Positions 1-64,000 of a stretch of DNA of 64,000 nt are shown one piece after another. Both the position numbers and the translations under genes were made by a program. Below the pieces are notes generated by a model. That model made no database searches and had not been told where the DNA came from. It worked only from the letters and a program-made list of their open reading frames with translations. This DNA is from Planctomycetota bacterium. GTDB lineage: Bacteria; Planctomycetota; MHYJ01; JACQXL01. The stretch covers positions 124,001 to 188,000 of the forward strand of contig JACRIK010000003.1 in NCBI GenBank assembly GCA_016235865.1. The letters run 5' to 3'. Within the stretch, counting starts at the first letter, position 1, and each line of letters opens with the position of its first letter.

Positions 1-2
1 GG

Positions 3-701
3 GTCTTATCGCGCTTCCTGGACGCCATGACCGCCCGGGTCTATTCCCATAACGATGTCCTGGACCTGGCCAAATACGGCACCATCCCGGTCATCAACGC
101 CCTGTCCGACTACGAACACCCCTGCCAGGCGCTGGCTGATGTCCTGACCATACTGGAACACCGCAGTGACCGCGACGGCGGACGCCGCAGTGGCCGCGGA
201 AGCGAACATAAGACATCATTACAAGGCCTGAAAATCACCTACATCGGTGACGGCAACAATGTCGCCCATTCGCTGGTCCTGGCCGTGGTGCAATTAGGCG
301 GCTATATCGAGGTAGCCACGCCCAAGGGTTACGAGATGCAGGATACGCTCATCAATCTGGCGCACCACGTCTCAGCCAAGACCGGCGGCAAACTGGTCAT
401 CTCCAAAAACGCCCAGGATACGGCGGACCAGGCTGATGTGATATATGCCGATGTCTGGACCAGCATGGGCCAGGAAGAGGAGCACAAAAAGCGCCTGGCC
501 GATTTCCAGGGCTTCCAGATTAATTCCGAACTGCTGGCCCGGGCCAAAAAGGACTGCATCGTCATGCACTGCCTGCCGGCCCATCGGGGCGAGGAAATCA
601 CGGACGAGGTGGTGGACGGCAAGAACTCGGTGGTCTGGGACCAGGCCGAGAACCGGCTCCACGCCCAAAAAGCGCTGTTGTATCTGGTGCTGGGCAAATA
701 A
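3..701 (+). CDS. argF: Ornithine carbamoyltransferase, 5' end outside window
   Basis: Transfers the carbamoyl group of carbamoyl phosphate to ornithine to give citrulline in arginine synthesis (cytoplasm). The reading frame is already open at base 3, so the carbamoyl-phosphate-binding N-terminal half lies upstream of the window; the internal ATG at 27 is not the start. Visible family signatures are HPCQALAD (substrate-binding H-P-x-Q), DVWTSMGQEEE (ornithine loop, D-x-W-x-S-M-G) and MHCLPAHRGEE (catalytic HCLP). About 20 residues between ILEH and LQGLKITYIGDG have no counterpart in usual OTCases. They are encoded by a palindromic element also found elsewhere in the window (see 167-213). The insert lies in a surface loop just before the ornithine domain and keeps the frame, so the enzyme is probably functional. 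Confidence 0.93.
   Translation, partial: VLSRFLDAMTARVYSHNDVLDLAKYGTIPVINALSDYEHPCQALADVLTILEHRSDRDGGRRSGRGSEHKTSLQGLKITYIGDGNNVAHSLVLAVVQLGGYIEVATPKGYEMQDTLINLAHHVSAKTGGKLVISKNAQDTADQADVIYADVWTSMGQEEEHKKRLADFQGFQINSELLARAKKDCIVMHCLPAHRGEEITDEVVDGKNSVVWDQAENRLHAQKALLYLVLGK
167..213 (+). repeat. In-frame palindromic element (GCAGTGACCGCG family) in argF
   Basis: Starts with AACACCGCAGTGACCGCGA and ends with GGAAGCGAACATAAG. Near-identical 5' halves occur in rph (18251-18301, other strand) and in intergenic DNA at 20468-20506, 37045-37073, 57001-57030 (other strand) and 60064-60119. Here it is translated as about 20 charged residues rich in Arg, Ser and Gly. Confidence 0.75.
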
Positions 702-746
702 CAGGATAGCCACAGAGACACAGAGAGCACGGAGAAAACAGGATTT

Positions 747-1070
747 ATGGACTCTGTTACTAAATCTAAAATAATCATTGCAGGTATTGTTTGGGTTTTA
801 GCCATAATCACCTGGTGGTATGCCATAAAGAAAATACCCTTTAGATTCCTGATACAGGATACAGCAATTGGCTTGGGTGTAATAATAGGCCTATTTGTTA
901 TGCTCGAGATTGTTTCACGCAAATACAAGTTAGGTGGCATAGAAATAATTAGTGAATGGCCGTCAATGTGGATCGGCTTTGTGTTATTTATATTAGCAGG
1001 CGGAGCTATTATAAGATATCGAAATTTCATTAGAACAAAAGAAACTATAAATACGGAAGAAAAGAAGTAA
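747..1070 (+). CDS. Small membrane protein, function unknown
   Basis: A 107-residue protein with three predicted membrane segments (about residues 8-27, 36-56 and 72-92), separated by short loops and ending in a charged tail. I recognise no family. Base composition is more AT-rich than argF or the downstream oxidoreductase. The upstream 45 bases contain a dispersed repeat (CACAGAGACACAGAGAGCACGGAG) and only a weak Shine-Dalgarno (ACAGGA). It is likely a real orphan gene because it is uniformly hydrophobic with aromatic and charged residues at membrane borders, but it could be a fast-evolving or decaying gene. Confidence 0.5.
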   Translation: MDSVTKSKIIIAGIVWVLAIITWWYAIKKIPFRFLIQDTAIGLGVIIGLFVMLEIVSRKYKLGGIEIISEWPSMWIGFVLFILAGGAIIRYRNFIRTKETINTEEKK

Positions 1071-1130
1071 TTCTTTGTGACCTTTGTGTCGGAGTTTACA
1101 CTGAGCGCAGCGAATGTGTGGTGAATAATT

Positions 1131-1383
1131 ATGTTGCTATTTGAACTAAGCTCGGCACTGCCGAGCGTGACCACGAGCACCTGCGGAGCGGAGTGAATCT
1201 AAGCGTTTATGTTATTATTTGAACCCCGTAAAGTCGGCCAATTAGAAGCCAAGCCCTGTCCCGATATATATCGGGACTGGTCGGGAGCACCCACTGGAGC
1301 GCACCGGGAGACACCGAAGCGAAGTAAAATAAACATTTATGTTACTCTTTGAACCCAGACGTGTTGGTAATCTTGAAACCAAG
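1131..1383 (+). repeat. Two decayed copies of the oxidoreductase 5' end, then the real one
   Basis: Three in-line versions of the start of the next gene. Copy 1 at 1131-1146 encodes MLLFE and breaks into a palindromic element (1147-1200). Copy 2 at 1209-1253 encodes MLLFEPRKVGQLEAK and breaks into another element containing the hairpin GTCCCGATATATATCGGGAC. Copy 3 at 1339-1383 is the true gene start, MLLFEPRRVGNLETK. Copies 2 and 3 differ mostly at synonymous or conservative positions, so both evolved as coding sequence. The stretch 1071-1338 otherwise holds only dispersed repeats. Confidence 0.7.
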
Positions 1384-2451
1384 AACCGCCTGATGCGTTC
1401 GGCCACGGCCGAGCGGCTGGTGGACAAGTCAGGCGGCATAACAGACGGCCTAATCGCCTGCTACAAGCGCCTGGCTGAATCAGAGGTCGGCACCATCATC
1501 ACCGGCTACACCTCGATTCATCCCCGGGGCCGGTCCGGCTGGCAGATGATGTCCATAGACCACGACGACTTTATCAAAGGCCTGCAACGGCTCACCAAGA
1601 CCGTGCACGAATACGAGGCGCGCATCCTGGTCCAGCTCTGCCACAGCGGCCGCTATGCGCCTTCCATATTAATCAACGCCCGTCCGCTGGCCGTCTCGGT
1701 CAGCCCGGAGGATATGAAAGGCGACCTACCGCCATCGGAAGCCACGGACAAGGAAATCGAAGAGGTGATTAATGCCTTTGCCCAAAGCGCCTATCGGGCC
1801 CGGGAGGCCGGGTTTGACGGCGTCCAGATTCACGGAGCCCACGGTTATCTGGTCTCCCAGTTCCTGTCACCGGCTATGAACAAACGGACCGACCAATGGG
1901 GTGGAAATGTTGAAAATAGAGCCCGGTTCCTGAAAGAGGTCATCCAGCGCATCCGTCAAAAGGTCGGGACTGACTATCCAATCTGGCTAAAATTAAACTG
2001 TGAAGACTTCATTCCCAACGGCCTGACACTGGCTGACTCCATATCTACAATCCAAAATCTAAAATCCAACAATGCCCTACCCGATGCTATTGAAATCAGC
2101 GGCGGGTGCACCTTTCCCGAGGTCATCCGCAAGGATATCCTCTCGCCTGAAAAAGAGGCATACTTCTTACCTCAGGCCAAGCAATTCCGCAAGGAGTTTC
2201 CTAATCTACCGCTGATATTGGTCGGCGGCCTGCGCACCCGGGGCGTGATGGAAAAGGTATTGGGCGAGGAAAAGATGGATTTAGTATCAATGAGCCGACC
2301 GTTCATAAGGAATCCGGGATTCGCCCTGGAACTCAAAAAAGGCGGTAAACAATCCGATTGCATCTCCTGTAACCTGTGTCTGGGCGCCAAAAAAGAGCCG
2401 GTCCGATGCCGGGCCACGGACGAGGCCATTGCTAAGGTGTTGGGAAAATAG
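1339..2451 (+). CDS. NADH:flavin oxidoreductase, old yellow enzyme family
   Basis: A 370-residue FMN-dependent TIM-barrel ene-reductase, cytoplasmic, probably reducing an unsaturated carbonyl or enoate; the substrate cannot be read from sequence. Evidence: N-terminal LFEPRRVGNLETKNRLMRSATAE (FMN-binding strand 1), the catalytic His pair in HGAHGYLVSQFLSP, TDQWGGNVENRARF, and the phosphate-binding VGGLRTRG. Near the C terminus CISCNLCL gives a cysteine cluster like the Fe-S motif of 2,4-dienoyl-CoA reductase relatives, but the protein ends there without the FAD/NAD half. The stretch STIQNLKSNNALP (about 2040-2080) comes from an AATCTAAAATCC-type simple repeat. No Shine-Dalgarno is visible before ATG 1339; the gene start is preceded by two decayed copies of itself. 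Confidence 0.9.
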   Translation: MLLFEPRRVGNLETKNRLMRSATAERLVDKSGGITDGLIACYKRLAESEVGTIITGYTSIHPRGRSGWQMMSIDHDDFIKGLQRLTKTVHEYEARILVQLCHSGRYAPSILINARPLAVSVSPEDMKGDLPPSEATDKEIEEVINAFAQSAYRAREAGFDGVQIHGAHGYLVSQFLSPAMNKRTDQWGGNVENRARFLKEVIQRIRQKVGTDYPIWLKLNCEDFIPNGLTLADSISTIQNLKSNNALPDAIEISGGCTFPEVIRKDILSPEKEAYFLPQAKQFRKEFPNLPLILVGGLRTRGVMEKVLGEEKMDLVSMSRPFIRNPGFALELKKGGKQSDCISCNLCLGAKKEPVRCRATDEAIAKVLGK

Positions 2452-2578
2452 CATAGAGCAATTTCACTAAAACTATTAATACCTCTCGATGCATTGTATA
2501 TAACCGAAAATCAAAAACGGACAAAAAATAGAATTTTGTGTAAAAACCCCGGCCTGAATGGACTAAGATTATATTACC

Positions 2579-2842
2579 TCAAAACTGATGTTATGTTAGT
2601 TCAAAGCTGATGTTATGTTAGTTCAAAACTAACATTATGTTAGTTCAAAGCTAATGTTATGTTAGTTCACAACTAATGTTATGTTAGCTCAAAGCTAATG
2701 TTATGTTAGTTCAAAGCTAATATTATGTTAGCTCAAAACTAATGTTATGTTAGTTCAAAACTGATATTATGTTATCTCAAAGCTAATGTTATGTTAGCTC
2801 AAAACTGATATTATGTTAGCTCAAAACTAACATAATATTATC
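2579..2842 (+). repeat. Tandem array, twelve 22-bp units, intergenic
   Basis: Twelve contiguous units of exactly 22 bp, each starting TCAAA(A/G)CT and ending TTATGTTAG(T/C). One more eroded unit may precede it. Units differ at a few fixed positions (A/G, T/C). The join between units is close to palindromic (AACTAACAT with ATGTTAGTT), so each unit boundary can form a hairpin on either strand. There are no spacers, so it is not a CRISPR array. Period 22 is not a multiple of three and stops occur in all frames, so it is not coding. Confidence 0.95.
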
Positions 2843-2854
2843 CCAAAAGCCAGG

Positions 2855-2908
2855 CCGGGTATACCGGGGGGAGGGGGTGGGTATACCCGGGGTACCCCCC
2901 CCTCCCAG
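2855..2908. other. GC-rich inverted repeat downstream of the array
   Basis: A perfect 11-bp inverted repeat, CCGGGTATACC (2855-2865) and GGTATACCCGG (2880-2890), flanks a run of G (GGGGGGAGGGGG), followed by a C run (CCCCCCCTCCC) that can pair with that G run. It lies between two genes that end toward each other (oxidoreductase and comEC), so a terminator or barrier role is possible, but there is no U tail. The remaining bases 2909-3005 show nothing recognisable. Confidence 0.6.
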
Positions 2909-3005
2909 TTAATTTATGCTAAAAATAAGATAACTGCAGTAAAATCAATAGGTAATGTCAAAATTAATCATCTGCAATATGAAGCACTAATGGCACACCT
3001 GCCAT

Positions 3006-5615
3006 TCAGCGCAGATTTATGGTCACAGCCCCGTCTTTATCGCCCCTCTGACGGGACTCCCTTTGGTCGCTGGAATGAATGATGATGTCCCTGGCCCGGC
3101 AGATGTCCAGGATACCCTCGTCAATCTCGTCCCCGTCCGTATTTATGACTATCTCTGACGGATTGGCCCGGGTTATCAGCTCCTCCAGGTAACTCCGTCC
3201 GGTCTTGTCCGGCTTGATGGCAAATCCGTGATGCGGTATCTGGAGTATGTCCGCGCTCAGGTCATTGTTGCTATCGAACAACGCCTTAAGCCCTTCAGCC
3301 TGGATGTCGCCGCACAAGAGTACGGTCTTGTTGCCATAGTGGATTTTAATCACCAGCGAGAGGTCGTTTTCGTTCTCTGAAATCTTTTCGCCGGGCGGAC
3401 CCAGGACCTCGGCAATCACATCTAAATCAAGATTCACTACATCCCCCTGACTGATAGCCGATACCCTAATACCATAATGGCCGAATAACTGCATGGCCAG
3501 TTTACCCCAGTAAGTTCTACTAAAATGCGGACTGACCATGACCTCTTTGATTGGGAATTTTTCCAGGATGCTCTGGACTCCGTTGATATGGTCCAGATGC
3601 GCGTGAGACAGAATCAGGGTGTCTATCCTGGTGATGCCCTTGTTCCACAGGAAGGGTGATACCACCTGCTCGCCCACATCGCGCGAGCCAAAGGTGCCGC
3701 AGTCATAAAGGATGGTCTTGCCATTCGGCGTCCGGAGCACGAAACTGGCGCCCTGCCGGACATCCAGCATAGTCAGGGTCAGCCCATCCTGCTGGCGCGG
3801 CATCCCAACGCTAAATGCCCAGATAAGAAACCAACCGAGCATAATTATTAATGCGCCACCCCAAATAAGATTCCCCCTCACCCTTCCCTCTCCCCTAAGG
3901 GGAGAGGATAGGTGAGAGGTGCCTTTTCCTGAGGCTACTTCGTCTGACGCCGTTGACGCCATTCTCGTAATGACACTTTGAGAGAATAGTGAATACAACC
4001 GGCCCCTAACCAGCCACAACAAGAACAGTCCGTAAAACACCCAGACAAACGCCTGCGGGATATCCGGCAGATAGAAATAGGCAAAAGGAATCCGACTGAA
4101 TAGGTCCACCACCCAGATCATGGCCCGGGTCAGGAACGCCACCAGCGGAACAAACCAGGAATATATACCCAGCCCAGCCAGCGGCATATTTATGAATCCG
4201 AACAGCATTATCAGGAATACCAGCGGTGACAGCACGATATTGGCCAGGATGGACACCGGCGTAATCAGATGGAAATACATCAGCACCAGCGGGAACACGC
4301 CCAGCGTGGCGGCACAAGAAACCGCCACGGCGTTAACCAAATATTTCTTAAGGATAATACCCAGCCGTTCCGGCAAGGTCAGCGGAATAAATGCCGGGAT
4401 GTCTGTTCCGATGGTTTTATATCTCATCAGCGCCAGTATGGGCGTAGTGAAACTGACAATAGAAATGACCGAGAGGAATGAGAGTTGGAAGCCCCCGCTG
4501 AATACCTCATTGGGATTATAGGCCGTGATAATCAACCCGGCCAGGGCTATGGAATTCAAGGGATTGGACTTGCGGATGAATATCTCCGAGCCGAAGTAAA
4601 CCGCTATCATCACCAAAGACCGGGTCACCGGCGTGGACAGCCCGGTTAAGACCGCATACAGTCCGGCGCTGATAATCAATAGAATGGCCCGGTTCCGTCC
4701 GGTCACGCCCAACCCGCCCAGGAGCAGGAACAGGAATCCGGCCACCATGGCCAGGTGCAGGCCGCTAACCGAGAGGATATGAATCGTGCCGGTGCGCATA
4801 AAATCAGTTTCGATGGTGTCCGGCACGGCCGGCCGTTCGCCCAGAATCAGGGCTTTTAAAAGCGACGCCTGCTCTTCATTAAAATATTCATCGGTCTTGT
4901 CAGCCAGGAAATTCCGGAACCGCTGTAACCCGCCCCAAAACCAATTGCCCTGCCCGGTTGCCAGGAGCGTGATATTGTTCGGGCTTTTTATGCGCAGGGT
5001 TTTATAGATGCCCTGGCGCTTGAGGAATTGTCCGTAATCAAATTCACCCGGATTGGTCGGGTTGCGCGGAGAGTAGATTTTACCCAACATTCGCAGACGA
5101 TTACCATATTTGACCTGCGGCAACTGTTCTCTCTTATCCAAACCGTAGAAACTCACCCGGACCAGACCTGACACAATATCACTCTGCCCGGACCAGGATA
5201 TAGCTTCGGACTGGATAGTGAAACTGCCGGACAGCTCGGACTTACCGCCTGACAGGAATTCGTTCTTGGGCTGGTAATAAAACGGCTCGTCCGTGACCAC
5301 ACCTTCCAGATAGATTGGTACATCATCGTGCGGGAAATTGGTAATATGGTTTGCCGGAATTTGATTAGCAACCAGCAGCCGGACCGCGCCGGTCAGAAAA
5401 CACAATCCAATCAGCAGGATATCCGAAATAACTGAATGACGCAGGGATTTTATAATCAGCGTAATTATAAAGAACAGGGCGATGATTATAAATATAGGTA
5501 TGACACACCCCTCGCCCCTCTTGATAGAGGGGAATATATAATCAAACACCACAATGCCGCTGATAAAAGCCAGGGCAATCGGGAACAAAGGACGGGGCGT
5601 ATCGGTGTTCGTCAT
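3006..5615 (-). CDS. comEC: ComEC/Rec2 DNA-uptake channel with metallo-beta-lactamase domain
   Basis: Inner-membrane channel that carries single-stranded DNA into the cell during natural transformation. The 869-residue protein is full length for the three-domain form: N-terminal membrane segments with the DUF4131/OB region (about residues 1-220), the Competence multi-spanning domain (about 240-530, with ILSVSGLHLAM) and a C-terminal MBL domain (about 610-869) with the metal motif SHAHLDH, CGTFGSRDVG and IPHHG. Two dispersed palindromic elements lie in frame: PSIKRGEGCVIP in the first periplasmic loop (5503-5532) and SHLSSPLRGEGRVRG just before the MBL domain (3877-3917). A comEA-like gene at 50936 could be its DNA-receptor partner. 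No good Shine-Dalgarno before the ATG. Confidence 0.93.
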   Translation of the reverse strand: MTNTDTPRPLFPIALAFISGIVVFDYIFPSIKRGEGCVIPIFIIIALFFIITLIIKSLRHSVISDILLIGLCFLTGAVRLLVANQIPANHITNFPHDDVPIYLEGVVTDEPFYYQPKNEFLSGGKSELSGSFTIQSEAISWSGQSDIVSGLVRVSFYGLDKREQLPQVKYGNRLRMLGKIYSPRNPTNPGEFDYGQFLKRQGIYKTLRIKSPNNITLLATGQGNWFWGGLQRFRNFLADKTDEYFNEEQASLLKALILGERPAVPDTIETDFMRTGTIHILSVSGLHLAMVAGFLFLLLGGLGVTGRNRAILLIISAGLYAVLTGLSTPVTRSLVMIAVYFGSEIFIRKSNPLNSIALAGLIITAYNPNEVFSGGFQLSFLSVISIVSFTTPILALMRYKTIGTDIPAFIPLTLPERLGIILKKYLVNAVAVSCAATLGVFPLVLMYFHLITPVSILANIVLSPLVFLIMLFGFINMPLAGLGIYSWFVPLVAFLTRAMIWVVDLFSRIPFAYFYLPDIPQAFVWVFYGLFLLWLVRGRLYSLFSQSVITRMASTASDEVASGKGTSHLSSPLRGEGRVRGNLIWGGALIIMLGWFLIWAFSVGMPRQQDGLTLTMLDVRQGASFVLRTPNGKTILYDCGTFGSRDVGEQVVSPFLWNKGITRIDTLILSHAHLDHINGVQSILEKFPIKEVMVSPHFSRTYWGKLAMQLFGHYGIRVSAISQGDVVNLDLDVIAEVLGPPGEKISENENDLSLVIKIHYGNKTVLLCGDIQAEGLKALFDSNNDLSADILQIPHHGFAIKPDKTGRSYLEELITRANPSEIVINTDGDEIDEGILDICRARDIIIHSSDQRESRQRGDKDGAVTINLR
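3877..3917. repeat. Palindromic element inside comEC
   Basis: CCTCACC...CTCCCC TAA GGGGAG...GGTGAGAG hairpin, translated in frame in the linker before the MBL domain. The same element in opposite orientation lies between trpB and trpA (44026-44072), which shows it is a mobile or dispersed unit and not part of the ancestral comEC. Confidence 0.8.
5503..5532. repeat. CCCCTCTTGATAGAGGGG palindrome inside comEC
   Basis: Same core hairpin as intergenic copies at 24732-24754 (CCCCTCTTGATAGAGGGG), 23925-23942, 34270-34290 and 37013-37034. Translated in frame as part of PSIKRGEGCVIP, in a loop after the first hydrophobic segment of ComEC. Confidence 0.8.
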
Positions 5616-5649
5616 CTGATTTATTTTATCGGGCTTTACACTCTACTGG

Positions 5650-7818
5650 CTATTCGTTGTTTTTATTTGTCGTGTCACTGCGCTGAAGTGTTATTACCTT
5701 GAAAGAGAGGTTCAGATTGCGCACCCTCAATCCTATCGAGGAAATACCTTCGTCCTTGCATTTGCCCTGGTATACCAACATATTATTTACAAATAATTTA
5801 TACTGGGCGTTTTCCCGGACATATTTAGCCGTATTGACCTTCGGATTGGCGTTTGCCAGTTTAATCTCCAGGGTTGTTAATCGGGTTGCATCTTCCGGGA
5901 ATGTGTTAGTTATCAGGGCCAGCCTGGCATCAGACGGCGGACCGATGGTTTTGGCCAATTCAAACTCAAATTTCAGCACGTAGTTATCGGGCGGCTCATC
6001 CTTCCATACCAAAAGAGTGTCAAACCCCTGAACGGGCCGAACGACAATCTGCCCTTTTTCTACGGTCCAGTTTTTTTCTGATTCCGGACCGCCCGGGAAT
6101 TTCCAATCCTTAAGGTTTTTGCCGTTAAACAGCGGCTGGGGCTGGTCATTTTCGGCTTCTTTCCTGGCTTCCGGGATCACGGCCGGTTGAGATTCATCGT
6201 CCGAATAGTCGCCCTGAAAAGTTATCGCGGTAATACAAACCTCCATATTTCGGATGATTATTCCGATAATGGGAATATCCTCCTGTTTAAATCCACACTC
6301 GGTTTTGTCCCCGTTCAAAATCGAGGCCACCTGGCCGTTCTTCACTATAATCTCCGCGGTATTCCGGCCGATGGCCATTCCCCGGCCGTAAAAAGCGAAA
6401 GTCCGCATATTGACATTATCATTCGGTTTTTTCGTATGCATCACCCCTAAGAGGGACTTGTCGATATCGCCCGTAAATTTTTTCAGCTCAAACTCTACTT
6501 TAACCGTAAAGTTTGCCGGGCGTTTCCCGTTCCAGACCATATAAGTATCGTACCCGGGGACCGGACAGGCCATAAGCTTACCGTTTTCCGCTGACCAGCA
6601 TTTTTTATTGCTGTTGTTGCCAAGAAAATCCCAGTTGCTCAAATCCCTGCCGTTGAAAAGATTAATTTTCCGGCTCGACAACCTCTCTCTTTCAATCGCC
6701 AAAATGACATTCTTGTCAATCTTGCCTTTCAGTTCCAGGGCCGGTTTATGGTCCGGGTCAACCTGCAGCACCTTGTCAATCTGCCTGTAAGCAAAACGCT
6801 GCCACTTCTTATTAAGGCAGTCCCGGGCGATTTTTAATGCGCCGGTAACATAATCACTTTTCAGCCCGCTGACCTGTTTGCTGTAGGCGTCTATTTTGTC
6901 CAGATTGGCCAGAGCCTGGAGCAATAATTCGTTCTCCTCTTTGGAGCGGCCGGCTTTTTGCAGACATTTGATGCAGAACCGGTAATTATACTGGGCGTCC
7001 TTATTGTTTTTCAGCTTCTCGTAACAACCTCCCAGATTAAATAACGCCTGGGGAAATCGCCTTTTATAAGATAGCGCTTTATTGAGTTTTTCCGCCGCCT
7101 CATCGTATTTATCCTGCTTCATCAGCGCCAAACCAGATTGATAATAAACATCAGCCATTTCAGCATCCTTTTTGGTTTTATCGTCGTTATCATTGATAGA
7201 CTGCCTGCTTAACTCTTCATTAATCCGATCCAGCTCTTTTGCGGCTTCGGAATCCCGGTCATTGATTTTCAGAACTGTGGAAAATATCTCTTCGGCCAAC
7301 AGGTAATTCTCTTCTTCTGCAGATAAGGCCCCCAACTTCATCAGCTTGAAAATAAAATCAGCGTCCAGCTCGGAAACCTTCTTGTCTAAAGACAGATATT
7401 TTTCCGCCTTGGCCGCCAACTCCTTTTGCAGCCTGGTCAATTCCTCATCAGGGGAATCCTGCCTGTCAATAAGTTCACTGGCTTTCTTGAAATTCTCGCC
7501 GCTTAGCTCTTCTTCTTTAAGCATCTTAAAAATATCGCCCAGCAAGGCATGGGCTTGAACGAAATTTTCGTTATTGGAAATGGCTTTAACGGCAAAATCC
7601 CGGGCTTTTTCGTATTGTTTGTCTTTGAATGCGCCCAACCCGATACTGTAATACTCCTGGGCTAATTCCAGATTCTGCGAATCAGTCCCGCCGCTTTCAT
7701 CGCCCTGCCCGCCTGCCGAATTACCGGATACAATTCCCGCGACGCTTGCCAAAAACAGGAAACACAGCAAGCCAAACAGAACTAATAAAATTAATTTAAG
7801 TTTTTTCGCCCTAATCAT
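5650..7818 (-). CDS. Membrane-anchored TPR protein with two 3-keto-disaccharide hydrolase-like (DUF1080) domains
   Basis: 722 residues. One N-terminal membrane anchor (about residues 8-30), a TPR-rich helical region (about 45-390: LAQEYYSIGLGAFKDKQYEKA, ADVYYQSGLALMKQDKYDEA, FPQALFNLGGCYEKL), then two tandem beta-sandwich domains of the DUF1080/3-keto-disaccharide hydrolase type. Their openings are near-repeats: LFNGRDLSNWDF (about 415) and LFNGKNLKDWKF (about 565), each followed by W-S/T-x-E-x-G-x-(L/I). This domain is frequent in planctomycete secreted proteins. Probably faces the periplasm and binds or processes carbohydrate through a TPR scaffold; the enzymatic role is unproven. Ends 34 bases upstream of comEC. 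Confidence 0.7.
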   Translation of the reverse strand: MIRAKKLKLILLVLFGLLCFLFLASVAGIVSGNSAGGQGDESGGTDSQNLELAQEYYSIGLGAFKDKQYEKARDFAVKAISNNENFVQAHALLGDIFKMLKEEELSGENFKKASELIDRQDSPDEELTRLQKELAAKAEKYLSLDKKVSELDADFIFKLMKLGALSAEEENYLLAEEIFSTVLKINDRDSEAAKELDRINEELSRQSINDNDDKTKKDAEMADVYYQSGLALMKQDKYDEAAEKLNKALSYKRRFPQALFNLGGCYEKLKNNKDAQYNYRFCIKCLQKAGRSKEENELLLQALANLDKIDAYSKQVSGLKSDYVTGALKIARDCLNKKWQRFAYRQIDKVLQVDPDHKPALELKGKIDKNVILAIERERLSSRKINLFNGRDLSNWDFLGNNSNKKCWSAENGKLMACPVPGYDTYMVWNGKRPANFTVKVEFELKKFTGDIDKSLLGVMHTKKPNDNVNMRTFAFYGRGMAIGRNTAEIIVKNGQVASILNGDKTECGFKQEDIPIIGIIIRNMEVCITAITFQGDYSDDESQPAVIPEARKEAENDQPQPLFNGKNLKDWKFPGGPESEKNWTVEKGQIVVRPVQGFDTLLVWKDEPPDNYVLKFEFELAKTIGPPSDARLALITNTFPEDATRLTTLEIKLANANPKVNTAKYVRENAQYKLFVNNMLVYQGKCKDEGISSIGLRVRNLNLSFKVITLQRSDTTNKNNE

Positions 7819-7931
7819 AAAATGTTTCTCGCCGCGCGTTTGTTAAGCATAGTAATAGTCTTCCTGTTTTACTCCGTATTTTATACCAATAAGTCATCAA
7901 ATTTGTCAATTAAAATGGCAGTATGCCAACA

Positions 7932-8828
7932 TCATTTTAATTTAATCAGCTTACTAAATTCCCCGTACATCCTGAGATAGTCATCGGCTGAGAGTTGTTG
8001 GGGTCTGAGGTCCGGACGGATGCCGGAGTCGGCCAATAAATGCCCTATCTGCCCGGGTGTGGCCTTGATTTCCAGATTGCCCAGAGCGTTTTCGATTGCC
8101 CTACCCACTATCTTCCGACGATACGAAAAAATGAGTTTCAGGAACCGCTTTAATGGCCCATAATCCTGTTTCATAAACTTGGCTGTTAATGTCTTTACCG
8201 GGATAATCTCAATGAGCGCCGATTGGACCTCAGGCCGGGGCCAGAATACATCAGGCGGCACTTTCTTGACCATCCGGACTTGGGACAAGTACTGGCTGAG
8301 GATGCTGACCGCGCTGTAGTTGTGCGCCCCGACAGCAGCCATCAGGCGCTGGGCTATCTCCAACTGGACCATTACCAGCATCCGGCTGATGTCCAATCCG
8401 CTTTCCAATAACAGCATGATAATCGGCACGGCGGTCTTGTAAGGCAGGTTGGACACCACCTTGAGACCCTTCGCTTTGCGAACGGCCTTTAATACCTCAG
8501 GGCTCAATCCCACTTCCTTGGGCGCAAGGATATTGGTCCGGATGAATTCGACATTATCCAGCGCGCCGTATAAGTCGCGGGCTATCTGCATCATATCCGC
8601 ATCTATCTCCACGGCCCAGACCTGTTTGGCCTGTTCGGCCAGGAGATGGGTCAGGATGCCCGGGCCGGAGCCGATTTCCAGGACACTGTCATCCTTAGTC
8701 AGCTCCGCGGTCTTGATGATGAAGTTGAGGAAGTTGGTATCGAGCAAGAAGTTCTGGCCTAGGGTCTGGGAGGCGCGGAGATTCCTGGCCCGGAAGAGTT
8801 CTAATAATTCGGATTTATGCAATTCCAT
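7932..8828 (-). CDS. rsmA: 16S rRNA (adenine1518-N6/adenine1519-N6)-dimethyltransferase
   Basis: Dimethylates two adjacent adenines in the 3' hairpin of 16S rRNA using S-adenosylmethionine during small-subunit maturation. Visible: LGQNFLLD at the N terminus, SAM motif I VLEIGSGPGILT, the acidic EIDADM, the catalytic NLPY (VVSNLPYKTAVPI) and WPRPEVQSALI. 298 residues, normal for the family. I use ATG 8828 and not the in-frame GTG at 8840, because the GTG lies within a dispersed CACAGATTACACAG repeat that abuts the gene. No clear Shine-Dalgarno. Confidence 0.95.
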   Translation of the reverse strand: MELHKSELLELFRARNLRASQTLGQNFLLDTNFLNFIIKTAELTKDDSVLEIGSGPGILTHLLAEQAKQVWAVEIDADMMQIARDLYGALDNVEFIRTNILAPKEVGLSPEVLKAVRKAKGLKVVSNLPYKTAVPIIMLLLESGLDISRMLVMVQLEIAQRLMAAVGAHNYSAVSILSQYLSQVRMVKKVPPDVFWPRPEVQSALIEIIPVKTLTAKFMKQDYGPLKRFLKLIFSYRRKIVGRAIENALGNLEIKATPGQIGHLLADSGIRPDLRPQQLSADDYLRMYGEFSKLIKLK

Positions 8829-8877
8829 AAATGCAACCACAGATTACACAGATTTCACAGATAAATACATTTTCACC

Positions 8878-9468
8878 CTATTTATATTTAGGTATATATT
8901 GACACCAATAGATGTACAGATTGCCCCGGTTTTTCCGGGCATCATCGTCAGATTGCCCCTGTTTGTAATACGGTTTTTCGTTGGTCAGCCGGCTTAAACT
9001 CTCATCTATATACAGCAGCAAATAGCCCTCTGTCTCGTTCATTATACCGGCCACCACGTACATAAAAGCGTCAGTCCGTTGACGGTCGGCAAAAGACTCG
9101 GCTATCACCCAACGGACGTCATTGCCCGGATATTGGGCGTAAAGCCCGGCTAGCAGGCGCACACCCTGGGACTGGCATTTGTCTATCAGGGCGCGGCATA
9201 AATCCCTATCATCTTCGATGAACCGACCGCCCACCACTTTGTCCTTGGCCCGTTGCGCCAATTCATTGAACAATATATCCCGAACCTCGTCACCGGTGTA
9301 TTTAGTCAGCTCCTCGGTGTCAAGACAGGGATATCTCATTAATCCATTGGAGTTTGAAACCATCTTTAAGAATGTAAATGGTTTTTGGCTCTTGTAATAA
9401 TTTATAGAAATAGAAATAATCATACCCATGATTATCCCCACGCCCAGAAATATCCAATGCTTTTTCAT
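8878..9468 (-). CDS. Hypothetical membrane-anchored protein
   Basis: 196 residues: one N-terminal membrane anchor (about residues 5-24), then a soluble, probably periplasmic domain rich in helices with EVRDILFNELAQRAKDKVV and VRWVIAESFADRQRTDAFMYVVAGIM. I recognise no family; the second half resembles one or two HEAT-like helical pairs. The ATG directly abuts a dispersed repeat (CACAGATAAACACAGATAG), so there is no Shine-Dalgarno. It lies in the same direction as rsmA and rluD with about 45-base gaps filled by repeats. Confidence 0.6.
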   Translation of the reverse strand: MKKHWIFLGVGIIMGMIISISINYYKSQKPFTFLKMVSNSNGLMRYPCLDTEELTKYTGDEVRDILFNELAQRAKDKVVGGRFIEDDRDLCRALIDKCQSQGVRLLAGLYAQYPGNDVRWVIAESFADRQRTDAFMYVVAGIMNETEGYLLLYIDESLSRLTNEKPYYKQGQSDDDARKNRGNLYIYWCQYIPKYK

Positions 9469-9510
9469 CTGTGTCTATCTGTGTTTATCTGTGGTTAGCA
9501 TTTGTATTTA

Positions 9511-10620
9511 TTATTTCTTTGTGTCCTTTGTGTCTTTGTGGTGAAGTATTTCCACGACCTTCTTTATATCCTCAGCCAGGGGTGCTTCCAGGGTCATAGG
9601 CGCCTTGGTCCGGGGATGGAAGAATGTCAGCCGGGCCGCGTGCAAAGCCTGGCGGTTGAGGATAATTTTGTCATTACAGGTATCGGCAGAATGCGAGATT
9701 GCTTCGCCCCTGCGTGGCTCGCAATGACATTTTTGGGACGGTATAATATCAGAGAGATACAGTTCCTCGCGCAGGCCGTAGGTCTTATCACAGACCACCG
9801 GATGGCCGATAGATGCCAGATGGACCCGGATTTGATGGGTCCGGCCGGTCTTAGGCGCCACCTTGACTAATGAGAAGTCTTTGAATCTGTTTATCACCTC
9901 ATAAAACGACACGGCCTCGCGGCCCTTGCCGCCCTTGGCTGAGATGGCCATCTTTTTGTAGTCGCTGGCGTGCCGGCCGATGGGCTTGTCTATGAGATTG
10001 GAATCGGACTTGACTGATTTTTCGACCAGAGCGATGTATTCCTTCTGGGTCTGGCGCCGTTCAAACTGCTTGGACAGGGCCAGGTGCGAGGTGACCGTCT
10101 TGGCGGCCAGAATCAGGCCGCTGGTTTCCTTGTCCAGCCGGTGAACGATGCCGGGCCGGTAGATAGCCATATCGCCGTCCCGGGACCTGATACCGGCCGG
10201 CACCTGCGGGATGGGCAGTGAACCGCAGTGATGCAGGAGCGCGTTGGCCAGGGTATGTTCCCAGTTGCCGCCGGCCGGATGGACCACCATGCCGGGCGGT
10301 TTGTTGATGGCGATAAAATCCTCGTCCTCGTAGAGGATATTTAACGGGATATCCTCGGCAATCATCTGGGGCTTGATGACCCCGGGCAAATTGACCTTAA
10401 TCAGGTCGCCCTGGTGCAATTGGTAAGAGGGCTTGACCTGGCGCTGGCTGACCGTGACCAGCCCGTCCCGGATGAGCTTTTGGATGAGCGAACGGGAATA
10501 ATCGGCAAAGCGCTTGGTCAGGTAGATGTCCAGCCGGTAGTCCTCGAGAGCGGATTTCTTGACCGCGACTTCTACCGATGTCAGGTGGTCATAGTCCAGG
10601 CGAACGGGTATCATGCTCAA
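9511..10620 (-). CDS. rluD: 23S rRNA pseudouridine synthase, RluD family
   Basis: Converts uridines of 23S rRNA (helix 69 type) to pseudouridine. S4 RNA-binding domain at about residues 25-85 (DYRLDIYLTKRFADYSRSLIQKLI), then the catalytic domain with IVHRLDKETSGLI, whose Asp is the nucleophile, plus PGMVVHPAGGNW and KTGRTHQIRVHLASIGHPV. The stretch SQKCHCEPRRGEAISHSADTC (9670-9729) interrupts the conserved C-terminal part between VCDKTYG and QALHAARLTFFHP; it is the translation of a TCATTGCGAGCC-type palindrome common in bacterial intergenic DNA. The last ten residues, HHKDTKDTKK, are the reverse reading of a TTTGTGTCCTTTGTG repeat. Both additions are in frame. Confidence 0.93.
   Translation of the reverse strand: MSMIPVRLDYDHLTSVEVAVKKSALEDYRLDIYLTKRFADYSRSLIQKLIRDGLVTVSQRQVKPSYQLHQGDLIKVNLPGVIKPQMIAEDIPLNILYEDEDFIAINKPPGMVVHPAGGNWEHTLANALLHHCGSLPIPQVPAGIRSRDGDMAIYRPGIVHRLDKETSGLILAAKTVTSHLALSKQFERRQTQKEYIALVEKSVKSDSNLIDKPIGRHASDYKKMAISAKGGKGREAVSFYEVINRFKDFSLVKVAPKTGRTHQIRVHLASIGHPVVCDKTYGLREELYLSDIIPSQKCHCEPRRGEAISHSADTCNDKIILNRQALHAARLTFFHPRTKAPMTLEAPLAEDIKKVVEILHHKDTKDTKK
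9670..9729. repeat. TCATTGCGAG-type palindrome inside rluD
   Basis: Inverted-repeat element with TCATTAC at one end and GCAATGACA at the other and the core AGATTGCTTCGCCCCTGCG. Reads in frame on the minus strand as CHCEPRRGEAI. This peptide is a known sign of translated intergenic repeats in many bacterial genomes. Confidence 0.8.
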
Positions 10621-10632
10621 TACATTACCAGA

Positions 10633-10770
10633 TAGGAACCACAGATTCCACAGATTTCACTGATTTTCCGGATAAATACAAATTAATACGGACACGGGAT
10701 AACACGAATAAGAACGAATGGTAACCACAGATGAACGCGGATAACACAGATTAATACGAATACGTTTATA
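10633..10770. repeat. Cluster of CACAGATT-type dispersed repeats
   Basis: The 228-base gap 10621-10848 is almost all simple dispersed repeats: ACCACAGATTCCACAGATTT, CACGAATAAGAACGAATGG, CACAGATTAATACGAATACG. Related runs lie at 8832-8870, 9470-9500, 36925-36960, 38455-38530, 50905-50935 and 56430-56475, usually abutting start or stop codons. Confidence 0.7.
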
Positions 10771-10796
10771 AGGAAACTAGGAAGACAGGATTTCAC

Positions 10797-10826
10797 TTGA
10801 CAGGACGGGGCAGGGTTTGGTTTAAT
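10797..10826 (+). promoter_or_regulatory. Sigma-70-type promoter
   Basis: TTGACA (10797-10802), an 18-base spacer and TTTAAT (10821-10826), 22 bases before the small membrane gene at 10849 and outside the repeat cluster. Confidence 0.55.
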
Positions 10827-10848
10827 GCCGGATTAAGGAGAGGATTTT

Positions 10849-11067
10849 ATGCAACCCGCCACACGGAGATTCTGGAAATATTTCCTGACATACATAGTTG
10901 TGGCCACTATTATATTATTGATAGTAATTTATGCTCTTAAACAGTTTTTGCATATGGAAAAAATGCCGGGGGCGGCAGTAATAGGGCTTATGACTATTGC
11001 GGCAATTGTAGCAAAAATGTTGGATAGAAAGTTGCGCACCCCACCCCAGGACCCGGATATAAAATAG
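10849..11067 (+). CDS. Small membrane protein, function unknown
   Basis: 72 residues with two membrane segments (about residues 11-31 and 40-58) and a basic, proline-rich tail. It has a good Shine-Dalgarno (AAGGAGAGG, 7 bases before the ATG) and its own promoter, which supports a real monocistronic gene. No family recognised. Neighbours on both sides point the other way. Confidence 0.6.
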   Translation: MQPATRRFWKYFLTYIVVATIILLIVIYALKQFLHMEKMPGAAVIGLMTIAAIVAKMLDRKLRTPPQDPDIK

Positions 11068-11115
11068 TCAGTCTGACACCTCTCTTTATTAATCTGTGCA
11101 ATCTGTGGATAGTAT

Positions 11116-11529
11116 TTACTGGTTTAGCAGCTTTAGGTAATACGGTTTGTCGTGTTCGAAGACATAGAGCGCGGCGACGACCCAGTTATCACGCCAGCCG
11201 GGTGCGTGGAGCTTGCACCATTCCATGGCAATCTTATTGCGGTCCGGGGTGGTCTTGGTCTTTTCGCCCTGGTACCAGATTTCCCGCTCAATCTCGGCCA
11301 GTTCGGTCTTGATTTCGGTGGCCGGATTGATGGACCGGGTCTTGATGATGAAAAGCTTGACGGCCAGTTCGTCGGTCGGGTTGGCCACACCGAAGGTCTT
11401 GAGCCCCTCGGACTTGAACTGCCTGATGGCGGCCTTGTTCTTGACGATGAACTTTTCCAGGTCCTTGGCCAGCTCGGCGTACCGGCCCAGGCAATATTCC
11501 TCCGACAGTTTCTTCAACTCGTCTGACAT
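11116..11529 (-). CDS. Hypothetical protein
   Basis: 137 residues counting from the ATG at 11529 (MSDELKKLSEEYCLGRYAELAKDL); an upstream in-frame start at 11580 would add 17 residues unlike the rest. Soluble, largely helical, with a C-terminal MEWCKLHAPGWRDNWVVAALYVFEHDKPYYLK that looks like a packed helical pair. No family recognised. The 194-base gap upstream (11581-11774) has only dispersed repeats, including a CGGATTTTACGG-type run and CCCCGCTAAAGCGGGA. Confidence 0.6.
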   Translation of the reverse strand: MSDELKKLSEEYCLGRYAELAKDLEKFIVKNKAAIRQFKSEGLKTFGVANPTDELAVKLFIIKTRSINPATEIKTELAEIEREIWYQGEKTKTTPDRNKIAMEWCKLHAPGWRDNWVVAALYVFEHDKPYYLKLLNQ

Positions 11530-11774
11530 AAAGGTATATTGGCTAAACTTAGTTGTCTCTCCTGATGCAGAACTCAGCATATATAAACTTGTTGTCTAAT
11601 ACCCTTAGCTAACCCTCAATATATCATATCGGCAGAAAATGTCAATAATAATAACAAATAATCAGGAGGAGACAATGCGTAAGCGGATTTTACGGATAAA
11701 TCTGATTAATCGGCTTAATCCGCTTACTTATTCTTGGCCAGTATCCCCGCTAAAGCGGGATAACTGGCAGTAAC

Positions 11775-13475
11775 TTACTTAGTTCTAACTGCCAGTAACC
11801 AGCCGGCCAGCAGGCACAGGCCGGCCCCGATGATGGGCCAGCGGCCTAACTCCACCCGCCGGGTTTCTATCTGAGGAATCTGCTCGGGCGTTGGCAAGGC
11901 AGTGTCCAATATCGTCACACCGTTGTTATCCGATTCGGCCTCGTTGCATAACCCCTCACCCATGGTATAGTCCTGAGATACCGGGTGCAGATAATTTATT
12001 AGGTTGGTCCAGAATATCGGGAACGAGGGGGTGAGGGTCCAGTCGGTCGGATTAGCCGGCCCGCGCCACTCCAGAGGAAAGTTAAGGAAGACCAGATGGC
12101 TGTCCCCTTTGCGCCATTCGCCGATAAGCACGCTCTCGTCGCCGGACGCGCTGCTGGCCGTGATAATCGGCTTGATATATTCCTTTTCCTTGGGCAAGAG
12201 TTTCTGGGCATAGGGTATGTTATTAAAGACATTGAAGTCGCAGTATTTGAGGATGGGAGATGCGGTGTCTATGCCGGTGACCAACGGGCGGGCTAGCTTG
12301 CCTTGGTATTCCCAGAATCCTTCCAGTATTGCCTTTTCAGACGCGCTATTTATAACCACAGCCCTCTTCGGCAAAGAGAACGGCAGTATTTCATCATAGA
12401 TGCATATATCATACAACGTATCTTCCCTGGTCTCGTTAATCACCGACGAATAATCTGCCTTTAATAAAGATGGATTTGCCGTGAGCGCCTTCTTTAATGC
12501 AGGATTATCCTTACCCACTATACTAACCTTGTATTTCTTAGGAGGCATCAAGGAGGCATAATTATCACATTTCATGTCATCGGGATTTCTTAAGGTAATC
12601 ACTAAACCTAATTTATCAGATAAATATATGTTCTTAAATGACAATGATTTTTCCTCATCTGCTTCAAGGTCAACCTGCCGGCTATCCATCGTCTCGCCGC
12701 CCCATCCGTTCCATTCTACAGCAATTTTCTTGATTGAGCGGGATGAATAATTCTTCACGGTGGCAAAGATATCGTAATAATCCTCTTTGCCAGACGTGGG
12801 CGTGGCCGAGGCCCGGATAATAGCCCGGTTATCCGACGGTGTGCCGACCAAAATCAGACGGGGCTTATGGCTAAACCTATTTATGATTGAATCGGGCGGA
12901 AGTTTATCAGAGCATAAATATAATTCGCCCTTGATTCCCTGGGCCTGGGACACCAGGGATTCCAGGTCAGAAGAAATATTAATCAGTTCTAGGTAAGCAA
13001 TCGTATTAAACGCTGCATAACGTTCAATGTTTATAAATGACTCTAAGGGAGGCGACTGATAAAAAGAGACCTTAGTCCCTTGGGGCGATTTATCAATAAC
13101 ATCTCTTATTTTCTTTCTCATCAATTCCCAACGGGTGGTATTTTCCCCGCTCTCATAATAGCCGCTGGACATACTGGCTGAGTTATCTATCAGGAATACC
13201 AGGTGGAGCGGTTCTGATTGGGTGGAGCGCCAGACGGGCTTGGCCAGGGCTAGGGACAGGCCGATGACGGCCAGAATCTGGAGCATCAGAATCAGATAGA
13301 GACGACTCTTTTGCCGGATCGGGGCGATGGTCAGCAAGCGCTCTATCCGCTTCCAGATAATCAAGCTGCTGACCTGCCGGCGCTCGGGCCGCTGACGCAG
13401 CCGGTGCAAAATCAGCACCGCAATAATGGCGGTCAGGGTCCAGAGACCCAATGGGTTTTCCAGTATCATGTTCAT
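11775..13475 (-). CDS. BatA/VWA-domain membrane protein
   Basis: 566 residues. N-terminal BatA domain (about 1-95: FENPLGLW-like opening MNMILENPLGLWTLTAIIAVLILHRLR, then RQKSRLYLILMLQILAVIGLSLALAKPVW), a von Willebrand A domain starting at VFLIDNSASMS (MIDAS D-x-S-x-S), a long beta-rich region, and a C-terminal membrane helix (LGRWPIIGAGLCLLAGWLLAVRTK). Start ATG 13475 overlaps the stop of the DUF58 gene (ATGA), so the pair is translationally coupled. BatA/VWA and DUF58 proteins usually belong to MoxR-AAA chaperone operons; no moxR gene is in this window. Likely involved in envelope protein assembly or stress tolerance, but the role is inference. Confidence 0.82.
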   Translation of the reverse strand: MNMILENPLGLWTLTAIIAVLILHRLRQRPERRQVSSLIIWKRIERLLTIAPIRQKSRLYLILMLQILAVIGLSLALAKPVWRSTQSEPLHLVFLIDNSASMSSGYYESGENTTRWELMRKKIRDVIDKSPQGTKVSFYQSPPLESFINIERYAAFNTIAYLELINISSDLESLVSQAQGIKGELYLCSDKLPPDSIINRFSHKPRLILVGTPSDNRAIIRASATPTSGKEDYYDIFATVKNYSSRSIKKIAVEWNGWGGETMDSRQVDLEADEEKSLSFKNIYLSDKLGLVITLRNPDDMKCDNYASLMPPKKYKVSIVGKDNPALKKALTANPSLLKADYSSVINETREDTLYDICIYDEILPFSLPKRAVVINSASEKAILEGFWEYQGKLARPLVTGIDTASPILKYCDFNVFNNIPYAQKLLPKEKEYIKPIITASSASGDESVLIGEWRKGDSHLVFLNFPLEWRGPANPTDWTLTPSFPIFWTNLINYLHPVSQDYTMGEGLCNEAESDNNGVTILDTALPTPEQIPQIETRRVELGRWPIIGAGLCLLAGWLLAVRTK

Positions 13476-14383
13476 TTGAGCAACTCCCGTTTCCTGAGCA
13501 TCCGGAAGATCACATCCTCTATGGGCACAATCGTGTCCAAGTAGAAGTATTTCATATCGTGCTTGAGGCAGAACTGATTCCAATCCTCGGAGAAACCCAG
13601 AAAGGTCTGACGGTAGATTTCTATGGTTTTTTCATCCAACCAGACGGTCTGTTCCTCGGCTGATTCGGAATCATGCAGACGGACCAGCCCATTTACACCG
13701 GGTAACTCATCAGCCCCGGCAGAGATATGCATGACATTAATGATAAAACCCTTCTTGCTTAATCGCTGAAGAATCTTGCGGCTGGATTCGGGTTCGGCCT
13801 CAAACAGGTCTGAAAGTATAATCACGAATCCCTTGTGGGTGACTGCCCTGTCCAGCCGGCCCAGGGCATCAGACAGGCTGGTCTGGCCTGACGCCTTTAA
13901 TTCCTTTAGGTATGTGAGCATCTCAAAGAGTTGCTTGTCCGAATGCATCTGCTTTGAGGCGACAAAGTTGGATTGGTTAAATGCCCAGAGCCGTACCGGC
14001 TGGGATGCCACCAGTCCGACATAGCCCAGGGCCGCGGCCAACTGACAGCAGTAATCCAGCTTACTCATCTGCTTGGGTGCATCTGGGCCGGACATGGAGT
14101 TGGAGATATCCAGCATCAAATACAGCGGCAGGGTCTGCTCGCGGGAGAATTCCTTGACATAGAGCTTGCCCAGCCGGGCAAAGGCGTTCCAGTCCAGATA
14201 GCGGGTCTCGTCGCCAGGGGAATATTCGCGGTGCCCGGCGAATTCTATCCGTCCGCCCTTCTGCTTCATCATCCGCTCGCCGATGGTACCTGAGAAGAAC
14301 GACTTGCGAATGACAAAGCGGAGTCTCTCCAACTTGCGGATGAACTCAGCGGAAAAGATGTCGGCTTTTGCGGATGGTTTCAT
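13472..14383 (-). CDS. DUF58 domain protein
   Basis: 303 residues. Contains the DUF58 signature GGRIEFAGHREYSPGDETRYLDWNAFARLGKLYVKEFSREQ (about 45-90) followed by a VWA-like fold (YLMLDISNSMSGP; VIILSDLFE). Cytoplasmic partner of MoxR-type ATPases and VWA proteins. First gene of a two-gene unit with the VWA gene at 11775; the divergent neighbour is yebC, 127 bases away. Start chosen because MKPSAKADIFSAEFIRKL is the usual beginning of this family. Confidence 0.88.
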   Translation of the reverse strand: MKPSAKADIFSAEFIRKLERLRFVIRKSFFSGTIGERMMKQKGGRIEFAGHREYSPGDETRYLDWNAFARLGKLYVKEFSREQTLPLYLMLDISNSMSGPDAPKQMSKLDYCCQLAAALGYVGLVASQPVRLWAFNQSNFVASKQMHSDKQLFEMLTYLKELKASGQTSLSDALGRLDRAVTHKGFVIILSDLFEAEPESSRKILQRLSKKGFIINVMHISAGADELPGVNGLVRLHDSESAEEQTVWLDEKTIEIYRQTFLGFSEDWNQFCLKHDMKYFYLDTIVPIEDVIFRMLRKRELLK

Positions 14384-14438
14384 ATCTGGCTACCTGACTC
14401 CCCGTTTACCATATTCTCCCTTATTATGCCACTATTTT

Positions 14439-14466
14439 TTGACTTGGTTTATATTTGTGGTATGCT
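14439..14466 (+). promoter_or_regulatory. Sigma-70-type promoter for yebC operon
   Basis: TTGACT (14439-14444), a 16-base spacer and TATGCT (14461-14466). The predicted transcript starts near 14473, about 38 bases before the yebC ATG, which has a strong Shine-Dalgarno (AGGAGGG). Confidence 0.65.
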
Positions 14467-14510
14467 ATTTAATAATTAACCGGCGATTATAATACAGGAG
14501 GGCTGAAAAT

Positions 14511-15236
14511 ATGTCAGGACATTCACATTGGGCGACCATCCGGCACAAGAAAGGCGCGGCCGACGCCAAGAAGGGTAAGGCATTTTCCAAGATGGCCCGG
14601 TTGATCATGGTAGCATCCCGGGAAGGCGGTTCCGACCCCAAGACCAACATCAAACTCATGTTAGCCATAGAAAAAGCCCGGGCGGTCAATATGCCCAACG
14701 AGAATGTGGAACGAGCCATCAAGAAAGGCGCGGGCGAGCTGGACGGCGTGATACTGGAAACCGTGCTCTACGAGGGCTACGGTCCGGGCGGCGCCGCGGT
14801 CATGGCCGAGGTGCTGACCGACAGCCGCAACCGGACGGCGCCGGAAATCCGGCGGATATTCGAACAGCACAGCGGCAAGCTGGGCGAATCCAATTCAGTC
14901 AACTGGTTCTTCGAACGCAAGGGCATCATTTCCATCCCGGCTGGCAAGATAAAGGAAGACGACCTGATTACCGCGGCGCTGGATGCCGGGGCCGAGGACG
15001 TGCGCAATGAAGGCGATGTATTTGAAGTGGTGACCGACCCCCGTGAGGTGGAGAAAATCAAGGCGGCCCTGAAACAAAAGGGTTTCACCTATACGACCGG
15101 CGAGGCCACCCTGGTACCCAAGAATTATGTCACCCTGAGCAAGACAGACGGCGATAAAATTATCAAATTAATGGATGCGCTTGAAGACCACGACGACGTC
15201 CAGAATATCTATTCCAATTTTGATATCGCTGAATAA
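14511..15236 (+). CDS. yebC: YebC/PmpR family protein (TACO1-like)
   Basis: 241 residues, the normal length. Begins MSGHSHWATIRHKKGAADAKKGKAFSK, the hallmark of the family, and contains GRGGSD-like REGGSDPKTN, the GYGPGGAA core and SVNWFFERKG. Family members bind the ribosome or DNA; they have been described as transcription regulators and as factors that help translation of difficult sequences. First gene of a plus-strand operon with the FHA gene (3 bases downstream) and pdxA. Confidence 0.96.
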   Translation: MSGHSHWATIRHKKGAADAKKGKAFSKMARLIMVASREGGSDPKTNIKLMLAIEKARAVNMPNENVERAIKKGAGELDGVILETVLYEGYGPGGAAVMAEVLTDSRNRTAPEIRRIFEQHSGKLGESNSVNWFFERKGIISIPAGKIKEDDLITAALDAGAEDVRNEGDVFEVVTDPREVEKIKAALKQKGFTYTTGEATLVPKNYVTLSKTDGDKIIKLMDALEDHDDVQNIYSNFDIAE

Positions 15237-15239
15237 AGT

Positions 15240-15614
15240 ATGGGTATAGAACGACTGATACTGAAAGGCATCAAGGGCATTGCCCTGGGCGAGATGTTCC
15301 ATATTAATTACGGCGAGATGGCCTCCATCGGGCGCGGGCAAGAGTGCACCATCTCCTACCGCAAGTTCAAGAAATACCCCAAGCGGGATGACAAGAACAA
15401 GGATCTGTTGTCCGTCTCGCGCAAGCATTTAAGAATCACCTTTTATAATTCGTATTCGATAGAGCTCAAAGACCTGAGCGCTAACGGCACCTATATCAAC
15501 GGCAAGCCGATTATCAAGCGTATCTTTATCACGGATATCGCCACCAGCAAGACGCCCTATGAAATTAAACTCGGGCCGAACGAGACATTTCTCCTGACCG
15601 CCGAGCATATATAA
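15240..15614 (+). CDS. FHA-domain protein
   Basis: 124 residues consisting of essentially one forkhead-associated phosphothreonine-binding domain: SIGRGQECTISYRKF (binding loop R), the conserved S-x-x-H in SVSRKHLRITF, and LKDLSANGTYINGKPI (N-G-T-x-x-N-G). No membrane segment. Such domains read Ser/Thr kinase signals; no kinase gene is in the window. Three bases separate it from yebC, and the next gene begins right after its stop codon. Confidence 0.88.
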   Translation: MGIERLILKGIKGIALGEMFHINYGEMASIGRGQECTISYRKFKKYPKRDDKNKDLLSVSRKHLRITFYNSYSIELKDLSANGTYINGKPIIKRIFITDIATSKTPYEIKLGPNETFLLTAEHI

Positions 15615-16637
15615 ATGAAACAGCGCCGCACCATTATTATCACGGCCGGCGACCCCAAGGGCATCGGGCCTGAGGTGGTTATCAAGGCGCTGACCTCCGC
15701 CCCGATTCAGAACCTCCGAGCGGAATTAAACTTCCTAATCGTCGGGCCAACTGAACCCATTGCCCAGACGGCCGGGTTGCTGGACGCCTCGGCCAAATCC
15801 GGCGCCTGGTTGAGCGGTGATTTTAATCCGACCCGGCTTAAGACGCCGGAGATTCCATCCGGTGAAAATAATAATATCTTTTTATACGAGCCAATGCCGG
15901 CCGGGGAATCACGGGGCGGACTGGATTATATCCTGACGGCCATTGAGATTATGAAATCAAACCCGGCTGCGGGACTGGTGACGGCGCCGGTCAGCAAAGA
16001 GGCCATAAACAAGACCGGATTTAATTTTACCGGGCATACGGAACTGCTGGCCCAGAAGACCCTGTCCCGCAAGGTGACCATGATGTTCACAGCGCCGCAG
16101 TTAAAGGTAACGTTGGTAACCACGCATATCGCCTATAAAAAGGTGCTGCTCTACCTGACTACGGATAAGATTTTCTCGACCATCGAACAGACCGATGACG
16201 GATTGCGGAAATATTTCAATGTCGCCCAGCCCAGGATAGCCGTCTGCGGCCTGAACCCGCACGCCGGCGAAGGCCAGGCCTTCGGCCGGGAGGAATCCAG
16301 GATTATAGAACCGGCCATTAAGCTGGGCCGCCAGCGTAAGATCAACTGCATCGGCCCGTTCCCGGCGGACAGTGTATTTTATAGAGCCGTCAAGGGTGAA
16401 TTCGATGTGGTGGTGGCGCTTTATCACGACCAGGGCCTGATACCCATAAAGACCCTGGCATTCTCGAATGCGATCCAGGTGACACTGGGCTTGCCTTTTA
16501 TCAGGACCTCGCCGGCGCACGGAGTGGCCTATGACCTCGCCGGCAAAGGCATTGCCAATCCGGCATCAATGATTGAAGCCGTCAAGCTGGCGGCATCAAT
16601 GGTCAGTTCCAACGGGTCGCTGTTCGGTAATAATTAA
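15615..16637 (+). CDS. pdxA: 4-hydroxythreonine-4-phosphate dehydrogenase
   Basis: NAD-dependent oxidation of 4-phosphohydroxy-L-threonine in the DXP-dependent pyridoxal phosphate pathway. Visible: ITAGDPKGIGPEV at the N terminus, metal-binding His in FTGHTELLA, LNPHAGEGQAFGREE and LYHDQGLIPIKTLAF, and RTSPAHGVAYDLAGKG. 340 residues, normal length. ATG immediately follows the FHA stop. PLP is also the cofactor of TrpB and the DegT aminotransferase encoded in this window. Confidence 0.95.
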   Translation: MKQRRTIIITAGDPKGIGPEVVIKALTSAPIQNLRAELNFLIVGPTEPIAQTAGLLDASAKSGAWLSGDFNPTRLKTPEIPSGENNNIFLYEPMPAGESRGGLDYILTAIEIMKSNPAAGLVTAPVSKEAINKTGFNFTGHTELLAQKTLSRKVTMMFTAPQLKVTLVTTHIAYKKVLLYLTTDKIFSTIEQTDDGLRKYFNVAQPRIAVCGLNPHAGEGQAFGREESRIIEPAIKLGRQRKINCIGPFPADSVFYRAVKGEFDVVVALYHDQGLIPIKTLAFSNAIQVTLGLPFIRTSPAHGVAYDLAGKGIANPASMIEAVKLAASMVSSNGSLFGNN

Positions 16638-16651
16638 GGTGGGGTTATCTT

Positions 16652-18034
16652 TTACGCGACAATGCTGTGTTCCAGAGCGTCTTTCAACAGCACAATACCC
16701 TTGAGCTTATTCTGGGCATCTACCACCGGCAATGCCGTGAAATTGTATTTGCGAATCAGCTCGACAATCTTGTGCTGTCGGGTGAGCGGTTTTATCTTGA
16801 TTATCTTGGTGTTCATCAGGTCAGACAGTTTTTGCGGCGCGGCCGGGGTCACTGGCAAAACAACTGCCTGTTCAGCTGATACCGGCAATGGTGAGGTGGC
16901 CTGTGGAGTCGCTTCAATCAGCTTGGCATTTACTTTGCCGTGGGCCAGCAATAGCTTTCTTACGGGAATTACTCCCTGAAGATTCTGTTCCGCGTCCACC
17001 ACGTAAATATGGTAGAAATACATATCGGCTGACGCGGCAATCAACTCGTTAAACCTGACCAAGGCCTCGGCTACGGTCAAATCCTTATTGAGAGCGATAT
17101 ACTGGGTGGTCATCAGCGCTCCGGCCGTCTGCTCTGGATGCAACAACAATCCCTTAATTTTATCCGCCTTTTCAGAAGGCAGTTGCCTGATTATTTCATC
17201 GGCCCTCCGGCGGCCCAGGTGATTGAGCAGGTCGGCCAGTTTATTGTCCGGCATCAGCGAGATAATCTTTGTCCGCCTGGTTTTATCCAGCGACTCAAAC
17301 AGTTCCTTCTGAACCTTGGGATTAAGTGCCACGATGGCGTCCGAAGCGATATTGGCATCTAATAACTTGAACATGGCGATGCGCTCGTCGCGGTTGATAT
17401 CATTGATAATATCAGCCATGTCAGCCGGGTTAATGTCGGTAAAGCACTGGTAGGACGGGGCCAGGGCCAGGGTGTCGGTCTTGCGCTCGCCGCTCTGGGG
17501 AAGCGGGCTGACATATTTCCAGGAAACAAACCGCTCATTGGGCTTGTAGGAAAACACCCATTCCATGACCGTATCCATCATCTGCAGCCAGCCCAGACGC
17601 CGGACGATTCCTCTGAAACCGATATCCACATGCACCACCCAAATATAATTCTTTTCCTTTAACAGATGGATATCGTTGACCCGGACCACCTTGCAACCGG
17701 CCGTATCCAGAATCTGCTTGTCCAGAAAGGTCTCCCGGACCAGCAATGAAGAACCGTTGGTTGGCTCGCCGAAATCCTCTATAGCCGCGTTGTCCTTAAG
17801 ATATAGATACTGTATGGGTAATTCAAACGACTCAATGCCGGTGATGGGTATTTTCAGGCGCTGGCCGAATAATCCATGGGACACCACCAGCGCGGTTACT
17901 TCAGGATATATCTTAGCCGGACTGGTCAGGATTATTATATCCACCACCAGGCCCAGGGTTTCTCCGCTGCCTTTTTTTACCTTCTTGCCCAGGATATCGG
18001 AGAGGAAGAAAAAATATTTAGCTTCGGAAAGCAT
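16652..18034 (-). CDS. PRC-barrel, MgtE N-domain and CBS-domain protein
   Basis: 460 residues, no membrane segment. PRC-barrel-like domains at about residues 5-90 and 100-160 (FLSDILGKKVKKGSGETLG; LLKEKNYIWVVHVDIGFRGIVRRLG), an MgtE intracellular N domain (about 195-295: PADMADIINDINRDERIAMFKLL), then a CBS pair (about 300-455: LLHPEQTAGALMTTQYIALNKDLTVAEAL; KIIKIKPLTRQHKIVELIRKYNFTALPVVD). In MgtE magnesium channels the N and CBS domains sense Mg2+, but here the channel is absent, so this looks like a free-standing ligand-sensing regulator. It is the last gene after the HEAT lipoprotein and rph. Confidence 0.82.
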   Translation of the reverse strand: MLSEAKYFFFLSDILGKKVKKGSGETLGLVVDIIILTSPAKIYPEVTALVVSHGLFGQRLKIPITGIESFELPIQYLYLKDNAAIEDFGEPTNGSSLLVRETFLDKQILDTAGCKVVRVNDIHLLKEKNYIWVVHVDIGFRGIVRRLGWLQMMDTVMEWVFSYKPNERFVSWKYVSPLPQSGERKTDTLALAPSYQCFTDINPADMADIINDINRDERIAMFKLLDANIASDAIVALNPKVQKELFESLDKTRRTKIISLMPDNKLADLLNHLGRRRADEIIRQLPSEKADKIKGLLLHPEQTAGALMTTQYIALNKDLTVAEALVRFNELIAASADMYFYHIYVVDAEQNLQGVIPVRKLLLAHGKVNAKLIEATPQATSPLPVSAEQAVVLPVTPAAPQKLSDLMNTKIIKIKPLTRQHKIVELIRKYNFTALPVVDAQNKLKGIVLLKDALEHSIVA

Positions 18035-18043
18035 ATGGATTGC

Positions 18044-18805
18044 CTAATAACGAACGGTTAATATCTTTTTCTGAGTTTCGATAAGCTCTAAAATACCCTT
18101 TTTGGCCAGTGCCATCATTTCAATAAGATTGGCCTGGGAAAACGGCTTTTGCTCGGCCGTACCCTGGATTTCAATGATTTCCTCCTTATCGGTCATAACC
18201 ACATTCATATCCACTTCGGCATTGGAATCTTCGGCGTAGGAAAGATCAAGCATAAGTTCGCTCCGCCCCGGTGGGTGCTCGCGGTCACTGCGGTGTTTGC
18301 TGTTAACCTTCCCAACGCTTACCGCGGCCAGGTAATTGCGAATCGGGTTCTTAATCAGCAACTGCTCCTTCATCATCTTCTTAACAGTAATCGAAAGCGC
18401 GATGAAAGAACCGGTAATAGCCGCAGTGCGGGTTCCGCCGTCCGCCTGAAGGACATCGCAGTCAATCCAGATGGTCTTTTCGCCCAGCAGCTCCATATCC
18501 ACCACGGTCCTCAAGGCCCGGCCAATCAGGCGCTGGATTTCAAAGGTCCGGCCGTCCGGCCGTCCGGTTCTGGCCTCGCGCGGCTTGCGCTGGCTGGTCG
18601 AGCCGGGTAACATCCCGTATTCGGCCGTGACCCAACCCTTGCCTTTGTTCAGAAGAAAATCAGGGACTTTAAGGTCCCAGTTGGCCGTGCATAAAACCTT
18701 GGTATTACCCAATTCTATCAGGGCTGAACCCGGAACCGATGACACAAAACCCGTGGTAATTTTCACTGGCCGCAGTTCGTCAGCTTTTCGGTTATCAAGA
18801 CGCAT
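18044..18805 (-). CDS. rph: Ribonuclease PH
   Basis: Phosphate-dependent 3'-5' exonuclease trimming tRNA 3' ends. Visible: MRLDNRKADELRPVKI, RKPREARTGRPDGRTFEIQRLIGRALR (phosphate-binding), DCDVLQADGGTRTAAITGSF, and EDSNAEVDMNVVMT. At 253 residues it is about 15 longer than usual: between AVSVGKVN and MLDLSYAEDS lie residues encoded by the palindromic element 18251-18301, which are absent in typical RNase PH (there, this turn is directly VGIVNGE...DLEYVEDS). The insert sits on a surface turn. Start ATG 18805 lies 7 bases after the HEAT lipoprotein gene. Confidence 0.95.
   Translation of the reverse strand: MRLDNRKADELRPVKITTGFVSSVPGSALIELGNTKVLCTANWDLKVPDFLLNKGKGWVTAEYGMLPGSTSQRKPREARTGRPDGRTFEIQRLIGRALRTVVDMELLGEKTIWIDCDVLQADGGTRTAAITGSFIALSITVKKMMKEQLLIKNPIRNYLAAVSVGKVNSKHRSDREHPPGRSELMLDLSYAEDSNAEVDMNVVMTDKEEIIEIQGTAEQKPFSQANLIEMMALAKKGILELIETQKKILTVRY
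18251..18301 (-). repeat. GCAGTGACCGCG palindromic element inside rph
   Basis: On the minus strand it begins AACACCGCAGTGACCGCGA and ends GGCGGAGCGAACTTATG. The first 19 bases match the argF copy. Translated as HRSDREHPPGRSEL-like residues; the argF copy gives RSDRDGG from the same reading frame of the element. Confidence 0.85.
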
Positions 18806-18812
18806 CAGATTC

Positions 18813-19580
18813 CTATTTCTGTATCAGTTCGTTATAGGCGCCGTCCAGGTGCTTGCGGGTTTTCGTTGATTTCTCGTCCTTACCGGTATATTTCTCGGCC
18901 GCATTCTTTATCGGCTCCAGGGCCGACTTATCGCCGATATCCTTCAGGGTCCGGGCGGTAACAACCTGGACATCCGGGTCAGATGAACTCTCCAGTAGTT
19001 CGATTAGGCGCGGGACAACTTTCTTACCCATTCGCCCTAAGATTGTGCTCCCCTGAAATCTAAGCATCGGGTTTTCGGACTGGACCAGACAATCATTGAT
19101 AAGTGGTTCCACTGCAGAATCACCCAACTTAAGCAGGCAATTCTGGGCGGATTCGCACGCGGTCGCGTGTTGGTCTTTGAGCATTTCTATCAGGTCAGGG
19201 ATGGCCTTTGACTTAATCAGCACGGTAAGTCCTTCGGCCGCTCTGGCGCGAACGTCTGCATCCTTATCCTTCAGCGCTTTTTTTAGGGGGCTTTCAGCGG
19301 ATTTATCACCTATCTCTCCTAATGCCAGGCAACAATAGGCGCGAACCATATTATCCGAATCATTTTCCAGGTGGCGCAGAAGCTGGTCCACGGCCTTATC
19401 GCCCTTCTTTACCAACATGCGCATATAAGAGTCCCGGGTGGGAGGTTTCTGGTCCTTGCCCATGGTATTGATATAACGCTCAATCTTTTGCGACTCGCTC
19501 TCGCCGCAACCGCATAACATCCCGACGGTACCGGCAATGCCTAATACCAACCCGGCTAGTACATTATTTTTCTTTGTCAT
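18813..19580 (-). CDS. HEAT-repeat lipoprotein
   Basis: 255 residues with a lipoprotein signal peptide (GMLCGC lipobox, Cys at about residue 24) followed by five or six HEAT repeats (DNMVRAYCCLALGEIGDKSAESPLKKAL; DADVRARAAEGLTVLIKSKAIPDLIEML; DPDVQVVTARTLKDIGDKSALEPI). Lipid-anchored protein-binding scaffold; partner unknown. It has a good Shine-Dalgarno (AGGAGGA) and leads the unit with rph and the PRC/MgtE-N protein. Confidence 0.85.
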   Translation of the reverse strand: MTKKNNVLAGLVLGIAGTVGMLCGCGESESQKIERYINTMGKDQKPPTRDSYMRMLVKKGDKAVDQLLRHLENDSDNMVRAYCCLALGEIGDKSAESPLKKALKDKDADVRARAAEGLTVLIKSKAIPDLIEMLKDQHATACESAQNCLLKLGDSAVEPLINDCLVQSENPMLRFQGSTILGRMGKKVVPRLIELLESSSDPDVQVVTARTLKDIGDKSALEPIKNAAEKYTGKDEKSTKTRKHLDGAYNELIQK

Positions 19581-19706
19581 ATATTCCTCCTATCTTTGAG
19601 CCGTCAGAGGTTGTTTAGGATGCGGCTCTTGATTTTATCGTGGTTATTTATTGCCAGACACTATATTCTTTATATGATAATTGTCAATACTTAAAGGAGA
19701 TAAAAT

Positions 19707-20456
19707 ATGCCTAAAAAAATATCCGCTTGCATAACGCCATCAGACAGTTTCCTATCCAAGCAAACGCTGCTGATTCTTTCCCCGCACGCGGACGATGAGG
19801 CCTACGGCTGCGCCGGCACCATCGCCAAAATCAAGTCCCTGGGCGGCAAGGTCTATATTATGGTATTCTCCATCGCCGACCTGTGGCAATACACCAGGAA
19901 ATACACTTTGGTTAAAAAAGAAACTCGTTATAGCGAATTCGCCCGGACCGCTGAATTTCTCAAGGTGGACGGCTATGACATCATTTTCAAGGAAAGCGAT
20001 AAACACCTCCGGCTGGACGCCATTCCGCGCCGGGATTTGGTATCCATTATTGAACGTGACAGCAAGGTGGCGTTGGATAAAATCAAACCGACCATGGTGG
20101 CCCTGCCGGCGGTTTCATACAATCAGGACCATAGCGCGATTTTCCAGGCCGGCTTCACGGCCTGCCGGCCCAGAGGCGTGGAAGACGCCCTTAATTTCCC
20201 CCGCATGGTGTTGGCTTATGATAACCCGACACTTTTCTGGAATGTGGAATACGAGAAATTCCATCCTAATTTCTACGTGGACATCTCAAAATACTGGACC
20301 ACCAAAATCAAGGCGATGTCGTTCCACAAATCACAGTTAAAACCCCGCCTGCACCACGGCAGTCTGGAAAGCTTGGAGCATCTGGTCAAACTGCGCGGCA
20401 AGGAGATTTCAGTCGAAGCCGCCGAGGCGTTTATGTGCTACAGGTTCGTCTGCTAA
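19707..20456 (+). CDS. PIG-L family deacetylase
   Basis: 249 residues. Zinc-dependent N-deacetylase of the LmbE/PIG-L fold: metal motif SPHADDEAYGCAG (H-x-D-D) near residue 30, and NQDHSAIFQAG carrying the third zinc ligand. Substrates in the family are N-acetylglucosaminyl lipids, bacillithiol or mycothiol precursors and similar sugars. It is followed 61 bases downstream by a DegT sugar aminotransferase, which suggests an amino-sugar or glycan modification pathway (inference). Strong Shine-Dalgarno AAAGGAGA. Confidence 0.9.
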   Translation: MPKKISACITPSDSFLSKQTLLILSPHADDEAYGCAGTIAKIKSLGGKVYIMVFSIADLWQYTRKYTLVKKETRYSEFARTAEFLKVDGYDIIFKESDKHLRLDAIPRRDLVSIIERDSKVALDKIKPTMVALPAVSYNQDHSAIFQAGFTACRPRGVEDALNFPRMVLAYDNPTLFWNVEYEKFHPNFYVDISKYWTTKIKAMSFHKSQLKPRLHHGSLESLEHLVKLRGKEISVEAAEAFMCYRFVC

Positions 20457-20467
20457 ACGCAAAGCAG

Positions 20468-20506
20468 CTACGAACACTGCAGTGACCGCGAAGCGAATCC
20501 CACGAG
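20468..20506 (+). repeat. Intergenic GCAGTGACCGCG element
   Basis: GAACACTGCAGTGACCGCGA followed by AGCGAATCCC. Fills most of the gap between the PIG-L and DegT genes and would be misread as the start of the DegT protein if the upstream ATG at 20482 were used. Confidence 0.75.
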
Positions 20507-20517
20507 GGATAATTATT

Positions 20518-21582
20518 ATGATTAAACACTCTTGCCCAACTATTGGTCAGACGGAAGCAAGGTCGCTAAATGCCGTCCTGAAAACCAGGCATCTGGCCCA
20601 AGGCCCGATGGTTCACGGGTTTGAGGATGCGCTAGTCAGGTATCTCAAAAACAAGAATCTAAAAGCGGTGGCGGTCAACTCCGGTTCCAGCGCTCTGCAT
20701 CTGGCTTTACTCTCATTAGGCATATCCGCCAAAGACGAAGTAATCATTCCCAGTTACATATGTTCGGCCGTATTAAATACGATCAATTATACCGGTGCCA
20801 AACCGGTGCTGGCGGATATTAATGAAAACAATTTCGACCTCAGTATTGACTCGGTCAAAAGAAAGATAACCAGGCGCACTAAAGCGATTATCGTAGCGCA
20901 CCAATTCGGATTCCCGGCTGAGATAGATAAATTCCTCTCCTTAGGCGTACCGATCATCGAGGACTGCGCCCAGAGCATCGGGGCTGCCTGTCATAATAAA
21001 CAAATGGGCACGTTCGGCCAGTTATCCGTCTTCTCGTTCTACGCCACCAAGATGCTCTGCACTGGCTACGGCGGCATGGTCGTATCCGGAAATAAAAAAC
21101 TCATAAATAAAGTGCGCGACCTGATTGACTATGATAACCGGAACGATTATATTCCCAGATACAACTACCAGATGTCTGACCTGTCAGCCTCGCTTGGGCT
21201 GGCCCAGCTGGGACAACTGAACCGGTTTATCAGCCGGCGCCGTAAAATCGCCTCGCGCTACACCCGGGACCTATCATTGCTTCACCTCTCATCTCTAATT
21301 TTACCGGCCGGGCAATCTGATACGGCCCCGGTTTTCTTCCGCTATGTCATCAGGCATCCGAGGGCGGATAAAATTATCATGGCCCTTCACTACGCCGGCA
21401 TCGAGGCCAAAAAACCGGTCTACCGGCCGCTGCACCAGTATTTCGGGTTCAGTCCCAAGGATTTCCCGAACGCCGAACAGGCCCATCGCAGCGCCATCTC
21501 GCTTCCCATCTATCCTTCCTTGACAGACCATCAGGTAAATTATATTATAGATAATCTCGTTAAAATATTGAAAAGGTTATAG
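20518..21582 (+). CDS. DegT/DnrJ/EryC1-type aminotransferase
   Basis: 354 residues, PLP-dependent sugar aminotransferase fold type I. Visible: substrate loop AVNSGSSALHLALLSLGI, EDCAQSIGA (aspartate contacting the PLP nitrogen), and SFYATKMLCTGYGGMVVS with the Schiff-base lysine. Typical function is transamination of keto-sugar nucleotides used for surface glycans. I start at ATG 20518 (MIKHSCPTIGQTEARSLNAVL) since the upstream in-frame ATG at 20482 lies in a dispersed repeat. Companion of the PIG-L gene. Confidence 0.9.
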   Translation: MIKHSCPTIGQTEARSLNAVLKTRHLAQGPMVHGFEDALVRYLKNKNLKAVAVNSGSSALHLALLSLGISAKDEVIIPSYICSAVLNTINYTGAKPVLADINENNFDLSIDSVKRKITRRTKAIIVAHQFGFPAEIDKFLSLGVPIIEDCAQSIGAACHNKQMGTFGQLSVFSFYATKMLCTGYGGMVVSGNKKLINKVRDLIDYDNRNDYIPRYNYQMSDLSASLGLAQLGQLNRFISRRRKIASRYTRDLSLLHLSSLILPAGQSDTAPVFFRYVIRHPRADKIIMALHYAGIEAKKPVYRPLHQYFGFSPKDFPNAEQAHRSAISLPIYPSLTDHQVNYIIDNLVKILKRL

Positions 21583-21653
21583 GAATTTGTATATTGGCAT
21601 CCTCAATCGGCTGATGAAACCGGTTTAATTACTTTAGTCAGGAGAAATCGCTA

Positions 21654-21971
21654 ATGAAATACGCTGTTATCAGAATGGGTTCGAAACAATTCCAAATGGA
21701 AGAAGGCAAAACCGTCCTGGTTGACCTGCAAAAGACCGAACCGGGCAAGGAGATAACCTTCCCCGAGGTGGTTCTTTACGTGGACGGCGACAACATCAAA
21801 GTCGGTTCGCCCCTGGTCAAGGGCGCCAAGGTGGTCGGTCAGGCCGGCGAGATGGTCAAGGACAAAAAGGTATTCACCGGCAAACACCGCAGGCGCGAGG
21901 GCTACAAACGCACCTACGGACACCGCACTAAATATACACCCGTAAAGGTTACCCAGATCGTGGCCGGATAG
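21654..21971 (+). CDS. rplU: 50S ribosomal protein L21
   Basis: 105 residues, normal length; binds 23S rRNA. Visible: MKYAVIRMGSKQFQMEEGKTVLVD, GSPLVKGAKVVGQ, and the RNA-binding tail KHRRREGYKRTYGHRTKYTPVKVTQI. Good Shine-Dalgarno (AGGAGA). In most bacteria rpmA (L27) follows directly; here the next gene is a PHP protein and no rpmA is present in the window. Confidence 0.97.
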   Translation: MKYAVIRMGSKQFQMEEGKTVLVDLQKTEPGKEITFPEVVLYVDGDNIKVGSPLVKGAKVVGQAGEMVKDKKVFTGKHRRREGYKRTYGHRTKYTPVKVTQIVAG

Positions 21972-22041
21972 TTCGGCGTCGTGTGTCTTGCGTGATGCGT
22001 TGGGAATCTAACGTAAGACGCAGAACGCTTAAGGTAAACTC

Positions 22042-23433
22042 ATGACGCATAACGCAAGACGCTTAACGCAACTTGTCATTGTTTTAATATTTGTTTCACT
22101 CATCCCCTATCTTGCCTTTTCCAAGACAGCCGCAAAACAAAGTGAAACCCGGAAGGAGTCCGGGGCTAAAAGCAAGCCGCAGCCTTCGCCGACCCCGCCG
22201 CCGGTTGTGGTGTCTGCCAATCCATTCCACCACGTGGCCGGTTCCATCCATCTCCAGACGCCAGTCAGCGGCGGGAAACGTGATTTTAATGAATACATCA
22301 AATTAGCCCGGCAGAATGACATCGGCATCCTGGCCGTGACCGACCACGACACCCAGAAATACCAATACGGGCTCTGGCCTCTGCGCGGACTGATTAAGAA
22401 AACCGTGGACGAGCCGTCTGTCTTCAAATACGGCATTGATAACTATTTCAAGCTCATCCAGTCCGCCTCAACCACAACCAGTGACATCATCCTGATTGAC
22501 GGAGTGGAATCAATGCCGTTCTATTACTGGAGCGGCAGTTATTTCCGGGACACGCTGGCCCTCAATGACCGGGGCCGGCATATGCTGGTCATCGGGATGA
22601 ACGACGTCAACGCCTATAAGGAACTGCCGCTGATCGGCAATGGCAAATCGCGTTTCAACCAGTATGATGGTCCCCAGGGCTATGCGCCCTACCAGGACCT
22701 GATTGACTATGTCAATTCCAAGGGTGGCCTGACCTTCTGGGCGCACCCGGAAGCCAAGGAATCCAAGTCCATCAACAAGATTATCGTCAACACCCTGGCC
22801 TATCCGGAATGCGTCAAGGCCACCACTGACTACACCGGTTTCGGGGTATTCTGGGAGGGCTACCAGAAAATCGGACTGCCCAACGGCGCCTGGGACGAGG
22901 TGTTAAAGGAATATGCGGACGGCCGGCGCGCCAAACCGGCCTGGGCCATCGGGGAAACTGACGACTACGGCGACAAGGACATCTCGCGCCTGCTGACCGT
23001 CTTTATGCTCAAGGAAAAATCGTATAAGTCAGCCATTGACGCCTTGAAGACCGGCCAGACCTACACGGTCCTGAAAGCCGCGGACCTGCCGCCCCTGATG
23101 CTGGATGATTTCTGCATCTACAACACGGCCCAGCCCAATATCGCCTATTCCGGAGATGAACTGGTTGTTTCCTCAACCCCGACCATCAGGATAAAAGTGT
23201 CGTTCAAGAATGGTAGCGTCCGGACTGAAAAATCACCGAAGATTAAGGCCACCCTGAAGGTTATCAGGCAGGGGCAGGTGATTAAGGAAATCAACCAGGC
23301 GCTTCCGCTAACCCTGAATTTTAAGGATGAATATAAGCCCAAATCGGGCGAACGCATCTATTACCGGCTGGAGGCCATAGACGAAAAGAACGGCCGGCTC
23401 ATCTCCAATCCGATATTTGTAAAGTTTCAGTAA
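22042..23433 (+). CDS. Secreted PHP-domain phosphoesterase-like protein
   Basis: 463 residues. Signal peptide (residues about 1-27), a Pro/Ser/Lys-rich linker, then a PHP metallo-phosphoesterase-like domain: GSIHLQTPVSGG (first motif, with H-x-Q and not H-x-H), ILAVTDHDT (D-H-D motif), LIDGVES, TFWAHPEA. C-terminal beta domain from about residue 360. The variant first metal motif may alter metal binding. Role unknown; exported PHP proteins are uncommon compared with the cytoplasmic polymerase and histidinol-phosphatase relatives. The first 11 codons and the 40 bases before them come from an ACGCATAACGCAAGACGC-type repeat, so the true start is not certain. Confidence 0.75.
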   Translation: MTHNARRLTQLVIVLIFVSLIPYLAFSKTAAKQSETRKESGAKSKPQPSPTPPPVVVSANPFHHVAGSIHLQTPVSGGKRDFNEYIKLARQNDIGILAVTDHDTQKYQYGLWPLRGLIKKTVDEPSVFKYGIDNYFKLIQSASTTTSDIILIDGVESMPFYYWSGSYFRDTLALNDRGRHMLVIGMNDVNAYKELPLIGNGKSRFNQYDGPQGYAPYQDLIDYVNSKGGLTFWAHPEAKESKSINKIIVNTLAYPECVKATTDYTGFGVFWEGYQKIGLPNGAWDEVLKEYADGRRAKPAWAIGETDDYGDKDISRLLTVFMLKEKSYKSAIDALKTGQTYTVLKAADLPPLMLDDFCIYNTAQPNIAYSGDELVVSSTPTIRIKVSFKNGSVRTEKSPKIKATLKVIRQGQVIKEINQALPLTLNFKDEYKPKSGERIYYRLEAIDEKNGRLISNPIFVKFQ

Positions 23434-23453
23434 CCTATTCACCGCAAAGTAAA

Positions 23454-23849
23454 TTACTTCTTCTCCAGTATCACCACGGCCATGGCATAATCCCTGGTAT
23501 GGGTGAGCGAAAGATGGGTGTGTTTTGCGCCTAATTGTTTGGCAATCTTCTGCGCCTTACCGGACAGCCGAAGAGTAACGGTTTTGGGATGCCGGATGCC
23601 GGATGCCGGATGCCGGATAATTTCAATTTCAGTCCATTTCGGGCTTTGCCTGGTCCCCCAACCCGTGCCGATGGCTTTCAAGAACGCCTCTTTGGCGGCA
23701 AAACGGGCGGCAAAGGATTCGGCTTGATTCTTTTTGCTCCGGCAGTATTTTATTTCCTGCGCCGTAAAGATACGCCCAAGATTCGGCTTGTTTAATAACG
23801 CCTTGACGCGCCGGACTTCAATCAGATCTATGCCTATGCCGATAATCAT
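23454..23849 (-). CDS. acpS: Holo-[acyl-carrier-protein] synthase
   Basis: Transfers the 4'-phosphopantetheine arm of CoA to acyl carrier protein. Visible: IIGIGIDLIEVRRVKALL (metal Asp), and SFAARFAAKEAFLKAIGTGWG with the catalytic Glu and Lys. 131 residues from ATG 23849; an ATG 12 bases upstream is also possible. The residues RHPASGIRHPKTVT come from a tandem CCGGATG repeat (23589-23618) in the central loop, in frame. Confidence 0.92.
   Translation of the reverse strand: MIIGIGIDLIEVRRVKALLNKPNLGRIFTAQEIKYCRSKKNQAESFAARFAAKEAFLKAIGTGWGTRQSPKWTEIEIIRHPASGIRHPKTVTLRLSGKAQKIAKQLGAKHTHLSLTHTRDYAMAVVILEKK
23589..23618. repeat. GCCGGAT tandem repeat inside acpS
   Basis: Four back-to-back GATGCCG units in the middle of acpS, translated as the loop RHPASGIRHP. 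The local sequence is low complexity and interrupts an otherwise conserved small enzyme. Confidence 0.75.
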
Positions 23850-23981
23850 AAATATTGTCACGAAGATACAGAGTTACACACCCCTAAACCCACACACCAA
23901 TGTATTGGTGTGCAGGGTAAATCCCCTCTTATTAGAGGGGACTTTCTTTGTGACCTTTGCGCTCTTTGTGGTTAAAAGGTG

Positions 23982-24632
23982 TTATTTCAGGCCCAGCAGT
24001 TCCACCTCAAATACCAGGGTGGCATTGGGCGGAATGACATTTCCGGCGCCCCGGGCGCCATAACCCAAATCAGACGGTATAATAAGCTTACGCTTGCCCC
24101 CGATCTTCATGCCGGCTACGCCTTCATCCCAGCCCCGGATGACCCGGCCCATCCCAAGCGGGAATTCAAACGGCTGGCCCCGGTCCTTGGAGGAATCGAA
24201 CTTTGTCCCGTTGGTCAGCCAGCCGGTATAATGCACCGAGACGTTCATTCCGGACTTGGCCTCGGCCCCGGCGCCGACTACCTGGTCAACATATTTCAGG
24301 CCGCTGGCAGTGGTGATTTCCCCTCCGGCTGGTGCTTGTGGTTGCGTTGGATTCATGGTAGATCGCTCCTCTCTTTTTTTCTCTAATTCTTTTTTAGTAT
24401 TTTCTAATTCTGTTTTGGTTTGCACTAAATCAGTCTTGACCTTTTCCTGTTCGGTCTTAACCTGAACTAATTCCGACCTGGTCTTTTCCAGCTCCGTTTT
24501 AATCTGCACCAACTCCGTTTTGACCTTTTCCTGTTCTGTTTTAATCTGCACCAGTTCCGCCTTTCCCGCGCACCCGGATATAAATAATACCGTCCCGGCT
24601 ACAAAAGTCATGAAAAATTTTAATCTCTTCAT
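23982..24632 (-). CDS. FKBP-type peptidyl-prolyl isomerase lipoprotein with coiled-coil stalk
   Basis: 216 residues: lipoprotein signal (lipobox ISGC, Cys 21), a coiled coil of four 14-residue repeats (ELVQIKTEQEKVKT-like, residues about 26-90), then one FKBP domain (about 105-216: GMNVSVHYTGWLTNGTKFDSS, FPLGMGRVIRGWDEGVAGMKIGGKRKLIIPSDLGYGARG). Lipid-anchored foldase held off the membrane by a stalk, probably helping fold exported proteins. Shine-Dalgarno GAGGAGGA. The upstream gap 24633-24779 holds a CCCCTCTTGATAGAGGGG palindrome. Confidence 0.92.
   Translation of the reverse strand: MKRLKFFMTFVAGTVLFISGCAGKAELVQIKTEQEKVKTELVQIKTELEKTRSELVQVKTEQEKVKTDLVQTKTELENTKKELEKKREERSTMNPTQPQAPAGGEITTASGLKYVDQVVGAGAEAKSGMNVSVHYTGWLTNGTKFDSSKDRGQPFEFPLGMGRVIRGWDEGVAGMKIGGKRKLIIPSDLGYGARGAGNVIPPNATLVFEVELLGLK
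24390..24557 (-). repeat. 42-bp coding tandem repeat (coiled-coil stalk)
   Basis: Four copies of a 42-bp unit coding 14 residues each (two heptads), of the pattern E-L-V-Q-x-K-T-E-x-E-K-x-K-T. Copy number change would alter stalk length without breaking the frame. Confidence 0.85.
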
Positions 24633-24779
24633 ACTTCTTCCTCCTCTGATAAAATTCTATTAAGTTTGACAGTGAAAGTCAAAATAATTATATAAATGTT
24701 TTACACACCCCGGTTCCGCATTAACGGGACCTGCCCCTCTTGATAGAGGGGAATATGGTAGCGTGCAAGGAGATTGAAT

Positions 24780-25868
24780 ATGAACTTCAGTGAATATCAT
24801 TCGCATAAGTGGTCCAAGAACTTATCCGAGGTGAAACGCCAGGCAAAGGAAATCAACGAGACCAATGATATCGCCAAAGCAAAGGAGAAACTGACGCTTC
24901 TCTATAACGGCGATTTCAGCCGCCCCGATAAAATATTCCCGGGCCTGAAGGTCATGGCCGTGTTCTGGAAGGCCGAAGAGGAAATGATGCGCTGCCGGTT
25001 CGAAGCCAAGGAAAGAGCGGCGCAGGGCCTCCATTTAACCGATACTGATGAATTCAGGAACAACCTCAAAAATGTCTGGCTCAAGTACACCGATGACATT
25101 ACGGAACTGGTTAAAAAGAACTCCTTGCTGGATGACAAGCAGGCTGGGCCTATCATCAAAAAGTATCCGCCCCAAATGGGCGCCAACTGGAGCGATGTCC
25201 TCAAAGACCTGATGAGCCAGACCGAAGAGGCCGCGAAGAAAGGTGAAATGCCCGACACCCTGACCGATAACTGGCTGGCCTTCTGCCTGGACGGCATCCT
25301 GGCCTATAATTTCGGACTGGCCCGCCAGGCCGTGCTCTCGGCCATGATAATAAATAAATTCTCGGAGGAGAAACTAAAGCAAATCGTAGAGGCATCAAGG
25401 GACGAATACGGCTGGCTGGTCAGCAAAAAATTCTTCGTCGAGGTCTTTCCGGCCGCCGGCATCACCGATATGACGGACCTGCAGACCATCGGCCGGTACG
25501 GCATGTTCTCGGACCAGGACCTGACCACCTCGGAAACCCTGCCGCCTCCGGACAAACGCGCCAGCGAACCTAAAGTTAAACGCACCGAATTCTTCAACTG
25601 CCAGGAATTCAGCATGTTTGAGACCACCTTCAAAATACTCGGAGTCAAGGTAAAATTTATCGGCATTGCCATGTGCCCGTATTGCGAGGAACACGGCAAG
25701 AAGAACGTCCAGGTCTTTGTCCCGCCCAGCATGCGGCCTGAGGTCAGGATGACCACCTCGCTGGGCATGGGCAACAAATCCTGCGTCTTCGAGACCAAAC
25801 TCTATCCGGCCGACGACATGGAGCGATTCATGCAGGCCCAGGAAAAGGTGTTCGGAGGACAATTCTAA
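24780..25868 (+). CDS. Unknown protein, possibly ATC-hydrolase-like
   Basis: 362 residues, soluble. The ATG at 24780 has a well-placed Shine-Dalgarno (AAGGAG). The C-terminal third has FNCQEFSMFETTFKILGVK, MCPYCEEHG and TTSLGMGNKSCVFETKL; this order (metal-like Cys/Asp motif, then a final G-x-x-x-C-x-F strand) recalls the L-2-amino-thiazoline-4-carboxylic acid hydrolase family, but I am not sure. The helical N-terminal 250 residues match nothing I know. It lies 19 bases upstream of an SDR gene in the same direction, so the two may act on one metabolite. Confidence 0.6.
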   Translation: MNFSEYHSHKWSKNLSEVKRQAKEINETNDIAKAKEKLTLLYNGDFSRPDKIFPGLKVMAVFWKAEEEMMRCRFEAKERAAQGLHLTDTDEFRNNLKNVWLKYTDDITELVKKNSLLDDKQAGPIIKKYPPQMGANWSDVLKDLMSQTEEAAKKGEMPDTLTDNWLAFCLDGILAYNFGLARQAVLSAMIINKFSEEKLKQIVEASRDEYGWLVSKKFFVEVFPAAGITDMTDLQTIGRYGMFSDQDLTTSETLPPPDKRASEPKVKRTEFFNCQEFSMFETTFKILGVKVKFIGIAMCPYCEEHGKKNVQVFVPPSMRPEVRMTTSLGMGNKSCVFETKLYPADDMERFMQAQEKVFGGQF

Positions 25869-25887
25869 AAATTAGAAAGGTAATTGT

Positions 25888-26646
25888 ATGAGATTGAAAG
25901 ACAAGGTTGCTATCATCACCGGAGCCGGTTCGGGCATTGGCCAGGCCAGCGCCATCAGCTTCGCCCGGGAAGGCGCCAGGGTCACCGTGGCTGATTACAA
26001 CATCAAAGGAGCCGAGGAAACCGCCAAAAAAATAAATACGGAAATCGGTAAAAAGGTGGCCATGGCCTTCAAGGTCGACGTGTCCAAGGAAGACCAGGTC
26101 GATAATATGGTCAAGCAGACGGTCCAGGAATTCGGCACGGTTGATATCCTGGTCAATAACGCCGGCATCAACGAATTCATCCCGTTCCCGCTGGTCCAGC
26201 CCGATGACGTCAAGAAGATAATGGACGTGAATTTCATGGGCGCATTCCTGTGCGTCAAGGCCGTCCTGCCGCTCATGACCGAAAAGATGTACGGCAAGAT
26301 TGTCAACGTCACTTCAGTCATGTCGGTCATCGCCGGCAAGGGCCAGGCCGCTTATAACGCCTCCAAGGGCGCCTTGAAGATGCTCACCCAGGCCATGGCC
26401 GTTGACCTGGGCTGTTACAACATCAATATCAACGCGGTCGGGCCGGGCATGACCCGGACCACCCTGACCAAACAGCTGTTCTCCAACCCGGACCGGGTCA
26501 AGTGGTTTGAGGAAAAGATACCCCTGGGCCGGCTGGGCGACCCGGAGGATATTGCCGCGGCTATATTGTTCCTGGCCTCGGATGAAGCCAAATATATTAC
26601 CGGCGAGACCATCTTCGTGGACGGCGGAATGATCGCCACGCGATAA
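25888..26646 (+). CDS. Short-chain dehydrogenase/reductase (FabG-like)
   Basis: 252 residues, classical SDR. Cofactor loop TGAGSGIGQASAISFAREG (residues about 11-29), NNAG, catalytic Ser in VTSVMS, and YNASKGALKML (Y-x-x-x-K). The D at the end of strand 2 (VADYN) suggests NAD over NADP. Substrate unknown; 3-oxoacyl-ACP reductase or a polyol/steroid-type dehydrogenase are equally possible. Probably co-transcribed with the unknown gene upstream. Confidence 0.9.
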   Translation: MRLKDKVAIITGAGSGIGQASAISFAREGARVTVADYNIKGAEETAKKINTEIGKKVAMAFKVDVSKEDQVDNMVKQTVQEFGTVDILVNNAGINEFIPFPLVQPDDVKKIMDVNFMGAFLCVKAVLPLMTEKMYGKIVNVTSVMSVIAGKGQAAYNASKGALKMLTQAMAVDLGCYNININAVGPGMTRTTLTKQLFSNPDRVKWFEEKIPLGRLGDPEDIAAAILFLASDEAKYITGETIFVDGGMIATR

Positions 26647-26741
26647 CGGAATCAATCGGTAATTTATTGACCCGAATAGAAATAATTGGTAAACAATTTC
26701 AATAATCAACAACCGTAACCCCAAAAGAATGGAGTATCATT

Positions 26742-27767
26742 ATGGAAAGTAATTGGGCCACGTTTAGCGTTATCGGCGTCATCGTATTATTAATCGTCCT
26801 GTTCATCGTGGCCATCATATTCCTGCGATTCGGGTTCCTCTGGCTGCAGGCATTACTTTCCGGAGCGTCCGTAGCCATACTGGATTTGGTCGGGATGTGG
26901 TTCCGTAAGGTTGATGCCCACGTTATCGTTATCAACCGCATCAACGCGGTCAAAGCCGGATTGAATATCCCGACCTCAATGCTTGAGGCGCATTACCTGG
27001 CCGGCGGAAATGTCACCAAGGTGGTCCGCTCTGTGATTGCGGCCAACAAGGCCGGCATCCACCTGACCACTGAACGGGCCATGGCCATTGACCTGGCCGG
27101 CCGCGATGTCCTTGATGCGGTCCACACCAGCGTGCTGCCTAAGGTGATTGACTGTCCGGCCCAAAGAGATGGCCGGGCCACCATAGACGCCGTGGCCAAG
27201 GACGGCATCCAGTTACGGGCCCGGGCCCGGGTAACCGTCCGAACCAATCTGGACCGGCTGGTGGGCGGCGCCACTGAAGAAACCATTATCGCCCGGGTCG
27301 GCGAAGGCATTGTCAGCACCATCGGTTCGGCCGAAAGCTATAAAGTCGTACTGGAAAGCCCTGATTCCATCTCCAAGACAGTCTTGGGAAAGGGATTGGA
27401 TGCCGGCAGCGCCTTTGAAATCCTGTCCATTGATATCGCCGATGTGGATGTGGGCGACAACGTCGGCGCCAAATTGCAGGCCGACCAGGCCGCGGCTGAC
27501 CTGAAAGTAGCCCAGGCCAAGGCCGAAACCAGGCGCGCCATGGCCGTGGCTCTGGAACAGGAAATGAAGGCCAAGACCCAGGAAATGAGGGCCAAGGTCG
27601 TGGAGGCAGAAGCCGAAGTGCCCAAAGGTATTTCCCAGGCATTCCGCGAAGGCAAACTCGGCGTGATGGATTACTATAACCTGCGCAATGTCCAGGCCGA
27701 TACGGATATGAGGCAATCCATTGCCCAGCCGCCGACGCCCGGCAAACCGCCCAAGGAAATCCATTAG
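26742..27767 (+). CDS. floA: Flotillin-like membrane-microdomain protein FloA
   Basis: 341 residues, matches the UPF0365/FloA family throughout. One N-terminal hairpin membrane region (about 10-50), then a SPFH-like domain ([51 protein letters not shown]) and an Ala/Glu-rich coiled segment ([49 protein letters not shown]). Organises functional membrane microdomains. Usually next to an NfeD-type gene; none is seen here. Confidence 0.93.
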
Positions 27768-27793
27768 AAATGGTCTCTTAAAATCACCCTGCG

Positions 27794-27828
27794 TCCCCCT
27801 TTATCAAAGGGGGATTAAGGGGGATTTA
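27794..27828. repeat. CCCCCTTTATCAAAGGGGG palindrome
   Basis: Intergenic hairpin between floA and dacB followed by ATTAAGGGGG. Same style as copies at 37468-37500 and 39256-39334. May end floA transcription, but the T run is weak. Confidence 0.7.
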
Positions 27829-27872
27829 ATCACGCAAAAATACTTCTAAAACACTTGTAACAAAAAGCCACA

Positions 27873-29378
27873 ATGAAGGTTCCCATTGCGCGCCTGATTA
27901 TTGCTTTCAGCTTGGCTTTCTTTTTCCCTGCTACCCAAGCATTTCCATTTTCCCAGTCTGATATTGATAATCTTATCCGCAAATATGAACTGGAAAAATC
28001 CAATATCGCCATCAAGGTCGTGACCCTACCGACCAATAAAACCGTCTATGAAAGAAACGCCGATGTCCAGATGGTCATCGCCTCAAATACCAAACTGTTT
28101 TCCACAGCCGCGGCATTATGCCAGCTCGGGCCGGACTTCAAATTCACCACCTCCATTTCCTATGACGGCACCATCATAAGCAATACCCTTCAGGGCCATC
28201 TGGTAGTCTTCAGCAACGGCGACCCGAATATCTCCGGCCGGTTCTATAATAACAACCCGACCGCAATCTTTGAGAGCTGGGCTGACAAACTCAGCCAATC
28301 AGGCATCAAGGAGGTCAAAGGCAACCTGGTCATCGACCAAAGCGCCTTTGACCGGGAATGCATTCCGCCGGCCTGGCCCCAGGACCAGCTGTCATACTGG
28401 TATTGCGCGCCGGTCTCGGCGGTCTCGTTCAACGATAATTGCGTGGATATCACGGTTTGGTCAAGCCCCAAGACCGGCCGGATGCGCTATGCCATCTCGC
28501 CGGCCACCAAATACGTTACCGTCTCATTCAAGACCAAACTGGACAAGAAGCTGTCCGCCAACCAACTGAAATTCTCGCGCGTGGCGGGAACCAACCGCAT
28601 CAATATCAGCGGCCGGGCGTCCCCCAAGGAACTACCCATCAAGGAATCCATCACCGTGGATAACCCGGGCCTGTTCTTCGGAACAGTGCTCCGGGAAACC
28701 CTGGCCAAGAAAGGCATTTCTGTCTCCGGTGAAATCCTGGTAACCGACGAACCGTACAAGCCCAGCCTCTGCGCGCGCAGTCGCAACGGAGTCCCGATTA
28801 TTTCGGGGCAGGAGCTGGGCAAGCCATCCGGGAAACTCATCAAAATAACTGCCACGTCAACCGACCTGGTCCAAACCATGAACGTGGTCAACAAGCGCAG
28901 CCAGAACTTCTATGCCGAGCAGATACTAAAATCAATGGCTCATTACTATCAAGGCAAAGGAATCCTGGCTGAAGGACTGAAGATAATCCGCGAGTTCCTG
29001 TCCAAAGAGGTCGGGCTGGACCGGAACGGATTCACCATATCAGATGCCAGCGGCTTGGCCCGTGAAAACCGTTTTAGCGTCAACCAGATAATCACCCTGT
29101 TAAAATATATGCACGGCCATAAGCATTTCACCACCTTCAGGGATTCGCTAAATTACGAGCGCTGGAACTTTTCCGATATGGAATCGGTCTGGACCAAGAC
29201 CGGCTATATCAAGGATGCCCTGGCGCTGTCCGGCTATATCCGCCGCGGGAACGACGATTATTACGCCTTTTCCGTCATCATCAATGACTTTGGTGATTCC
29301 GGAGACGAGCAGAACAATCGCGGCCTGGCCAACGCCGAGAACTTTCGAACGGACTTCGTCCGGCTGCTCAAAAAATAA
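27873..29378 (+). CDS. dacB: D-alanyl-D-alanine carboxypeptidase/endopeptidase, PBP4 family
   Basis: 501 residues, periplasmic. Signal peptide about residues 1-24, then the S13 fold: S-x-x-K in IASNTKLFSTAAAL (nucleophile Ser), S-x-N as KRSQNFYAEQILK, and K-T-G in VWTKTGYIKDALALSGYI; the usual 150-residue insert lies between. Trims or cuts peptidoglycan cross-links. Its presence argues for a peptidoglycan cell wall. A promoter and the selenoprotein gene follow directly. Confidence 0.93.
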   Translation: MKVPIARLIIAFSLAFFFPATQAFPFSQSDIDNLIRKYELEKSNIAIKVVTLPTNKTVYERNADVQMVIASNTKLFSTAAALCQLGPDFKFTTSISYDGTIISNTLQGHLVVFSNGDPNISGRFYNNNPTAIFESWADKLSQSGIKEVKGNLVIDQSAFDRECIPPAWPQDQLSYWYCAPVSAVSFNDNCVDITVWSSPKTGRMRYAISPATKYVTVSFKTKLDKKLSANQLKFSRVAGTNRINISGRASPKELPIKESITVDNPGLFFGTVLRETLAKKGISVSGEILVTDEPYKPSLCARSRNGVPIISGQELGKPSGKLIKITATSTDLVQTMNVVNKRSQNFYAEQILKSMAHYYQGKGILAEGLKIIREFLSKEVGLDRNGFTISDASGLARENRFSVNQIITLLKYMHGHKHFTTFRDSLNYERWNFSDMESVWTKTGYIKDALALSGYIRRGNDDYYAFSVIINDFGDSGDEQNNRGLANAENFRTDFVRLLKK

Positions 29379-29391
29379 TAATACAAAACTA

Positions 29392-29420
29392 TTGACCTTG
29401 TTAGACGTATTTGATATACG
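29392..29420 (+). promoter_or_regulatory. Promoter of the selenoprotein/thioredoxin-like cluster
   Basis: TTGACC (29392-29397), 17-base spacer, TATACG (29415-29420). The predicted 5' UTR of about 65 bases contains a hairpin CCCGAA-TGCT-TTCGGG (29461-29476) ending just before the Shine-Dalgarno AAGGAGG. Confidence 0.6.
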
Positions 29421-29493
29421 CTATGGCATAAAACCAATCGGAACAAACCGGGATAATGGCCCCGAATGCTTTCGGGACCATAAGGAGGCTTTT

Positions 29494-30537
29494 ATGAAAG
29501 CATACCGCTATTTAATCCTGTTAGCCATCGCGTTTCTGGGGCTGTCTATCAATCCAGTTAACTATACAACCGGCGAAGACAATGTCACTATTGACAGCAT
29601 CCAATTGGGGACCCTGGTCATAAACGAGGATATTTCCAAGGAGGACATGCAGGACCACGTGGTCGGCGTTAAATACATGGGCAAGTGGTGACCGCAATGC
29701 GTGACCAGCGTGCCCCACTCAGTTGAGTGGTATAAAAAGTACGCGCCCCAGGGGTTAATCCTGATTGGGTTCCACAGTTCCAAGCAAGAGACCCCGGAAG
29801 AGGTGGTGGCTTATTGCAAGGCCAACAAGATACCCTATCCGGTTTACGAAAAAGGAAATATTGCCGGACACCCGGTCCAGGGCTATCCGCACTTTGTGCT
29901 CTTTGACCATACCGGTAAGATGATTTATCAGGGGCACCCGATGGAGGCCGATGCCAAACTGGCCGCGGCCATGAAGGCCGCGCCGGACTGGCTGGTCGGC
30001 GAAGGCCCGTATAAGAAACTAAAAGCTATTGCGGAAAAGGCGAAATCCCACAAGGATTTGGGCCAGGCCCTCAAAACCCTCAAGGAAAAGCACCTGAACT
30101 CCGCTGATGCGGATGAAAAGGCCGAGGCGGAAAAATTAGCGGAACGGCTGACCCGTTACGGCAACAAACTGCTGGCGAAGGCCGAGGCCAAGAAAGGCAC
30201 CGAGCCGCTGAATTCTTATAACCTCTACCAGGAAGTATCCAAGGTATTCAAGGGCGATGAAATCGGCGATAATGCCGACAAAGCCCTTAAGGACCTGAAG
30301 GACGACAAGGCCTTTCAGGATAACCTCAAGGCGGACAAGGAACTGGCCGACATGATGCCGGATATCGAGAAACTAAAGGCCTGCAACAAGTGCGGGACGT
30401 TCAACAAGGAATGCGATGCCTGCAAGAAAAAGAACGCCTCGCTGGAAATGCTTCTGCCCAAAGCCAAGGGCATCGTAAAAAAGTATCCGGACTCGCCGGC
30501 CGCGGCCCGGGTCAAGGAACTTCTTCCCGTGGAATAG
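29494..30537 (+). CDS. Thioredoxin-like selenoprotein (in-frame UGA, W-U-P-Q-C)
   Basis: 347 codons read through a UGA at 29689-29691 (residue 66). ATG 29494 has a Shine-Dalgarno AAGGAGG; the same frame is open from there to TAA at 30535 except for that one codon. Before it: signal peptide (residues about 1-25). The UGA falls in VVGVKYMGKW-U-PQCVTSVP, exactly where thioredoxin/TlpA proteins have W-C-x-x-C, so selenocysteine is the expected residue. The thioredoxin fold continues after it (GLILIGFHSS; YPHFVLFDHTGKMIYQGHP). The C-terminal half is helical (TPR-like, FKGDEIGDNADKALKDLKDDKAFQDNL) and carries C-x2-C-x6-C-x2-C near the end. Two tandem paralogues follow. Probably a periplasmic redox protein; substrate unknown. 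No selA/B/C/D gene is in the window. A standard gene caller would report a short stub and a headless protein starting at 29701. Confidence 0.88.
29715..29730 (+). promoter_or_regulatory. Bacterial SECIS hairpin
   Basis: CCACTC-AGTT-GAGTGG: a perfect 6-bp stem with a 4-base loop whose second base is G. The loop starts 29 bases after the UGA, within the 16-37 base range known for bacterial SECIS elements recognised by SelB. GCGT (29699-29702) and ACGC (29741-29744) can extend the base of the structure. The hairpin lies in the coding sequence, as in formate dehydrogenase genes. Confidence 0.75.
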
Positions 30538-30613
30538 GATTCTGTCCCTGTCATTCCGTGCTTGACACGGAATCCAGAGGAATAGGAATAACATCTTAAC
30601 TCGTAGAAATTCC

Positions 30614-31654
30614 ATGTTTAAGAAATACCTGATTATACTTCCCGTTCTTTTGCTAATCGGCCTGGCCGGTTCGCCGCCCATTAAAGGCCAGGAAGATGTC
30701 ACCGTCCAGAATATAAATTTCGGCGAATTGATGCTGGGCAGCGAGGTCGCCAAGGAGGACCTGCAGGACTGCGTGGTCGGTGTTGATTTCGACGGCATGA
30801 CCTGCGCCACCTGCCCCTGCGGCGGGGCCATCAACACGTTTATCGAATGGCACCAGAAATACAGCCCCCAGGGATTTATCTTGCTCTCCTTTTATGTCAA
30901 AGACGAAGCCAAGGAGAAATTCGCCGCCTTTTGCAAGTCAAAGAAAGTGCCTTTTCCGGTCTATGCCGGTGGAAGCATTTCCGGAATGGAAATCACTGAC
31001 TTTCCAACCTTTGTGATCTTCGACCATAACGGCAAGGTGATTTACAACGGACATCCCAAGGAGTCCGGCGGCAAATTTACCGCGGCAATGAAATCCATGC
31101 CGGACCCGCTGCTCGGGGCCGACCCTTACAAGAAATTATCCGCCCTGGCGGACAAGGTAAAAAAACGGAAGGAACTAGGTCAGATACTGGCCGCGTTGAA
31201 GGCCAAGCACCTGAATTCCGAGGATGCGGACGAGAAAGCCGAGGCGGAAAGATTAACGGAACGGCTGACCCGCTACGGGAATAAACTGCTCCGCCAGGCC
31301 GGGGCCAAAAAGGCCAAGGAACCTCTGGAGTGCCTCAACCGCTACCAGCAGGCAGCCACGCTCTATAAAGGCGATGCCATCGGCGATACGGCCGAAAAGG
31401 ACATCAAGGAACTTAAAGATGATAAGGTGTTTCAGGACAATCTCAAGGCGGACAAGGAACTGGCTGATATTATCATTGAGATGAAGAAACTGAAGCCCTG
31501 CAACTCCTGCGCCTCGTTCAGCAAGGACTGCCCGGCCTGCTATAAACGGAACGCCTCGATGGAGGTGCTGATACCAAAGGCCAAAGGGCTGGTGAAGAAG
31601 TATCCGGACTCGCCGGCCGCGGTCAAGGTTAAGGAATTGCTTCCGGTGGAATAA
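30614..31654 (+). CDS. Thioredoxin-like protein, Cys paralogue (T-C-A-T-C-P-C)
   Basis: 346 residues, a close paralogue of the upstream selenoprotein over its whole length. Signal peptide about residues 1-25; active-site region GVDFDGMTCATCPCGGA, with Cys 64 and Cys 67 at the Sec and Cys positions of the neighbour and an extra Cys 69. The thioredoxin-like core (GFILLSFYV; FPTFVIFDHNGKVIYNGHP) and the C-terminal helical domain with C-x2-C-x6-C-x2-C are retained. The spacer from the selenoprotein gene (30538-30613) contains a CATTCCGTGCTTGACACGGAATC hairpin. No clear Shine-Dalgarno. Confidence 0.85.
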   Translation: MFKKYLIILPVLLLIGLAGSPPIKGQEDVTVQNINFGELMLGSEVAKEDLQDCVVGVDFDGMTCATCPCGGAINTFIEWHQKYSPQGFILLSFYVKDEAKEKFAAFCKSKKVPFPVYAGGSISGMEITDFPTFVIFDHNGKVIYNGHPKESGGKFTAAMKSMPDPLLGADPYKKLSALADKVKKRKELGQILAALKAKHLNSEDADEKAEAERLTERLTRYGNKLLRQAGAKKAKEPLECLNRYQQAATLYKGDAIGDTAEKDIKELKDDKVFQDNLKADKELADIIIEMKKLKPCNSCASFSKDCPACYKRNASMEVLIPKAKGLVKKYPDSPAAVKVKELLPVE

Positions 31655-31764
31655 GCTGTTTTTATGCCATTCCGCTCCTGCTGGCCCGCCTCTGGCGGAA
31701 CACGGAATCCGTTTACCTGGGCGCCATATTCGGCGGGGTCCGAACTGCGCCTGAGGAGGAATAC

Positions 31765-32832
31765 ATGCCGAAAATAAACATTGGGTTGCTAGTGGCGATT
31801 TGCATGGCCCTATCTTTTATCGCGGTCTGCGGGAAATCAACCTGTCTGCAGAGCGAAAGCGAACTTCTGGAAGCTACTATTGAAAACATCAAATTCGGCG
31901 AGCTCTTGATGGGTGACGCGCTCACCCAGGAAGACCTGCAAGGCCGCGTGGTGGGCGTGAAATTCTGGGGCAAATGGCTCGGGGTCTATCCCGCCACCAC
32001 CATGCCCCGCACGGTCGAGTGGGACAAAAAGTACGGCCCGAATGGATTAGTCCTGATCGGGTTTCATGGCAGCAAGGATCCAGAGACCGCGAAAGAGGTG
32101 ACCGCTTATTGCCGGTCCATCGGCCTGACCTATCCGATATACGAAGGCGGCTGCGTTTCCGGCGTCCAGATCCAGATCTATCCCCATTTTGTGCTCTTTG
32201 ACCATACCGGCCAGATGATTTACAGCGGCCATCCGATGCAAGCCGAGGGCAAACTGGCCGCCGCCATGAAGGCCGCGCCGGACTGGCTGACCGGCCCGGA
32301 ACCTTATAAAAAACTCAAAGCCCTGGCAGATAAAATAAAGGAACGCAAGGAACTCGGCAAAACCCTCGCTGCCCTAAAAACCAAACACCTGAATTCCGCC
32401 GATGCGGAGGAAAAGGCCGAGGCGGAAAAACTGATCGGAAAACTGAGCCGCTATGGCAATCAGCTTTTGCAAAAAGCCGCGGCCAAGAAGGACACCGAAC
32501 CGCTGAACTCCCATAATCTTTACCAGGAAGCCGCCAGGTTATTCAAGGGCGATGACATCGGGGACAAGGCTGACAGCATCCTGACCGAACTTAAAGACGA
32601 CAAGACCTTCCAGGATAATCTCAAGGCGGAAAAGGAACTGGCCGACATGATTCCGGAAATAGATAAACTCAAAGCCTGTAACAAATGCGGAACATTCAAC
32701 CAGAAATGCGCGGACTGTAAGAAAAAGAATCAGTCCCTGGAAACACTCGTTCAGAAGGCCCGGGGCCTGGTGAAAAAATATCCGGACTCGCCGGCCGCGG
32801 TAAAGGTCAAGGAACTTCTGCCAATCGAATAA
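31765..32832 (+). CDS. Thioredoxin-like protein, active site lost
   Basis: 355 residues, third paralogue. N-terminal signal (residues about 1-25, possibly lipoprotein at the Cys in FIAVCGKS). The active-site stretch is GVKFWGKWLGVYPATTMP: W is kept but both redox residues are replaced (L-G-V-Y), so thiol-disulfide chemistry at this site is not possible. Everything else, including YPHFVLFDHTGQMIY and the C-terminal C-x2-C-x6-C-x2-C, is conserved and the reading frame is intact, which argues for a retained binding or structural role. Strong Shine-Dalgarno (AGGAGGA). Confidence 0.85.
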   Translation: MPKINIGLLVAICMALSFIAVCGKSTCLQSESELLEATIENIKFGELLMGDALTQEDLQGRVVGVKFWGKWLGVYPATTMPRTVEWDKKYGPNGLVLIGFHGSKDPETAKEVTAYCRSIGLTYPIYEGGCVSGVQIQIYPHFVLFDHTGQMIYSGHPMQAEGKLAAAMKAAPDWLTGPEPYKKLKALADKIKERKELGKTLAALKTKHLNSADAEEKAEAEKLIGKLSRYGNQLLQKAAAKKDTEPLNSHNLYQEAARLFKGDDIGDKADSILTELKDDKTFQDNLKAEKELADMIPEIDKLKACNKCGTFNQKCADCKKKNQSLETLVQKARGLVKKYPDSPAAVKVKELLPIE

Positions 32833-32939
32833 TATTGACATTCACAAATTACTGTCTATTGTATACTGTTTGCTGTTTACTCGCACTGCGAATGTAATGA
32901 GTTAGTGCGAGTTATCCCGGACATAGGGACTACTTATTT

Positions 32940-34214
32940 ATGCGAATTGCCTATTTTGATTGTTCCTCAGGCGCCAGCGGGGATATGATTCTGTCCGGAC
33001 TGCTGGACGCCGGATTCCCGTTCAGTAAACTCAAGGCATCGCTCCAGCCGCTGATTAAGCCGTTTAAGGTCAAGCTGTCGCTCCGGCGGGTGGAACGTTG
33101 CGGCCTGTCCGGCCTGAAGATTGATATCACGGGCGCAGATGCGCACCTGTCTCTCAATGAAATATCAGGCGCCATCAGGAAATCCCGATTACCCAAGCAA
33201 GTCAAGACCGATTCGCTAAAGATTCTCAACCGGATAGCCGACGCGGAAACAAAGGTTCATCAACATTTAGACCCAGTTAGAGATTTTGACCCAAAGGGGC
33301 AAAATATCGTTACTGGGTCTTATCCCGGCAGTATTTGCCGGGGCCATAAGTCAAAGCACATCCGGCTCCATGAGTTAGGTTCGGTTGACACACTGATAGA
33401 CATCGTCGGTTCGTCTTTAGGCATTTATCATTTAGGGATTGAACGCATCTATGTCTCTCCCCTTCCGCTTAATGAAGGCAAGGTCAGATGCGCACACGGA
33501 CTGTATCCCTTGCCAGCGCCCGGTACTATGGAACTGCTCAAGAACTTTGAGTTATTCCGAAGCCCGATAAAGAAGGAACTGGTCACGCCCACCGGTGCGG
33601 CTATATTAACCACTCTGGGTCGGCCATCCAATGAAATTCCGCAATTTAATATCTCCAAAATCGGCTACGGCGCCGGAACCCTCGACCTGTTGGACCAGCC
33701 CAATATCCTTAGGGTATTTATCGGCACAGTCCCCACTTTGGCAAAGGGGGGTGCGGGGGGATTTGAAAAAGACACCATCTGCGTCCTGGAAACCAATATT
33801 GACAATGCCACCGGCGAGGTCATCGGATATACCGTGGAAAAACTATTTGCTGCCGGGGCGCTGGATGTATTCACCCTGCCGATTCAGATGAAGAAATCCC
33901 GGCCCGGGGTGTTATTACAGGCACTCTGTCCGATAGACCTTATCTCCAAGATGGAAGGAATTATCTTTACTGAACTACCGACCCTGGGCATCAGGAAATA
34001 CCTGTGCCATCGGGCCAAACTCAAAAGAGAGATACGCTCTGTCAAGACCAAGTACGGCGTTATCCGAGTCAAGGTAAGTTATCTGGGTTCCGAGGCCCAA
34101 CACCTCTCGCCGGAATACGAGGATTGCCGCAAAGCCGCCCGGAAGCATAATGTGCCATTAAGGCAGGTTACTCGCAGTTTGAAGAATGATTTACTGCGAG
34201 TTATCCCGCTTTAG
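32940..34214 (+). CDS. larC: Nickel-pincer cofactor insertion protein LarC
   Basis: 424 residues as one continuous frame (some bacteria make it by frameshifting). Inserts Ni into the pyridinium bisthiocarboxylate cofactor of lactate racemase-type enzymes. Visible: MRIAYFDCSSGASGDMILSGLLDAG, KVHxxH-like region, HELGSVDTLIDIVGS, SPLPLNEGKVRCAHGLYPLPAPGTMELL, ELVTPTGAAIL and LETNIDNATGEVIGYTVEKLF. Two palindromic elements are translated in frame: about 28 residues between KVHQH and HIRLHELGSVD (33270-33342), and TLAKGGAGGFEK (33730-33763). larA, larB and larE are not in the window. Confidence 0.9.
   Translation: MRIAYFDCSSGASGDMILSGLLDAGFPFSKLKASLQPLIKPFKVKLSLRRVERCGLSGLKIDITGADAHLSLNEISGAIRKSRLPKQVKTDSLKILNRIADAETKVHQHLDPVRDFDPKGQNIVTGSYPGSICRGHKSKHIRLHELGSVDTLIDIVGSSLGIYHLGIERIYVSPLPLNEGKVRCAHGLYPLPAPGTMELLKNFELFRSPIKKELVTPTGAAILTTLGRPSNEIPQFNISKIGYGAGTLDLLDQPNILRVFIGTVPTLAKGGAGGFEKDTICVLETNIDNATGEVIGYTVEKLFAAGALDVFTLPIQMKKSRPGVLLQALCPIDLISKMEGIIFTELPTLGIRKYLCHRAKLKREIRSVKTKYGVIRVKVSYLGSEAQHLSPEYEDCRKAARKHNVPLRQVTRSLKNDLLRVIPL
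33270..33342. repeat. Two nested-in-line palindromes inside larC
   Basis: GACCCAGT (33270-33277) pairs with ACTGGGTC (33312-33319), followed by CCCGGCA (33324-33330) pairing with TGCCGGG (33336-33342). They split the KVHQH...IRLHELGSVD region that is contiguous in LarC relatives and are read in frame. Confidence 0.75.
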
Positions 34215-34328
34215 CGGGGTCATCACCGCAGCGCTGGGAAAAAGATAGTCATTCACCGCAAAGACGCAAAGATAAGTCCCCTCTAACAAGAGGGGTAGGG
34301 GGTGTGTATTTTCCTCTGTGCTCTGGGT

Positions 34329-35240
34329 TTACCCCATGGACACCTGGATATCCAAGCAAAGAGAAAACTGCTCCTGTGTACGATCCACTTGTTTTTCCAG
34401 GACAAAATTTATGTGTGAATCGCCGTCTTCCTTAAATGGCGCTATCTTTTTCAGCCGACGGTATTTTTCAACTGTTTCATTAAGCGCCTGGTTGGAAATT
34501 TTTATTATATCAACTAACTCTTCAGACATCCTTTGAAAGACCTCATTCCAGGCAACGCCATACGTCCCGGTGTTTTTATTCATCATCTTGGAGACGATTT
34601 CCAATGCCCTTAGGAATCGTAATATTTGTGAGCCATATTTAATAATCTGAGCATTGAGCGCCCGCTTGAACCGGCCAATCATTTGGGGAGTGGTAATCCT
34701 GACGCTGTTGCCGGCCAGGAGTTTATCGGTCTCCTTGAGGAATCGTTTTTGGATTTTCGGATAACCGGCCAGCGCCATCGCGGCTAACGAAACCACGCTC
34801 TTCTGCGGATACTCTGCCACTGTCAGGGGAAAGAGGAACCGGCCGGCCTGGCTCAGGTATGAAGAGGTTTTCCGGTCTATGGCTTCCTTGTATCTTTTGG
34901 CCTTAATGCCGTTAACCGTTTCATAAATCCCATCCAATTTGGAGAAATATTTCCCTGCGGAGCGGAATAATTTTTGCCGGTATTTTTTCATCATTAACCC
35001 GGCATTGGGACCGTATTTGTATTCGAACATCGGGCCAAGATAGGAAAGAGCGGATTGCAATAGGGGTTTGGCAATCTTTTCCTTAAAAGCTCCCTTCGTG
35101 CCTACAGATGCCTTTCTGTCCTGATTGATGTGCGCAGCGGCCCGAATACAGCCGCGACGCCATTTTGTGCTCAATTTCTGGTAGCCTTCCAGACCTACAT
35201 AAATAGTAGAATGGAGCGATAATACGACCTCTTTTTTCAT
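34329..35240 (-). CDS. Hypothetical protein
   Basis: 303 residues, very basic and helical, without a signal peptide or membrane segment. Features: STIYVGLEGYQKLSTKWRRGCIRAAAHINQDRK at the start, two long Lys-rich helices, SLAAMALAGYPKIQKRFLKETDKLL in the middle, and RMSEELVDIIKISNQALNETVEKYRRL near the end. I recognise no family. Next to the second 22-bp array. The gap between larC and this gene has a CCCCTCTAACAAGAGGGG palindrome (34270-34305). Confidence 0.55.
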   Translation of the reverse strand: MKKEVVLSLHSTIYVGLEGYQKLSTKWRRGCIRAAAHINQDRKASVGTKGAFKEKIAKPLLQSALSYLGPMFEYKYGPNAGLMMKKYRQKLFRSAGKYFSKLDGIYETVNGIKAKRYKEAIDRKTSSYLSQAGRFLFPLTVAEYPQKSVVSLAAMALAGYPKIQKRFLKETDKLLAGNSVRITTPQMIGRFKRALNAQIIKYGSQILRFLRALEIVSKMMNKNTGTYGVAWNEVFQRMSEELVDIIKISNQALNETVEKYRRLKKIAPFKEDGDSHINFVLEKQVDRTQEQFSLCLDIQVSMG

Positions 35241-35313
35241 ATATCTTTTTATATTGTATATAATTATAATAAAAATGCAAGGGATATGGGGGGCTGAGGG
35301 GGTATACTACCCC

Positions 35314-35660
35314 TTAGGTAGTCATAGTCACGGGCTTAGGTAGTATGGGTGTCGGGCTTAGGAAGCCATAGTCACGAGCATAGGAAGTAAGGGTGCCAGG
35401 CTTCGGTAGTCATAGTCAAGGGCTTCGGTAGTATGGGTGACGGGCTTAGGAAGCCATAGTCAGGGGCTTCGGTAGTATGGGTGTCGGGCTTAGGGAGTCA
35501 TAGTCACGGGCTTCAGTAGTATGGGTGACGGGCTTAGGGAGTCATAGTCACGGGCTTAGGGAGTACGGGTGCCGGGCTTAGGGAGTAGTAGTTAAGGGCT
35601 TAGGGAGTGGTATCTAAGACCATAGGTAAGGGTAAGCAAGGGCTTAGGTAGTGGCATTAG
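35314..35660 (+). repeat. Tandem array, about sixteen 22-bp units, intergenic
   Basis: Units of 22 bp starting TTAGG(T/G)AGT or TTCGGTAGT and ending GGGC. Two sub-types alternate through much of the array (…CATAGTCACGGGC and …ATGGGTGTCGGGC), giving a 44-bp higher-order period, then decay toward the 3' end. Sequence differs from the array at 2579 but the period is identical. Contiguous units, no spacers. Confidence 0.95.
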
Positions 35661-35737
35661 TCCCCTTCGTAAGGGGGCAAGGGCTTAAAAACTGGCTTTC
35701 TACGGGTGGTGTGTCATCAAAACTAAAAACAAATTAG

Positions 35738-35920
35738 CCCGGTAGACAGCCCTGTGCAAAGCACTGGTGAGCGCCATAAGGGCGCCATGGCGCTTCGGCG
35801 CCATCGGTCAGTATCCAGCGGCGGCTGAACTCTACTGAGACCGGGAACAACGAACCTGCAGCGAAGCGCACCGGGAGGCATGCTGATGACGGGTTTTTCG
35901 CCCGTGACCGGCCACTTGCC
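35738..35920 (+). ncRNA. Structured RNA candidate, possibly HEARO/omega-RNA-like
   Basis: No credible protein, but dense complementary blocks: CCCGGT (35738-35743) with ACCGGG (35840-35845 or 35870-35875), GTGC-AAA-GCAC (35754-35764), a nested GGCGCC palindrome (35769-35807), CAGC-GGCG-GCTG, and ACGGG-TTTTTCG-CCCGT (35889-35905). The unpaired purine-rich GGGAACAACGAACCTGCAG looks like a conserved RNA core. From memory the arrangement resembles HEARO RNA, the guide RNA of IscB-type nucleases, which can occur without its protein; no IscB gene is nearby. A group II intron fragment is the main alternative. Confidence 0.4.
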
Positions 35921-36100
35921 TTTGAATGATTTGTCTCGTGGGACAGACCACATATTTTCTCTCCCTCTATTTATAATGGTTTCGTGACACGGTTTTCTAA
36001 AAATAGCCCTTTATGCTAAACAATGATGCTGACTCTATGGTATGCCCCGTATATAGTAAATGTCGCCTGGACTGTCAATGATAATCTGCGACTTATCCTC

Positions 36101-36925
36101 CTACTGCCCCGCCGTCTTGAATATTGCCATGACCGGGAAATGGTCTGAGCCGCCTCCCTTAATAACCTCCGCGCTGAAACAGTAAAGCCCGGCTGAATAG
36201 AAAATGCGGTCAAAACGCTTGCTTATTGTGGCGATGCTTACTTTCCACTTCTAGGTCTTGGATTCACGGTCAAATTCATAGAGCGCATCGGTAAATCCCT
36301 GTTCCGCAACCCATTGACTGGCTTTGTCATCCTCATCTTCATTGAAATCGCCCAGTATTAATGACGGAGTTTCCTTCTTGAGCAACGGGAAAAGGGTCTG
36401 CACCTCATTAAGGCGGACTTTTTTAGTGGTAACATACGCGCTGGGCGTAAAACTGCCTCTGTCATTAAGCTGTGGATGCAGGTGGACGCTCAAAATCTGA
36501 ATCAGCCCGATATCCGTCTCTAATTCACAAATCCAGCCCGGGAACCAGGCGTCTTCCGGCAGGACATATTCACGCTCCTGGAACGGCTTTTTGGCCAGGA
36601 TGGCCTGGCCGCCGGCGCCGCCGGAATGGCGAAAACTCATGTGCGGATAGATAGAAGATAATTCTCTCCGTAACAGGGTTTCCCAATTAGATGTGGTCTC
36701 TTGCAAGCAGACAATGTCAGCGCCGGCATCGCGCACCACCGCCAAGGTCTTGTACGCCCCTGACATGCCCCAGTTGACATTCCAGGTTAATACCTTGACA
36801 TGCGGGCCGGTCGGCATCTCGGGTTTTCTAAGCGTGCACTGGAAATATGATACTGTAATGAGCAGTAGAAAAGCCGCCAGGGTTGATATCAAAATGATGT
36901 AGCGGAGTTTTTTGCGCATAACCAT
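36101..36925 (-). pseudogene. Endonuclease/exonuclease/phosphatase family gene with in-frame TAG
   Basis: N-terminal membrane anchor (about residues 8-30), then the EEP fold: VLTWNVNWG, DIVCLQET (metal Glu), SVHLHPQ and ILGDFNED. At 36251-36253 the frame hits TAG right after FDRESKT, then continues open for 49 codons with exactly the missing end of the fold: KWKVS, RFDRIFYSAGL and GGGSDHFPVMA (catalytic D-H). Relatives have Trp here (T-W-x-W), one base from TAG. So this is a single nonsense change, an error in the sequence, or readthrough. The stop removes the catalytic D-H, so the 224-residue product would be inactive. Confidence 0.8.
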
Positions 36926-36976
36926 TAAACACGAATCATACTAATACAACGAATCTCACGAATGGAATAAAATAAC

Positions 36977-37036
36977 ACGCCCCTTTATCCCGCACATAAG
37001 TTATGTGCGGGACAAGCCCCTCTTTTTAGAGGGGAT
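36977..37036. repeat. Nested palindromic elements
   Basis: A CCCCTTT...AGAGGGGATTA element (outer) interrupted by TATCCCGCACATAAGTTATGTGCGGGACA (inner hairpin). A CCGCACATAAATTATGTGCGG relative lies at 56572-56590. It shows that elements insert into each other. The rest of the 192-base gap 36926-37117 contains CACGAATC and TTTACACTGAGCGCAGCGAA repeats. Confidence 0.75.
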
Positions 37037-37117
37037 TAATGCATCTGAGAACACCGCAGTGACCGCGATAGCGAAATCTGTGTCATCTGTTTACACTGAG
37101 CGCAGCGAATGTGTGGT

Positions 37118-37372
37118 TTACATATCCCCTGTTTTCCACCATTTCTTCATATCCTCGTCTTCCTTAATTATATCTCGTAAATCGTCCAGGGAATAAAACA
37201 CATCCATGACAATCTTCAAACTTATGCCGGTGGCCTGGGCCGTGCCCATTATCCCCTCATCACAGGAGCCGCTCAGCCGATAGGCAATGACCAAATTCCG
37301 GGCCTGCTCAAGGGTCAGCTTAAACCGCTTGGCCAGGACTTTGATGATTTCTTTTTCGGTGTCTTTGCTCAT
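37118..37372 (-). CDS. Small helical protein, function unknown
   Basis: 84 residues from ATG 37372. Soluble: KEIIKVLAKRFKLTLEQARNLVIAYRLSG followed by MGTAQATGISLKIVMDVFYSLDDL and an acidic tail. The layout suggests a helix-turn-helix (ATGISLKIVMDVFYSL) but it is too short to assign. Flanked by dispersed repeats on both sides; intact frame and normal codon use suggest a real gene. Confidence 0.5.
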   Translation of the reverse strand: MSKDTEKEIIKVLAKRFKLTLEQARNLVIAYRLSGSCDEGIMGTAQATGISLKIVMDVFYSLDDLRDIIKEDEDMKKWWKTGDM

Positions 37373-37560
37373 AATACTAATCAAACCACAGATTTCATTC
37401 CGCTCCAGTAGGTGCTCATGCTCACGCTTAGCTTAGTTCACAGATTCCGCAGATTTTCCATACGGGACAACCCCCTAACCCCCTTTAATAAGGGGGACTA
37501 ATTAATCAGTGTCATCCCGCTAGGTCCCGCTTCGGCGGGATGTCGCTACGTCTGCGGTTG

Positions 37561-38439
37561 TTACTTCACGCCGCTGAGTTTTCTGGCCGCCTTGACGGTA
37601 TTGACCATGAGCATGGCAATAGTCATTGGGCCGACTCCGCCCGGGACCGGGGTAATGGCCTTGGCCTTGTCCTTGATTGCCTCAAAGTCCACGTCGCCGC
37701 ACAGGCCTTCAGGCAGGCGGTTGACCCCGACATCTATGACCACCACGCCGTCCTTGACCATATCCGCCGTGACGAACTTGGGCTTGCCAATAGCCGCCAC
37801 CAGTATGTCCGCCCGGCGGCAGACCTCGCCGATGTCCTTGGTATTGGAATGGCAGATGGTGACCGTGGCGTTTTCAGCCATCAGCAACAGCGCGGCCGGC
37901 TTGCCGACGATATTACTGCGTCCGACAATGACTGCCTCGGCGCCGTTCATATTAATATTACTCCGCTTAAGCAACTGGATAATGCCGTGCGGGGTGCAGG
38001 GCAGATACATCCCCTCTTGCTCAATCTCCTTCATATTCTTCTTGGACAGGAGTTTGCCCATATTGAGCAGATGGAATCCATCCACATCCTTATCAGGCGA
38101 GATGGCCAGCAGGACCTTATCGGCATTGATATGCTTTGGTAACGGCAGTTGGCAGAGGATGCCGTGGACGTTCTTGTCTTTATTAAGCCGGTCAATCAGG
38201 TTGAGCAATTCCGGTTCCTGGACATTAACCGGCAGTTTGTTATGCAAGGAAGTGATGCCCAATCTCTCGCAGGTCTTGACCTTCTGGCCGACATAGACCT
38301 TGGACGCCTCATCCTCGCCCACCAGGATGGTGGCCAGGCAGGGCTTGACGCCCTTGGCCAGCAGTTGGGTAACCTCGTCCTTTAGTTCGGCCTGGATTTT
38401 CTTGGATGTCTCGGTGCCGGATATGATCTGTGCTGCCAT
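37561..38439 (-). CDS. folD: Methylenetetrahydrofolate dehydrogenase/cyclohydrolase
   Basis: Bifunctional: oxidises 5,10-methylene-THF with NADP and hydrolyses the product to 10-formyl-THF. 292 residues. Visible: ILVGEDEASKVYVGQKVKTCERLGI (catalytic Lys/Tyr), GILCQLPLPKHIN, VIVGRSNIVGKPAALLL (cofactor loop) and PVPGGVGPMTIAMLM. Stands alone; repeats fill both gaps (37373-37560 includes CCCCCTTTAATAAGGGGG). Confidence 0.96.
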   Translation of the reverse strand: MAAQIISGTETSKKIQAELKDEVTQLLAKGVKPCLATILVGEDEASKVYVGQKVKTCERLGITSLHNKLPVNVQEPELLNLIDRLNKDKNVHGILCQLPLPKHINADKVLLAISPDKDVDGFHLLNMGKLLSKKNMKEIEQEGMYLPCTPHGIIQLLKRSNINMNGAEAVIVGRSNIVGKPAALLLMAENATVTICHSNTKDIGEVCRRADILVAAIGKPKFVTADMVKDGVVVIDVGVNRLPEGLCGDVDFEAIKDKAKAITPVPGGVGPMTIAMLMVNTVKAARKLSGVK

Positions 38440-38538
38440 AATTACCTCACAATCTTTTTTAACACGAATGTCACGAATACGGCGAATTACACGAATTTAA
38501 TTATTCGTGCCATTTGTTCCCATTCGTGTGATTCGTGT

Positions 38539-39153
38539 TCAGTTAATTGTTTCCATTTTAGGTTCCGGAGCCGTTTCTGCCTTCTTCTTTATCGCTTCTA
38601 TATCAAAACCCATGATATATCTCGGGATATTAGGATAAATCGTATGCCGGCCGAAGACATCGGTCTCGTTCAGGGCGTCCTGACGGCTCCAGTTCTGGAA
38701 ACAGATGCGATAGACCGCAATCATTGTCCCGGTCCGGTCCGCGCCGTGCGCGCAATGGACAAAAACCGGCTGATGAGCCGGATTAGTAACCACCTTCAGG
38801 AATGCCGCCACGTTCTCTTCCTTGATATCGCCGGAATCAGAAGGGATGAAGCAATACTGCAGGCCCAGGCCTTTCATCATCTCTATATCCGAATGATTGG
38901 CCCGCAGGTTGATGATGGTCTTAATGCCCAACTTCTTGAGTTCGGCAAAACCCTCTTTATCCGGCTGGGCGCCACGATAGAGTGTCTCTGATACCTTGGC
39001 GAAATTAGACAGGCCTTTGATGTCATCACGCGGTTGGACCGCCGAAGCCGGCAGCGTGCCCTGAACGGTTTCATGGCAATTGCAGGCGCTCAGGATGGAT
39101 AAGCCGACAATAATTGCAACTGATAATAATCTGAAACGACCGTTTGTAAACAT
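38539..39153 (-). CDS. Lipoprotein tyrosine/dual-specificity phosphatase
   Basis: 204 residues. N-terminal lipoprotein-type signal (LSILSACNC). The phosphatase P-loop VHCAHGADRTG (C-x5-R) is at about residue 132 and a possible general-acid Asp precedes it in PSDSGD. ETLYRGAQPDKEGFAELKKLGIKTIINLR is typical of the DSP/DUF442-like group. Acts outside the inner membrane if the signal is used; substrate unknown, phosphoprotein or inositol/lipid phosphate. Confidence 0.85.
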   Translation of the reverse strand: MFTNGRFRLLSVAIIVGLSILSACNCHETVQGTLPASAVQPRDDIKGLSNFAKVSETLYRGAQPDKEGFAELKKLGIKTIINLRANHSDIEMMKGLGLQYCFIPSDSGDIKEENVAAFLKVVTNPAHQPVFVHCAHGADRTGTMIAVYRICFQNWSRQDALNETDVFGRHTIYPNIPRYIMGFDIEAIKKKAETAPEPKMETIN

Positions 39154-39255
39154 GTCTCTAATCTAACTTTGGAATATCCGCAAGGCAAGTAAATCCGATT
39201 CTATTTTCTTGGAGTATAGGAACCTTTGCCACAAAGGCACGAAGACACCAAGACA

Positions 39256-39334
39256 ACCCCCTCGCCCCCTTTAATAAGGGGGAATTAGTGTCTCTCAAAT
39301 TAGTCCCCCTTAACAAAGGGGGAATAAAAGGGGG
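39256..39334. repeat. Double CCCCCTTT palindrome
   Basis: Two tandem copies of a CCCC-TTTAATAA-GGGGG hairpin in the 266-base gap between the phosphatase and tRNA-Leu; TTTGTGTC-type repeats lie on both sides. Nothing else is seen in the gap. Confidence 0.75.
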
Positions 39335-39419
39335 TTGTGTCCTTTGTGCCTTGGTGCCTTAGTGGCACGAATTTTCTTGATAATAAACCATATTTTCGTA
39401 TGCTATCTTCAATCATAAA

Positions 39420-39502
39420 GCCGGAGTGGCGGAATGGCAGACGCTGGGGACTTAAAATCCCCTGACCGCAAGGTCGTGAGGGTTCAACTCCCTCCTTCGG
39501 CA
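39420..39502 (+). tRNA. tRNA-Leu (UAA anticodon)
   Basis: Acceptor GCCGGAG pairs with CTTCGGC, discriminator A at 39502; D arm with GTGGCGGAATGGCAGAC; anticodon stem GGGGA/TCCCC around loop CTTAAAA, anticodon TAA; long type II variable arm TGACCGCAAGGTCG; T arm GAGGGTTCAACTCCCTC. CCA is not encoded. Reads UUA and UUG. Confidence 0.96.
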
Positions 39503-39553
39503 TTTAAAACCTCTTATCGTGTATCTTGCATCCCGTATCGCGCAACGTAGTTC

Positions 39554-40570
39554 CTACATTTCCCGCTTAATGGCCTTAGCCAGCGGACCGAGGTCTTTCA
39601 TCAATGAATTGAATTCCGGCAGGTTGATGTTCTGGAATCCGTCGCTCAACGCCTGCTCCGGATTGTTATGCACTTCTATAATCAACCCATCTGCTCCGGC
39701 GGCCACAGACGCCATGGCTGTGGCCGGAACCAGGCTACGCACGCCGGTGCCGTGGCTGGGGTCAACAATCACCGGCAGGTGCGAGAGTTGTTTTAGCAAC
39801 GGCACGGCCGAGATATCCAGGGTATTGCGGGTATATTTCTCAAAGGTCCGGATGCCCCGCTCGCATAACATGACATTGGGATTACCCTGGGACAGGATGT
39901 ATTCAGCAGCCATTACCAGCTCTTCTAAGGTGGACATCATTCCCCGTTTCAGGAGCACCGGTTTTCGGGTCCGGCCAACCTCCTCCAGCAAGGCGTAGTT
40001 CTGCATATTCCGCGCGCCAATCTGGAGGATATCAGCATAGCGGCTGACCAGAGCGACATTGGCTGAAGTAACCACCTCAGTTACCACCGGCAGACCGGTG
40101 GTCTTACTGACCTCAGCCAGAATCTTCAGGCCTTCCTGCTTAAGCCCCTGGAAACTGTAGGGCGAGGTGCGGGGCTTGAAGGCGCCGCCCCGGAGGATAT
40201 CAGCGCCGGACTTCTTAACCGCCCGGGCAATCAGGAGCATCTGGTCATAGCTCTCTACCGCGCAGGGACCGGCCATCATGACTATCTTCCTGGCGCCGAC
40301 TGTTATCTCGCCTACCTTGATATGGGTATCAGACGGCTTGTATTCGCGGCTGGCCAGTTTGAACGGCTTATCGGTCTGGATTATCTCGGCCACGCCTTTA
40401 ATCCGGTTCAGGCGCAAATTCAGGATTGACTGTTCATCGCCGATAATGCCGATCTGGGTCCGGCCATCGGACTTGGACAGGTGCGGCAGATAACCGGCCT
40501 TTTCTATCCGGTTAATCAGGACCGATATCTGCTTGACGTTTATCTGGGGCTTTAGTTTTATAACTATCAT
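39554..40570 (-). CDS. aroF: 3-deoxy-7-phosphoheptulonate synthase with regulatory domain
   Basis: Condenses phosphoenolpyruvate and erythrose 4-phosphate, first step of the shikimate pathway. 338 residues: an N-terminal ferredoxin-like regulatory domain (about 1-75), then the type I-beta barrel ([55 protein letters not shown]). Paralogue of the 267-residue enzyme at 42427, which lacks the regulatory domain. The last gene of the aromatic supraoperon, 7 bases after tyrA. The domain suggests feedback control by Tyr or Phe, as in related enzymes (inference). Confidence 0.95.
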
Positions 40571-40577
40571 AATCTTA

Positions 40578-41351
40578 TTATACTAAATTCTCTCTCAACT
40601 TAGCAAAGAATTTCTGCGCCTCTTCATAATCCCGCGCCTTAATGATATGTTTGAGTAATTCCAGGCGGGAATTTATCTTCTCCAGCTGCGTTAACGAGTA
40701 TGTATTGAACAATACCTCAGCCAGCAGGAAATCATCTTCAGATAGAAGTCCGCGGGCGATACTGCGATGCCGCGCAAAGGTTGTGCCGGGAACAGTTGAC
40801 CGGTTCAGACAAGCGGCAAAAACTATCGACGCTGTAAACGGCAGTGTCAGTGAATAAGCCATCAACTTATCGTGTTCCTCAAATGAATAATCAGATATAT
40901 TCAACCCGTGTTTCTTAAAGAATGTCCTGAAGAAATCAGCGGCGGTTTTATCGGACTCGCTTATGATAATCGCATTTTCATCCTTGAGCGAGTCCATTTT
41001 AGCGAAAGTCGGCCCGAACATCGGATGCACCGATGCAAATCTGAATCCGCTTTTCTGGTAATACCGCGGCAGTTCACCCTTGATTGAAGCCACATCTGAA
41101 ATAATGCAGTCACGCGGCAGGTATTTGACAATGGACTCAAAGGCACTGATGATATTTTGGATGTTGACGGCATTAATGAGCATTTCCGGCCTGAAGGCCC
41201 CGATATCCATCGGCCCAGAAAGAACCTTCAACTGAGTGATGCCTCTTGTTTTGGCAGAGTCAATATCATAAATCGCTACTTCATTATCAGCAACAATGCC
41301 TTTTGCCAACCAGGAACCCATCTTACCGAAACCGATTACCGCTATTTTCAT
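40578..41351 (-). CDS. tyrA: Prephenate dehydrogenase
   Basis: NAD(P)-dependent oxidative decarboxylation of prephenate to 4-hydroxyphenylpyruvate. 257 residues, on the short side. Rossmann loop [14 protein letters not shown] at the start; [21 protein letters not shown] (catalytic His) and [13 protein letters not shown] follow. No chorismate mutase or ACT domain. ATG 41351 overlaps the pheA stop (ATGA), so translation is coupled; the ORF extension upstream of this ATG is inside pheA. Confidence 0.9.
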
Positions 41352-42421
41352 AACTTCGCCTCGCTGTAGCAACCGAGAAACTTAAACATCACGGCCTTTT
41401 GGTTAACCTGTTCCAACGCCCCGATTACTTTTGTGTCACGGTCTGAACCCTGGAAATCAAGAAAGAATGCGTATTTACCCGGGTCAGTGCGTATCGGTCT
41501 TGATTCTATACGCGTCAGGTTTATACCAGCATCAGAGAATACCTTTAAGACAGCAAAGAGTGTTCCGGCTTCGTGTTTGGTGGAAAAGACGATGGAACAT
41601 TTATTGCCCGGCTCTTTGTTTGATTCCTTTGCCAGAATAAGAAAACGTGTGAAATTGGATTTATCGTCTTCTATCTCCTCTTTGATTATCTCCAGATTAT
41701 AAAGTTCGGCGCAAGATGCAGAGGCGATGGCCGCGGCCGCCTTGGCTTTTGTATCAGAAATCATCTTGGCCGCACCGGCTGTATCATAAAACGGTATCGG
41801 CTCCAAGTTATTCCTGGCAATGAATCCCCGGCACTGGGCCAGCGCCTGCGGATGCGAGTAAACCGCCTTTATTTCACGGTAATCCGTCTCGGGTAACGCC
41901 AGAAGTGAATGGTGTATCGGGAACCTTACCTCGCCAAATATCTTGAGTTCAGTACCGACCAGCAAGTCGTTCACCTCGGTCACTGCACCTTCCAGCGAAT
42001 TCTCTACCGGCACAACCCCGAAGTCAATCTGGCCGGAGCCGACCTCATCAAAAACATCAACGAACTGGCGGCAGGGAAGCGGTATGCCGGTATTATCAAA
42101 CTTGAGTGCGGCGTCCTCACCATAGGCGCCATGCTCTCCCTGAAACCCGATGGATTTAAGGCCCTCCTGTTGAATCTTCTTGCTTTCACTGATTATCTCG
42201 TTGAATAGTTTTTCCGAGAAAGATGGCCTGACTAATCCCTGGGAATGTTTCTGGACATTACCCATTACAATTTGCTCGCGTTTCTGGTCAGTGATACCAT
42301 CCTTCAGCCGTCTGAGGCGCATTACATATTCCATCCGCTCATTCAACAGTTTAATTATCCGAAAATCAATCAGGTCTATCTTCCGGCGCACATCATCTAA
42401 ATCAAGTTTTACATCTGCCAT
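41348..42421 (-). CDS. pheA: Chorismate mutase/prephenate dehydratase (P-protein)
   Basis: Phenylalanine branch enzyme. 357 residues: AroQ chorismate mutase (about 1-90: DDVRRKIDLIDFRIIKLLNERMEYVMRLRRLK), prephenate dehydratase (about 95-270: GFQGEHGAYGEDAAL, VVPVENSLEGAV, NFTRFLIL) and a C-terminal ACT domain (FAVLKVFSDAGINLTRIESRP) with the ESRP motif that binds Phe. Expected to be feedback inhibited by Phe. Lies 5 bases after the short DAHP synthase gene. Confidence 0.95.
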   Translation of the reverse strand: MADVKLDLDDVRRKIDLIDFRIIKLLNERMEYVMRLRRLKDGITDQKREQIVMGNVQKHSQGLVRPSFSEKLFNEIISESKKIQQEGLKSIGFQGEHGAYGEDAALKFDNTGIPLPCRQFVDVFDEVGSGQIDFGVVPVENSLEGAVTEVNDLLVGTELKIFGEVRFPIHHSLLALPETDYREIKAVYSHPQALAQCRGFIARNNLEPIPFYDTAGAAKMISDTKAKAAAAIASASCAELYNLEIIKEEIEDDKSNFTRFLILAKESNKEPGNKCSIVFSTKHEAGTLFAVLKVFSDAGINLTRIESRPIRTDPGKYAFFLDFQGSDRDTKVIGALEQVNQKAVMFKFLGCYSEAKL

Positions 42422-42426
42422 ATATT

Positions 42427-43230
42427 TTACTCCATAAACTTCTTGAGTTTTGTTATTTTCTGCATTATATCCGCAAACTGCCCGGGTGTAAGCGACTGGT
42501 CCTTATCGCTAAGCGCCTCGGCCGGGTTTCGGTGCACTTCAATCATAACACCATCCGCGCCGCAGGCAACCGCCGCCAAACTCATCGGGCCAATCAAACT
42601 TAACCGTCCGGTTCCATGCGACGGGTCAACGATTACCGGCAGATGCGTCAGTTCCTTGAGGGCCGGCACCGCGCTCAGGTCAAGGGTATTGCGGGTGTAG
42701 GTCTCAAAGGTCCTGATACCCCGCTCGCAGAGTATGACATTGGGATTACCGGCATTTAGAATATACTCGGCGCAATTCAATAATTCCTCGATGGTTGAAT
42801 CCATCCCCCTTTTAAGAACTACCGGTTTATTTATCTTGCCAACCTCCTTAAGCAGCGAGAAGTTCTGGATATTGCGCGCCCCTATTTGGAGAACATCGGC
42901 ATATTCGGACACCCAGGAAACATCTCTGGTATCAAGCACCTCGGTCACCACGGGCATTCCAATATCCTCGCCTATCTTTTTAAGGATTTTCAGCCCTTTA
43001 AGCCCAAGCCCCTGAAAGGCATAAGGTGATGTCCGCGGCTTGAAGGCCCCGCCCCGAAGCATATCTGCTCCGGCTTGTTTCACGGCTAATGCGGTTTCCC
43101 GCATCTGCTCCTCGCTCTCAATACTACAGGGACCGGCAATAACCGCAAAACCATCGCCAACCCTGACATTCCCAACCCTGATAATACTCCGTGGATTGCC
43201 TTCTAGTTTAGCCAGTTTGATATTTTTCAT
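42427..43230 (-). CDS. aroF: 3-deoxy-7-phosphoheptulonate synthase without regulatory domain
   Basis: 267 residues: the type I-beta barrel alone ([51 protein letters not shown]). Same reaction as the enzyme at 39554 but with no N-terminal ferredoxin-like domain, so it is probably not feedback inhibited at the protein level; expression would follow the trp attenuator. ATG overlaps the trpA stop by four bases (ATGA). Confidence 0.94.
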
Positions 43231-43997
43231 AATTGTTGTCTCACCTTCTTCAGAAACCTGCGCACGGTAGACGGATTAGTCATTTTTACCAGGGCGCTGC
43301 CGATAATCACGCCATCGCACAGGCGGGCCATTGCCCGGGCCTGGGCCGGCGTGGAAATCCCGAATCCGATGCACACCGGTTTATCCGTAACCTGCCTAAT
43401 CCGTTTTACCACAGACGGCAGGTAAGACGGAATTCCCCGGCGCTCACCGGTAACGCCGGCGACCGAGACCAGATAAATAAATCCGCTGGTGCGCGCCGCA
43501 ATCAGCCTGATTCGGGTCATCGGCGTGGTCGGGGCGACAATGTAATTAATCGCTATCCAATTCAGCGCAGCTGTTTTCTCTATCAGCCCGCCCTCTTCAG
43601 GTATCATATCAGGGATAATCAGACCGCTTACCCCACTCTTCCGGCATTCTCGCATGAATCTAACCACCCCATAGCTCAACACCGGGTTGATATAGGTCAT
43701 GATTACCAACGGCGTTTTGGTCTTATCTCTCAGTTGCTTGATGGACTTAAACATTCGTTCCACGGTGAATCCGTGCGTTAGGGCGTAGTGTGACGAATGC
43801 TGGATAACCGGCCCATCGGCCAGCGGGTCTGAGAACGGCAGTCCGATTTCAATTATATCCGCCCCGGCATCTGCTGCCGCAATGACCGACTGCTTAAATA
43901 CCTTGGCGGACGGATAAAGCGCGGTGAAATAAGGTATCAGCGCCTTTCGCCCCTGTTTCCGCAACTTATTAAAGATTGTTTCTAATTCATAACTCAT
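43227..43997 (-). CDS. trpA: Tryptophan synthase alpha subunit
   Basis: Cleaves indole-3-glycerol phosphate to indole and glyceraldehyde 3-phosphate in the TrpA2B2 complex. 256 residues. Visible: the catalytic Glu in [35 protein letters not shown] (catalytic Asp) and VGFGIST-type [11 protein letters not shown] phosphate loop. Unlike all other neighbours in the operon it does not overlap trpB; a 79-base gap with a palindromic element separates them. Confidence 0.95.
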
Positions 43998-44025
43998 AAT
44001 TCATTGTATGGAGTTTTAAATCCAG

Positions 44026-44072
44026 TCCCCTCACCTATCCTCTCCCCACAGGGGAGAGGGAAGGGTGAGGGG
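44026..44072. repeat. Palindromic element between trpB and trpA
   Basis: CCCCTCACC...CTCCCC-ACA-GGGGAG...GGTGAGGGG, the same element as in comEC (3877-3917) in the other orientation. In trp mRNA it forms a long hairpin that could block RNA decay or reduce read-through from trpB to trpA. Confidence 0.85.
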
Positions 44073-44076
44073 GTAA

Positions 44077-45237
44077 TTAATAATTCATAATTATTCCAAG
44101 GTCTTTATCGCCCCGGCCTGACAGACAAACCACGATTACCTTATTCGGTGAAACCTTCTGGCACATCTTTTTGGTATAGGCAATGGCATGGGACGATTCC
44201 AGGGCCGGGATAATCCCTTCACAGCGGCTAAGTTCCTTAAACGCATTTACGGCTTCATCATCGGTCACGGCTACGTATTTTACCCGCTTGGTATCCTTGA
44301 GATAACTGTGCTCCGGACCCACGCCTGGATAATCCAGCCCGGCCGAGACCGAGTGGGTGGACTGGACCTGGCCGTCCTTGTCCTGCAACAGGTAACTGTA
44401 GGAACCGTGCAGAACGCCGGGCGAGCCCTTTGACAATGTGGCCGAATGTTCATCGGTATTGAGTCCCCGGCCGGCTGCCTCCACGCCAATCATCCGGACA
44501 TTCCTATTTTTCAGGAACGGATAGAATAATCCGATGGCATTTGACCCGCCGCCCACGCAGGCCACCAGGTAATCAGGCATCCTGTTAATCGCCCGGCGTA
44601 TCTGGACCCTGGCTTCAGTGCCGATAACAGACTGGAAGTCGCGCACCATTGTAGGATAAGGATGCGGGCCAACCACCGAACCAATCAGGTAATGGGTATT
44701 TTTGATATTGGTTATCCAGTCGCGGAGCGCCTCGTTAATCGCATCCTTAAGCGTCCTGGTGCCGCTGTCAACCGCCCGAACCTCAGCGCCGAGCAGTTTC
44801 ATCCGAGCCACATTAGGCGACTGGCGTTTGATATCCGTCGCGCCCATATAGACCGTGCAGTCAAGCCCAAGCAATGCCGCAACCGTAGCCGTGGCCACGC
44901 CGTGTTGGCCGGCGCCGGTCTCGGCAATAATCCGGCCCTTGCCCATCCGCTGGGCCAGCAACGCCTGGCCCAGGCAGTTATTTATCTTATGGGCGCCGGT
45001 ATGCGCCAGATCCTCACGTTTGAGATATATCCGCGCCCCATAAATCCGGCTCAGATTGGCCGCATAATAGAGCGGCGTGGGCCGGCCGGCATAGGTCTTC
45101 AGGTAACGATTGAGCACTAACCGGAATTTCTTATCCTTCTTGGCCTTATCGTAAGCCGCGGTTAATTCATCCAGTGCCGGGATAATGGTCTCAGGCACAA
45201 ACCGGCCTCCGTAAGGACCGAATTTATTTCTATTCAT
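44077..45237 (-). CDS. trpB: Tryptophan synthase beta subunit
   Basis: PLP enzyme condensing indole with serine. 386 residues. Visible: [25 protein letters not shown] with the PLP lysine, [13 protein letters not shown], the phosphate loop GGGSNAIG, and [12 protein letters not shown]. Standard TrpB1 type. ATG overlaps trpF stop (ATGA). Confidence 0.97.
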
Positions 45238-45830
45238 AATAATTTAACGACATCTATAAATGCCGCTACCTTTTTCTTATCTTTCTTACCCGGCTTTTTC
45301 TCAACCCCGGAAGAGACATCAACGCCATATGGTTTGATACTCTTGATTACGCCGGCCACATTGTCCGGGGTCAGCCCGCCGGCCAGAATCATATTGCCCA
45401 GTTTCGCCGCACCCCGAGCAATCTTCAAGTCCACCAGTTTACCGGTTCCGCCCTGGCCTGAATCAAGCATAAATATCCCGGCGCCGTAACTCCTGATTGA
45501 CCTAATGACACCCGGGGTTTTATCCCTGAATACCTTCAGGACATACGGATAAAGACGCCGGCAATATTCCCGGTCTTCCCGGCCGTGCAACTGGACCAGG
45601 TTAAAACCGCAGTATTTCATGGCCGAACGAACCTTTTCTATCGGCGCATCAACGAATACGCCAACCTTTATCACGGATGCCGGCAGTTTCCGGATAATCC
45701 GTTGGGCTTCATCCGGCGTTACCTGTCTCGGGCTCCTGGCCAGAATAAATCCCAGGACATCGGCCCCGCAATCAATGGCATCAGCCGCATCACGGTAATT
45801 GGTGATGCCGCAGATCTTAACTTTTACCAT
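45234..45830 (-). CDS. trpF: Phosphoribosylanthranilate isomerase
   Basis: Amadori rearrangement of PRA to CdRP. 198 residues, TIM barrel. Visible: [12 protein letters not shown] (catalytic Cys), [38 protein letters not shown] (catalytic Asp) and [16 protein letters not shown]. Overlaps trpC by 14 bases. A separate gene, not fused to trpC as in enterobacteria. Confidence 0.95.
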
Positions 45831-46614
45831 AAATTAATTGTCGTAACCGTTTTCCGGGCGATGGTGACTTGAGTAGTGTTCCGCCGATGAGGAACCCATC
45901 CGCGCCCAGACGAAATAACTGCTTTATCTGTTGCCGCGTTTTTATCCCGCTTTCAACTATCCTAGTCATCGGCATTGGCACCATCCATAAAAGCCGAACG
46001 GCGGTATCCATATCCATTTTGAGCGTCCTGAGGTCACGGTTATTGATGCCGATGATTACCCCATCCTTGGGAAGGAACCGGCTGGTTACCGCCATCATCT
46101 CCGCCTCATCATGCACCTCTATAAGCGCTTCCATTCCCAGCGCTGTAACTATCTTATGAAACCTTACCAATAGATTATCATCCAAAATAGAGGCAATCAG
46201 CAAGACCGCGTCAGCTCCATAGACGCGGGACTGGTAAATCTGGTATTCGTCAATAATAAAATCCTTTCTCAAGACCGGCATTTTAGCACGCCTTTTAACC
46301 ATCCGCATATCATCCGGTGAGCCGCCGAAGTATTTCGCATCGGTCAGGACCGAGATGCCTGAGGCACCGTTCTTTTTATACTCCTGAGCCAGTTTTACGA
46401 TATCAGCCGCATTAGGAAAACTCTTGATACTGGGCGAACGTCGCTTTATCTCGGCAATAATGCCGCTGCCTTTCAGGAGCGACTCGCTCAACTTCCGCGG
46501 CGCCGGCAGTTTTTTTATCATCTTCTTAAGAACCGCCAGCGGTTCGGCCCGTTTGTCGCGCCTGATAACCGCCCTTTTGTATTTAATGACATCATTCAGG
46601 AAATTATTGCTCAT
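45817..46614 (-). CDS. trpC: Indole-3-glycerol-phosphate synthase
   Basis: Ring closure of CdRP to indole-3-glycerol phosphate. 265 residues. Visible: GIIAEIKRRSPSIKSF (catalytic Glu and Lys), GASGISVLTDAKYFGGS, LRKDFIIDEYQIYQSR, GINNRDLRTLKMD and VESGIKTRQQI. ATG overlaps the trpD stop (ATGA). Confidence 0.96.
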   Translation of the reverse strand: MSNNFLNDVIKYKRAVIRRDKRAEPLAVLKKMIKKLPAPRKLSESLLKGSGIIAEIKRRSPSIKSFPNAADIVKLAQEYKKNGASGISVLTDAKYFGGSPDDMRMVKRRAKMPVLRKDFIIDEYQIYQSRVYGADAVLLIASILDDNLLVRFHKIVTALGMEALIEVHDEAEMMAVTSRFLPKDGVIIGINNRDLRTLKMDMDTAVRLLWMVPMPMTRIVESGIKTRQQIKQLFRLGADGFLIGGTLLKSPSPGKRLRQLIYGKS

Positions 46615-47621
46615 AACTTATTTGACGTACTAATAAACTCTTCTAATTTCTTACGGGCTTTACCCGAATCAATGGTTTCTCCGGCCAGGGCTACGCCCTC
46701 GGCAATGGATTTGGACCTGCCGCCGATATACAGCGCCGCTCCGGCATTAAGCAGCACCGCGTCCCGGGCCACGGATTTATCGCCATTCAGGACAGAATGC
46801 ACCAGCCGGACGCTCTCATCAGCATCCTTGACCGAAAGTCCGTTTATAGCGCCGGCTGTAATGCCCATGGCCTGGGGATTTATCTCCATTCGGCTGACGG
46901 AACCATTTAACAAAAGCATTCCATTAGTCGGGCCGGCCGGTGAGATTTCATCCAGCCCGTCCTGGCTATGAACCACTAACGCGGTTTCTGCGGATAGTTC
47001 ATTCAGGGTTGACGCCACCAATTGGCACCTGGCCGAATCATAAACGCCGATTAACTGCCGGCGTACCTGGGCCGGGTTGCAGAGCGGTCCTAATATATTA
47101 AAGACCGTCGGGATACCAAGCGCCTTTCTGACCGGCGCCACGTTCTTCATGGCCGGATGGAAGTTGGGCGCAAAGAGGAAGGTGTAACCGATTTCACTCA
47201 GGCACTTTTCAGCCGCTTCAGGTGTGAGATTAATCTTAACACCAAGTTTCTCCAGGATATCGGCGCTGCCACATGAGCTGGAAACACTCCGATTGCCGTG
47301 CTTGGCCACGGACAGACCAGCGGCCGAGACAACAAAAGAAGCCGTGGTGGAGATATTAAAGGTATTCTTGCGGTCGCCGCCGGTCCCGCATAGGTCAATG
47401 CTGATTCCGGCTGGATTGATAGCCACCATCCGGTCGCGCATGGCTTGGACAAAACCGGCCAGCTCGTCCACGGTCTCGCCCTTGGCCTTCAGGGCGGTCA
47501 AGAATCCGGCAATCTGTGCCGGGTCAACCCGACCAGAGATAACCAAAAGCATGGCCTGATGCGCCTGGTCCCTGGATAAATCCTGGCCGTTTACAATGGC
47601 AAAAATATATTCTTTAATCAT
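46611..47621 (-). CDS. trpD: Anthranilate phosphoribosyltransferase
   Basis: Attaches phosphoribosyl pyrophosphate to anthranilate. 336 residues. Visible: DLCGTGGDRKNTFNISTTASFV (PRPP loop GTGGD), KHGNRSVSSSCGSADILEKLG and NILGPLCNPA. ATG overlaps the trpG stop (ATGA). Not fused to trpG. Confidence 0.97.
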   Translation of the reverse strand: MIKEYIFAIVNGQDLSRDQAHQAMLLVISGRVDPAQIAGFLTALKAKGETVDELAGFVQAMRDRMVAINPAGISIDLCGTGGDRKNTFNISTTASFVVSAAGLSVAKHGNRSVSSSCGSADILEKLGVKINLTPEAAEKCLSEIGYTFLFAPNFHPAMKNVAPVRKALGIPTVFNILGPLCNPAQVRRQLIGVYDSARCQLVASTLNELSAETALVVHSQDGLDEISPAGPTNGMLLLNGSVSRMEINPQAMGITAGAINGLSVKDADESVRLVHSVLNGDKSVARDAVLLNAGAALYIGGRSKSIAEGVALAGETIDSGKARKKLEEFISTSNKL

Positions 47622-48223
47622 ACCTTCATCTCCAGAAAGTTTCTCAGTAATTGCTTTCCCTCGGCGGTCAGGTATGATTCCGGATGAAACTGAACGCCCT
47701 CGACCAATGCGTCTTTCATCCTGATACCCATTATCTCGCCATCCGAAGTATAAGCGCTGACTTCAAAGCGTTTGGGAAGCGTCTTTTCATCCACAACCAA
47801 CGAATGATAGCGCATAGCCACAAAGGGATTACTCAATCCCTGGTAGATGGTCTTGCTGTCGTGATATACCTTTGAGGTTTTACCGTGCACCGGCGCCTTG
47901 GCCCTGATGACCTTGCCGCCGAAGATATGGGACATGCACTGATGCCCCAGGCAGACGCCGAGCACCGGAATGCGTCCGGCAAAATACTTTATCATCTGGT
48001 TGGAAATTCCGGCATCCTCCGGACGTTTGGGCCCGGGTGAAATAATCAGATGCGAGGGCCTTAACTTCCTGGCCAGACCAAGGGTTATCTTATCGTTGCG
48101 GAAAACTCTAATTCCCCCGCCTTTCATCTTTCTTCTCCCATTTTTCATCTCTTCCAGTATCTCCCCAAAGGCCTGGACCAAATTATAGGTGAACGAATCG
48201 TAATTATCTATAAGCAATAACAT
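47618..48223 (-). CDS. trpG: Anthranilate synthase glutamine amidotransferase subunit
   Basis: Supplies ammonia from glutamine to TrpE. 201 residues. Class I amidotransferase triad: GVCLGHQCM (Cys) and VEGVQFHPES (His, Glu); also NYDSFTYNLVQAF and ISPGPKRPEDAG. Start ATG 48223, one base after trpE. About 14 residues between GEILEE and RVFRNDKITL (MKNGRRKMKGGG) come from a dispersed A/G-rich repeat at 48113-48151 and are missing in relatives. TrpG may also serve folate synthesis as PabA; no second copy is visible. Confidence 0.95.
   Translation of the reverse strand: MLLLIDNYDSFTYNLVQAFGEILEEMKNGRRKMKGGGIRVFRNDKITLGLARKLRPSHLIISPGPKRPEDAGISNQMIKYFAGRIPVLGVCLGHQCMSHIFGGKVIRAKAPVHGKTSKVYHDSKTIYQGLSNPFVAMRYHSLVVDEKTLPKRFEVSAYTSDGEIMGIRMKDALVEGVQFHPESYLTAEGKQLLRNFLEMKV
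48113..48151. repeat. In-frame A/G-rich repeat in trpG
   Basis: On the coding strand GATGAAAAATGGGAGAAG followed by AAAGATGAAAGGCGGGGG; adds MKNGRRKMKGGG to the surface strand after the first helix. A less certain case than the palindromic inserts because no second copy is seen in the window. Confidence 0.45.
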
Positions 48224-48224
48224 A

Positions 48225-49547
48225 TTAAAATCCTTTCTCAGCCATCGCAATAGCGCTTTTCAGGGCGGCCATCTTGTTCAGGGTTTCCTGATACTCCTGC
48301 GCCGGGTCGGAATCATAGACGATACCCGCGCCGGCTTGGATAAAATATTGGTTTCCCTTGAATATAATCGTCCGGATGGTCAGGCACATATCCATATTGC
48401 CGTTACTGCCGAAATAGCCCATGGCCCCGGCATAAGGGCCGCGCCGGACGCCTTCCAGTTCGCGGATGATTTCCATGGCCCGTATCTTGGGCGCGCCGGT
48501 GACTGTCCCGGCCGGAAATGCCGCTTTGAATAGATCAAACATATTCCGGTCTTGCTTAAGCCGGCCGCTCAGGGTGGAAACCAGGTGCATCACGTGCGAG
48601 TAGCGCTCTATCTTTTTATGCTCCTGCACAACGATACTGCCGAATTTACAGACCCGGCCCAGGTCATTACGTCCCAAATCCACCAGCATAGAATGCTCGG
48701 CATTCTCCTTCGGGCTGGCTAACAATCCCTCTTCCAGTTTGGCATCATCGGCCTCGCTCTTGCCGCGCGGCCTGGTGCCGGCAATCGGGCAGAGGGTAAC
48801 ATCGCCGTCTTCAAGCTTGACCAGCATCTCCGGCGACGAGCCGGCCAGGCAGAAATCGTCTGCCTCAAAGAAGAACATGTAGGGCGACGGATTAAGTATC
48901 CGCATGGCCCGATAGACATTAAACGGCTGGGCCGAGGTTGCGCCGCTTAAGGCATGCGCCAGAACCACCTGGAAGATATCGCCGGCCTTTATGTACTCCT
49001 TCGCCTGCTGAACCATCTGCCGGTATTTTGCCGCGGATACGTTTACCACCGGCTTGACTGATAACTTGTTTTTCTTATTATTTCCAGCTGGCAAGGCAGC
49101 CCGCAGGGCATAATTTATTTCAGCAAGCCGGCCAGCGGAAATACTGGATACCCTGATTTTACGCTGATAGTGGTCAAAATCTATCAGGGTTTCAGGCCGT
49201 ATCATATAGACATCGGGCAGGCCGGTATAATTATGGATTAGGGGCTTGAGCCCTTCAAACGAATTCGCCACTTCATAACTGATATAACCCACCAATCCGC
49301 CCAGTAGGGCGTGGATATTCTTGGGCTGGGGCTTGACCACACTCCGCAAGCGGGCCAGACAATCCGGCTTATCATCCAACCGGACTGTCAGGACTGGATT
49401 AAGCCCGATGAATGAATGCCGGCCTAGGCGTTCATTGTTCTCAGCGCTTTCCAGCAGAAAACAGGCGCCCAGCCGTTTCAGTTTCAGGTATGCCGAGACC
49501 GGCGTTTCTAGGTCAGCCGGTATCTCAACGGAAAATATCTTGGACAT
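48225..49547 (-). CDS. trpE: Anthranilate synthase component I
   Basis: Makes anthranilate from chorismate. 440 residues. N-terminal Trp-binding feedback motif LLESAENNERLGRHSFIG (LLES), and the chorismate-binding domain with AGSSPEMLVKLEDG, PIAGTRPRG, ELLVDLGRNDLGRV-like HSMLVDLGRNDLGR, and FPAGTVTGAPKIRAMEII. The LLES motif indicates feedback inhibition by Trp in addition to attenuation. First structural gene of the operon, 126 bases after the attenuator terminator; the leader in between holds two GC-rich hairpins, CCCCGCCCCGATGGTATAT and ATCCCGCTTAAGCGGGG. Confidence 0.96.
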   Translation of the reverse strand: MSKIFSVEIPADLETPVSAYLKLKRLGACFLLESAENNERLGRHSFIGLNPVLTVRLDDKPDCLARLRSVVKPQPKNIHALLGGLVGYISYEVANSFEGLKPLIHNYTGLPDVYMIRPETLIDFDHYQRKIRVSSISAGRLAEINYALRAALPAGNNKKNKLSVKPVVNVSAAKYRQMVQQAKEYIKAGDIFQVVLAHALSGATSAQPFNVYRAMRILNPSPYMFFFEADDFCLAGSSPEMLVKLEDGDVTLCPIAGTRPRGKSEADDAKLEEGLLASPKENAEHSMLVDLGRNDLGRVCKFGSIVVQEHKKIERYSHVMHLVSTLSGRLKQDRNMFDLFKAAFPAGTVTGAPKIRAMEIIRELEGVRRGPYAGAMGYFGSNGNMDMCLTIRTIIFKGNQYFIQAGAGIVYDSDPAQEYQETLNKMAALKSAIAMAEKGF

Positions 49548-49672
49548 AAATTAACTCTTTCTGGTTGCGACTTTAACCCCGCCCCGATGGTATATCGAGG
49601 CGGGGTAAGTGCCAGTAAGTCGCGGAGTTTATCCCGCTTAAGCGGGGCTCCTAACTGACACTAATAAAAAAA

Positions 49673-49699
49673 CCCACCCCGATTTCAGGTCGGGATGGG
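49673..49699 (-). terminator. trp attenuator terminator (segments 3 and 4)
   Basis: In the trp RNA, CCCAUCCCGA (49690-49699) pairs with UCGGGGUGGG (49673-49682) in a 10-bp stem with one G-U pair around a 7-base loop. Seven U follow (49666-49672) and AAA/UUU can extend the base. This is a classical intrinsic terminator placed before trpE. Confidence 0.9.
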
Positions 49700-49746
49700 T
49701 TTATCAGCTTTATAGCAGTCGGCAGAATATATCACCCACCCCGACC
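49688..49746 (-). promoter_or_regulatory. trp antiterminator (segments 2 and 3)
   Basis: GGUCGGGGUGGG (49735-49746), overlapping the last codons and just before the stop of the leader peptide, pairs with CCCAUCCCGACC (49688-49699) over 12 bp with one G-U. Segment 3 is shared with the terminator, so the two hairpins exclude each other. A further perfect 9-bp match, AGCAGUCGG (49795-49803) and CCGACUGCU (49714-49722), can close a larger loop when the leader is not translated. Confidence 0.85.
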
Positions 49747-49815
49747 ATTGATGTAATACCACCACCAATGGTTGAGACGGGTAAATCCATTAAACCGACT
49801 GCTATTAATATTCAT
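49732..49815 (-). CDS. trpL: trp operon leader peptide, three consecutive Trp codons
   Basis: 27 codons plus TGA: starts M-N-I-N-S-S-R-F and contains L-N-H-W-W-W-Y-Y-I-N, ending G-R-G-G. The TGG-TGG-TGG run (49759-49767) lies 12 bases before segment 2. A ribosome stalled there for lack of Trp-tRNA leaves segment 2 free to form the antiterminator; a ribosome reaching the stop covers it and lets the terminator form. No Shine-Dalgarno; the predicted transcription start coincides with the A of the ATG, so the mRNA is probably leaderless. Confidence 0.85.
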   Translation of the reverse strand: MNINSSRFNGFTRLNHWWWYYINGRGG

Positions 49816-49821
49816 ACCATC

Positions 49822-49849
49822 ATATTATCAACCAATAATATATTGTCAA
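49822..49849 (-). promoter_or_regulatory. trpLp: trp operon promoter
   Basis: TTGACA (49844-49849), 16-base spacer, TAATAT (49822-49827), both near consensus. Transcription should start at about 49815, the first base of the leader ORF. The region is very AT-rich; the divergent hydroxyacid dehydrogenase gene starts at 49920, so its promoter lies in the same 70 bases. Confidence 0.75.
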
Positions 49850-49919
49850 TAAAAATTTATCTATTTAGCAAAATATGTATATTCAGAACCAACCAGAGGT
49901 CAACCAGTAAAGGTGTCAT

Positions 49920-50903
49920 ATGAAACCACTCGTATATCTTACCCGCCGGATACCGGAACCAGGAATAAGCATCCTGCGTCAACAGGATTATAAACTGGTA
50001 ATCAATACTCTTGACAAACCGGCTGCCCGCCAAACTTTGCTGCGTGAAGTAGCACAGGCGGATGCGTTATTATGCATGCTCTCGGACCGGATTGACCGTG
50101 AGGTAATAGATGCCGGAAAACGCTTAAAGGTCATTTCCACTTACGCAGTCGGGGTTGATAATATTGATGTAGCCTATGCCACTAAAAAGTGTATCATCGT
50201 CACTAATACGCCGGGCGTCTTAACCGAGGCCACGGCCGAGGTAACCTGGGCTCTGCTCTTTGCCTGCGCCCGCCGGGTGGCTGAAGCAGACCGCTATGTC
50301 CGGGCCGGCAGATTCGCTGGACGCAGTCCCTTCGGGTTCAAGGGTTGGGGCCCGACCCTCTTGCTGGGACGGCTGATGGGCGGCAAAACATTGGGCATCA
50401 TCGGAGCCGGCAGAATCGGCCAGTCCGTGGCCAGAAAGGCCCGCGCCTTCGGGATGAAGGTTCTGTATTTCAACCGCTCTAAAGAGCCATCCTTTGAGCG
50501 AGCCACCTCAGCCCAAAAGGTATCGCTTAAAACACTGCTCAGGAAATCTGATTTCATCACCCTGCACCTGCCATTAACCAAGTATACCAGATACTTTATC
50601 GGGCTGAAGGAATTGCGGCAGATGAAACAGACGGCATACTTTGTCAACGTGGCCCGAGGGCCGATTGTCCGGGAGGCGGATTTGGTCTATGCCCTGAAGC
50701 ATAATCTCATTGCCGGCGCTGGTCTGGATGTCTATGAGCACGAGCCCAAGGTCCATCCGGGCCTGCTCAAGCTGGATAATGTGACTCTGCTGCCCCATCT
50801 GGGCAGCGCCACCGTGGAATCGCGCACCAGGATGGCCGAGATTGCGGCAGATAATATCGTAGCGGTACTAAAGGGCAGAAAACCGCTGTTCAGGGTTAAA
50901 TAG
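49920..50903 (+). CDS. D-2-hydroxyacid dehydrogenase (glyoxylate/hydroxypyruvate reductase type)
   Basis: 327 residues, NAD(P)-dependent. Visible: STYAVGVDNIDV, TPGVLTEATAEVTWALLFACARRV, dinucleotide loop LGIIGAGRIGQSVARKA, catalytic Arg in VNVARGPIV, Glu in DVYEHEP and His in LPHLGSAT. The VLTEATAE and FKGWGPTLLLGRLM stretches resemble glyoxylate reductases more than SerA; there is no C-terminal ACT domain, so a phosphoglycerate dehydrogenase role is less likely. Divergent from trp. Confidence 0.88.
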   Translation: MKPLVYLTRRIPEPGISILRQQDYKLVINTLDKPAARQTLLREVAQADALLCMLSDRIDREVIDAGKRLKVISTYAVGVDNIDVAYATKKCIIVTNTPGVLTEATAEVTWALLFACARRVAEADRYVRAGRFAGRSPFGFKGWGPTLLLGRLMGGKTLGIIGAGRIGQSVARKARAFGMKVLYFNRSKEPSFERATSAQKVSLKTLLRKSDFITLHLPLTKYTRYFIGLKELRQMKQTAYFVNVARGPIVREADLVYALKHNLIAGAGLDVYEHEPKVHPGLLKLDNVTLLPHLGSATVESRTRMAEIAADNIVAVLKGRKPLFRVK

Positions 50904-50935
50904 CAACCACAGATTACGCAGATTTCACAGATTAA

Positions 50936-51250
50936 ATGTATAGTTATTCAGAAAAGGTCGTTTTGGGATTGGTGATAACTATCCTGTTTATTGTCGGGCT
51001 GTTATTTAGTTTAAGCAACAAACCGGTATCAGGGATTCTGGCGCAGGAGCGCAAGTTTTTCCTGATAAACATCAACCAGGCCAGCGCAGAGGAATTACGC
51101 CTGCTTCCTTATGTCTCGGACAGTATGGCCGAAGAGATTATCAGATACCGCACGGAAAAAGGATTATTCGAAAACATAGACGAGTTGTCTGAAATAAATG
51201 GAATCGGCCCGATCAAACTGAAACGGATGAAGAAATACCTGCGCCTCTAA
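50936..51250 (+). CDS. ComEA-like helix-hairpin-helix DNA-binding protein
   Basis: 104 residues: one N-terminal membrane anchor (about 7-28) followed by a helix-hairpin-helix pair (FFLININQASAEELRLLPYVSDSMAEEIIRYRTEKGLFENIDELSEINGIGPIKLKRMKKYL). Binds double-stranded DNA outside the inner membrane and hands it to ComEC, encoded at 3006. The ATG abuts a CACAGATTACGCAGATTTCACAG-type repeat without Shine-Dalgarno. Its stop overlaps the stop of the convergent accC gene by two bases. Confidence 0.85.
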   Translation: MYSYSEKVVLGLVITILFIVGLLFSLSNKPVSGILAQERKFFLININQASAEELRLLPYVSDSMAEEIIRYRTEKGLFENIDELSEINGIGPIKLKRMKKYLRL

Positions 51251-52716
51251 CCATCCATTCTTGATGTATCAAATGCCACGTTAGAAGCGGCAGTAGTCTT
51301 GTCAACATCATCCCGGATTTTGTCTTCCAGAAGTATCTTCTTGTCTTTTATCTGCTTAGTTTCACCGATGAGATATTCCAATTTCTTCTGGATAAATGTG
51401 GTGTCATATTTACCGTCCTGGAAATCCCGGTCGTTCATCATGGCTAAATGGAAAGGGATATTGGAATTGATGCCCACGATGACATATTCATAAAGCGCCC
51501 GTTTCATCCGCTCCAACGCCTCGTTCCGGTCCCGGCCCCAGGCAATGACCTTGGAAACCAGCGAGTCGTAATCCGTGGTAATAAGCGAATTGCTGTAGAT
51601 ACCGCTGTCAATTCGGACGCCGATGCCGCCCGGCGCCCGGTAGGCCTTTAAGCGCCCCACGCTGGGATAGAAATTATTGAGCGGGTCCTCGGCATTTATC
51701 CGGCATTCAATCGCCCAGCCCCGGTGATTGATCTCCGATTGCTTGAAACTCAAAGGATTGCCGGCGGCCACCAGAATTTGTTCCTTAACCAGGTCTATCC
51801 GGGTATGAATTTCGGTGATGGTATGTTCCACCTGCAGACGGGTATTTATCTCGATGAAGTAAAATTCGCCGTTGTGATACAGGAATTCGGCTGTGCCGGT
51901 GTTCTGATAGCCCACCTGTTTGGCCATCGCCTGGATAAGATTGACCATTTTATCCCGTTCCGGCTCGGTTATGGCCGGCGAAGGCGACTCCTCAATGAGC
52001 TTGCGGTGCCTCATCTGAATGGAACATTCGCGCTCGTCAAAGCAAACCACGTTACCAAATTTATCAGCCATGAACTGGAATTCAATGTGCTTGGGGCCGG
52101 CAATAAATTTCTCTATAAATATTTCATTATTCCCAAAGGTTGATTGGGCGGTTGACTGCGCCAGTTCAAACATCCGGGTCATCTGATTTTCCTCTTCCAC
52201 GATATACATGCCCCGGCCGCCGCCGCCGCCCGCCGCCTTAAGGATGACCGGATAACCTATCAGTGATGCGGCCTTGATCGCATCCGGCGGATTCTGAATT
52301 GCGCCTTCGCTGGTAGGAATGATATTCACCCCGCACTTTTTGACGATGAACTTGGCGTTGATTTTATTGCCCAGCATCTCCATTACGATGCTCTGGGGCC
52401 CGATGAAGGCGATACCGGCCGATTCGCAAGCCGCGGCGAATTTGGGATTCTCGGACAGAAATCCGTAGCCCGGATGAATCGCATCGACCCCAGCCTTACC
52501 GGCCACTTCCATAATCTTGCCAATATTGAGGTAACTCTGGGATACCTCAGCCGGTCCAAGAAAGTAACTTTCATCGGCGTATTTGGTGAAAAGCGAGTCC
52601 CGATCTGCTTCGGAATAGACGGCCACGCTCCTGATGCCCAGTTCCCGGCAGGCCCGCATCACCCGGATGGCAATCTCGCCGCGATTGGCCACCAAAATCT
52701 TCTTGAATAAATTCAT
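51247..52716 (-). CDS. accC: Biotin carboxylase subunit of acetyl-CoA carboxylase
   Basis: ATP-dependent carboxylation of biotin on AccB, first step of fatty acid synthesis. 489 residues. Visible: ILVANRGEIAIRVMRACRELGI, HPGYGFLSENPKFA, the glycine-rich ATP loop KAAGGGGGRGMYIV, ECSIQMRHRKLIEESPSP, EINTRLQVEHTITE and ECRINAEDP. A 40-residue charged C-terminal extension (TKQIKDKKILLEDKIRDD...) is longer than usual. accB is not adjacent; could also serve a propionyl- or pyruvate-carboxylase complex. Confidence 0.94.
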   Translation of the reverse strand: MNLFKKILVANRGEIAIRVMRACRELGIRSVAVYSEADRDSLFTKYADESYFLGPAEVSQSYLNIGKIMEVAGKAGVDAIHPGYGFLSENPKFAAACESAGIAFIGPQSIVMEMLGNKINAKFIVKKCGVNIIPTSEGAIQNPPDAIKAASLIGYPVILKAAGGGGGRGMYIVEEENQMTRMFELAQSTAQSTFGNNEIFIEKFIAGPKHIEFQFMADKFGNVVCFDERECSIQMRHRKLIEESPSPAITEPERDKMVNLIQAMAKQVGYQNTGTAEFLYHNGEFYFIEINTRLQVEHTITEIHTRIDLVKEQILVAAGNPLSFKQSEINHRGWAIECRINAEDPLNNFYPSVGRLKAYRAPGGIGVRIDSGIYSNSLITTDYDSLVSKVIAWGRDRNEALERMKRALYEYVIVGINSNIPFHLAMMNDRDFQDGKYDTTFIQKKLEYLIGETKQIKDKKILLEDKIRDDVDKTTAASNVAFDTSRMDG

Positions 52717-52809
52717 GTATTTTCAGATTGCCTGCTGACAGGCAAACAATGAACAGATTCCCGCCTTCGCGGGAATGACATCACTAAGGGGATTTTTCAA
52801 CAGTATCAC

Positions 52810-53640
52810 CTAGTCGCCAACGCCGGTCGGGGTATTGTCCCCGCTTGAGGGGATAGCGGGTGTCGGGGTTGTCGGGACAGTAGCCGGCGCCGGTGTAGTA
52901 TTGCTGCTTGACTCGCTTGGCGTCGTCGTGGTTTTCTTGGGCGCTGTCTTCTTGGTGCTGGTCTTGGGTTTAGATTCCTTTTTGGGCGCGTCGGGAATAA
53001 GGAGTTTCCAGCCCGGCTGCAAGCTTGTTTCACGGGTGGCCATCTTATCGCGGTTGGCCTCGAATATCAAATCGGTCTTGGTATTATCGTTGTAATACTT
53101 ACGGGCCAGTTTCCAGAGCGTATCACCCTTGACCACCTTGTGGTATTTAGTTCCGGTGGTTGCCGGGGTATAAGTGCCGGTCATGGTATCAGTGGCCGCC
53201 GGCGCGGTAGTCCGGTAGGACGTGTCAGAGGCATCCGGAATGGTCAGCACCATGCCGACTTTGAGTTTACTGGGATTCTGGAGTTTGTTGGCATCCTGAA
53301 TCATCTTCCATTTGGTGCCATCGTTGTAGAAATGCTGGGCGATTATCCAGAGGGTATCGCCCGGCTTTACGGTATACGAGGTTGAAGTGGGCTGGACCGG
53401 CGTCATCGCGGTATAAAACGGGTCCAATCCGCCGGTTGAAGAAATCGAATCGTAATAGGTCGGAACGCCGGCCAGACCGGTGGATGTTAGGCCAGCCAGA
53501 TCGGTCGGGCTAATGGGTTCAATAAGAGAGGATGTGGTCTCAGGCGTGGTGCCGTTAAATAATCCCAGTTGCCAGAAGACAATGCCCAGGATGACCAAAA
53601 AGACAACAACGATGACTGCTAAAGCGGTTACTGGTTTCAT
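52810..53640 (-). CDS. Membrane-anchored protein with two LysM domains
   Basis: 276 residues. N-terminal membrane helix (about 5-25), linker, LysM 1 (about 88-135: SYTVKPGDTLWIIAQHFYNDGTKWKMIQDANKL), LysM 2 (about 165-215: KYHKVVKGDTLWKLARKYYNDNTKTDLIFEANRD) and a low-complexity Lys/Thr/Pro/Ser tail. Binds peptidoglycan in the periplasm. Lies 66 bases downstream of secDF in the same direction. A CCCGCCTTCGCGGGAATGAC palindrome sits in the gap before it (52753-52783). Confidence 0.88.
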   Translation of the reverse strand: MKPVTALAVIVVVFLVILGIVFWQLGLFNGTTPETTSSLIEPISPTDLAGLTSTGLAGVPTYYDSISSTGGLDPFYTAMTPVQPTSTSYTVKPGDTLWIIAQHFYNDGTKWKMIQDANKLQNPSKLKVGMVLTIPDASDTSYRTTAPAATDTMTGTYTPATTGTKYHKVVKGDTLWKLARKYYNDNTKTDLIFEANRDKMATRETSLQPGWKLLIPDAPKKESKPKTSTKKTAPKKTTTTPSESSSNTTPAPATVPTTPTPAIPSSGDNTPTGVGD

Positions 53641-53706
53641 ATTTACTCCTTTTCATATAGCGTAGAGTGTAGAGCGTAAATCAACATCGGCTTTACGCTC
53701 CAGGCT

Positions 53707-56418
53707 CTATGCCTGCTTTACTTCTACTTTATCCCTGTCCCGCTTGCCGATCAGCAAGGCGGAGGCGATAAAGATACTGGAATAGGTTCCGACCACCGCG
53801 CCGATCATCATCGGGAAGGCGAAGGAAGCAATGCCCCCACCGCTACGCGCCGTGATGCCAAAGAGTATCGTCACGGTCAGGAACACGGTCAACGAGGTCC
53901 AGATAGTCCGGCCCAGGGTCTCGTTGATACTCCGGTTTACGATATTAAAAAGCGTCTCCCCTTTCAATAGTTTAATGTTCTCCCGGATGCGGTCAAAAAC
54001 CACGATGGTATCATTAACAGAATAACCGATGATTGTCAAGAAAGCGGCCACGGACGAAAGATTTATTTCCAGCGACATTCCGGCTGATTTGGGCACCAGC
54101 ATATTAAAGACGATAATCGCGCCCAGGGAAATCAGGACGTCGTGCACCAGGGCAATAACCGCGGCCAGGCCGAACTTGAATTCGAACCTTACCGCTAAAT
54201 AAAGAATCATCCCCAGCCAGGACAGGATGATGGCAATGACCGCATTGCGCTGGATTTCCCGGGCCACCATGCCGCCGATATTCTCCACCCGGGAGAACGG
54301 GCCGGCCGAAAAACCCATTTCCTCGCGGACAATCTTTTCCAAGGCCATATCGTTATCTTCCTTAAAATAGATGTAGTGTTTCTTGGTTTCTGCGGTGGCG
54401 GTCGGCGTAACGCCGAGCGCCGACTCTTCTTCCGCCACCATAGACGGCTCAGAGAACCCGTCTTTGACGCAGCGGTTTTTAAGCTTTTCCTTAACGGCAT
54501 TAATATCACTGTTAGCCGGCAGCTCCACGGTTATCCGATAGCGGTAGTCCCTGATTTTGGTAACCGAGGTTGATGAGACGATGCGGTCCGGGGCAATCTT
54601 GTCAGCGAATGATTTCTGCAGGTCGGCCTTAAATTCCTGGACCTTATCCGCCGTAGTGACAAACTTGGTCCGAATCTGGAATTCATTGGAGGAGTACTGG
54701 GCCTGGTTAAAGACGGACGTGACTGACGACTTGACATCGCCCTTGATCTGGGTCAAGACGCTCTGGACCTCGGCATCCGGGTATTTAGATACTTTGGCGT
54801 TGGTGGCCGGGTCAAGCGCGGTAATCCCGCGGATGGTATCCCGAATCTGGCCGATATCAGCCGACTTGGCAAGATTAATATTCACCACCGTCCCGCCGGT
54901 AAAGTCAATACCGTAATTCTCCTGTCCTTTTGAGAAAAAGAGCGCCACCGCTAATATAACCAGAATGATGGAAACGACTTTGAATATTCCGGCCTTCTGC
55001 ATAAACGGCACATTGGCCTTGGCGAATATCTGCAACATGGAGAAATTCTTGAGCAAACCGGCTTCAATAAACGCCTTAAGCATTACCTTGGAGGCGAAAT
55101 AGCCGGTGAACAGCGTGGTGATGATGCCGACGCACAGAACGATGGCAAAACCCTTAAGCGGCCCGGTGCCGAAGTAATAAAGGATAATACCGGCCAAAAG
55201 CGTGGTCAGGTTGGCGTCAAAGACGGTGACCAAGGCCCGGTTAAAACCGGATTCAAAGGCGGCATTGGTGTCTTTGCCTTTCTTGACCTCCTCCCTAATA
55301 CGCTCATAGAAAATGATATTGGAATCAACCGCCATGCCCAAGGTCAGGACCAGGGCGGCAATGCCCGGCAGGGTCATGGTGGCGCTGAAGAATGAAAGAA
55401 TGCCCACCAGCAGGATAAAGTTCATGGCCATGGCCATAATGGCGATGAGCCCGGAAAGGTGATAGTAAATCAGCATAAAGAGAATCACCGCGCCGACCGC
55501 CAGGATGAATGAAATGATGCCCCGATTGACCGCGTCCTCGCCCAACGACGGACCGACGTAATTCTCGCTGACAATCTCCAGGGAGGCCGGCAAACTGCCG
55601 GAACGAAGAACGGTGGCCAGGTCCAGCGACTGCTGGGCCGTGAAGCGCCCGGTGATGATGCCCTCGCCGCCGGTAATCGGGGTGTTTATCAGGGGCGCCG
55701 AAACCAGTTTATTATCCAGGATAATGGCCAGGCGCCGGGCATTGTCCTCGCCCACCACACTCTTGGCGTGATCCTGGGTGACCTTGCCAAATACCCTGGT
55801 CCCATATTGGTCAAACTTGAATTCGACCACCAGCCCTTCCATCTGGACAAAGCGGGTGCCGGCGCTGACAATATGCTCGCCGGTCAACTCGACCTTACTG
55901 CTGACCAGAACCCGCATGCCGTGTTCTGACGAATCCTTGGCATCCTCTTTTTCATACCAGGCATATCCCGGAGGCGCGGTCGGGAATTTTTCCTTGTAAT
56001 CATCGACGATTTTGGGGTCGGCCTCTAATTTGAATTCCAGCCGCCCGCTGGAACTGACAATCTTCTTGACCCGTTCCGCCTCGGCCATATCCATCCCGGG
56101 CAGCTGAATCAGGATCTGGTCGGTGCCGTATTTCTGGATGCGCGGCTCTTTTAAGCCGTAAAGATTGATACGGCGTTCAATGATTTCCTTGGCCTTATCG
56201 GTATATTCGCCGATCTTTCCCTCGGGCACCCCCTCCTTTTTAAGGGCCAGGCGCAGTTCCGAACCGCCCCGGAGGTCAAGCCCGGGCTGGATCTGCTTGC
56301 CCTCAAACATCTCGCCCGGCCCGAAGAGCGGTTTTTCATTGCTGGGATAGGCAATATAGCCGGCAATGCCGACAATAATCAGAATCAGGAATAATTGCCA
56401 TTTTGATGTTTCACTCAT
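53707..56418 (-). CDS. secDF: SecD-SecF fused protein-export subunit
   Basis: 903 residues, two RND-type halves in one chain. SecD half (about 1-470): signal-anchor helix, DLRGGSELRLAL, the P1 domain, and five membrane segments with GMAVDSNIIFYERIREEV. SecF half (about 480-903): YGIDFTGGTVVNI, a long periplasmic part and SVNDTIVVFDRIRENIKL. Uses the proton gradient to pull exported chains after SecA. Fusion is common in Gram-positives and some other phyla. A long linker in SecF (about 620-690) is variable. yajC lies upstream in the same direction. Confidence 0.95.
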   Translation of the reverse strand: MSETSKWQLFLILIIVGIAGYIAYPSNEKPLFGPGEMFEGKQIQPGLDLRGGSELRLALKKEGVPEGKIGEYTDKAKEIIERRINLYGLKEPRIQKYGTDQILIQLPGMDMAEAERVKKIVSSSGRLEFKLEADPKIVDDYKEKFPTAPPGYAWYEKEDAKDSSEHGMRVLVSSKVELTGEHIVSAGTRFVQMEGLVVEFKFDQYGTRVFGKVTQDHAKSVVGEDNARRLAIILDNKLVSAPLINTPITGGEGIITGRFTAQQSLDLATVLRSGSLPASLEIVSENYVGPSLGEDAVNRGIISFILAVGAVILFMLIYYHLSGLIAIMAMAMNFILLVGILSFFSATMTLPGIAALVLTLGMAVDSNIIFYERIREEVKKGKDTNAAFESGFNRALVTVFDANLTTLLAGIILYYFGTGPLKGFAIVLCVGIITTLFTGYFASKVMLKAFIEAGLLKNFSMLQIFAKANVPFMQKAGIFKVVSIILVILAVALFFSKGQENYGIDFTGGTVVNINLAKSADIGQIRDTIRGITALDPATNAKVSKYPDAEVQSVLTQIKGDVKSSVTSVFNQAQYSSNEFQIRTKFVTTADKVQEFKADLQKSFADKIAPDRIVSSTSVTKIRDYRYRITVELPANSDINAVKEKLKNRCVKDGFSEPSMVAEEESALGVTPTATAETKKHYIYFKEDNDMALEKIVREEMGFSAGPFSRVENIGGMVAREIQRNAVIAIILSWLGMILYLAVRFEFKFGLAAVIALVHDVLISLGAIIVFNMLVPKSAGMSLEINLSSVAAFLTIIGYSVNDTIVVFDRIRENIKLLKGETLFNIVNRSINETLGRTIWTSLTVFLTVTILFGITARSGGGIASFAFPMMIGAVVGTYSSIFIASALLIGKRDRDKVEVKQA

Positions 56419-56607
56419 TGATAAATCTCCTTAAACACGAATCACACGAATAAAAGCGAATATAACGAATGATAACCACATCCGCGTCGCTCGTGGCGCC
56501 AGCAGGCGCTATATTTTTCTCCCATGTTATTTTATTCAAGCCTTAAAATCCGGGTAATCTGTTTACCCCGCACATAAATTATGTGCGGGGCGGGTCTGCG
56601 TCCTATA

Positions 56608-56955
56608 TTATTCAGCTGGAGCTGTTTTTTCCACGCCGATAATGGCGCTCTTGGCCAGTTTTACCCTGGTATTATTGGAATCGTCTATCTTCAGGGTGAC
56701 CTCGTTATCCTTGACCCCTATCACGGTGCCATAGATGCCACCGGTGGTCAGGACATAATCGTTCTTCTTGACATTCTGAATCATACCCAACCGTTCCTGT
56801 TCCTTCTTTCTCTGCGGGCGGAGCACTAGAAAATAAAATATGACCATTATCGGAAGTATAAAGAAAAGAAACATTGACATGATATCGCCACCAGGACTTT
56901 TAGTTGCCTGGGCTATTTGTTCACAGTGAACGTAGTGAACCTGAAAGACATTCAT
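56608..56955 (-). CDS. yajC: Preprotein translocase subunit YajC
   Basis: 115 residues. One membrane segment (about 27-46: MFLFFILPIMVIFYFLVLRPQRKKEQ, the L-R-P-Q signature), then the small beta domain GMIQNVKKNDYVLTTGGIYGTVIGVKDNEVTLKI. Accessory of SecDF, which follows 189 bases downstream. An alternative start at 56880 would remove a 25-residue N-terminal stretch partly built from a TTCACAGTGAACGTAGTG-type inverted repeat; I keep the longer form because a Shine-Dalgarno (AAAGGA) precedes it. Confidence 0.9.
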   Translation of the reverse strand: MNVFQVHYVHCEQIAQATKSPGGDIMSMFLFFILPIMVIFYFLVLRPQRKKEQERLGMIQNVKKNDYVLTTGGIYGTVIGVKDNEVTLKIDDSNNTRVKLAKSAIIGVEKTAPAE

Positions 56956-57000
56956 CCTAAATCCTTTCGCTTGCGTTCAGCCGCTGGCTGAGCCGCGCGG

Positions 57001-57030
57001 TCACGCAGTAGCGTGTTCGCTTCATTATGA
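57001..57030 (-). repeat. GCAGTGACCGCG-related palindrome
   Basis: Reads GAACACGCTACTGCGTGACC on the minus strand and matches 60064-60083 almost base for base. The 375-base gap 56956-57330 holds this element, a TTTACC-flanked hairpin at 57226-57267 (CAGCCC...GGGCTG), and two promoters. Confidence 0.7.
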
Positions 57031-57159
57031 TAGTACGGCTGTTAGAAGCCGGCTCTAACGGGCAGTAATAACACTGTCCGTATAAAACGATGTATTATAT
57101 ACACCAACGGCAGGCAGGCAAGAAATTTATATAAAATTGCGAGATTATTTATTTTTGCC

Positions 57160-57188
57160 TTGACCCGGCATATAAATAATGTTTTAAT
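57160..57188 (+). promoter_or_regulatory. Upstream promoter of the prepilin operon
   Basis: TTGACC (57160-57165), 17-base spacer beginning CGGCATATAAAT, TTTAAT (57183-57188). The block CTTGACCCGG(C/T)ATATAAAT is repeated at 63005-63023 before the small lipoprotein, suggesting a shared promoter type. Confidence 0.5.
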
Positions 57189-57287
57189 GTCCTCCGACAG
57201 ACTCACTCACCCTCTGTGCGCAGGAGAAGGATTTACCCAGCCCTTACACGCAGGGGCTGAGTTTACCTAATATTTTTATGCTTGGGG

Positions 57288-57317
57288 TTGACAAAAGCGG
57301 TTTAATGTGTATATTAT
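57288..57317 (+). promoter_or_regulatory. Main promoter of the prepilin operon
   Basis: TTGACA (57288-57293) and TATTAT (57312-57317, spacer 18; TATATT with spacer 16 overlaps). Shine-Dalgarno GGGAGA follows, 6 bases before the ATG at 57331, so the 5' UTR is under 10 bases. Confidence 0.6.
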
Positions 57318-57330
57318 ATAGGGAGAAGAT

Positions 57331-57753
57331 ATGAAGCCAATGCCTGTACAAAAAGCTGGGTTTACCCTAATAGAAGTGGTTATCGCCATGATTCTGCTAT
57401 CCGTGGGATTATTAACCCTGCTCTCGGTGACGATGAGCGGGATGCTCCAGCGGGAGGTCACCAGGGAATACGACGTGGCCCGCGAAGCCGCCTTTGCCAA
57501 GATAGAGGAAATCAGGACCCAGGATTTTCCTGATTTACTTTCCGCTCCTTACAGCGGCACCTATTTTGCGGTGGCCGGCTTAATTACACCAACTGGCTGG
57601 GCAAACCCGGGTTTTATATCCGTTAATAATACCACCTCCAGCCTGTACGATATCACCGTTACCATCAGATGGCAAATCCAGGGCAATACCAGCGCTTTGG
57701 TCTATAATGAATATGTAACCAGGACCCTTATGACCAGGAGGTCAAAGGAGTGA
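57331..57753 (+). CDS. Type IV prepilin-like protein (PilV type)
   Basis: 140 residues. Prepilin peptidase site KAG/FTLIEVVIAMILLSVGLLTLL (cleavage after Gly, Glu at +5), then one membrane helix and a short periplasmic domain. Minor pilin or pseudopilin that primes pilus or secretion-system assembly. First of five genes in one direction. Cleavage and methylation would need PilD, which is not in the window. Confidence 0.85.
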   Translation: MKPMPVQKAGFTLIEVVIAMILLSVGLLTLLSVTMSGMLQREVTREYDVAREAAFAKIEEIRTQDFPDLLSAPYSGTYFAVAGLITPTGWANPGFISVNNTTSSLYDITVTIRWQIQGNTSALVYNEYVTRTLMTRRSKE

Positions 57754-57762
57754 TTATAAGTT

Positions 57763-58605
57763 ATGAATTATAAATCAAATTTGGGGTTTACCCCCACACC
57801 TATGCATCGGTGTGAAGGGTTTACCCTGGTTGAGGTCATTATCGTGATGTCCATACTGACAGTCATGATAGGCGGGGCAATGTATGTCCTGTTCAGCGGC
57901 CAGGAAATCTTTGACGAGGGTTCAACGACCTCCTTCCTGGAATCCCAGGCGGCCCGCCTGATAGATAAAATAAAGGATGATATCAGCGAGGGACTGGTTA
58001 TTACCACCAGCAAGACCATTAATCCAATGTTTGGTGATTGGGAGATTTTTCCCTGTATCACCACTTCTTATGTAAGTCTTGCCATACGCGTCCCTGTCCA
58101 GGTTGGCGGGAATTACTGGGACCCGGCCACCGGCGCGGTTTACTGGGGCGCCTATGACAGTATTAACACCCCCCAGCAAAATTATTTTGTGTGGTATACT
58201 TTTTGGTTAAGAACACCTCTCAACGAATCAATTGACCGGAAGGACTACAATCAAGACGGAGACCTGAATGATACCTTTTTTCTGTGCGACCTGTATGAAA
58301 CGTTATATACCGAATGGTGGGGGTGGCCGGCTAATCCTCGTTGGAACTGTATAATGAGTAATATTATAATAACCTGGTGGCCGGACCCAAAACCTTATTA
58401 TGGCGATATCAACGGCGACGGGATAGACGACCCGGTCTTTACCCTGCTGGATAAAGACGGCAATGTTATCCAAGACCTCGCTACTACCGGCTCTGCTAAA
58501 CGGCTCCGGCTCAATTTCTGGTTGGGCGGCAAGCTCGGCGCCAAGGGTAATCCAATACTGGTCAATACAAAAACCGAGATAACCCTGATAAATCCGCAAC
58601 AGTAA
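57763..58605 (+). CDS. Type IV prepilin-like protein (PilW type) with inserted hairpin
   Basis: 280 residues. The prepilin motif GFTLVEVIIVMSILTVMIGGAMYVLFSG lies at residue 21 and not near the start: the sequence reads LGFTPTPMHRCEGFTLVEV because an 33-bp element carrying a hairpin has duplicated the GGGTTTACCC that codes G-F-T-(L/P) (57784-57793 and 57817-57826). The second copy keeps a complete cleavage site. The mature domain has aromatic, Asp/Gly-rich segments (DYNQDGDLNDTF, YGDINGDGIDDPVF) that look like calcium-binding dockerin-type loops. Confidence 0.85.
   Translation: MNYKSNLGFTPTPMHRCEGFTLVEVIIVMSILTVMIGGAMYVLFSGQEIFDEGSTTSFLESQAARLIDKIKDDISEGLVITTSKTINPMFGDWEIFPCITTSYVSLAIRVPVQVGGNYWDPATGAVYWGAYDSINTPQQNYFVWYTFWLRTPLNESIDRKDYNQDGDLNDTFFLCDLYETLYTEWWGWPANPRWNCIMSNIIITWWPDPKPYYGDINGDGIDDPVFTLLDKDGNVIQDLATTGSAKRLRLNFWLGGKLGAKGNPILVNTKTEITLINPQQ
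57784..57826. repeat. Hairpin element with 10-bp direct repeats at a prepilin site
   Basis: GGGTTTACCC at 57784-57793 and again at 57817-57826, spaced exactly 33 bp (11 codons). Between them CACACC-TATGCATC-GGTGTG forms a hairpin. A CACACCAAT/ATTGGTGTG relative is at 23896-23915 and another TTTACC-flanked hairpin is at 57226-57267. Confidence 0.85.
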
Positions 58606-58620
58606 ACGAAAAGGCAAAAG

Positions 58621-60006
58621 ATGCTATCTAACAGATTGTCCAAAAAAGACGGGTCGGCCATATTGGCCATACTTTTTATCATCGCCATTATCGCCGGACT
58701 GGGCATTGCGTATATAACCATTACCAGCGGCCAGCAAAGACAGGTGCAATCATCTATTGAAGACATAGAATATAACCAGGCCGTAGCCAGCGGTTTTGAG
58801 GTATCAAAGGCATTTCTGCTGGCCAAATATACCGCCGGCACGACCGGCTGGGACAATGAACTGGCTGCGAGCATCGCTAATTATTCCACTTATACGCCGG
58901 CCGCGTCTTCTATCATACCGCCGTCGCCATATACGCCCAATTACCAGTCCTGGTTTCAGTGGTGCCGGAACATTGATTATCATGGCAATACCTATTTTGT
59001 CCGGCTGGAAAACAATAATGACGGCGGCGGCCCGGCCAATGATGCGGATAACATCCTGAAGGTCACGGCTGAGGGCTGGGGCCAGGGAAACGACCCGCAG
59101 GACCGTTCGCAGCAAATAGTTCTGGAGGCAATGGTTACTTACCGGACCGACCCCTACAGGCCGACCAGCGCGGTGGTGGTGGGCGGCTCGCTCCAGATTT
59201 CCGGCAATGCCGCTATCAACGGAACCAACGGCTCGGTCCAGGCAAATGGCCCGGTCACCCTGACCGGCAGCGCCACGGTCGCCGGCGACGTCACCTCAAC
59301 CGGCTCAATCTCAGCCCCGGGCGGAAGTATCGGCGGCTCAAGCAATCCCAATTCAGAAGAAACCGAAATACCCCCCATCAACCCAACCCAATATTCTTAT
59401 CTGGCCACCCATACATTCAAGACCGACGGCAAGGTGTATGATAATTTAGGAGTTCAGATAGCCACCCCGGCCGGCTGGTCATACAGCGCCGGAACCCCCG
59501 TTTCCAGCGCGGCGCTGGGCGTCTGGACCAAGACCGGTAATGACACCTCGACTGCCGGCGTATTCTTCTTTGAGAACAGCGCGGTAAATATATCCGGCTC
59601 GCCCGGTTCGGCGGCCAGCCCCTGGCCGGTGACAATGATAGCCACCGGATATATCGACGTCTCGGGTACCCCTTCGCTGAAGCCAAATGCCGGCGGCGGC
59701 GGGATTGCCCTGATGTCCGGAGAGGATCTGAAGATGCGGGGCGGCGGAGGTAATCTCTACGATGTCGGACTCTATGCGGCCCACGAACAGATAAGCCTGA
59801 GGGGAACTCCGACCATTAAAGGGGTCGTGCTGGCTGAGGATTTCACAGATAGTTGTTCCCTGATTTCCACCACCAGCCAGGTGGATGTGGATATCAGCGG
59901 CAATACCGAGATTACCTATAACGGCGATTTGACCACTGTCCTGATTGACGGTAACCCGTATATTAAGGTGCTGGGGTTAAAGAAAAGTATCAAGGCAAAA
60001 TATTAA
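58621..60006 (+). CDS. PilX-like secreted protein, paralogue 1
   Basis: 461 residues. N-terminal hydrophobic helix with Glu-free GSAILAILFIIAIIAGLGIAYITI (about 12-34), typical of PilX/GspK-type minor pilin components with a poorly conserved cleavage site. The mature part contains a WFQWCRNIDY motif, NGDDGGG-like loops, a Gly/Ser/Thr-rich beta-helical stretch (VVVGGSLQISGNAAINGTNGSVQANGPVTLTGSATVAGDVTSTGSISAPGG), and ends YIKVLGLKKSIKAKY. The beta-helix resembles polymer-forming (bactofilin-like) repeats. Followed by a close paralogue. Confidence 0.75.
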   Translation: MLSNRLSKKDGSAILAILFIIAIIAGLGIAYITITSGQQRQVQSSIEDIEYNQAVASGFEVSKAFLLAKYTAGTTGWDNELAASIANYSTYTPAASSIIPPSPYTPNYQSWFQWCRNIDYHGNTYFVRLENNNDGGGPANDADNILKVTAEGWGQGNDPQDRSQQIVLEAMVTYRTDPYRPTSAVVVGGSLQISGNAAINGTNGSVQANGPVTLTGSATVAGDVTSTGSISAPGGSIGGSSNPNSEETEIPPINPTQYSYLATHTFKTDGKVYDNLGVQIATPAGWSYSAGTPVSSAALGVWTKTGNDTSTAGVFFFENSAVNISGSPGSAASPWPVTMIATGYIDVSGTPSLKPNAGGGGIALMSGEDLKMRGGGGNLYDVGLYAAHEQISLRGTPTIKGVVLAEDFTDSCSLISTTSQVDVDISGNTEITYNGDLTTVLIDGNPYIKVLGLKKSIKAKY

Positions 60007-60063
60007 TAGATGATAAGTAGATAAAATGATAAGTTGATGGCGCCAGAAGCGCCATCAACTTAT

Positions 60064-60119
60064 TAACACGCTACTGCGTGACCGTGAGCAATCGTCCGGT
60101 GGACGATGCGGAGCGAACT
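60064..60119 (+). repeat. GCAGTGACCGCG-family element, intergenic
   Basis: AACACGCTACTGCGTGACCG followed by a hairpin ATCGTCC-GGT-GGACGAT and GCGGAGCGAACTTATC; the last part matches the 3' half of the copies in rph and argF. A GGCGCCAGAAGCGCC palindrome precedes it at 60040-60056. Confidence 0.85.
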
Positions 60120-60152
60120 TATCACCTTATAAGCCAAATAAGGAGGTGTGTT

Positions 60153-61655
60153 ATGAAATACCTAAATAATAAAGTGACTCCCGCCATTGGCGCCGAAGCG
60201 CCATGGCGCCCTAATGGCACTCATCGGCGGGACATAAGAGCCAGTAACGCTCCTCCGTCGCTAACTGGCTCTAATGACGGCACGGTAATGGTCCTGGTGA
60301 TGATTATCACGGCAATAATAGCCGGATTGGGGGTGGCCTACATTACTACCACCACCGCGCAGCAAGAAATGGTTCATTCTTCCATTGACAATATCGGCTA
60401 TGAAGAGGCCGCTTTCAGCGGTTTTGAGATTGCCAAGGCCTATTTGATATCCAAATACTCTTCGGGTTGGGATACCCAACTTGGCAACAGCAACACCTAC
60501 TCGGGCACGTATACTGCCAATTCTGCATCCATCCAAAATGGGGCTTCTATTACTTACACCACCAATTATACCACCTGGTTTCAATGGTGCCGCAATGTTG
60601 ATTACTACGGCAATACATATTTCGCTAAAATAGAAAATAATAACGATGGGGGCGGGGCAACGAATGATACGGATGGCATCCTGAAACTAACGGTTGAGGC
60701 CTGGGGCAACGGGAACAACCCCGATAACCGTTCACAGCAAATACTTCTGGAAGGAATGGTGAATTACACAGCCGAGATGATACCATACGAGCCGACCAGC
60801 GCCTTGGTGGTGGGCGGTTCATTAGAAATGACCGGAAACCCCACGATTACCGGGACTATGGGGTCTGTCCAGTCAAACGGTTCGGTTACTGTTACCGGCA
60901 GTTCCTACATCAACGGCGATGTCACGGCCGTGGGTTCGGTCTCTGCCCCGCCTGGCACTGTCAACGGAAGCAGCAATCCGAATTCAGAAGAAACAAACAT
61001 ACCGCCTATCAATCCTCCTGATTATAAGTATCTGGCAAACTATATATTTAAATCGGACGGCAATGTTTATGATGCCTCCAATAATCCCATAGCGACTCCG
61101 GCCGGCTGGGCTTACACGGCCGGCACCCCGGTTACCAGCACCGCGTCAGGCGTCTGGAAAAAGACCGGCAATACTAAAAACGACGGCGTATTTTACTTTG
61201 AGGATACCGCGGTAGATGTATCCAGTTCCCCGGGCTCAGCCGCTGACCCCTGGCTAGTAACCATGATAGCCACAGGGTATATTGACGTATCCGGCAGCCC
61301 GTCTATAAGCCCCAATCCGGCTGGCGGCGGAATCGGACTGCTGACCGGAGAAGACCTGAAGATGCGCGGTTCCGGCGGCAGTGTCTATGGCACCGGGCTT
61401 TATGCAGCGCACGAACAGGTATCACTGGTTGGCACCCCAAAAATTATCGGCACCGTATTGGCTGAAGACGCCATAGACACCTGCCAAAAGGTTTCCAGCG
61501 TAAATAATATCGACCTTTTTGGCACGATAACAGAAATAGCCGGAAACACTCTCCTTACCTATAACGGTGATTTAATCACCGTCTTGCAAACAATAGACGG
61601 CCATCCATATATCAAGGTGCTGGGGTTTAAGAAAAGGATTAAAGCGAGGTATTAA
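60153..61655 (+). CDS. PilX-like secreted protein, paralogue 2
   Basis: 500 residues from ATG 60153 with strong Shine-Dalgarno AAGGAGGTG. Same plan as its neighbour: hydrophobic helix VMVLVMIITAIIAGLGVAYITT, then WFQWCRNVDYYGNTYF, the beta-helical stretch ALVVGGSLEMTGNPTITGTMGSVQSNGSVTVTGSSYINGDV and the same terminus YIKVLGFKKRIKARY. Its leader is 34 residues longer because two palindromic elements are inserted between MKYLNN and NDGTVM (60180-60272). The extra Arg/Pro-rich leader is before the membrane helix and may affect export. Confidence 0.75.
   Translation: MKYLNNKVTPAIGAEAPWRPNGTHRRDIRASNAPPSLTGSNDGTVMVLVMIITAIIAGLGVAYITTTTAQQEMVHSSIDNIGYEEAAFSGFEIAKAYLISKYSSGWDTQLGNSNTYSGTYTANSASIQNGASITYTTNYTTWFQWCRNVDYYGNTYFAKIENNNDGGGATNDTDGILKLTVEAWGNGNNPDNRSQQILLEGMVNYTAEMIPYEPTSALVVGGSLEMTGNPTITGTMGSVQSNGSVTVTGSSYINGDVTAVGSVSAPPGTVNGSSNPNSEETNIPPINPPDYKYLANYIFKSDGNVYDASNNPIATPAGWAYTAGTPVTSTASGVWKKTGNTKNDGVFYFEDTAVDVSSSPGSAADPWLVTMIATGYIDVSGSPSISPNPAGGGIGLLTGEDLKMRGSGGSVYGTGLYAAHEQVSLVGTPKIIGTVLAEDAIDTCQKVSSVNNIDLFGTITEIAGNTLLTYNGDLITVLQTIDGHPYIKVLGFKKRIKARY
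60180..60272. repeat. Two palindromic elements in the leader of the second PilX-like protein
   Basis: First: CCCGCC (60180-60185) pairs with GGCGGG (60226-60231) around an inner GGCGCCGAAGCGCC palindrome. Second: AGAGCCAGT (60237-60245) pairs with ACTGGCTCT (60264-60272). Together 93 bases (31 codons), so the frame is kept. The inner palindrome recurs at 35769-35807 and 61935-61971. Confidence 0.85.
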
Positions 61656-61661
61656 ATAATT

Positions 61662-62996
61662 ATGAAGTTAGAAATTAGAACTAAGCGAAGTGTGGGCAGC
61701 AAAGGAGCGGAACGAAGCTGGCAGTTAATTATTCTTTGTGCCCTTTGTGTCTTTGTGGTTAATTCTCTGCTCCTGCCTGCCGATGCGATTTATCTCAAAA
61801 ACGGCCGGACCGTGGAAGGCAAAATCATCAGCGAGAACGATAAAGGGGTTACCCTGGAAATCGGCTACGGAACCGTCACCATAAACCGCGAATACATAAA
61901 AGAGGTGGTGGCCGAGGAATGGGTTCCGCCACAAGTGGCGCCGAAGCGCCATGGCGACCTTATGGCGCCACCGTCACCCGGGGAGGCAAAGCCGGCTACT
62001 AATACGCCGGTCAGCAATATCCAGGCGCTACTGGATTCATACGCCAAAACCCCTAAACAGAAAGAGCTTAACAAGGTTCTCGCGCAAATAATAAACCTGC
62101 CGGAAGACAAGGAACCCTGGGCGCTGTTTGAGGAACTGACCACCCAGAGCACCGATGAAACCGAATACCTCTTGCTCATCCTGAAAGAAGTCAAGGAACC
62201 GGTTATACTTAAATGGGTAATATTGTTATCAGGCAAACTCCAGATTCTGGCTGCGGTCAAGCCCTTATTTGAGTTATTGAACGGAAACAATGAGATGTTA
62301 AAGCTGGCCGTGCTGGACGCCCTGCGCTATATGAAAGACGTATCCACCGTTCATCTTTTGCGCGCTCAATTAGCCAAGGAAAAGTCGCCTAAAGTCAAGA
62401 CCGCGATTATAAACAGCTTGTTTACGTCCGAAGACAAGGAATCACTCTCAATACTGGCGGATTATCTTGACGATACTGATAACGGGGTGCGCAAGGCCAC
62501 GACCAATGCCATTGTTACTATTACCCGGAAATGCACGCCGGATGAATTGCGCTCGTATGATTTGCTGGGCCGGCTTAAGGACAAAGTATTATTTACCAGG
62601 CAAAAAGAAACCCGGCAGGAGATAATCAATATCTTCGGGCAACTCAAGAGCCCTGAAGCCGTGGAAACCCTGATGTCTTTCCTGACGGATGAGAACGCCG
62701 AGATCCGCAGCGAGTCAGCCATGGCGCTGGGCAGCATCGGCGACAAGAAAGCCACGGCCTTCCTGGTAGAACGTCTCCAGAAAGAGGAAGACGAATGGAC
62801 CAAGATGCAGCTTATCGGCGCCTTGCAGAAGACCAATGACCAGTTGGCTATCCCGGCGATTATTGAAATGCTCCGCGACGACAAGGAAAAGGTCCGGCTC
62901 TGCGCCGCCCGGGCCCTGCGTAACATCACCCCTCATAACTTCGCCGAGGACTATAATAAATGGAAGGAATGGTGGGAGAAGGAACAGAAAAAATAG
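61662..62996 (+). CDS. Secreted HEAT-repeat protein
   Basis: 444 residues. Signal peptide around residues 20-40 encoded by an intergenic-type repeat (ILCALCVFVVN from TTTGTGCCCTTTGTGTC), a small beta domain (AIYLKNGRTVEGKIISENDKGVTLEIGYGTVTINREYIKEV), a linker that contains another palindromic element (61935-61971, peptide VAPKRHGDLMAP), and about six HEAT repeats (PLFELLNGNNEMLKLAVLDALRYM; SPEAVETLMSFLTDENAEIRSESAMALGSIGDKKA; IPAIIEMLRDDKEKVRLCAARALRNI). The opening domain suits a protein-protein scaffold in the periplasm. Probably the last gene of the prepilin operon (6 bases after). Confidence 0.85.
   Translation: MKLEIRTKRSVGSKGAERSWQLIILCALCVFVVNSLLLPADAIYLKNGRTVEGKIISENDKGVTLEIGYGTVTINREYIKEVVAEEWVPPQVAPKRHGDLMAPPSPGEAKPATNTPVSNIQALLDSYAKTPKQKELNKVLAQIINLPEDKEPWALFEELTTQSTDETEYLLLILKEVKEPVILKWVILLSGKLQILAAVKPLFELLNGNNEMLKLAVLDALRYMKDVSTVHLLRAQLAKEKSPKVKTAIINSLFTSEDKESLSILADYLDDTDNGVRKATTNAIVTITRKCTPDELRSYDLLGRLKDKVLFTRQKETRQEIINIFGQLKSPEAVETLMSFLTDENAEIRSESAMALGSIGDKKATAFLVERLQKEEDEWTKMQLIGALQKTNDQLAIPAIIEMLRDDKEKVRLCAARALRNITPHNFAEDYNKWKEWWEKEQKK
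61935..61971. repeat. GGCGCC palindrome inside the HEAT gene
   Basis: GTGGCGCC (61935-61942) pairs with GGCGCCAC (61964-61971). Same core CGAAGCGCCATGGCG as 60190-60206 and 35785-35799. Confidence 0.85.
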
Positions 62997-63005
62997 CTAT
63001 TTTTC

Positions 63006-63033
63006 TTGACCCGGTATATAAATCTGGTATGTT
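63006..63033 (+). promoter_or_regulatory. Promoter of the small lipoprotein
   Basis: TTGACC (63006-63011), 16-base spacer, TATGTT (63028-63033). Shares CTTGACCCGG(C/T)ATATAAAT with 57159-57177. Confidence 0.6.
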
Positions 63034-63055
63034 GCGGACTAAAAGGAGTTCAGCT

Positions 63056-63265
63056 ATGCTAAAAAAAATGTTATTCGTTTTAATCGCCCTGATCGGCTTG
63101 AGCGGTTGTATCGGCTACAATTACAAATGGGAACCGTCCTATACCGACGGCATGGAACACGAGAAATCGCATTTCCGCGCCTGGTGGCAGGATATGGGCA
63201 GTATCCACAAATTCTTTGACAAGCACCTGTTCAATCTGGACGAAGACGACCCGACCAGGTATTAG
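63056..63265 (+). CDS. Small lipoprotein
   Basis: 69 residues from ATG 63056 with Shine-Dalgarno AAGGAG. Lipobox LSGC (Cys at residue 18) and a short, aromatic, charged mature part (YNYKWEPSYTDGMEHEKSHFRAWWQDMGSIHKFFDKHLFNLDEDDPTRY). No family recognised. An upstream start in the same frame at 62960 would fuse it to the end of the HEAT gene and hide the signal peptide. Confidence 0.7.
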   Translation: MLKKMLFVLIALIGLSGCIGYNYKWEPSYTDGMEHEKSHFRAWWQDMGSIHKFFDKHLFNLDEDDPTRY

Positions 63266-63728
63266 TGTGGTTCGCGGGATAGTCACCGGTTTTATAACTC
63301 ATTTTCTGCAGTGTAGGTCCAATATCAAATTTTCCGTTTTCACCATTCCATCTCTCTTCCATAATGGACTTCAGGAGATTCCAACCAAAGGCAAGGATGG
63401 TTTTATATAAGCCCCATTCTGGTTTTATATAGCCCCAACCACAGAAGGAAGCCGCCCCGGCTTCCCGTCGTGCCAGCCCGAGAGGTCAAAAGACATAGCC
63501 GCATAGTAATCCGAAGATACTCCGAACCAAGAAAGCAAATAGGAGCCAAGAAGTTATCTGATAGGCGGATAGTTGCGGGATGTGCAACCGGAAGATCAAA
63601 GGGGTGGGAGGGCAGGGTAATGGGGGGTAGACCTATTGATTTATAATGAGTTATAGAAACGAAGGTGTGCATTTATGGGGTTTTTAGGGGTATCAAAAAC
63701 AGGTCAAAAAGTGCATATATGCACACCT
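63266..63728. other. Gene-free stretch with transposase debris
   Basis: 463 bases with no convincing gene. On the minus strand 63262-63412 reads LYKTILAFGWNLLKSIMEERWNG and on to a stop, which looks like the end of a transposase, but this is weak. ATATAAAACCA and ATATAGCCCCA are repeated near 63395-63440. A GAAGCCGCCCCGGCTTCC hairpin lies at 63449-63466. Confidence 0.35.
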
Positions 63729-63730
63729 TC
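63661..63730. repeat. 12-bp inverted repeat with GTGCATATATGCAC palindrome
   Basis: GAAGGTGTGCAT (63661-63672) and ATGCACACCTTC (63719-63730) are perfect inverted repeats 46 bp apart. The right copy overlaps the stop codon of the transposase fragment and the perfect 14-base palindrome 63711-63724. It may be an IS end. Confidence 0.6.
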
Positions 63731-64000
63731 AGGGTCTCTTCCCTTTTCCGAAACCAGGTCGATTTAGCCATCTAATAAAGCCCTCTAATCCATCTTTTCG
63801 GTAGCGATAGACCCATCGGCGCACCGTGTCAAATGATTTACCCAAACAGTTGGCGATATCTTTAAAGGTTTTCTTCTGGTCAGAGAGCCAGAGTACCTGG
63901 AGTGGTTTACGTTTCTGGTACTTACCGGCTAATAGTAATCGTTTCAACTCCTTGCTTATCTGTTCTCTTTCCTCAGTTGTAAGATGGATGTAAACGTGCG
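63729..64000 (-). CDS. IS630-type transposase, N-terminal HTH part, cut by window edge
   Basis: At least 89 residues open to the window edge: LTTEEREQISKELKRLLLAGKYQKRKPLQVLWLSDQ followed by KTFKDIANCLGKSFDTVRRWVYRYRKDGLEGFIRWLNRPGFGKGKRP. That is the helix-turn-helix of IS630/winged-helix transposases, with the usual basic G-R-P hinge at the end. The frame then stops (TGA 63729-63731), so the DDE catalytic domain is missing here: a truncated copy or a free-standing DNA-binding part. Confidence 0.7.
   Translation of the reverse strand, partial: HVYIHLTTEEREQISKELKRLLLAGKYQKRKPLQVLWLSDQKKTFKDIANCLGKSFDTVRRWVYRYRKDGLEGFIRWLNRPGFGKGKRP

Follow-up and report, generated by a model that had tools for sequence, protein, structure and literature searches.

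A predicted selenocysteine-containing ResA/TlpA-like thioredoxin protein with a helical C-terminal domain in Planctomycetota

We analyzed a 64,000-nucleotide stretch of a Planctomycetota contig (here referred to as "the window"), whose host genome is 2.67 Mb in size, 96% complete and divided into 38 contigs. The gene at 29494-30537 is almost certainly a selenoprotein gene, in which a UGA codon would be read as selenocysteine (Sec) in a U-P-Q-C motif; its product is a probably exported ResA/TlpA-like thiol-disulfide oxidoreductase carrying a family-specific helical C-terminal domain. A preliminary description, made from the window's letters alone, had proposed an undetected selenoprotein at this place, and the proposal is now supported by the Sec machinery of the host, the conservation of the UGA, the hairpin behind it and the co-occurrence of UGA forms with the machinery. 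The features of the locus are as follows.

29482..29488, forward strand: Shine-Dalgarno-like AAGGAGG directly 5' of the ATG at 29494 (sequence)
29494..30537, forward strand: predicted selenoprotein gene, 347 aa, UGA read as Sec66, stop TAG at 30535-30537
29494..29570, forward strand: hydrophobic N-terminal helix, probably a signal peptide or membrane anchor (sequence; model helix 5-18, low pLDDT)
29605..29980, forward strand: ResA/TlpA-like thioredoxin domain, residues ~38-162 (AF2, Foldseek and HMM matches)
29689..29691, forward strand: UGA at codon 66, predicted to encode selenocysteine at the start of U-P-Q-C (homologue alignment)
29715..29730, forward strand: putative SECIS hairpin CCACUC-AGUU-GAGUGG (-8.0 kcal/mol; compensatory change, L018/L052)
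29983..30534, forward strand: C-terminal all-helical domain, residues 164-347 (AF2 pLDDT 93.7)
30382..30423, forward strand: C-x2-C-x6-C-x2-C motif, C297, C300, C307 and C310 (sequence)
30614..31654, forward strand: tandem paralogue in which Cys stands in place of Sec, C-A-T-C-P-C (alignment)
31765..32832, forward strand: tandem paralogue without both active-site residues, K-W-L-G-V-Y-P (alignment)

Conservation of the UGA codon

The TGA at 29689-29691 is the sole internal stop between the ATG at 29494 and the TAG, and it lies, as first described, at the first Cys of a thioredoxin motif. The active site around it reads K-W-U-P-Q-C (U66, C69), with Sec as the first residue of UxxC, and the neighboring paralogue at 30614-31654 indeed has a Cys codon, TGC, at the aligned position. 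Of the 46 non-overlapping window ORFs with 200 aa or more, 7 end in TGA, which is therefore also an ordinary stop, as had been stated.

With the read-through protein as query, matches were found in 45 of 59 relatives, many of them with exactly one in-frame TGA, and in 251 of 294 Planctomycetota genomes at a threshold of 1e-12. The named relatives comprise Candidatus Brocadiia and further MAGs of Planctomycetota, several of them recovered from groundwater or mines, as well as Verrucomicrobiales. Among the best 40 Planctomycetota matches, 20 have an in-frame TGA and one an in-frame TAG, and the TGA stands at the identical codon across the aligned subset. When the fetched loci were aligned with an HMM, the first active-site column comprised 103 distinct sites, 74 with TGA and 24 with TGC or TGT, a ratio that is no estimate of frequency because 40 of the loci were fetched mostly for having TGA. 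The expectation that homologues would show Cys at codon 66 was thus borne out, the non-TGA sites being nearly all TGC or TGT. Homologues from across Planctomycetota, and also from Verrucomicrobia, keep the UGA, and many families of Planctomycetota have UGA forms, frequently with several in one genome. On a tree of 93 rows the Sec label needs at least 11 changes, 6 of which are forced by well supported branches, so that Sec and Cys have repeatedly been exchanged. Two peculiarities were seen among the homologues: one match (L075, G085:C1212) has two in-frame TGA codons, and the verrucomicrobial U-G-P-C proteins L059 and L060 carry a C-terminal extension of another kind.

The nearest UGA-containing homologue (L052) shares 63% identity with the window protein, and the amino-acid identity after the UGA is 65%. 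Differences at the three codon positions of this latter stretch number 71, 54 and 167, with a dN of 0.26 and saturated dS; this stretch is therefore both translated and under constraint in that frame, and the comparison indicates strong purifying selection on the downstream half.

Could the locus instead hold two genes, one for a short N-terminal peptide that stops at the UGA and one for a protein starting from GTG 29701 or 29710? A restart is formally possible, with in-frame GTG codons at 29701, 29710, 29803 and 29806, and on account of the first two the earlier remark that a start is missing from the downstream half is not accurate. However, no Shine-Dalgarno sequence was seen upstream of 29701 or 29710, a start at either would divide the thioredoxin fold right at the active site, the Cys homologues form a single uninterrupted frame, and the UGA is accompanied by a hairpin. 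We consider this arrangement very improbable and keep to a single read-through frame.

The hairpin and the selenocysteine machinery

The machinery whose absence the preliminary description had named as fatal to its proposal is present on the window's own contig: selA (541.5 bits), selB (318.7 bits, cut-off 242), a tRNA-Sec(UCA) (64.9 bits, anticodon TCA) and two selD genes. One selD has an in-frame TGA within C-V-G-U-A-G-K, and the known Sec position of SelD is that of UxxK (PMC13188914); an independent selenoprotein gene is thus present in the genome. In this cluster (L138, G000:C3:76500-87000), selA is flanked by the Sec-type selD (CVGUAGK) and a Cys-type selD (GGCAAK), and 4Fe-4S and HgdB/BcrC-like genes, recognized by eye, lie between selB and selD. 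Searches of the genome for AhpC-TSA and formate dehydrogenase genes found no UGA gene beyond the window gene. Across 50 sampled genomes, selA or tRNA-Sec was found in all 29 with the UGA form and in 7 of the 21 others, namely those whose listed matches lack TGA (Fisher p = 1e-7, uncorrected for phylogeny). In the nearest Cys-form relatives (G001, G003, G006 and G008, some of them incomplete genomes), neither gene was found.

A hairpin CCACTC-AGTT-GAGTGG had been reported 29 bases from the UGA, and we find the same: a 6-bp stem of CCACTC (29715-29720) and GAGTGG (29725-29730) closes the loop AGTT (29721-29724), which starts 29 nt after the UGA. The published bSECIS limits are a loop of 3-9 nt, a stem of 4-16 bp, a G at the first or second base of the loop, a distance of 16-37 nt from the UGA and an MFE of at most -7.5 (PMC13188914); the window hairpin lies within all of them (4 nt, 6 bp, G second, 29 nt, -8.0 kcal/mol). 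An Rfam scan of 29400-30000 matched no RNA family.

We then scored the best bSECIS hairpin at 99 sites against synonymous recodings, using a simple helix search. UGA genes averaged -6.7 kcal/mol versus -2.1 kcal/mol for their recodings (Wilcoxon p = 2e-11), while non-UGA genes averaged -2.0 versus -2.0 kcal/mol and Cys genes had no excess over recodings (p = 0.22), p values that overstate independence because the sequences are related. A hairpin of -7.5 kcal/mol or lower was present in 54% of UGA genes versus 7% of the others. In roughly half of the UGA homologues the simple helix search finds none as low as this, and the published bSECIS model itself misses some SECIS elements (PMC13188914).

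Taken alone, the window hairpin is modestly unusual for its peptide (p = 0.08 versus synonymous recoding), the value being no lower because P-H-S-V-E-W constrains the sequence. In the nearest Sec homologue comparison (L018), the C-G of the window's fourth stem pair is replaced by U-A, a compensatory change in which both substitutions are synonymous (CAC/CAT and GAG/GAA). The Cys homologue L019 retains a weaker 6-pair version, and the third paralogue at 31765-32832 has a mismatched hairpin-like remnant, CCGCAC-GGTC-GAGTGG; both may be relics of former SECIS elements.

A UGA followed by C is reportedly a weak terminator, which counts in favor of decoding as some other amino acid, such as Trp or Cys, through a natural suppressor or a variant code. 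We regard this as scarcely credible, since UGA is an ordinary stop for several window genes, the aligned residue is Cys, the counterpart of Sec, selA or tRNA-Sec accompanies the UGA form in every one of the 29 genomes, and the hairpin fits the SECIS model. Least probable of all is a pseudogene or sequencing error, with the UGA as a nonsense mutation, genuine or artefactual, in a gene decaying beside working paralogues: the tandem paralogues do exist, one of them without both active-site Cys, but the same-codon TGA in many independently sequenced genomes rules this out and cannot be sequencing error, and the purifying selection downstream and the sel machinery speak against decay as well.

From the machinery, the conservation and the hairpin we infer that the UGA at 29689 is decoded as Sec. 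SelB with Sec-tRNA-Sec(UCA) would bind the mRNA hairpin at 29715-29730, and selenocysteine would thereby be delivered at the UGA.

Domains, paralogues and possible function

The AlphaFold2 model, built with 13 homologues, has a pLDDT of 89. Its thioredoxin domain has ResA structures (4nmu, 3c73 and 1su9) as best Foldseek matches, and HMM matches are to ResA and to PDB entry 28db, "Redoxin domain protein"; the fold and the position of the active site fit a TlpA/ResA-like thioredoxin (cd02966). As a single protein it scores under the family cut-offs: 25.9 for AhpC-TSA (cut-off 26), 21.9 for Thioredoxin_8 in Pfam (27) and 24.3 for ResA in NCBIfam (170).

The C-terminal domain gave weak, scattered matches only in Pfam, none at a meaningful score in NCBIfam, and no Foldseek match in the PDB with E < 1; its top weak matches include BamD of the BAM complex (E = 3.4-3.6). 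The four Cys of the C-x2-C-x6-C-x2-C motif (C297, C300, C307 and C310) are present as first described. The nearest relatives retain the motif; in distant ones it is reduced or missing, and hence it is not essential to the fold.

Sequence and model suggest that the N-terminus is a signal peptide or membrane anchor, and the protein is probably secreted. Once exported, Sec66 would attack disulfides of client proteins in the cell envelope and Cys69 would resolve the selenenylsulfide, so that the protein may reduce or isomerize disulfides rapidly outside the cytoplasm. A partner or client may dock on the helical domain, whose four Cys may bind metal or form structural disulfides.

The third paralogue has CTC (Leu) at the aligned codon and has lost both active-site Cys, while the rest of the protein is kept; it is possibly a redox-dead partner or chaperone. 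A larC-like gene, recognized by eye, follows the tandem paralogues at 32940-34214 of the window, and one also follows them in a related Brocadiia MAG (L053, from ~2382).

On balance, we favor the view that these proteins form a large, mostly unannotated and often multicopy planctomycete selenoprotein family. Its members would combine a probably exported, Sec-dependent ResA-like reductase with a novel domain of helices that may bind metal or a client, and the family would have switched repeatedly between Sec, Cys and redox-dead versions. Because standard annotation stops at the UGA or starts after it, the family is probably truncated or missing in the gene calls of many planctomycete genomes. 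The spread of UGA forms over many families, often in several copies per genome, suggests that selenium-dependent redox chemistry of the envelope matters there. The paralogues, some with Sec, some with Cys and some redox-dead, and their SECIS hairpins, working or relic-like, offer a natural series for studying the gain and loss of selenocysteine.

Relation to known selenoproteins

The literature that we searched says little on planctomycete selenoproteins. Planctomycetes are not mentioned in PMC5029168, PMC9312934 or PMC12013277, and PMC4807772 reports selenoprotein candidates in two marine planctomycetes. Within the same genome, the Sec-containing SelD is likewise interrupted by UGA and has Sec in an active-site loop, but it is an unrelated enzyme.

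The ResA, TlpA and DsbE (CcmG) oxidoreductases (4nmu, 1su9 and 3gl3) and 28db share the fold and the active-site position with the window protein; however, they have Cys in place of Sec and their chains are without the C-terminal helical domain. The UGC-containing TlpA family selenoprotein (NCBIfam NF041054, WAxxUGC_long) is a ResA-like selenoprotein as well, but its motif is listed as U-G-C (W-A-x-x-U-G-C), whereas that of the window protein is U-x-x-C (G-K-W-U-P-Q-C). The window protein has no match to NF041054 at E <= 0.1, and 3 of the 13 members of alignment A2 match it weakly.

The closest counterpart is the thiol-disulfide isomerase-like selenoprotein of the Sargasso Sea survey (PMC1088965), assigned to cd02966 TlpA-like or pfam13905 with UxxC, and the TlpA-like UxxC type is also catalogued in PMC13188914 and PMC9312934. 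Like the window protein, the Sargasso protein has a TlpA/ResA-type thioredoxin fold with Sec first in UxxC. The published entries are given by the thioredoxin domain only, whereas the window protein adds a helical domain of ~180 residues with the four-Cys motif, and it differs from the pfam13905 entry in that its Thioredoxin_8 score is under the Pfam cut-off. The preliminary description had taken the whole combination for an unfamiliar family. This does not hold for the thioredoxin half, which is already catalogued (PMC13188914, PMC1088965), and it stands for the C-terminal domain, which is without a library counterpart. The window protein is thus a variant of a known selenoprotein type, and what is new, as far as the searched libraries show, is its C-terminal domain and how widely UGA forms are spread among Planctomycetota.
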